Source of the DNA: a virus
Strand: one strand, 5' to 3'
Virus record (IMG/VR): IMGVR_UViG_3300020474_000108
Span: 1-24,076 of that record
Length of the DNA stretch: 24,076 nt
Part shown: piece after piece, positions 1 through 24,076 of the stretch
How the letters are laid out: every line of letters begins with the position of its first letter
Position numbering within the stretch: the first letter of the stretch is position 1
Made by a program: the position numbers and the translations under genes
The notes under the pieces: model-generated
Told to the model about the DNA's origin: nothing
The model's input: the letters and a program-made list of their open reading frames with translations, nothing else
The model's database searches: none

Positions 1-434
1 CTATATGGTGAAGAAAAATTACATTCATCTACTAACTCAAAAATTTGACCTCCTCCTCTAAATTGTGAACCTGTACGTAAAACTCCTAAATACCTAAAAT
101 CTTCTTTATCTCCGAATACTGGTACTGTAATAGAAATATCACAAACTGTAACTGAAGGTCTATTACCTGGTATTTTTAAACCATAAGTTCTGGCTAGGTT
201 ATATAAAGAACTTCTTTCTTGTGCAAATTGTAAAACGGTTTCTTGGAATGTTCTGTCTATCTGAAAATTAAGGTTGTCACTTACCGCCGCATTTAAATCT
301 AAAAATACGGAATATATAGAAGCGTCATTTGCATTTTGTATTAGGTTAGGGTAATATGTGTTAGTAATTCTTAGTAGTTCGTTTCTTACCCCCAAAAAAT
401 CTCTTTCTGTATATGCTATTTTCTTTTCTGCCAT
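1..434 (-). CDS. gp6: Baseplate wedge protein gp6-like (partial, N-terminal 144 residues)
   Basis: An open frame starts with ATG at 434 and runs off the left edge, so only the N-terminus is seen. The protein begins MAEKKIAYTERDFLGVRNEL and continues through a polar helical region (DASIYSVFLDLNAAVSDN, about residues 38-55) into an IPGNRPSV segment near residue 95. This start resembles T4-type gp6/baseplate J-like wedge proteins, which dimerise to form the ring of the baseplate around the hub and change shape when the sheath contracts. The gene follows gp25 and overlaps or abuts its end (gp25 stop at 436-438), the same pairing (gp25 then gp6) seen in T4-like and many other contractile systems. 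The family call rests on this N-terminus and on synteny; the rest of the gene is outside the window. Confidence 0.8.
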   Translation of the reverse strand, partial: MAEKKIAYTERDFLGVRNELLRITNTYYPNLIQNANDASIYSVFLDLNAAVSDNLNFQIDRTFQETVLQFAQERSSLYNLARTYGLKIPGNRPSVTVCDISITVPVFGDKEDFRYLGVLRTGSQFRGGGQIFELVDECNFSSPY

Positions 435-435
435 C

Positions 436-903
436 TTATAAATTAATTATTACAAAATCTTTAGTAGAGAATAAAGTATCTCCATTATTATAGTCTATTC
501 TCACTCTTAGTGTATATTCTCTTTCTGCGTCACCCACAAACCCAAAACTATTATCCTCTAAACTGGGGTCACTAGGATTCTCCTGACTTTTTTCTTCCTC
601 TCTAATATCTTCTGCAGATTTTACACTAACATCATTAATAATTAACCCAGGCATAAATTTTTTTACAGCATTCCTTATTTCTTTATCTATGTTAGTTTTT
701 GTAGCACCGTCTAGAGGTTCATAAACATATTTTAAAAGATTAGTACCAAAATCTGGTAAAAAATAACGGGAACCCTTTAATGTTAATATAAGGTGTATCA
801 AATTAGAACGTACTTCACTTTCAGTACTTTCATTTAACCCAAGAAAAAATCCTTGTGGACTATCCTGAAATGGGAACGTTATTCCGTATCTTTGATTTGG
901 CAT
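436..903 (-). CDS. gp25: Baseplate wedge protein gp25-like (GPW/gp25 family)
   Basis: This 155-residue protein matches the small GPW/gp25 baseplate family, whose members link the wedge to the first sheath ring and help trigger contraction. It has the expected plan: an N-terminal segment ending in an amphipathic helix, then GSRYFLPDFGTNLLKYVYEP (about residues 44-63), the family's hallmark stretch with an acidic residue followed by FG, then a C-terminal beta region ending in RVRIDYNNGDTLF. An acidic insert of about 25 residues (around 98-125) lies between helix and strands. The ATG at 903 is preceded by AAAAAAG and no Shine-Dalgarno. A TATTTATTATTAAA element sits 5 bases upstream. gp6 follows directly. 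Confidence 0.92.
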   Translation of the reverse strand: MPNQRYGITFPFQDSPQGFFLGLNESTESEVRSNLIHLILTLKGSRYFLPDFGTNLLKYVYEPLDGATKTNIDKEIRNAVKKFMPGLIINDVSVKSAEDIREEEKSQENPSDPSLEDNSFGFVGDAEREYTLRVRIDYNNGDTLFSTKDFVIINL

Positions 904-908
904 TCTTT

Positions 909-922
909 TTTAATAATAAATA
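909..922 (-). promoter_or_regulatory. Variant of the recurrent TATTTATA gap element, upstream of gp25
   Basis: On the coding strand this reads TATTTATTATTAAA, one base off the TATTTATA core found before four other genes, with the same downstream TAAA. It lies in the 28-base gap between the DUF5522 gene and gp25. It contains a TATTAT that could serve as a -10 box, but its function is unknown. Confidence 0.35.
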
Positions 923-931
923 CTTCAAAGA

Positions 932-1138
932 TTATTTTAATTGGGTATTTGTTTTTTGGTGTGGTGGCCAATATGGACAATGTTTACACCCATTACCACA
1001 ACAACTACCTCTTCTTTTGTGGTAATCTTCTGTCATCACCATCATTCCATTTTCCCAATAAAAATCTTTTCCTTGTAGTTTAGGTTTCAAAAACTCTCTA
1101 TAGTGTAGTTCTGCAATCCAATCGTCTCTTCTATTCAT
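932..1138 (-). CDS. DUF5522 family Cys-rich small protein
   Basis: A 68-residue protein with the sequence SCCGNGCKHCPY (residues 45-56), the signature of DUF5522: four close cysteines (46, 47, 51, 54) with histidines at 40 and 53. The pattern looks able to hold a metal ion or cluster, though I know of no assigned function for the family. It is preceded by an aromatic/acidic stretch (FYWENG, MTEDYHKRRG) typical of the family. Its ATG overlaps the end of the zinc-ribbon gene by 8 bases, so the two are translationally coupled and sit in the nrdJ operon. That position suggests a role linked to nucleotide reduction or thiol/metal chemistry, but this is only guilt by association. Confidence 0.75.
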   Translation of the reverse strand: MNRRDDWIAELHYREFLKPKLQGKDFYWENGMMVMTEDYHKRRGSCCGNGCKHCPYWPPHQKTNTQLK

Positions 1139-1316
1139 TTTTATTTTCTATAATTTTTTCTTTATATTCACAATGAGGACATACTATTTTTTTATTATAA
1201 TTTAAATCTTTCGTGTTATCTAAAGACAATAAATGGTAGTCGGAAATCGACCACCATTTATTACATTTACCACAATTAAAGTGGTATAAAATTTCTTTAC
1301 TAACTCTATGCTTCAT
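1131..1316 (-). CDS. Small zinc-ribbon protein
   Basis: A 61-residue protein with two CxxC knuckles, C15-GK-C18 and C46-PH-C49, spaced like a zinc ribbon, with an aromatic KWWSISDYH segment between them and a charged C-terminal tail. No catalytic domain fits in this length, so it most likely binds zinc and acts as an adaptor or nucleic-acid/protein-binding module. It overlaps the 3' end of nrdJ by 11 bases and the next gene by 8, indicating one co-translated unit. I cannot name a family beyond the zinc-ribbon fold. Confidence 0.65.
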   Translation of the reverse strand: MKHRVSKEILYHFNCGKCNKWWSISDYHLLSLDNTKDLNYNKKIVCPHCEYKEKIIENKNE

Positions 1317-3210
1317 CTAATGCTTTTTCTTTTTTTATACTATTCAAGTCCACATCTATTTCACAGGTACCACCAGCACATGCCAATTCACCAGTTAAAT
1401 TAGTGTTGTCGTCTAATTCAACAACTTTACTTAAATCAACGTCTTTTAAAGATTTCATCATTTCATTATATTGTTCTTTAGTAATATCTTCAAACGGTGC
1501 CTGAGTGTAAGTACCCCCATTATAAGGTAATACTGATAAACCATTATAAGCTTTTCTGTTTTCCCACATCCATTCACCAGCTTTATCCCACTCATCTTCT
1601 TTCAAAGATATGGTAGCAGATACGTTATGTGAGTTAGACCCATTTCTGTGTCCTGACCTTACCCACTCTATTGCAACTTTTTTAACCCTTTCTAATAAAT
1701 CAAAAGGTGACTCAGTTCTTAATATAGAACCTTCAGGAGCTTTTTGTGGTATACTAATTACCGCGGTATCGTGTGGTCTAAAGTATTCGTCTTCTACTAA
1801 TTCTGGGTGATTAGTTTTTAAGTATGTATAAATTGCTTCATTTTTACCAACCCTAACTCTTCTAATATAATAATCATTATGCCAAGCGTGAATACCTGAA
1901 GACGTTCCTAATGTTAATGATGTTGTTCCAGCTGGTTTAACAGTGGTACATCTTGCGGAAGGATTTATATCTATTAGTTTGGATACTCTGGTATTTTCTC
2001 TTTTAACTAAACTAGCAGATTTTTTCATATCATATTTTAAAACTTTACCCGAACCAATACCTGTCATTGACACACCTATAAGTGCATCCTTTTCAGTTGT
2101 TTCTTGCCAAATCTCTCTTAGATAGTGAAAAGAAGTATACCCCGCTTGTAGTGTTCCTATGAATGCTGCTGCTTTTACTCTTTCATTTAGGTCTTCTTGT
2201 GATTCAATATTTGATACGTTTACTTCACATAGGTTACAAAACTGGTTTGGCCTCAGTGCAATCTCACAACATGGATTAGTTCCCCAATCTTTATCATTAT
2301 TTAAATAAATTCCTGGTTCTCCCGCTCCCGATAATTCAACTCTTTTCCATAAATCCATAAAAAATTCTTTTGTAATTTTATGTCTCATTAAACAAGCTGA
2401 GTTATTAGCTCTTCCTCTTTGTGGGTTAAGTTCCCACCAATTACCTGATTTGCACCCAATCATAGCATCGTCATCAGCACTAAACAAACTAATAAGAGCT
2501 GCTCTACGAATTCCACCGGCAAGTACCGCATCTGCGATGTGACATACAATATCATGTACTTCAATAGTTGTAAGTTGTTCTCCATTTTCTTTTTGACTTA
2601 ATAATCCTTCTATTTTTACTAAACATTCTTTTAGTGGTTGTGGACCTGGAGCTTTTCCACCTGATGTGATTAATCTAGCTCCCTTTGGTCTAATATCAGA
2701 ATAATCGAATTCTACTCTACTACCACCACCATTCATATATGTTTTCATTAAAACTTTTATGGCGTCTGCCCATCCTTCAATTGAGTCGCCAATTAAGAAT
2801 CTTTTCTTTCTTTTCGGATATGGTTTTTGTATGCACGGTAATTTCGCTACGTGATGTTTTTGTACTGAATACCCTACTCCTGTACCACCTAATAATAAGA
2901 ACATAGTTTCACTGAAAGAATCTATGTGGTCAATTGGTACATAAGCGCAGTTATAAATTCTATTCGGTGATATCTCAATTGGTTTACCTCCAAACTGCAT
3001 CGACCTCATTGAGGGTAAAACTTTTTTATCGTATACCAATTTATATTTTTCCTCTATCTCATCTTTTAGATGTGGATATTTCTTAATATGCATATTTTTA
3101 TTTCGGGTAACTAATTCATCCCACGTTTCTCTTCTATTTAGTTCCGGTATGTACTTTGCGTACTTCATGTAGACAGTAATATCCGACAGAATCTTATTTG
3201 ATACTTCCAT
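1306..3210 (-). CDS. nrdJ: Adenosylcobalamin-dependent (class II) ribonucleotide reductase NrdJ
   Basis: This 634-residue enzyme should reduce ribonucleotides to deoxyribonucleotides using a radical generated from coenzyme B12, so it needs no partner radical subunit or iron centre. The catalytic set matches monomeric class II reductases: C88 (YNCAY) and C325 (FCNLCE) as the redox pair, C314 in NPCCEI as the thiyl radical residue and E316 two residues on as the base. C314 and C325 are 11 apart, as in the Lactobacillus enzyme (C408/C419). The PAGTTS phosphate loop is at 426-431, and the C-terminal shuttle pair C611/C616 lies in CAGGTC. It is about 100 residues shorter than the Lactobacillus enzyme (739) and shows no N-terminal ATP cone. 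No nrdA or nrdB is visible. Its start lies 13 bases after the helicase stop. Confidence 0.9.
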   Translation of the reverse strand: MEVSNKILSDITVYMKYAKYIPELNRRETWDELVTRNKNMHIKKYPHLKDEIEEKYKLVYDKKVLPSMRSMQFGGKPIEISPNRIYNCAYVPIDHIDSFSETMFLLLGGTGVGYSVQKHHVAKLPCIQKPYPKRKKRFLIGDSIEGWADAIKVLMKTYMNGGGSRVEFDYSDIRPKGARLITSGGKAPGPQPLKECLVKIEGLLSQKENGEQLTTIEVHDIVCHIADAVLAGGIRRAALISLFSADDDAMIGCKSGNWWELNPQRGRANNSACLMRHKITKEFFMDLWKRVELSGAGEPGIYLNNDKDWGTNPCCEIALRPNQFCNLCEVNVSNIESQEDLNERVKAAAFIGTLQAGYTSFHYLREIWQETTEKDALIGVSMTGIGSGKVLKYDMKKSASLVKRENTRVSKLIDINPSARCTTVKPAGTTSLTLGTSSGIHAWHNDYYIRRVRVGKNEAIYTYLKTNHPELVEDEYFRPHDTAVISIPQKAPEGSILRTESPFDLLERVKKVAIEWVRSGHRNGSNSHNVSATISLKEDEWDKAGEWMWENRKAYNGLSVLPYNGGTYTQAPFEDITKEQYNEMMKSLKDVDLSKVVELDDNTNLTGELACAGGTCEIDVDLNSIKKEKALDEA

Positions 3211-3223
3211 ATTTTTCTTTTTA

Positions 3224-4603
3224 TTAATTATTTTTGTTTATTATTTGTTCTCTTCTTTGTAAGGCTCTAGCAACCCTTTCTCTGTTTCTATTAGTTTTTT
3301 CTTCCTCGAAACCAAGGAATGTTTGTGTAGTTTCGGTATCAATTTCTAAAGTACCATTATCAAATTTACAATTTTCAAAAATAATACCATCTCTACCTAA
3401 TCTAGATTTAACAATAGCTATGGTAGCTAAACCCATTTCTTTTTGTTGTAGAGTTTTTGCAACTGATATAATTACATGACCAACCTGTGCTTTTTTAATA
3501 GAACCACCCATCTGGTCTGTAGTTACTACATCAGAAGATATAGAACTCCTATTTCCTTGTGTTGCTGTCCACCCAGCAACATTAAGTTCGTGACACATAC
3601 CTTCAAATTTTCTCATCACAGAACCCTCACCTTTCCATTCATCATTAAAAGAACGGTCTGGTAATATACAATCTATATAATCTATAAGTACAATGTCAAT
3701 CTTAGTTCCTTCAGAAATAATTTTTCTTACTTGATTTTTGATTTGTAACATTGTCATCTCATCTGATGGTAATTTTTTTAGTATTAATTTACCACCAGTT
3801 TTTTTCATTTCATCAGCTTTATCTAAAACAGTTTCTTTGTGTTTAGTCAACTCGTCATTAGGAATACCGGTCCAACAAGTAAAATGTTTTCTTTGTATTA
3901 TCTTAGGATTGTCTTCAAAAAATATTTGTAAGACATTATAACCCATATTAAAAGCGGTATTAGCAAATCTGGTTAACATAGTAGTTTTTCCTACACCTGT
4001 TGGTGCCAAAACAACACCTATTTCCCCTTTAGCTAATCCACCATTTAAGATACTATCTAACCCATCTATACCTGTTGGTAGTGGGTGTCTATAGTCCTCC
4101 TCTAACAATTTTTCTAATTCTGTAAATATTTCAAAACTACCTACATCACCATCACCTATTTTTATAGCGTCTCTAATATATTCTTCACATTTATCATAAC
4201 TCTCAAAATCACCCTTTTCCATGATACTTTCCACTTTACGAATAGCTTTTTTTAACTCTTGTTGTTTACAAAACTTAATAGATTTTTCTTTAATAAAAAG
4301 ATGGTCTTCAAAAGAAGCTTCTTTTATTTCTTTTAACATGTCAAAAACATATTTTTGAGCCATTTCAGAAGAAATTTCTATTCTTGTTAACTGGTCAAGT
4401 GCATCTAAAGATGGTGCCGTTTGATATTTTTCATAATATTCCTTGATTAATTGCATTATTAATCTAAAATACTGGTTGTCAAAATATTTAGGTACGATAG
4501 CGTCGATAATCGATTGGAAAAATTGATTATCCGTTATCATTAAATTAATAAGTTTTAATTGGAAATTGTATCCCAGGTAACCGAAGTTTTTATTTTCATT
4601 CAT
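3224..4603 (-). CDS. gp41: Replicative DNA helicase, DnaB/T4 gp41-like
   Basis: A 459-residue hexameric-type helicase that would unwind the phage replication fork 5' to 3'. The N-terminal 150 residues are helical, as in DnaB/gp41 N-domains. The RecA-like ATPase core follows: GIDGLDSILNGGL (178-190), Walker A APTGVGKTT (200-208), FFED with the likely catalytic glutamate E230, Walker B VLIDYID (305-311), the ATQGNR motif with the sensor glutamine near 349, and KSRLGRDG (399-406), which holds candidate arginine-finger and phosphate-sensing residues. The C-terminal tail is charged. Its length is close to T4 gp41 (475). No primase gene lies beside it here. A TATTTATA element stands 16 bases before the ATG. 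Confidence 0.9.
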   Translation of the reverse strand: MNENKNFGYLGYNFQLKLINLMITDNQFFQSIIDAIVPKYFDNQYFRLIMQLIKEYYEKYQTAPSLDALDQLTRIEISSEMAQKYVFDMLKEIKEASFEDHLFIKEKSIKFCKQQELKKAIRKVESIMEKGDFESYDKCEEYIRDAIKIGDGDVGSFEIFTELEKLLEEDYRHPLPTGIDGLDSILNGGLAKGEIGVVLAPTGVGKTTMLTRFANTAFNMGYNVLQIFFEDNPKIIQRKHFTCWTGIPNDELTKHKETVLDKADEMKKTGGKLILKKLPSDEMTMLQIKNQVRKIISEGTKIDIVLIDYIDCILPDRSFNDEWKGEGSVMRKFEGMCHELNVAGWTATQGNRSSISSDVVTTDQMGGSIKKAQVGHVIISVAKTLQQKEMGLATIAIVKSRLGRDGIIFENCKFDNGTLEIDTETTQTFLGFEEEKTNRNRERVARALQRREQIINKNN

Positions 4604-4613
4604 TTAAAATTTC

Positions 4614-4627
4614 TTTAATTATAAATA
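4614..4627 (-). promoter_or_regulatory. TATTTATA gap element upstream of the helicase gene
   Basis: The coding strand reads TATTTATAATTAAA in the 29-base gap before the helicase, 16 bases from its ATG when measured from the eight-base core. It includes TATAAT, a good -10 box, but no convincing -35 at 16-18 bases. The same element occurs before the 79-aa gene, the 1001-aa gene and the tape-measure gene. Confidence 0.45.
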
Positions 4628-4632
4628 CATTA

Positions 4633-5073
4633 TTAGTCTACAATGAGACTGTAATCTTGGTAGTTAGTGGTAACTTTTTTTCTTGAGAGTACCTCTGTCA
4701 ATTCTCTTAGTATACGAGATATTTGTGGTCTAATATCTACCGTGTATCTAACTTTCGGGGGATAGATGTCGGCATAAAGAATTCTAGAGTATATAGACTT
4801 ATTACCTTTTTTAATTGTTATCGTAAAATTCTCTTCGTCTTCACTGTTTTTATTTTCATAATTTCTACCACCACACTCTAATAAAAGTAGTGTTTTCCAT
4901 TTTAATTCGTCTTTAATGTCGTCACATATGTTAGACATTGTGTAGTGTAAATCTAACGAATTAGTCGCTGAATTATTAAAATTTCTTACACTAAAATATC
5001 TTTGACATACGATATTATCATTTAATTTTAGAATGAATTCACATTTTTGCATATTTTCTGTTTTAAATTTCAT
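4633..5073 (-). CDS. Hypothetical protein (146 aa) between exonuclease and helicase genes
   Basis: I do not recognise this protein. It has 146 residues, no signal peptide or membrane segment, and a mix of predicted strands (CEFILKLNDNIVCQRYFSVR near the start, FTITIKKGNKSIYSRILYAD in the middle) and a C-terminal helix (ISRILRELTEVLSRK). Four cysteines (at about 11, 23, 50 and 67) do not form a zinc pattern. The gene overlaps the end of the RNase H gene by 11 bases and is followed by the helicase, so it is expressed with the replication module and may be an accessory replication factor. Nothing in it suggests a nuclease or ATPase motif. It is real by its overlap and gene spacing; function unknown. 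Confidence 0.7.
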   Translation of the reverse strand: MKFKTENMQKCEFILKLNDNIVCQRYFSVRNFNNSATNSLDLHYTMSNICDDIKDELKWKTLLLLECGGRNYENKNSEDEENFTITIKKGNKSIYSRILYADIYPPKVRYTVDIRPQISRILRELTEVLSRKKVTTNYQDYSLIVD

Positions 5074-6079
5074 TATTTTTAGTTTTATTCTTTTTATAAA
5101 AATCTTTTTCTATTCGGGATAACCTTAAAAAAGGTTTAATAAAATCCACCCATGAATCACTTTCTTTAGGTAAAATATTAAGAATTCCATCTGACATCAT
5201 CAAGTTTAATGCATTTTTCCAATCTCTACCTTCAGGGTCTAAAGATTCTTTACTTAAACCTAATACACCTTCTGTAGCTTCATCAGTTAAAAATTCTTTA
5301 CCCATTTTTATTATTTCTAGGTTTTTTTCTAATACGGGTAAACCCAATGTACCCTTTTTAGTTACTCCGTTTATTATATTAGTTTCTCTTTTGTTTAATT
5401 TTTCTTTATTACTTATATTCTCTATAACATAATTTAAATCAACCTCTTTATCTTTAATTTCAGGTATAATGTTTAAGAGTGATTTTACACCAACTAAACT
5501 TATACCATGTATATTATCCGAAGAATCCCCACAAACGGCTTTAACTAACCTAACATTTTCTGGTATTATAAAACAACCATTAAGGGGTACCAAGTCACCT
5601 TTTTTAAATAGTTTATTGATGGACATAATGTATACTGATACGTTTTCTGAAATTAGTTGTAATAAGTCTCTATCTAGTGTAAGTATGATGGTTTCTTCTT
5701 TTGTTAAATTACAGTATTCAGCTATCATATCATCAGCTTCACACATTTCAAACTCACCTTGTCTTACGTATAATTCTTCTAGATATTCTTGTACTCTTAA
5801 TTTTTGTCTATAAAAAGATTCTATTTCTTCTTTTGGTTTGTTAGAGTTCCTTCTATTTTCTTTGTATTCTGGATATATTTCCCTTCTAAAAGATGCATTA
5901 TTTTTCCCATCCCAAAAAACAACTGTTTTTGTTATTAGGTTAGTTTCTATATGAAATGCTAAGGTTTTGAGGAAATGGAATAGTCCACCTATGTGGTTTT
6001 CACCATTATACATATTTTTAATCCCATGAAAACCAGTTTTTAATAATGAGTTACCATCAACTAGGAGTGTCCTTTTCAC
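5063..6079 (-). CDS. rnh: 5'-3' exonuclease / RNase H, T4 Rnh-like flap nuclease
   Basis: A 338-residue FEN/PIN-family nuclease that would remove RNA primers and 5' flaps during lagging-strand synthesis. The metal-binding acidic residues are all in place: D8 (LLVDGNSL), D57 (VFWDG), E114/D116/D117 (CEADDM), D136/D138 (LTLDRD) and D185/D188 (GDSSDN), followed by the helix-hairpin-helix HGISLVGVKSLL. The basic arch region (FRREIYPEYKENRR, 64-77) fits a DNA-gripping segment. T4 RNase H has 305 residues. The start is GTG at 6079; the nearby ATG at 6081 is out of frame and followed at once by TGA, and no in-frame ATG exists between the upstream stop and this GTG. It lies 30 bases downstream of the FKBP gene. 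Confidence 0.9.
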   Translation of the reverse strand: MKRTLLVDGNSLLKTGFHGIKNMYNGENHIGGLFHFLKTLAFHIETNLITKTVVFWDGKNNASFRREIYPEYKENRRNSNKPKEEIESFYRQKLRVQEYLEELYVRQGEFEMCEADDMIAEYCNLTKEETIILTLDRDLLQLISENVSVYIMSINKLFKKGDLVPLNGCFIIPENVRLVKAVCGDSSDNIHGISLVGVKSLLNIIPEIKDKEVDLNYVIENISNKEKLNKRETNIINGVTKKGTLGLPVLEKNLEIIKMGKEFLTDEATEGVLGLSKESLDPEGRDWKNALNLMMSDGILNILPKESDSWVDFIKPFLRLSRIEKDFYKKNKTKNNEI

Positions 6080-6109
6080 ATTATAATTATAAAGGGTTAA
6101 ACAATTTTT

Positions 6110-6544
6110 TTACTTTACTACTTCAACAAGTTCTATTTCAAACTTAAGTTCTTCACCAGCTAGTGGGTGATTTAAATCCACATTAATAGATTCTTCTAGA
6201 ACTTTAATTATTTGTCCTTGAATTGGTCTACCCATATTGTCTTGACCTTGTACGAATCCATTTTTTTCAAATTTAAAACCTTCTGGGAATTCTTTTTTTT
6301 CTACTGATACAACAGCTTCATCTATATAAGGACCATAAGCTTCTTCGGGTTTTAAATTTATTTCTACCTTATCACCCACATCCAATTTTTTTACAGCCTC
6401 ATTAAAACCTTTTAATAATTTACCATCATCTATAGCAAATTCTAATGGTTCTTTTCTATCTCTACTATTATCAAAAATATCACCATCTTTTAAAGTCCCT
6501 ACATAGTGTACTCTTACTTTATCACCTTCTTTTAATTTAGTCAT
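6110..6544 (-). CDS. slyD: FKBP-type peptidyl-prolyl isomerase, SlyD-like chaperone
   Basis: A 144-residue cytoplasmic prolyl isomerase that should catalyse cis-trans isomerisation of proline bonds and help proteins fold. It follows the SlyD plan: an FKBP core with VHYVGTLKDG and FDNS (12-27), GFNEAVKKLDVGDK (46-59), an insert-in-flap chaperone domain (about 70-122, containing EEAYGPYIDEAVVSV), then DLNHPLAGEELKFEIELVEV (123-142) closing the core. The His/Cys-rich metal tail of E. coli SlyD is absent. The ATG at 6544 overlaps the stop of uvsX, so it is co-translated with a recombinase. This is a host-type protein and was probably acquired from a bacterium. It may assist folding of phage proteins, but its client is unknown. 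Confidence 0.93.
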   Translation of the reverse strand: MTKLKEGDKVRVHYVGTLKDGDIFDNSRDRKEPLEFAIDDGKLLKGFNEAVKKLDVGDKVEINLKPEEAYGPYIDEAVVSVEKKEFPEGFKFEKNGFVQGQDNMGRPIQGQIIKVLEESINVDLNHPLAGEELKFEIELVEVVK

Positions 6545-7541
6545 TGTCTTTTTCTATTTTTAAATCGAAATCACCACCTACACCTAATTGTTCAGACCAA
6601 AAGGTAGCATTTTCTTGTTTATATTTCTCTATTGATTTCTTTTCTTCACTAGCTTCTCTACCAGATATAAAACCATGTGGGGTAATAAGTATCTTACCAT
6701 CTTCGTAACCCAAACCATTAACATGATTTTTCATGATTGTTATTTTAGTTCTAGTAGCAAACTTCACCTTTCTTTTTTCTTTTACCGCGGAAATGTTTGT
6801 CGTTCCAGCATTTTTTTGGTTACCAAATCTAAATACTAGTGTTGAGTTTAACCATAATGATTCTCCTCCCTTAGCTTTAATTTTTGGTTGACCAAATGGG
6901 TTATCTGGTAGTTCTACCCATGGTTGATTTACAACAACTAGTGTGTTGGTGTATTTAGAGTCTTGTCTTCTAGATTTGCCTATTCTTTGATTTAACCCCA
7001 TTCCGATTTTATCGGCTAATGTAGCTGCGTTATGCATTTTACCACCTTTACCTTCAAAAGTCATTTTACAAGGTACCGAACCAACCGAATCCCATAGAAA
7101 TAATAAATCGTATTCTAGTTCACCTTTATCTTGAGCATCCAGTAAACTATTAATGTAATCAGTAATTTCTTCTATGTATTGGAAGTCGTTATTGAATAGG
7201 AAAAATCCGTCCCAGTCCACTTCACCGGTTGTTTTATCAACCACCTCTTCACAATCAAAACCTAAAAGTTTTGCGTGTTCAAACCCCCATTTTTGTTCTG
7301 TAATAATTAATACTGGTAATATACCCTTACTTTGTGCATCAACAGCTGCTTTTATTAGAGCAGTAGTTTTTCCAGTATCGGAATGACCCAAAAACATTTG
7401 TAAATGTCCCATCGCTGGACCTGGTAAACCAGTAGCATCAAGGAAAGCTTTCCCTAAATCAAAAAATCTTTCTGGTTTAAAGTTAGCTTTCTTTGAGAAC
7501 TTATTTTTTAAGTCGGAGAATGTTCTTTTTTTCAATGCCAT
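6537..7541 (-). CDS. uvsX: RecA-like recombinase, T4 UvsX type
   Basis: A 334-residue strand-exchange ATPase for recombination-dependent replication and repair. Motifs in order: Walker A GHSDTGKTT (52-60), the catalytic glutamate in TEQ (E82), Walker B DLLFLWD (145-151), VVNQPW (203-208) at the sensor/L1 side, and KAKGGESLWLNST (222-234), the conserved glycine pair and helix of the L2 region. The N-terminus is basic (KKRTFSDLKNKFSKK) and the C-terminus acidic. T4 UvsX has about 390 residues; this is shorter but has the full core. It sits 9 bases downstream of gp32, its functional partner. AGGAG lies only 2 bases before the ATG, too close to work as a normal Shine-Dalgarno. Confidence 0.93.
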   Translation of the reverse strand: MALKKRTFSDLKNKFSKKANFKPERFFDLGKAFLDATGLPGPAMGHLQMFLGHSDTGKTTALIKAAVDAQSKGILPVLIITEQKWGFEHAKLLGFDCEEVVDKTTGEVDWDGFFLFNNDFQYIEEITDYINSLLDAQDKGELEYDLLFLWDSVGSVPCKMTFEGKGGKMHNAATLADKIGMGLNQRIGKSRRQDSKYTNTLVVVNQPWVELPDNPFGQPKIKAKGGESLWLNSTLVFRFGNQKNAGTTNISAVKEKRKVKFATRTKITIMKNHVNGLGYEDGKILITPHGFISGREASEEKKSIEKYKQENATFWSEQLGVGGDFDLKIEKDND

Positions 7542-7550
7542 ATCTCCTAA

Positions 7551-8417
7551 TTAAAATGGTAAATCTTCGTCTTGTGGGTCGTTTGCTTGTGGGTCAGTAC
7601 TACTTAAAGTTGTTGTTTGTGTAGTATTCTGTACAGAATTAGGGTCATCATAAACATATTTCTTTTGTTCTGAATCCCAAATTGGGTCTAATCCTTTAGA
7701 GATTGCTTCTAAGTATTCAACTGGTTTTTGTGAATAAACGTCCTTCCAAGTTCTTTCATCCCCTGTCCATTCTTTTACTTTAGAATCATCTTCTGATAAT
7801 TTACCAGGGTCTTCATACATAACGGAAGATACTGTCGTATACTCTCCCCTACCACCTGGTAATGGTACTGCTTGTAGAATTAAGATAAGGTCTCTTCCTT
7901 CATTAATATCTGTCACATCACCTTTATTTCTCCATATTGGGATGATTTTATCGATTGGTCCGTCACCTTTCCAATTATGTTTAAATCTCCAAAACTTAAC
8001 ACCGTCTTCTTCATTATCTCTATCCACAACTTTTACAATGTAGAATTTTTGTGAACGATAAGAACGTGCTAATTCTTTTGATTGTGCGTCACCAGCTAAC
8101 CTTAAAGCTTCTTCAACTTCATTTAATGGACTTCTTTCACCGGATGGTTTTCCAGTTTCATCTTTTCCTGGGTCATAAAGTTTTTGCCACCTTCCCTGTA
8201 CTTGTACATTGTGGAAAAATACTTCTTTAAATGGTGATGAACCGTCTGTTGTCGGTACTATTCTGATTCTTTTTTCTCCTGATTTTGTTCCTTTTGGTAA
8301 CATAATAGAAAGATATTGTTTCATTCTTTCTTCTGATGTCATTTGTGGTTTTGTGGAACCACCACTTTGTTTGTTTTTCTCGTATTGAGCTAAAACTGCG
8401 TCTAAACTATTACTCAT
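7551..8417 (-). CDS. gp32: Single-stranded DNA-binding protein, T4 gp32-like
   Basis: A 288-residue protein that coats single-stranded DNA during replication and recombination. The N-terminal basic/helical segment is followed by KRIRIVPTTDG (49-59), FFHNVQVQGRWQKLYDP (67-83) and KFYIVKVVDRDNEEDGVKFWRFKH (124-147), which fit the gp32 OB-fold core. The tail is low in complexity (QNTTQTTTLSS) and ends DEDLPF, the acidic-aromatic tip used by bacterial SSB to recruit partners. There is no cysteine anywhere, so the zinc site of T4 gp32 is missing; its place is taken by a charged loop (about 81-100). A consensus-like promoter lies upstream, as expected for a protein needed in bulk. Confidence 0.88.
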   Translation of the reverse strand: MSNSLDAVLAQYEKNKQSGGSTKPQMTSEERMKQYLSIMLPKGTKSGEKRIRIVPTTDGSSPFKEVFFHNVQVQGRWQKLYDPGKDETGKPSGERSPLNEVEEALRLAGDAQSKELARSYRSQKFYIVKVVDRDNEEDGVKFWRFKHNWKGDGPIDKIIPIWRNKGDVTDINEGRDLILILQAVPLPGGRGEYTTVSSVMYEDPGKLSEDDSKVKEWTGDERTWKDVYSQKPVEYLEAISKGLDPIWDSEQKKYVYDDPNSVQNTTQTTTLSSTDPQANDPQDEDLPF

Positions 8418-8459
8418 AAATTTTCTTTTTTATTTATTGTTAATAAAACTATATAGGTA

Positions 8460-8488
8460 ATAATAGTAAATGATTTTTATAATGTCAA
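8460..8488 (-). promoter_or_regulatory. Sigma-70-like promoter upstream of gp32
   Basis: The coding strand shows TTGACA at 8488-8483, a 17-base spacer, and TATTAT at 8465-8460: a perfect -35, ideal spacing and a five-of-six -10. It lies in the 89-base gap between the 249-aa gene and gp32 and would give a leader of roughly 35 bases. No terminator hairpin is seen in the gap. Note that Bacteroidota primary sigma factors use a different -7 element (TAnnTTTG), which is absent here. Confidence 0.6.
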
Positions 8489-8506
8489 ACTGTTTGTGGG
8501 GATTTT

Positions 8507-9256
8507 TTACTCGTCTTCAGAATCTGGGTCAAAACTTTTTTTAATGTCACTTTCATTGTAATCAATAACATCTTCTGGTTTTAAAATATACTCTTTTTTT
8601 CCTGTTTTATCAAAGACTTCTTCTTTGTCACTAAAGAAGTCACTAAGTGTTTTATTAAAAGGTCCACTATCATATTTTCTTAAACCAAGTTTTTCTTCTT
8701 CGGTTTTTGGTCTGTATTCTTCTAGTTTATCTTCTAAACTACTTATTTTATTAACCATATCATCCATAGATGTTAGGTGTGTTTCTAGGTCAGATAATTT
8801 ACTCATTAGGTCATCTAAACTTTCAGTGTTTTTAGCTAAGATATCTTTTTGGTCGGATAGTTCGGTATTTGTTTCATCTTGTTTTGTTACTAAATCGGTA
8901 ACTTCTAACTCCGTAGTTCCTTCGGTAGACTCTTCACCTCCTAAATCCATAGTGTCATCAATTTCTACATCAGTAATTTCTTCGCCACCTTCTTCACTAC
9001 CTTCTTCGCCCCCTTCTTCAACGTCTAGGTCTTCAATTTCAGCTTCCGGGTCTAGAGGAATTTCCTCTTCAGCCTCTGGAGATTCTTGTTCTCCCATTTC
9101 TAAACCTACTCTTTTAGCTAATCTTTCTACATGACTACCCATACCAAGATTACCAAGACCACTAACCATTTGTTCATTTAAATTGTCAGTGTTGTGGGTT
9201 ATCTGATTAAATCTAGATAATTCTTTTAATAATTTTTCTTCTAGTTCGTTAGCCAT
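8507..9256 (-). CDS. Highly acidic coiled-coil protein of unknown function (249 aa)
   Basis: I do not recognise a family. The protein has an N-terminal helical part (about 1-55, KLLKELSRFNQ), then a strongly acidic low-complexity stretch (about 56-118) with repeated EEGGEE blocks and almost no basic residues, then a likely coiled coil (about 120-180) with heptad-like LxxL spacing. A charged C-terminal part (RPKTEEEKLGLRKYDSGPFN onward) ends in DPDSEDE. Such composition suits a scaffold, a DNA-mimic or a DNA-binding-protein partner; its place just before gp32 and after the tail hub gives no decision. It overlaps the preceding 79-aa gene by 8 bases. No membrane segment or signal peptide. Confidence 0.65.
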   Translation of the reverse strand: MANELEEKLLKELSRFNQITHNTDNLNEQMVSGLGNLGMGSHVERLAKRVGLEMGEQESPEAEEEIPLDPEAEIEDLDVEEGGEEGSEEGGEEITDVEIDDTMDLGGEESTEGTTELEVTDLVTKQDETNTELSDQKDILAKNTESLDDLMSKLSDLETHLTSMDDMVNKISSLEDKLEEYRPKTEEEKLGLRKYDSGPFNKTLSDFFSDKEEVFDKTGKKEYILKPEDVIDYNESDIKKSFDPDSEDE

Positions 9257-9488
9257 TTAATAATTGTTTTACTTCTCCTGATGGTGACTCAACTTGTACT
9301 CTTCTATTTACTCTAATACTATTTTCTACTCTTTCAATTAAACCGTCCCTACTTCTAATAGTATAACAAATACCAGTATCTAAATCACAAACTTGTTGTC
9401 CTTCTGAATTATTACCATTTTCCACGATATTATCTGTTTTCTTACCTAAAAAATTACCAAGTTTTTGTTTTATACTTTCTGAAATCAT
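9249..9488 (-). CDS. Hypothetical small protein (79 aa)
   Basis: Not recognised. A 79-residue protein with a short N-terminal amphipathic helix (ISESIKQKLGNFLGKK) and a predicted beta-rich C-terminal half (CDLDTGICYTIRSRDGLIERV, then VQVESPSG). Two cysteines at 34 and 41 could form a pair. It starts with ATG at 9488, 24 bases after a TATTTATA element, and its end overlaps the acidic gene downstream, so the two are one unit. It is separated from the hub gene by a 62-base gap, suggesting this is the first gene of a new transcript. Confidence 0.6.
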   Translation of the reverse strand: MISESIKQKLGNFLGKKTDNIVENGNNSEGQQVCDLDTGICYTIRSRDGLIERVENSIRVNRRVQVESPSGEVKQLLNG

Positions 9489-9506
9489 AATATTTTTTTG
9501 TTTTTG

Positions 9507-9520
9507 TATACCTATAAATA
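9507..9520 (-). promoter_or_regulatory. TATTTATA gap element upstream of the 79-aa gene
   Basis: The coding strand reads TATTTATAGGTATA in the 62-base gap after the hub gene. TTGACT lies 17 bases upstream of the core, so here the TATTTA could be a weak -10 box with a near-consensus -35. The core is 24 bases from the ATG. Confidence 0.45.
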
Positions 9521-9550
9521 TATTAAAATATAATAATAGTCAATTTATTG

Positions 9551-12500
9551 TTATAGTCCCTCAAAAAACGGTAAAAAATTAGCTGGGTCTAAGATATGTT
9601 CTACCACTATTTTCTTAATTTCACCCCCTATTTCCTTTTCAACAACCACACCTCTTCTTATTTCAAAGTGTAAATGTATTCCTGATGACGGACCACTATT
9701 ACCTAGTATGCCTATTTCAATAGAGTTCCCAGCAAAACCAAATCTTCTATTATCTGGTATGTTATCCCCAGGATTAACTCTGACATCATCCCTTAAAAAT
9801 GCATGTATTGTTTTATAATATACTGTACCGCCTTCATCTGGAAGTTCATTATATTCTATAGTTTTTCCTCCTTCAGGGTCGTCTATATATTCGGCATTAA
9901 TTCTTAAATCAGTTATTTCTATAAAATTACCATATTTTCCACACCCATCTTCTGTGTCTTGTGGTTTACATCCATTTTTTACTTTTGTCACCACCCCTTT
10001 CATAGCCGTATATACTTTAATCCCTTCATTACTATTAGCTTTGTCTACCATATTACTTTTTACTATTAGGTCAACACCCAAATGTCTGTGTTCTTCTGCT
10101 AATATAGGTGGGGTTAAAGTATACTCTGGATTAATAACATCGGTGAATACTATATTATCATCTGCAATTTCTGGACTTTCTTTAGTTATTGGTGATAGGT
10201 ATCCATTACTAGTTGCACTTAATTGCATTTGTTGTGGTGTCGCATTTAATGAGTCATAAAACACGTCATCTGTTTGAGGTACAGCCTCCTCAGCTTTTTC
10301 AAATAAACTCTCATTTACTCTTTGTACTAAATCGGTAACCTTTGGTAATTGTGGAATAGGTACTCTAATACCATCAAAAGAAGTTTCTATATTATTTGGT
10401 GTTATATTATGTTCCACATTTACAATTAAATAAGGTCCTTTAAACATTGGTAAGTACCTAAGTTGGAAGTATTGTGTGGGTTGTATGGTTACATTACCCA
10501 TACAGGTAATTTTAGCTGTGTAGGACCTATTAGCGTAAACATTAAATAATGATGTTGAAGCCATGGAAGTTGCTCCTCCACCACCAGAGTCAGCCATTTC
10601 TTGTAATATCTTAAAACTTTCTGAAGTGTCTTGATATTGTGATTGGTCTAGGGTCACTGACTCAAAAATATTCTGATTAGGTAATCCGAAATCTACCGTA
10701 AAGCCCATAACTTTATTAGAAAGATTTTCGTCAAAACATTTCCCTTCCGATATTAATGGGTTTGGTGCTGCTTTATTAAGAGCAAAAGTGTCGTTTGAAA
10801 ATCCGTTATTGGTGGTTTTAATATCTAATTGTGTCGATGGTGGTCCAACGTATTGACATAGAAAAGCTGGACTTGATTGTAGATAATCTACGGTATTAAA
10901 TGTCCCGAACATTGCGTTTCCTTGTAGTTGTGCTGATTTTTCTGGTATATTAAAAAAGTTTATATAAGCTGGTAATGGTAGGAAATTAAAATAGTTATTA
11001 GCTAATATAGTACTAATGTAACTTGCCACACTTTGAGTTAGTGTTTTAGAGTTGGTTCCAGCAAATGGTGAATCTAATTGTATTATATCCCATATACTTA
11101 CTATTGCATCATTACCTATATCTCTATTAGCCCTATCAAAAAATAAAAACTTTTCAAATAGTGTTTCATTACTAGTAAAATCAATACCAGAAACCCACCT
11201 GTCATTTATAACTTTGAATTGGTTGTACAATTCTAACTTTAAATTATCACCTTCTATTTTTGTTCTATCGTCACTCTTTTTACTTTTATTTTTTTCGTCG
11301 TCAACCGCGTCTTGTGATGTTATAATTTTTTTTAGATTTTTTGTTAAATTATCAATATAATTACCCATATTTTCTTCTTGTGATGATAGGTCATTTAAAA
11401 ATATATTTAAGAATTGTTTTGCACTAATGGGTCCGTTTACGGCACAATAAGTCCCATAAAGTTTGATGAATGGTGCAAATGATTCTATGTTGGCACTATT
11501 AAATTCAATACCTGGTCCTGGTAAATTTATTGTTTGGAAGAATGAATAGTATGGATTTGTTATGTCATTTACTTGTAGTAATCCTGCTATACCGTAATCA
11601 ATACCATCCATACCACCAATTACATGGTGTCTCATGTCTACTAACACTTGTGGGTTACCAACGAAAGTATTACCCGCACTTGGAATTGTGACGGTACTAG
11701 ATGAGTAAAATCCGAAAGTTTGGTTTATTTGATGCCTATCAAAAGTTTGTAAAATATTTAATCTTTGTAGTAAGGTTGTATTTTGGTCTTCAAAATCTAA
11801 GTTTGTTGTCGACTTGTGTGCGTATTCTATGTCTAAGTTTAAAAAATTAGATATTTTTTCATTAAACTTAAGTAGTTGTGCTTCTGATAAGGCTTGAGAC
11901 AATTTACCTTCTGAAGATTCTACATTAGAGACCCTATCTACATATGTTGACTCAACAACTATAGTATCTTTTAGTATTGTTTTAAAACTACCACCAATAT
12001 CTACATTACCAACAGGTGAAGAAAACTCCAAAAACATACCTTCAAAGGTATCTAATTCTTGTTTAGTAAAAGTAGCTAGTAGGTAATTTATAGAAGCTGA
12101 ATCAATATTTTGGTTAAATGACCAGGCTTCTTGTTCTTCATTAAAAGAGTCTATTTTTTTAATGTGTTGGTTTGGTGTTTTTCTGTACCCTACATTATTT
12201 GTAAAAAATCCATAGTTAGAAAGACCCCACATAGTCCTTACAGCACCATTATGTAAATTATTATTACCGAATAAATTTTGGTAGTACTTTGCTGTGGTGT
12301 CTCTCAACCCACCTGAGGAAGGATATAGAATATAGTAGTTAGATTGTGATGAGTTATTAAAATCTACACCGTAGTTCGGGTTAGTTACATTTGTCCCCTC
12401 TAAATAGACATCATAGAACTTAATTTGTGTACCAACATTATCAGTTAATGACACTTCAGTATTATTTTCTATGCTTAAATTTACCCCCACAATATTTGAT

Positions 12501-15500
12501 TCGAACATAGGGTTAGGCATACCTCCGATGTATTGTAATATGTTTGAGTCTGTAGCTATATAATGAAACGCGTCTACTACCTTAGCATAAAGACCAACCG
12601 ACATAGAATTATTACCACCGTCTTGTGATATAAACTGATAGGGTTGACCGTCACTTGTATCGGTTACTTGGTAGTTATAAGTTATGTTTTGAGTTACAGG
12701 TTCGTATACATAAGCGGGTCCCGTAGCCCCTAGTATTCCACCAATTAAACCTAAATCATTACATACATTACCTAGTGGGTCACCAACATTTAGATTTTCA
12801 TGATTAGATGATGCTGTTTTATACCTCCACCAAACAGAACCCATTTTCAATAAAAAAGCTACGGGTACTCTATGTAAAGCAGGCATTTGATTAAATACTT
12901 CCGATATGTAGTCACCCCTCTTAGAATCATCTATAGAACTATTTTTTACTATGGTTAATTCTCTTAGTGTTGGGATTGGTAGAGAATTAAGAAATAGGTA
13001 TGCTGCGTTGGTGTATGGATTAGTTGTACCAGCTCTTTCGTTTTCCACACCTTGTATAACCGCATTTACAAAATATGGTGTATTTAACATAGATGTTATT
13101 TCTCTTTGTACCGTAGCGTCAAATATATTATTATCGAATGTCGCACTACTTACTGGTGGTAGACTAGTAGTACCTAAATTATAATGTAGTTCTCCTTCTG
13201 TTAGAAATAAGTCTTTAGGTTGTAGTGTGGATAAGTAGTCTTGGAAAAGTTCCATACTGCTGAATACATCTACATTACCTTTAGATTTTCTCAGTATTGC
13301 TTTTACAACATCTGTTTCATCCATGAAACAATACTTTTTAGACGTAAAGTATTTTATATTGAATTTGTCTGTTAGTACATTTGTGTTATTTGTATCGTAT
13401 ATTAAAGTGTTATGTATATCATAAAAATCACCTATAGGTCTAGTCATACCTGCCGCTATACCCATTTGACGAGTAAGATTCATCCTTAGTGGTTCCAAAT
13501 CAAAATTATTGGGTACTTTTTTAAGTCTTATAGCTTCTTCACACAAAGTAAATTGTTGGGGTAGTACTGAATATGGTAGTGGAGAATTTATTAATTCATA
13601 ACTAGATGTTATTAAGAACGGTGTTACCAAACCAAAAGTTCTATAAACCAAATATTTTTCGGGAGATTCTTTTTCTAAAATCTCTTGTATTGTACCCACA
13701 TCTAAATCAGAATTTTTAAAATACTCTTTTAATTTTTTATAGTCTTTTATTTGTTGATACAGATTATTTGCGTCGTACTCTGATAGTTCATTAATCGCTG
13801 ATGAAATTTCGTTTATATTAGAATATCTAGTACTTAAACTACCATATAATATGTTTTGTTGTGCCCTATCTAATATTTCAAACAATAAATCTGTTATTTC
13901 TAATATTCTATAAGGTGTGTTGGTGGGTGGCCAATCTTTTAAGCTTATTGGTGTGAAGTCTTTTATGACCCCCAAATTATCTGTTGGGAAACTAAAGTCT
14001 GTAAATTTATATGCCGCACTTTTAGTGTATTCTTCTACAAATTCAACTTCAGGCCAAACTTCTTCATTATCACCTTCAGTTATATCTACAACATCATCCG
14101 CCCCAATATAGGTTAATATAGAAGATGTAACACATTCATTTTCTTCTTGTACAGTATAATATTGTGGCCAAGGATATACCGTGTCAGCGTTTTCACTGTC
14201 GTTAGAGACTTTGGCCACACTTAGTCTTTTATGGTCATTTCTTTTTGCGAAAGCTTTAGTGTGTACCTCATCTAATAATCTTAAAAAAGTATCAGCACCT
14301 GCAATTATAACAGCAAAAACATTACGAATAGTTGGTCTAAAGCCTAATTCAGATTCTAATCTACTATTAAGTTTTGCTGTTATTTTGTCCGACATTTTTT
14401 TAGATTGTTTTTGGAAGAGTTGTTCCGCTTTTTTCCATTCACCACCAAAACTAAAAGGGTGTATATCAAATATTAACCAAGGTGCTAATGACGAACCAAA
14501 TTCTTCTTCTTTTTTTCTAATAGCTTCACCCCCATCTACTAATGAAATAGAACTACCCACTATTGACCTGTCGTAGATGTTGTAGTCCATACTGGATAAT
14601 ACGGTTGGTACAGGGTAATCTCCTGAAATACTATTAAACGATGGGTTATTTTGTAACTGAAACGCGTATTTATGTGATAATTGTTTTAGACTTTCTTGAG
14701 CTTCTGCAGTTACTAATTCTTTTTTCTGTCTAGCCGCTTCTAAATCTGAATTATCTATAACTGGTATCTCTTTTAGTGGGTACGCTAAAACAGTTCTAGT
14801 CCTACCTGTACTACCATCTAAACTTGCTGTTTTAACATTAACTTTACAAGCAAAATCTTTAGCTAGATTATTTTCCATCCAACCGTTTTTACCACTAACA
14901 GCGTCTTTATATTTTTTTAAGACATTTTTATAGTCTAATCTATCAGAGGTTTCACTTAAATCAGCCTGACCAAATAATTTTGCTAGGTCCCTATCTAAAC
15001 TTTTTACTTTTTCTATTAACTCTACAAGAGTATATTCTGGAAAACTTTTTTCTATAAGATTCTTTTTTTTGTATATCTCATATACTTCTGTCATTACTTC
15101 CCTCCCCTTTGTAGATGTAATTTTACTTCCAGTACTTCTATTAGGGTACATATAAGGAGCTGTTATAGCTTCATGCATGTTGATGTCTCTGAGTAAGGCA
15201 ATATGATTACCTTTAAAGTCACAAGATACTATATAATCACCACTACTAGGGTCAAATCTAGAGACAAATTTTTGGAGGGTTAGTTGGTATCGAACCGCTT
15301 TACCATAATAACCTTTAAGTGTTAAAAAAAATGTTGGGTATGGGAGATGAAAAAATGCTGTGTATGGAGTATTACCTCTTGCCTGTTCAAATAATGTTTT
15401 ACCACGAATATCGGTAAAGTTAATACTTACCTGTGGTATGTAGGAAGAGTTAATTTTAACACTAATAGAAGTTATACCAAACCCCTGAAAATCATTTCCT

Positions 15501-15841
15501 CCTTTTGATTTTGGTGAATTTCCTGTAGTAAATCCTGGTTCCGTGAAAGCATCTGTCCAATCACTATCAAATTTAGATTTACCTTCTGGTTTTAAAAAAT
15601 TAAGTTCACCGTCTGCAATATCTATTGTTATTTGGTCACCACTACCACCTCCAGCAATTATTTTACTTCTAGGTGTTATTTTTGCAGTTAGATTTGCATA
15701 CATCACCAAATCTTCAGCGTTAACCAACCTATCTTGGGTTTTACCGTTAATAACAACTTTGTTTGGGTCTATCACAACAACATTGTTACCTACCGCGTTT
15801 GTAAGTATGTCACCTGAATTTTTTAAAATATTATCTGCCAT
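9551..15841 (-). CDS. Giant baseplate hub protein with C-terminal M23 metallopeptidase (2096 aa)
   Basis: This 2096-residue protein appears to join a baseplate hub to a cell-wall-cutting enzyme. The N-terminal region (about 115-225: ITSISVKINSSYIPQVSINF, then FHLPYPTFFLTLKGYYG and YIVSCDFKG) and a late segment (about 1773-1834: AKITCMGNVTIQPTQYF, then MFKGPYLIVNVEHNI) look like the beta-rich parts of gp27-type hub proteins. The last about 185 residues are an M23 zinc endopeptidase with all expected ligands: H1920 and D1924 (HLGVD), H2013 (TIHAF) and H2056/H2058 (HLHFE). In T4, gp27 and the gp5 lysozyme share this job. The central about 1500 residues are unassigned, with a Lys/Asp-rich helical stretch near residue 1500. 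The gene overlaps the gp53-like gene by 11 bases. Hub assignment is inference from pattern and position; the peptidase is secure. Confidence 0.85.
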   Translation of the reverse strand: MADNILKNSGDILTNAVGNNVVVIDPNKVVINGKTQDRLVNAEDLVMYANLTAKITPRSKIIAGGGSGDQITIDIADGELNFLKPEGKSKFDSDWTDAFTEPGFTTGNSPKSKGGNDFQGFGITSISVKINSSYIPQVSINFTDIRGKTLFEQARGNTPYTAFFHLPYPTFFLTLKGYYGKAVRYQLTLQKFVSRFDPSSGDYIVSCDFKGNHIALLRDINMHEAITAPYMYPNRSTGSKITSTKGREVMTEVYEIYKKKNLIEKSFPEYTLVELIEKVKSLDRDLAKLFGQADLSETSDRLDYKNVLKKYKDAVSGKNGWMENNLAKDFACKVNVKTASLDGSTGRTRTVLAYPLKEIPVIDNSDLEAARQKKELVTAEAQESLKQLSHKYAFQLQNNPSFNSISGDYPVPTVLSSMDYNIYDRSIVGSSISLVDGGEAIRKKEEEFGSSLAPWLIFDIHPFSFGGEWKKAEQLFQKQSKKMSDKITAKLNSRLESELGFRPTIRNVFAVIIAGADTFLRLLDEVHTKAFAKRNDHKRLSVAKVSNDSENADTVYPWPQYYTVQEENECVTSSILTYIGADDVVDITEGDNEEVWPEVEFVEEYTKSAAYKFTDFSFPTDNLGVIKDFTPISLKDWPPTNTPYRILEITDLLFEILDRAQQNILYGSLSTRYSNINEISSAINELSEYDANNLYQQIKDYKKLKEYFKNSDLDVGTIQEILEKESPEKYLVYRTFGLVTPFLITSSYELINSPLPYSVLPQQFTLCEEAIRLKKVPNNFDLEPLRMNLTRQMGIAAGMTRPIGDFYDIHNTLIYDTNNTNVLTDKFNIKYFTSKKYCFMDETDVVKAILRKSKGNVDVFSSMELFQDYLSTLQPKDLFLTEGELHYNLGTTSLPPVSSATFDNNIFDATVQREITSMLNTPYFVNAVIQGVENERAGTTNPYTNAAYLFLNSLPIPTLRELTIVKNSSIDDSKRGDYISEVFNQMPALHRVPVAFLLKMGSVWWRYKTASSNHENLNVGDPLGNVCNDLGLIGGILGATGPAYVYEPVTQNITYNYQVTDTSDGQPYQFISQDGGNNSMSVGLYAKVVDAFHYIATDSNILQYIGGMPNPMFESNIVGVNLSIENNTEVSLTDNVGTQIKFYDVYLEGTNVTNPNYGVDFNNSSQSNYYILYPSSGGLRDTTAKYYQNLFGNNNLHNGAVRTMWGLSNYGFFTNNVGYRKTPNQHIKKIDSFNEEQEAWSFNQNIDSASINYLLATFTKQELDTFEGMFLEFSSPVGNVDIGGSFKTILKDTIVVESTYVDRVSNVESSEGKLSQALSEAQLLKFNEKISNFLNLDIEYAHKSTTNLDFEDQNTTLLQRLNILQTFDRHQINQTFGFYSSSTVTIPSAGNTFVGNPQVLVDMRHHVIGGMDGIDYGIAGLLQVNDITNPYYSFFQTINLPGPGIEFNSANIESFAPFIKLYGTYCAVNGPISAKQFLNIFLNDLSSQEENMGNYIDNLTKNLKKIITSQDAVDDEKNKSKKSDDRTKIEGDNLKLELYNQFKVINDRWVSGIDFTSNETLFEKFLFFDRANRDIGNDAIVSIWDIIQLDSPFAGTNSKTLTQSVASYISTILANNYFNFLPLPAYINFFNIPEKSAQLQGNAMFGTFNTVDYLQSSPAFLCQYVGPPSTQLDIKTTNNGFSNDTFALNKAAPNPLISEGKCFDENLSNKVMGFTVDFGLPNQNIFESVTLDQSQYQDTSESFKILQEMADSGGGGATSMASTSLFNVYANRSYTAKITCMGNVTIQPTQYFQLRYLPMFKGPYLIVNVEHNITPNNIETSFDGIRVPIPQLPKVTDLVQRVNESLFEKAEEAVPQTDDVFYDSLNATPQQMQLSATSNGYLSPITKESPEIADDNIVFTDVINPEYTLTPPILAEEHRHLGVDLIVKSNMVDKANSNEGIKVYTAMKGVVTKVKNGCKPQDTEDGCGKYGNFIEITDLRINAEYIDDPEGGKTIEYNELPDEGGTVYYKTIHAFLRDDVRVNPGDNIPDNRRFGFAGNSIEIGILGNSGPSSGIHLHFEIRRGVVVEKEIGGEIKKIVVEHILDPANFLPFFEGL

Positions 15842-16148
15842 AATATAGGAAATATTGGTCTAGGTTGGTTTTATAGTCTTGTAAGGATTGCATTAACGGG
15901 AATGGTACTGTTATTATTGCTCCGTCAGGTATATTCCATTCTTGACCCCCATATGATGGGTTTGCTTGCATTATTAACCAACCATAATAAGGTGAATCGT
16001 AAAATTGTTGCGATAATTTATCTAACCTAGTTTTTCCTACTCTATAGTTTATTTTTCTATCGGATGATTTTGCAGGAATTTTTACTTGTGGTACTATTAT
16101 GTAGTCACCATTCACAACAAATTCATTATATCTATTATAGTATGTCAT
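15831..16148 (-). CDS. gp53: gp53-like baseplate wedge protein with LysM-like fold
   Basis: A 105-residue protein whose centre reads YRVGKTRLDKLSQQFYDSPY, then GWLIMQANP and WNIPDGAIITVPFP. This is the LysM-like pattern seen in T4 gp53 and related tail proteins: a strand, a helix with a hydrophobic Leu/Phe face, an aromatic-rich turn, and a closing strand after PDG. gp53 bridges neighbouring wedges in the T4 baseplate. The full protein is the domain plus short flanks (T4 gp53 is 196 residues). It begins 2 bases after the 363-aa gene and overlaps the hub gene, consistent with co-assembly. It could instead be a LysM tail-hub adaptor like those of other contractile systems. Confidence 0.75.
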   Translation of the reverse strand: MTYYNRYNEFVVNGDYIIVPQVKIPAKSSDRKINYRVGKTRLDKLSQQFYDSPYYGWLIMQANPSYGGQEWNIPDGAIITVPFPLMQSLQDYKTNLDQYFLYYGR

Positions 16149-16150
16149 TT

Positions 16151-17242
16151 TTAACTAATGTATAATTGTAAAAGTTTTTTAAAATTTACTTTATTGTCGT
16201 CAGTACCCTCAACTCTATTACGTAAATTAACTCTAATTAAATTTTCTGCTGTAGTTCCTGTTATAACCCCATACCCTACTTTATAATCACTATAAAAATT
16301 ATTTATATTCTTACTAAAAATAGATAGTCCTTTATCAATACCATTTAATATTTTTTTCTGCATTAAATTTAAATCATATTTAACCCACGGTTTAATAATA
16401 TCATTTAATTTAGGTTTAAATCTTAATAATGTTTTATCTGTTAATCCATTAATACCGTTTTTATCTCTTTTTAACAAATCATCATACAACCCACTATTTC
16501 TATGTGATATCAACTCTTTTAATTGTTTAAAGTAATTACTACCTAAATTAAACGATAAAAGTTCATTTGTGTATATTTGATTGGATAATAATAAGTATTC
16601 TACACCGTTTGGGTATTCTTTAGGAAAACTACTTATAAAATAATTGTTTATATAGTTATTTAGTTCGGTTCCTGTTTTATCAAAATCTGTTGTTACATTA
16701 ACTAACGTACTCCCTGTAAGATTAAATACAACAACTCTACCACCACCCCTATTTAAATAAGTCCCATCTCTAGATTGTATAGTTACTAGATTTAGTTTGT
16801 CTACATCATCTGTTAAATTTTTTTGTTGTAATCTTATATTTTGTACCACCGTATTTATTTCACTTGTTATCATTGTAAATTGATTTTCTAGGTGGTCATT
16901 TAAAACCTTTTTTACATAATTAATTTCCGAATCTAGTGGTGAACATTCATTTAGTTTAGTTTGTATGGATGTGCCGTCTCCAGCTATTTTATTTTTTAGA
17001 AGATTGTAGTAGTTTATAAATCTATCAAATATCCCCTCTGGAATACCTAGTAATGTTATACCTGTAGATAAGGTACCCCAGGTTCCTGTTGAGAATCTTC
17101 TCTTAACCATAAATTCTTCTACACAACCTAAGTTATAATGTAAAAATAGATTTTTAATTCTATTATTAACATCCAACCCATAGGCCTTCGTATGGTCAAC
17201 TACACTATTTAATAATATTTTATAATTTATATTTTCTGACAT
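16151..17242 (-). CDS. Hypothetical structural protein (363 aa), probably baseplate
   Basis: I do not recognise a family. The 363-residue protein is Asn/Leu/Lys-rich, with a helical first half (to about 150, including NTVVQNIRLQQKNLTDD, a possible short coiled coil), a glycine turn and beta segment in the middle (GGGRVVVFNLTGSTLVNV), and helices again toward the end. No signal peptide, membrane segment or enzyme motif is evident. It lies one base after the 1001-aa gene and 2 bases before the gp53-like gene, so it belongs to the tail/baseplate operon and is most likely a baseplate component. Confidence 0.7.
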   Translation of the reverse strand: MSENINYKILLNSVVDHTKAYGLDVNNRIKNLFLHYNLGCVEEFMVKRRFSTGTWGTLSTGITLLGIPEGIFDRFINYYNLLKNKIAGDGTSIQTKLNECSPLDSEINYVKKVLNDHLENQFTMITSEINTVVQNIRLQQKNLTDDVDKLNLVTIQSRDGTYLNRGGGRVVVFNLTGSTLVNVTTDFDKTGTELNNYINNYFISSFPKEYPNGVEYLLLSNQIYTNELLSFNLGSNYFKQLKELISHRNSGLYDDLLKRDKNGINGLTDKTLLRFKPKLNDIIKPWVKYDLNLMQKKILNGIDKGLSIFSKNINNFYSDYKVGYGVITGTTAENLIRVNLRNRVEGTDDNKVNFKKLLQLYIS

Positions 17243-17243
17243 A

Positions 17244-20200
17244 TTATCCTGCTTGGTTCATGTATTGCTCAGCGTTAAACTCAGAGTTACCTGCTGTCCC
17301 ACCACCAGTATCTGGATTATCAGTACCGGTTCCGGTGGTGTTATTAGCGGCGTTAGTTTGTAAGAAATTTAATAGTTCTTGTGCCGTCACACTATCATCA
17401 GGTTCAGTTACTTTACTAGATGGGTCATAAACTTCCGTATTTGCAAAGTAGTTTGATGATAGAGCGTTTTGTAATTGTGATACTGGTTCTTTTAGTCCTT
17501 GACCACCAATATACTTAAAGTTCATCTGAACATTTGCTATCATGGGTTGTACACCAATACCTTCAGGGTTTAAATCTAGTATTAGTGGGTCATAACTAAA
17601 ACTCACAGAATCAATAGCTATTTTTGTGTGGTAGAAATCTCCTATCCTTAAAACACATATAGGTGGTGCACCAAAAGCGGTATTATCAGCATCTATATCG
17701 GTTGGTCCAGTGTCTGGTTTTACTGTTGGTATGGTTCTTCCTGGTCTAGTACATTGTAATAAAAACGTCAACCTACTATTTAACCCTTCTGGTGTCATAG
17801 AATGGAATGAAGGACTAAAATATTTTAATTTTCTTTTTAATGAGTCATATAAAAATTCATCATTATCTTCAATGTGTTTGAAGTAGTTTTGTTCACCTAA
17901 TAATTTTGCTAGTATTTTTGTAGTACTCATACTTTGTGAGTCGTCCGCTGAGTTAAAGTTATTTTGTATCTGTTGTGAGTCTGCTGGTACTTGTTCACCG
18001 TTTGATGTGTTAACGGAACCCACACTAAGTCCATCACCCATCACACTACCTTGACCAACACTAAGTCCGTCTGAGGTGGTCGCTGAAGGATTTACTGCGA
18101 GATTAGTTTGAGAGTTGGCGAATGAATTCATTACATCCTCAGAACCATTATTAAAAGCATCAGTAACATCATTCTGTACGGACAATATTTCATCTAAAGA
18201 TAGATTAGTGTACTGACTTGCTAGTTCATATATATCATATTTTTTACAACCAGCAAAAAATGATTCTAGTACTTGGTCTGCTGTGTAATCATCCGTACCT
18301 TTTAACTCTTTTTGTGCTATAACATTTAAAACTGAAGGGTGGTCTACAATTATTTTAAAACTTAATGTCCCAATTCTTTCTGTATAATTGTAAGTATAAA
18401 CTGGTTCTGGTCTACCTAAAAATGTGGTGGAATTCCACTGGGCTGAATTAGTATCCCCAACACTGATGTCATATGGTGGAAACCACATTATTCTACCCCC
18501 ATTAGGACCTCTTTCAGATTGTGGTAATTTTATTAATTCTGGTGTTCCTCTCCACGCTAAGTTTTCTATAGAAAACATATATTTTTTAACATTTTTTTCT
18601 TCAGCGTCTTTATCCACATTAACACCCATTACAGGAGCTATATTTAAATTATAAGTGTTATCTAAAATAGAACTTGCTTTTTTTCTATCGTTACCTCTAA
18701 ATCTTTGTAGATTTTCCATCTTATAATAAGGGTTATCTTTTGTCCATGTTCTACAAAATTCTTCGGGACCTAAAAGACCTACCGCTCCTGGTGTGATGAC
18801 TCTAGCACCAGAACCCTTAGAGATTCTTTTATAACCATCATCAAATATTTTAGATGTTTGGTCTATTGCGTGACCTGCGTGTTTTCTTCTAGCACCACCT
18901 AATAGAGGTGCAGAATCCATTATTTTTTGTGTTTCGTCTAATATACCACCTTTTCTTTTAGGTTTGTTAGAAGAACGAGTGTATAACATTCCAGAAGGTG
19001 CGTTTAAAGAAGCAAAAGAGTAGTTACCAAACCATGTCCAACCAGCCGCGAGACCTCCTCCATCCATATAGGTGGAACCATTTAACCCAAACTGGTAAAA
19101 GTGCCATAACGGTAACCCATTTACAGTCTCTAATTCTTTGGCTAGCGTTGATGGCCCGTATACTATAGCTCCTGTACTTCTACCAAATTCATCTCTTGGT
19201 GTTGCGTCTTTAGGACTATCAATTTGTCCTGGTTCGTTACTTTTGGAACCCACATAATAGAATGGTGTTACATTATCTACACCGGATTGTAATTGTACTC
19301 GTGAGTAGTCTGGTCTATATATATTATATGTTAAATTACTAAATAAAGCAGCTTGTTGTCTTTTACCCATATAATTTATTAGGGTATCACTAGGTGTTGG
19401 TTTATTTGAATTTGTAGTTGGTACATTGTTTGTTCCAAATATAGAGTTACTTAGAGCGTCTGCTGTAGCTTCTATATTATTTGTTAGACTAGCTTTGTAA
19501 CTCACCCTATCTAATTGTAAACCATTAATGTCTGGTACGAATACAGGACTCACAAAATTACCAGGAATTGTTGAATAACCGAAATATAAATTAGTTATTC
19601 TTGACATAAAATCAGTACCTTTAAGTGTCACCTGGTTTGGTGATGTAGTTACATTAAAGTCTGCTGGAACTAGTCCGTCTGTTTCATTATTAACTTCAAA
19701 TAGGTACTGGCTTTGTTTATGACCTAAATTCTCCCTTAGGTAACCACTAGATTGTTCCTGTAATAGACTATCATTTAATATTTTATTATTTATTGTATTA
19801 ATAATTCCGTTGGTTATGTTAACGGTTTCTAGTATTTCTGCTGGGGTATAATTAGAAGAGATAAAAGACTGTGGGGTAACCGTATTTGGTGCAACATACC
19901 CTTGTCCTGTCCTAGGTAATACTTTATCAACATCGATTAGTTGTACGTCCTTATAACCCCCCATAGGACCATATTTGTTGTCTAAAAATAGTGATTTTTG
20001 TATATTTACACCTTCTTCTTGTACGGTGTCTTGGTCTATTGTTGCCTTGTCAGATAAATAAGTATATGAAAAGTCTCCTGGTTTTTGGATACCGTAAAAG
20101 GGTGTTATGGGATTTCCATCAGCTAAGTAAGAACTTTCTAAATTCTTACCTAAAAGCATTGTCCTAATAGGGCTAGTACTAGTAATGTTGATACTGTAGT

Positions 20201-20249
20201 CCCCTTGACCGTATGGATTTTGTGACCCTGTATTTGTTCCCGTACTCAT
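17244..20249 (-). CDS. Large tail/baseplate protein with a split tube-like domain (1001 aa)
   Basis: A 1001-residue structural protein. Two parts stand out. Residues 555-645 (KYMFSIENLAWRG, GRIMWFPPYDISV, FLGRPEPVYTYNYTERIGTLSF, DHPS) and 815-940 (MTPEGLNSRLTFLLQCTRPG, PICVLRIGDFYHTKIAIDSV, MIANVQMNFKYIGG) look like the two halves of a tail-tube or tube-initiator fold, such as T4 gp48/gp54 or the tube-like LysM proteins of contractile injection systems. They are separated by a low-complexity Asn/Ser/Gly insert (about 690-775) with the motif DGLSVG twice. The first 550 residues are unassigned. Its place between tape measure and wedge genes supports a role at the tube-baseplate junction. The exact T4 counterpart is uncertain. 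Confidence 0.65.
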   Translation of the reverse strand: MSTGTNTGSQNPYGQGDYSINITSTSPIRTMLLGKNLESSYLADGNPITPFYGIQKPGDFSYTYLSDKATIDQDTVQEEGVNIQKSLFLDNKYGPMGGYKDVQLIDVDKVLPRTGQGYVAPNTVTPQSFISSNYTPAEILETVNITNGIINTINNKILNDSLLQEQSSGYLRENLGHKQSQYLFEVNNETDGLVPADFNVTTSPNQVTLKGTDFMSRITNLYFGYSTIPGNFVSPVFVPDINGLQLDRVSYKASLTNNIEATADALSNSIFGTNNVPTTNSNKPTPSDTLINYMGKRQQAALFSNLTYNIYRPDYSRVQLQSGVDNVTPFYYVGSKSNEPGQIDSPKDATPRDEFGRSTGAIVYGPSTLAKELETVNGLPLWHFYQFGLNGSTYMDGGGLAAGWTWFGNYSFASLNAPSGMLYTRSSNKPKRKGGILDETQKIMDSAPLLGGARRKHAGHAIDQTSKIFDDGYKRISKGSGARVITPGAVGLLGPEEFCRTWTKDNPYYKMENLQRFRGNDRKKASSILDNTYNLNIAPVMGVNVDKDAEEKNVKKYMFSIENLAWRGTPELIKLPQSERGPNGGRIMWFPPYDISVGDTNSAQWNSTTFLGRPEPVYTYNYTERIGTLSFKIIVDHPSVLNVIAQKELKGTDDYTADQVLESFFAGCKKYDIYELASQYTNLSLDEILSVQNDVTDAFNNGSEDVMNSFANSQTNLAVNPSATTSDGLSVGQGSVMGDGLSVGSVNTSNGEQVPADSQQIQNNFNSADDSQSMSTTKILAKLLGEQNYFKHIEDNDEFLYDSLKRKLKYFSPSFHSMTPEGLNSRLTFLLQCTRPGRTIPTVKPDTGPTDIDADNTAFGAPPICVLRIGDFYHTKIAIDSVSFSYDPLILDLNPEGIGVQPMIANVQMNFKYIGGQGLKEPVSQLQNALSSNYFANTEVYDPSSKVTEPDDSVTAQELLNFLQTNAANNTTGTGTDNPDTGGGTAGNSEFNAEQYMNQAG

Positions 20250-20257
20250 AGTTATTA

Positions 20258-20271
20258 TTTTATTATAAATA
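20258..20271 (-). promoter_or_regulatory. TATTTATA gap element upstream of the 1001-aa gene
   Basis: The coding strand reads TATTTATAATAAAA in the 35-base gap after the tape-measure gene, with 14 bases between the core and the ATG at 20249. It contains TATAAT; no TTGACA-like -35 is seen at the right distance. Confidence 0.45.
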
Positions 20272-20284
20272 TTTTGCTTATCGT

Positions 20285-22411
20285 TTACGCGTTAGACGCG
20301 TTAACTATAACCTGACTTAATGCTTGAGCTGACCCTGTATTCTGAGTTAATCTAGTTATAAATCTATTAATATCTACCTCTGTGGTCTCACTACCACCCT
20401 CTAATTTAATAGTACCTTCAATTAAAACTTTACCACTTTGTCCACTTGCCGGACCTTGATTACCCAGTACATTTTCTATGTTTGTAGTTCTATTATTTAT
20501 CGCTTGTGTTTCCCCCATTAGGTTTGTCCCACCTATAATTAAATCATCCTTATTAAATTTTATTGGTTCTTCACCTGGTCTTAGTATAAAGTCTTGTACA
20601 GGAATACCTATCTTACCAAACCCATCTTTAATAACTTGTGACATAGGTTCGGTTGCTCTTGCGGCTATTTCTTCTAGTATTGCTTTTTTATCTGCAGCTG
20701 AAACATTTGCGTCTAGTAATTTTTCTTTTTCTGCTGCAGTAGGACCCATGTCATCAGGCATCGATTCTGCAATCATCTGTGATATAGTTTGTACATCTGC
20801 ATTACCTAATGCTGTTTGTCCACCCGCAAGTCTTAGTTGTTCCCTAATAGCTGATTCTATACCAGCTAGGTATTGATTTGTTTTCTCTGATACTGTTAGT
20901 TGTTGGTCATAGAAGGCCTCATCTGTCATGTTTGCAGATGTTAATTCTGCTATCATATCTGGTGTTAAATCCTCAACATCCATCATTTTATCTATACTAG
21001 GTATCTTAACTTGTGCTACACCACCTTTACCTATCGTAGCTAGAGACGCGATTAGGTCTTTAGATTCTTCTGGTATATCAGTACCAAACTGGTCAAATAC
21101 CTGTGCTCTTCTCGCTGATTGAATAGCAGTGTCAGCTAACTCTTGGTACGACATACCCATTTGTTCAGCCATAGCCTTTAACTGTCGTCTCTGGTCTGGA
21201 GATATAGAGAACTTTCCTTTCTCTTCATCAAAATGTACAGCTGCGGCGGCGGTATCAGCAATTGCATCCTGTAAACCTTCTAGGTCGTTAGTAGCCATAT
21301 ACATTAACTTAAATGGGTCAGCTAAATCACCTACAGCACCCCCGATTACTTGCATATTTGCTGCAAAATCAATCGCCCCTTCTGGGTCAAAGAATTTATC
21401 AGCCAAACTTGTTACTTTACCCATTTCCAACCCAAGGATTTGTCCCTTTGCTGCCATTCTAGATAAACCTTCAATTCCACGGTCAAATCCGTATGTATTC
21501 ACTAGTTTTAGTTGGTCACTAGCGGTACCTATGTAAGCTTCCATAACCACCCCAAACTCTCTACCGGTTTCTAGTATTTCCGACATCGCACTATCAGTGT
21601 TGTTAACTTCACCCATAGCATCTTGTAGGTTCATACCTATACTATCAAAAGCTGCTCCAAACTTACCAGCATCAAAACCTTTTAGTGTTTTAGTCAATAA
21701 ACTAGCTCTTTCTAATGTATCTTGTGGAATTCTCATATTCCTACCAACCTCAGTGGTGATACTCATGAAAGTTTCAAGAACTGCGTTTGCTCTTATTCCA
21801 AACTGAGAGGTAGCGTCGGCAGCAGCATTAATATCTTCAATCATATCTACCTGTTGAGCGTTGGTTACACCTAAGGTTTTGGATATATCTAATCTTAATG
21901 TATCTTCTAACGCAAGTAAGGAAGTTATTTTATCTATATTATTCGCAACATCTATGGTACCACTTCTCATTTGACCAATCATGTTTAACATTTCTTCCAT
22001 GTCTGCTACTGATAAGTCAGAAGCTGGTACTTTATCTTCGGAAAGTGTTTTTAATGTTCTAGCTAGTTCTTTAAGTGGTCCCGTACCGGTAATCTCCTTA
22101 TCTTTCCTTTTACCTAATACATCAGCTATGGCTTTTTCTATCCTTCTTTCTATCTCGTCCTCTTGTTGTGGTGTGAATGTTACGAATGAAGGTAATGGAT
22201 TTTCTACCCCTAATTTTTCTGCTATTTTTCTAGAGAGTGGGTTTCCTTCTTTACCTAATTTACCAATAGATTTTTTTCTGTCCTGATAGGTTGGTTCGTC
22301 TTTAATGTTAAAGACCCCTAAAGGAACACCTAATTCTGGGTGAGACGCAAGGTAAGACCTAGAACCTGATAATATTCTTTCTATTAAAAGTTGTATTCTA
22401 AAATTTAACAT
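20285..22411 (-). CDS. Tail tape-measure protein (708 aa)
   Basis: A 708-residue, Ala/Met/Leu-rich, mainly helical protein with long charged helices and no enzyme motif. It sits directly after the tail assembly chaperone pair, the usual place of a tape measure, which sets tail length and is threaded into the tube. Near its C-terminus DFILRPGEEPIKFNKDDLII (607-626) matches the conserved RPG...F.KDDL.IG ending of many tape-measure proteins, followed by a Gly/Gln linker and a helical tail. At about 0.15 nm per residue it predicts a tail near 105 nm, close to T4 (gp29 has 590 residues). No clear membrane segment is seen. The ATG at 22411 has no Shine-Dalgarno; a TATTTATA element lies 14 bases upstream. 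Confidence 0.85.
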   Translation of the reverse strand: MLNFRIQLLIERILSGSRSYLASHPELGVPLGVFNIKDEPTYQDRKKSIGKLGKEGNPLSRKIAEKLGVENPLPSFVTFTPQQEDEIERRIEKAIADVLGKRKDKEITGTGPLKELARTLKTLSEDKVPASDLSVADMEEMLNMIGQMRSGTIDVANNIDKITSLLALEDTLRLDISKTLGVTNAQQVDMIEDINAAADATSQFGIRANAVLETFMSITTEVGRNMRIPQDTLERASLLTKTLKGFDAGKFGAAFDSIGMNLQDAMGEVNNTDSAMSEILETGREFGVVMEAYIGTASDQLKLVNTYGFDRGIEGLSRMAAKGQILGLEMGKVTSLADKFFDPEGAIDFAANMQVIGGAVGDLADPFKLMYMATNDLEGLQDAIADTAAAAVHFDEEKGKFSISPDQRRQLKAMAEQMGMSYQELADTAIQSARRAQVFDQFGTDIPEESKDLIASLATIGKGGVAQVKIPSIDKMMDVEDLTPDMIAELTSANMTDEAFYDQQLTVSEKTNQYLAGIESAIREQLRLAGGQTALGNADVQTISQMIAESMPDDMGPTAAEKEKLLDANVSAADKKAILEEIAARATEPMSQVIKDGFGKIGIPVQDFILRPGEEPIKFNKDDLIIGGTNLMGETQAINNRTTNIENVLGNQGPASGQSGKVLIEGTIKLEGGSETTEVDINRFITRLTQNTGSAQALSQVIVNASNA

Positions 22412-22419
22412 ATAGATGT

Positions 22420-22433
22420 TTTATCTATAAATA
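22420..22433 (-). promoter_or_regulatory. TATTTATA gap element upstream of the tape-measure gene
   Basis: The coding strand reads TATTTATAGATAAA, filling most of the 23-base gap between the chaperone second frame and the tape-measure ATG, 14 bases from the start. The core is flanked as CTATTTATAG, a near palindrome. Confidence 0.45.
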
Positions 22434-22434
22434 G

Positions 22435-22647
22435 TTAGAATCTGTTTTTACTTTTGTTATTAGCTTGCTCAATTGCTTCATTTTTCTTATTAAATTCTTC
22501 TATTAAAGAATTTACATAAAATCGTCTTTCGAAGGTTGGCATTTGTAATAAATCGGAATAAGATAGGTGTAAATGACGCATTAAGTGGTAAAACTCTTTC
22601 AAGAGGGCATTCCTATATGCCGTAGAAAGGACGAAAAAACTCAACAC
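22435..22647 (-). CDS. Second frame of the tail assembly chaperone (T-like), likely reached by frameshift
   Basis: The open frame of 70 codons (GTG at 22647, no Shine-Dalgarno) overlaps the end of the gp26-like gene by 35 bases in the +1 frame and ends just before the tape-measure gene. The sequence after the overlap (HLMRHLHLSYSDLL, then MPTFERRFYVNSLIEEFNKK) resembles the second-frame domains of tail assembly chaperones, which normally exist only as a frameshift extension (the lambda G/GT arrangement). If the ribosome shifts at 22639-22633, the product is a 311-residue fusion made of residues 1-246 of the first protein plus 65 from this frame. An independent start at GTG, or at the inner ATG (codon 23), cannot be excluded. 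Confidence 0.6.
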   Translation of the reverse strand: MLSFFVLSTAYRNALLKEFYHLMRHLHLSYSDLLQMPTFERRFYVNSLIEEFNKKNEAIEQANNKSKNRF

Positions 22648-23371
22648 CCAATGAAATTTTTACATTCATTTCTTCTCCTGATGGTGTTGTTGTTGGTATA
22701 TTAAGGTCTAGTGATGGTGTGTTATCTCGGATAACTTTCCTGATTTCTTGTGCGTCTCTAATAGGCATTGTTTGTATGAACTGAGCTATAGTCATTCTGT
22801 CCCTAACACCGTCAATTTCTTTAACCATCATTTCTAATTGTTTAGTCATATAAGGTGTTTGTGGGTCATTTTTGTATTGAGCGTCAATTTCTGTTAGTTT
22901 TTGTTCGTCTTGTGGGGAAATAAAAGATAATTTAGCTTTCTTATTAGATTTTTCTAACATGAATTCAAATTCCATATTTGTATCTAATTTCACACCTATA
23001 TCCTTAGTCCTTAAAACAGATAAATCTAATTTTGTTCTAAATGGTTCTTTAGTTTTTTTATCCACCAACTCAACTTCGTACTCACTACCAAAAGCGGTAT
23101 TTCTTAAAAAGATTAATATAGCTTCCTTGTCACAAGCCGGTAATTGAATGGCTGTGATATCTTTATCTAAAACCTTTCTATCTATTAAAGAGTCAACTAA
23201 CTTACCCGTACTTAAAAGTGCTTGGGAAGATAATAGATTTTCATCTGAAGCGTTTAGATACGTTACCTTTACTGTTTTTTTACCGTTGGTAAATATTCCT
23301 TGTGATGGTAGGGTAACCACATCATAAGGTAGTAATGTATCGTTATTTGGCTGTAAATTATCTTGTAGCAT
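22613..23371 (-). CDS. gp26: gp26-like baseplate hub / tail assembly chaperone protein (252 aa)
   Basis: A 252-residue protein starting MLQDNLQPNNDTLLPYDVVT and continuing LPSQGIFTNG, KVTYLNASDENLLSS and LPACDKEAILIFLRNTAFG (to about residue 113), a pattern that fits the T4 gp26 baseplate family (T4_baseplate). The later helical half (about 150-225) contains a charged coiled segment. The gene lies between tail tube and tape measure and overlaps a second frame, the position of a tail assembly chaperone that binds the tape measure during tube assembly. Both readings may be true: gp26-type proteins may be chaperones rather than virion parts. The ATG at 23371 follows an AT-rich leader without Shine-Dalgarno. 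Confidence 0.75.
   Translation of the reverse strand: MLQDNLQPNNDTLLPYDVVTLPSQGIFTNGKKTVKVTYLNASDENLLSSQALLSTGKLVDSLIDRKVLDKDITAIQLPACDKEAILIFLRNTAFGSEYEVELVDKKTKEPFRTKLDLSVLRTKDIGVKLDTNMEFEFMLEKSNKKAKLSFISPQDEQKLTEIDAQYKNDPQTPYMTKQLEMMVKEIDGVRDRMTIAQFIQTMPIRDAQEIRKVIRDNTPSLDLNIPTTTPSGEEMNVKISLGVEFFRPFYGI
22633..22642 (-). promoter_or_regulatory. Candidate programmed ribosomal frameshift site
   Basis: In the zero frame the chaperone gene reads GAG TTT TTT CGT (codons 244-247). The downstream frame needs a +1 (or -2) shift. A Phe-tRNA on the second TTT can move one base forward onto TTC, which pairs better with its GAA anticodon, before the next codon CGT is read. Seven codons of overlap lie beyond. 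I did not find an obvious stimulatory hairpin by eye. Confidence 0.45.
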
Positions 23372-23414
23372 ATTATTAATTTAGTTTATATATTATAATT
23401 GTAAATATATTAAT

Positions 23415-23458
23415 TATTATTTTATCTATTAAGTATTATATTATTTACGCATTAAGTA
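23415..23458. repeat. Imperfect 20-21 base direct repeat in the intergenic region
   Basis: On the plus strand TATTATTTTATCTATTAAG (from 23415) and TATTATTTACGCATTAAGTA (from 23439) share TATTATTT and ATTAAGTA with small differences between. The two copies start 24 bases apart, about two helical turns. In such AT-rich DNA the similarity may be partly chance. Confidence 0.4.
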
Positions 23459-23523
23459 ATATATAATTGTTAATTTAAAGTAAAGTCTTTAATTTGGAAA
23501 TATATTAACATATTTGTTATAGC

Positions 23524-23550
23524 ATAAAAAAGTCCTCATACGAGGACTTT
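23524..23550 (-). terminator. Rho-independent terminator after the tail tube gene
   Basis: On the coding strand AAAGTCCTC and GAGGACTTT form a perfect nine-base-pair stem with a four-base GTAT loop, followed directly by further T residues (six T in a row counting the stem end) and then ATGC. It lies 22 bases past the tail tube stop. It would cap a highly expressed tube transcript and separate it from the chaperone operon. Confidence 0.88.
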
Positions 23551-23572
23551 AATTATAAACATAAAAATTTTA

Positions 23573-24061
23573 TTAGTAAACTAGTATACATCTGTCTGGT
23601 CGCAACGTGGCTGAAATTGTTGCTAAACCGTCATCACTATAACCTAAACTATCGAAGTTAACATCAGTTAAGAAAGTACCTTGCATAATCCATTTTTCTA
23701 CAACTACCCCAGTAGGGTCTAGTAATTCTAAGTCTATATTTTTCTTATATCCTGCAGCGTAACCCATTCTACCTGTTACTGATTCTGCGTGTAATCTAAC
23801 CCACTCCATAAGTGCTTGTGCCGCAGATGGACCAATCGGGTCTCTAAATGTTACATTAATTGTATTCCACGTAAACCTACCAGCTACATAAGTAGAGGTG
23901 TTAAGGAATGGTACCTCTACAGAGTTAATAGTAACCTGTGGTCTAGAAGTACTTTCTACATACCATTCATTAATCCCCAAAGAAGAGTCAAATCTTAAAA
24001 TAAACCTATTCTTTTTCTTTGGTTCATAAGGTATAGGCATTTTCATTAATAAGTCAGCCAT
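23573..24061 (-). CDS. gp19: Tail tube protein, T4 gp19-like
   Basis: A 162-residue protein with the compact beta-barrel sequence pattern of T4 gp19-type tail tubes: NRFILRFDSSLGINEWYVES (18-37), SRPQVTINSVEVPFLN (39-54), then WNTINVTFRDP (65-75), the helix SAAQALMEWVRLHAES (79-94), and a C-terminal strand pair with WIMQGTFLTDVNFDSLGYSDDG (124-145). It stacks in hexamer rings around the tape measure to form the DNA channel. T4 gp19 is 163 residues, almost the same. ATG at 24061 follows AAAAATTAAAAAGAT, an A-rich leader. Its own strong terminator follows. The sheath gene would be expected just outside the right edge. Confidence 0.93.
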   Translation of the reverse strand: MADLLMKMPIPYEPKKKNRFILRFDSSLGINEWYVESTSRPQVTINSVEVPFLNTSTYVAGRFTWNTINVTFRDPIGPSAAQALMEWVRLHAESVTGRMGYAAGYKKNIDLELLDPTGVVVEKWIMQGTFLTDVNFDSLGYSDDGLATISATLRPDRCILVY

Positions 24062-24076
24062 ATCTTTTTAATTTTT

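Follow-up and report, generated by a model that had tools for sequence, protein, structure and literature searches.

The locus described here raises the question of how a short reading frame that overlaps the end of a gp26-like gene would be translated. The window, by which we mean the whole stretch of DNA that was analysed (24,076 nucleotides), comes from an uncultured virus (IMG/VR record IMGVR_UViG_3300020474_000108), of which it is a 24-kb fragment, and carries T4-type genes for the gp25 baseplate wedge, a gp32-like protein, a 5′-3′ exonuclease and a gp19-type tail tube. On its minus strand the tail tube gene is followed by the gp26-like gene, the short second frame and a gene of 708 codons (Table 1). 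A sequence-only reading of this layout had proposed a programmed frameshift of the +1 or –2 kind in tail assembly chaperone genes. The evidence assembled below, all of it drawn from sequences and models, makes it highly probable that two tail assembly chaperones would be produced from one gene by means of a +1 programmed frameshift.

Table 1. Features of the chaperone locus, in window coordinates
Feature	Position	Strand	Basis
Tail tube gene (gp19-type), upstream neighbour	23573..24061	minus	phrog_4542 tail tube, E 1.9e-31
gp26-like gene, short chaperone form (TAC-N), 252 aa	22613..23371	minus	PF12322, phrog_150, AlphaFold model
Codons GGT GTT GAG just 5′ of the site (GAG = 22642-22640)	22640..22648	minus	possible stimulator segment
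Slippery Phe-Phe codons TTT TTT	22634..22639	minus	invariant in 124 loci, 23/23 clusters
P-site TTT and +1 slip to TTC	22636-22634 (TTT), 22635-22633 (TTC)	minus	inferred
A-site Arg codon CGT, rare-codon class (CGN)	22631..22633	minus	CGN in 23/23 clusters
Stop codon TAG of the unshifted product, after CGT and five further codons	22613..22615	minus	ORF reading
Second (+1) frame, gp51-type C-terminal domain (TAC-C), long form 311 aa	22435..22633	minus	phrog_634, gp51 profile, selection
Presumed tape-measure gene, 708 aa, ATG at 22411	20285..22411	minus	position only

Several other genes of the window are of note in their own right. A B12-dependent type ribonucleotide reductase is encoded at 1306-3210 (PF02867, PF21995), an FKBP-type peptidyl-prolyl isomerase at 6110-6544 (PF00254, E 3e-21), and a 2096-aa protein lying amid the tail genes at 9551-15841, with a C-terminal stretch resembling peptidase M23 (phrog_3578, E 5e-5; PF01551, E 0.0095). 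Moreover, a Shine-Dalgarno-like sequence is absent upstream of 15 of the 17 window genes and DUF5522 is encoded at 932-1138, a combination that would presumably fit a Bacteroidota host.

The gp26-like protein was recognized by the PF12322 profile (E 1.2e-7; 32.1 bits against a curated cut-off of 24.5) and by phrog_150, annotated as baseplate hub (E 1.4e-10). The AlphaFold model of the 252-aa short form had a confident fold (pLDDT 85.7) and matched the predicted gp26-type structures of many phages, with a best E of 5.8e-24 and an E of 8.3e-14 for the hub of SP-15. Sequence search of the PDB gave no significant match, and neither did the fold search of the PDB with the short-form model, in which the HK97 tail assembly chaperone 2ob9 (gp13) was reached at E 5.6 and TM 0.47 by target. 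The 708-aa product gave no family match in profile searches against phrog and Pfam and a weak match (E 0.14) to the annotated tape-measure protein of Flavobacterium phage immuto, in which the annotated tape-measure gene is also the next long gene, in the same place.

The second frame is open at an offset of +1/–2 from GTG 22647 to TAA 22437-22435, and its stop is separated by 23 bases from the ATG of the next gene, which confirmed the arrangement first described, namely a frame overlapping the gp26-like gene and ending just before the gene in the tape-measure position. The domain-like appearance that had been attributed to its translation was borne out by matches to phrog_634 (baseplate hub assembly catalyst, gp51 family; E 2.3e-4) and to cyanophage gp51; DUF6760 was matched below the cut-off (E 0.0045). 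In the hhalign comparisons, the second-frame domain of the window group matched cyanophage gp51 with E 6.4e-7, and cyanophage gp51 in turn matched T4 gp51 with E 4.7e-5. When the profile of the second-frame domain was compared with T4 gp51 directly, the match was not significant (E 0.16), and the homology to T4 gp51 therefore rests on the cyanophage link. As judged from the related sequences, purifying selection acts on the second frame past the gp26 stop, where its pN/pS was 0.21 against 1.89 for the control frame, a rough figure taken over many overlapping pairs.

At the overlap, the gp26-like frame of the window reads GTT GAG TTT TTT CGT CCT TTC TAC GGC ATA TAG, and its product ends in V-E-F-F-R-P-F-Y-G-I-stop; when one base is skipped past the second TTT, the second frame continues as GTC CTT TCT ACG GCA TAT AGG. 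The fusion of 311 residues that had been predicted proved exact on computation for a +1 slip on the second TTT. In order to compare this site among relatives, IMG/VR was searched with the pattern GARTTYTTYMGNCCNTTYTAYGG, in which each Phe codon may be TTT or TTC (TTY TTY) and the next codon CGN or AGN (MGN). Matches to this pattern together with homology matches gave 124 metagenomic loci, whose complete copies, the window included, formed 23 clusters at 70% protein identity and 67 at 90%, and 150,959 codons from the same contigs served as the codon background. These clusters are related by descent, and binomial figures computed on them overstate the case.

Although the pattern left the codons free, the gp26-type ORF ends reading TTTTTTCGN (TTT TTT CGN) in 124/124 loci. 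The gp51-type domain lies in the +1/–2 frame at every one of these loci with enough contig, as the sequence-only reading had stated for the window in preference to –1; the –1 frame closes at most 41 codons from the site and holds no domain. TTT accounts for 75% of the Phe codons of the same contigs, yet it is invariant at the slip site. Similarly, the A-site codon is CGN in 23/23 clusters against 11% of the Arg codons in the background, and CGC occupies it in 29 of the 67 clusters formed at 90% identity against 0.3% of the Arg codons elsewhere. Other in-frame TTTTTT pairs in long ORFs of these contigs were followed by CGN, as in TTTTTTCGN, in 0/40 cases. As a control, the 18 matches to the same pattern in bacterial genomes were unrelated sequence with TTT, TTC, CGN and AGN mixed, and none of the 18 lay in a gp26-type gene. 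The proposed slip of the Phe-tRNA from TTT to TTC at TTT TTT CGT is supported by the relatives and by their invariant site.

Upstream of the site, synonymous positions are G-rich in the relatives (GGG GTN GAG), of which the window itself keeps only GAG. GGG was found in 18/23 clusters (background 8%), GTG in 11/23 (9%) and GAG in 16/23 (18%), and this segment is a possible stimulator resembling a Shine-Dalgarno sequence. Downstream, no conserved RNA structure was detected 3′ of the site (mean z –0.27 over the 23 clusters). Avoidance of in-frame TTT-C upstream of the site within the gene was also considered and set aside, the difference being too small (10/205 against 7.7% elsewhere).

Taken alone, the window is compatible with both +1 and –2. 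The same fusion, lengthened by an extra Phe to 312 residues, would result if the P-site tRNA slipped two bases back on TTTTTT: the frame offset is identical, the T6 run permits such re-pairing, and –2 slippage is used in phage Mu (PMC5009743). The distant relatives bear on this choice. The layout is common to the cultured phages Flavobacterium immuto, Microcystis Mel-JY01, Streptococcus GXN1 and Bacillus SP-15, at homologous codons, and the replicative helicase of the window shares 28-31% identity with those of immuto, Mel-JY01 and the 484-kb phage LR756508, many other phages matching too. The site reads GAA TTC TTT CGT CCC in GXN1 and AAC TTT CTA TTC in LR756508, both with the domain at the same offset as in the window. 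After a –2 slip the Phe-tRNA would land on TCT in GXN1 (TTC TTT CGT) and on ACT in LR756508 (TTT CTA TTC); only a +1 movement from UUU to UUC re-pairs well in these two phages, which argues for +1 over –2 or homopolymer slippage. In addition, a rare sense codon in the A site is typical of +1 sites, which counts against the –2 slip, and we regard that explanation as improbable. The +1 direction, beside which the sequence-only reading had kept –2 possible, is thus supported via the relatives with TTCTTTCGT and TTTCTATTC.

The +1 offset of the domain was likewise found in the relatives of immuto (80 loci), whose sites are mostly TTT CTT TGG, TTT TTT TGG or TTT CTA TGG. For immuto itself, the junction expected is GVSFFGLTPEYR if the slip occurs at TTT and GVSFLGLTPEYR if it occurs at CTT. 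LIS04, with TTT TTT AGT (TTT to TTA) and a second-frame ATG upstream, may use a different mechanism.

The second frame could otherwise be a separate gene that is read from a weak start of its own (GTG 22647, TTG 22644 or an internal ATG), perhaps through translational coupling, the T run being kept for coding reasons. In fact, the second frame of the window contains GTG 22647 and TTG 22644 a short way 5′ of the site, TTG or GTG is found there in most relatives, and an ATG lies at the gp26 stop in some T4-like phages, namely ValKK3 (L319, TAATG), Atu_ph07 (L150, ATGA) and S-PM2. However, the start codon of the second frame is at no fixed place among the relatives, and ATG, GTG and TTG are all absent before the domain motif in 12/120 loci. 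In 21/120 loci a second-frame stop immediately precedes the shift codon, and no upstream start is therefore usable there. Furthermore, the second frame has invariant residues ahead of every possible start. In 23/23 clusters the first frame has TTC for its third Phe (background 25%) because TTT would alter an invariant Ser of the second frame, and this constraint implies that second-frame translation begins no more than about 12 bases away from the slip codon. Coding alone would also leave unexplained the invariant first TTT and the synonymous G-enrichment upstream. These observations make a separate gene very improbable, and by sequence comparison initiation of the second frame would depend on the first frame. 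The earlier claim that the second frame had only a GTG start, lacking a ribosome site, is the weaker detail: the missing ribosome site says little and was dropped as evidence because 15/17 window genes have none, although the GTG is not conserved among relatives. Comparison of relatives, which had been named in advance as a check, yielded an invariant slippery run and no conserved second-frame start.

As for slippage of the RNA polymerase on T6, which would give transcripts minus one U from which the fusion is read normally, a homopolymer run is present at the site, but six bases are short for this process, the run is never longer among the 124 loci and GXN1 (TTCTTTC), LR756508 (TTTCTATTC) and immuto (TTTCTTTGG) lack a run of this kind, so that its probability is close to nil.

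The same domain is found in the –1 frame in another set of phages, including cyanophages (80 loci), Vibrio ValKK3, Sinorhizobium phiN3, Cronobacter S13, Aeromonas avDM12, Pseudomonas Paride and others, in which this frame stays open across a site of the T TTT TTC kind, located at the homologous Phe-Phe codons. No conservation was seen for the annotated gp51 ATG of S-PM2, and a start codon ahead of the core motif is missing from 11 of 45 distinct cyanophage loci. ValKK3 and some similar –1 phages may simply reinitiate. A –1 slippery site together with an ATG overlapping the gp26 stop (TAATG or ATGA) was observed in the 595-kb phage LR756511 (L129), Atu_ph07 and ValKK3, in which both routes, a frameshift and reinitiation, may operate side by side.

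T4 encodes gp26 and gp51 in two distinct genes with divergent transcription; each protein is a complete PF12322 member, and gp51 bears the extra C-terminal domain as well. In-frame versions were also encountered. One genome of the Bacteroidota search (L342:1384-2091) joins PF12322 and a DUF6760/gp51-like domain in one continuous ORF, and a second (L340:1378-2106) has the same in-frame fusion, its C-terminal domain being called by eye only. The proposed shift is backed also by the absence of a conserved RNA fold 3′ of the site, by the in-frame fusion of L342 and by the gp26/gp51 architecture of T4. Apart from these, six cyanobacterial genomes (L328, L329, L330, L331, L334 and L338) carry an ORF of about 125 aa ending in G GGG GAR (e.g. 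TTG GGG GAA TTC TAG), which DUF6760 (PF20546) overlaps in the –1 frame, mostly without an ATG before the domain. In these cyanobacteria a chaperone, perhaps one belonging to a contractile injection system, may be extended by DUF6760 through a –1 frameshift.

Under the +1 frameshift, most ribosomes would end at the gp26-like stop and release the short form of 252 aa. In a minority of cases, while the second TTT is occupied by peptidyl-tRNA-Phe and the A site holds a CGN Arg codon that is decoded slowly, the tRNA-Phe would move forward by one base and re-pair with TTC. The shifted ribosomes would then read the second frame and append the gp51-type domain, giving the long form of 311 aa. By analogy to lambda G and GT, the short form would coat the tape-measure protein and the added domain would recruit the tail tube protein. 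The sequences themselves establish the two frames, the invariant site, a constraint acting on each frame and the lack of a conserved second-frame start. We infer these jobs of the two proteins, as well as the slip itself, its frequency, its direction in the window phage and the contributions of the rare codon and the G-rich segment. A broader proposal has about an even chance of being right, namely that UUU-UUU-CGN represents a new +1 class, its rate set by the rare Arg codon and the G-rich segment in phages otherwise devoid of Shine-Dalgarno starts, that the same Phe-Phe codons were switched between +1 and –1 within one chaperone family, and that T4 swapped the shift for gene duplication.

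Read as a +1 frameshift, the locus extends the scheme of short and long chaperones to a sizeable set of uncultured T4-type phages as well as to cultured phages whose downstream piece is hypothetical or unannotated. Across these phages the shift would have changed direction against a constant background of homologous proteins and slip codons, a natural series that makes the rules of +1 against –1 shifting directly testable. Moreover, the site is strongly conserved and can serve as an annotation marker, and gp26-type genes ending in EFF, SFF or NFF are worth checking for an overlapping frame.

The short and long T4-type chaperones, and the two paralogous genes that replace the shift in T4, are already known and published; the suggestion that a T4-type gp26 protein accompanied by such a second frame acts as a G/GT-like chaperone was right, though it had been anticipated in this way. 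T4-like tail assembly chaperones gp26 and gp51 are reportedly the subject of the article by Vladimirov, Gautam and Davidson in Virology 566:9-15 (2022). As far as its content is relayed in PMC10885494 and PMC12846349, Vladimirov et al. 2022 described T4-like genes that yield tail assembly chaperones in both short and long versions, with a non-frameshift mechanism in some of them according to PMC10885494. Tail chaperone shifts of –1, –2 and +1 exist, T4 being the exception (Atkins et al. review, PMC5009743), and a 2025 paper reported –1 polyT sites in other phages and referred to such signals in T4-like phages (PMC12846349). Sullivan et al. (2010) noted that cyanophage gp51 corresponds to only the C-terminal part of T4 gp51 (PMC3037559). 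Within the open-licence literature, Vladimirov 2022 itself aside, novelty appears to lie in the +1 class with UUU-CGN and in the reversal of the shift direction. Most long-tailed phages use a backward shift, and the window would represent a forward variant.

Compared with known systems, the window resembles T4 gp26/gp51 in its protein families, a short form of the gp26 type and a predicted long form that carries the C-terminal domain of gp51, but T4 has two gene copies, whereas the window would instead obtain the long form through the +1 offset. The gp26-gp51 pair of cyanophages (S-PM2 type, Kyanoviridae) shares with the window the homologous Phe-Phe site, the same C-terminal domain and, often, the lack of a start codon; in cyanophages, however, the domain is in the –1 frame with a canonical T TTT TTC heptamer, in contrast to the +1/–2 offset of the window. 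In lambda G/GT, too, a pair of overlapping frames lies between the genes for the tail tube and the tape measure, the latter assigned in the window by position only, and the long form is made by ribosomal shift. Unlike what is proposed for the window, lambda shifts by –1 at G GGA AAG, and the likeness is drawn from layout and not from protein sequence. Finally, prfB offers a parallel for the slip itself, with a P-site tRNA that moves +1 on a U-rich codon, a slow A site and an upstream Shine-Dalgarno-like stretch (PMC5009743); prfB has a stop codon in the A site and CUU as slip codon, whereas the window has a rare sense CGN in the A site and UUU as the predicted slip codon.
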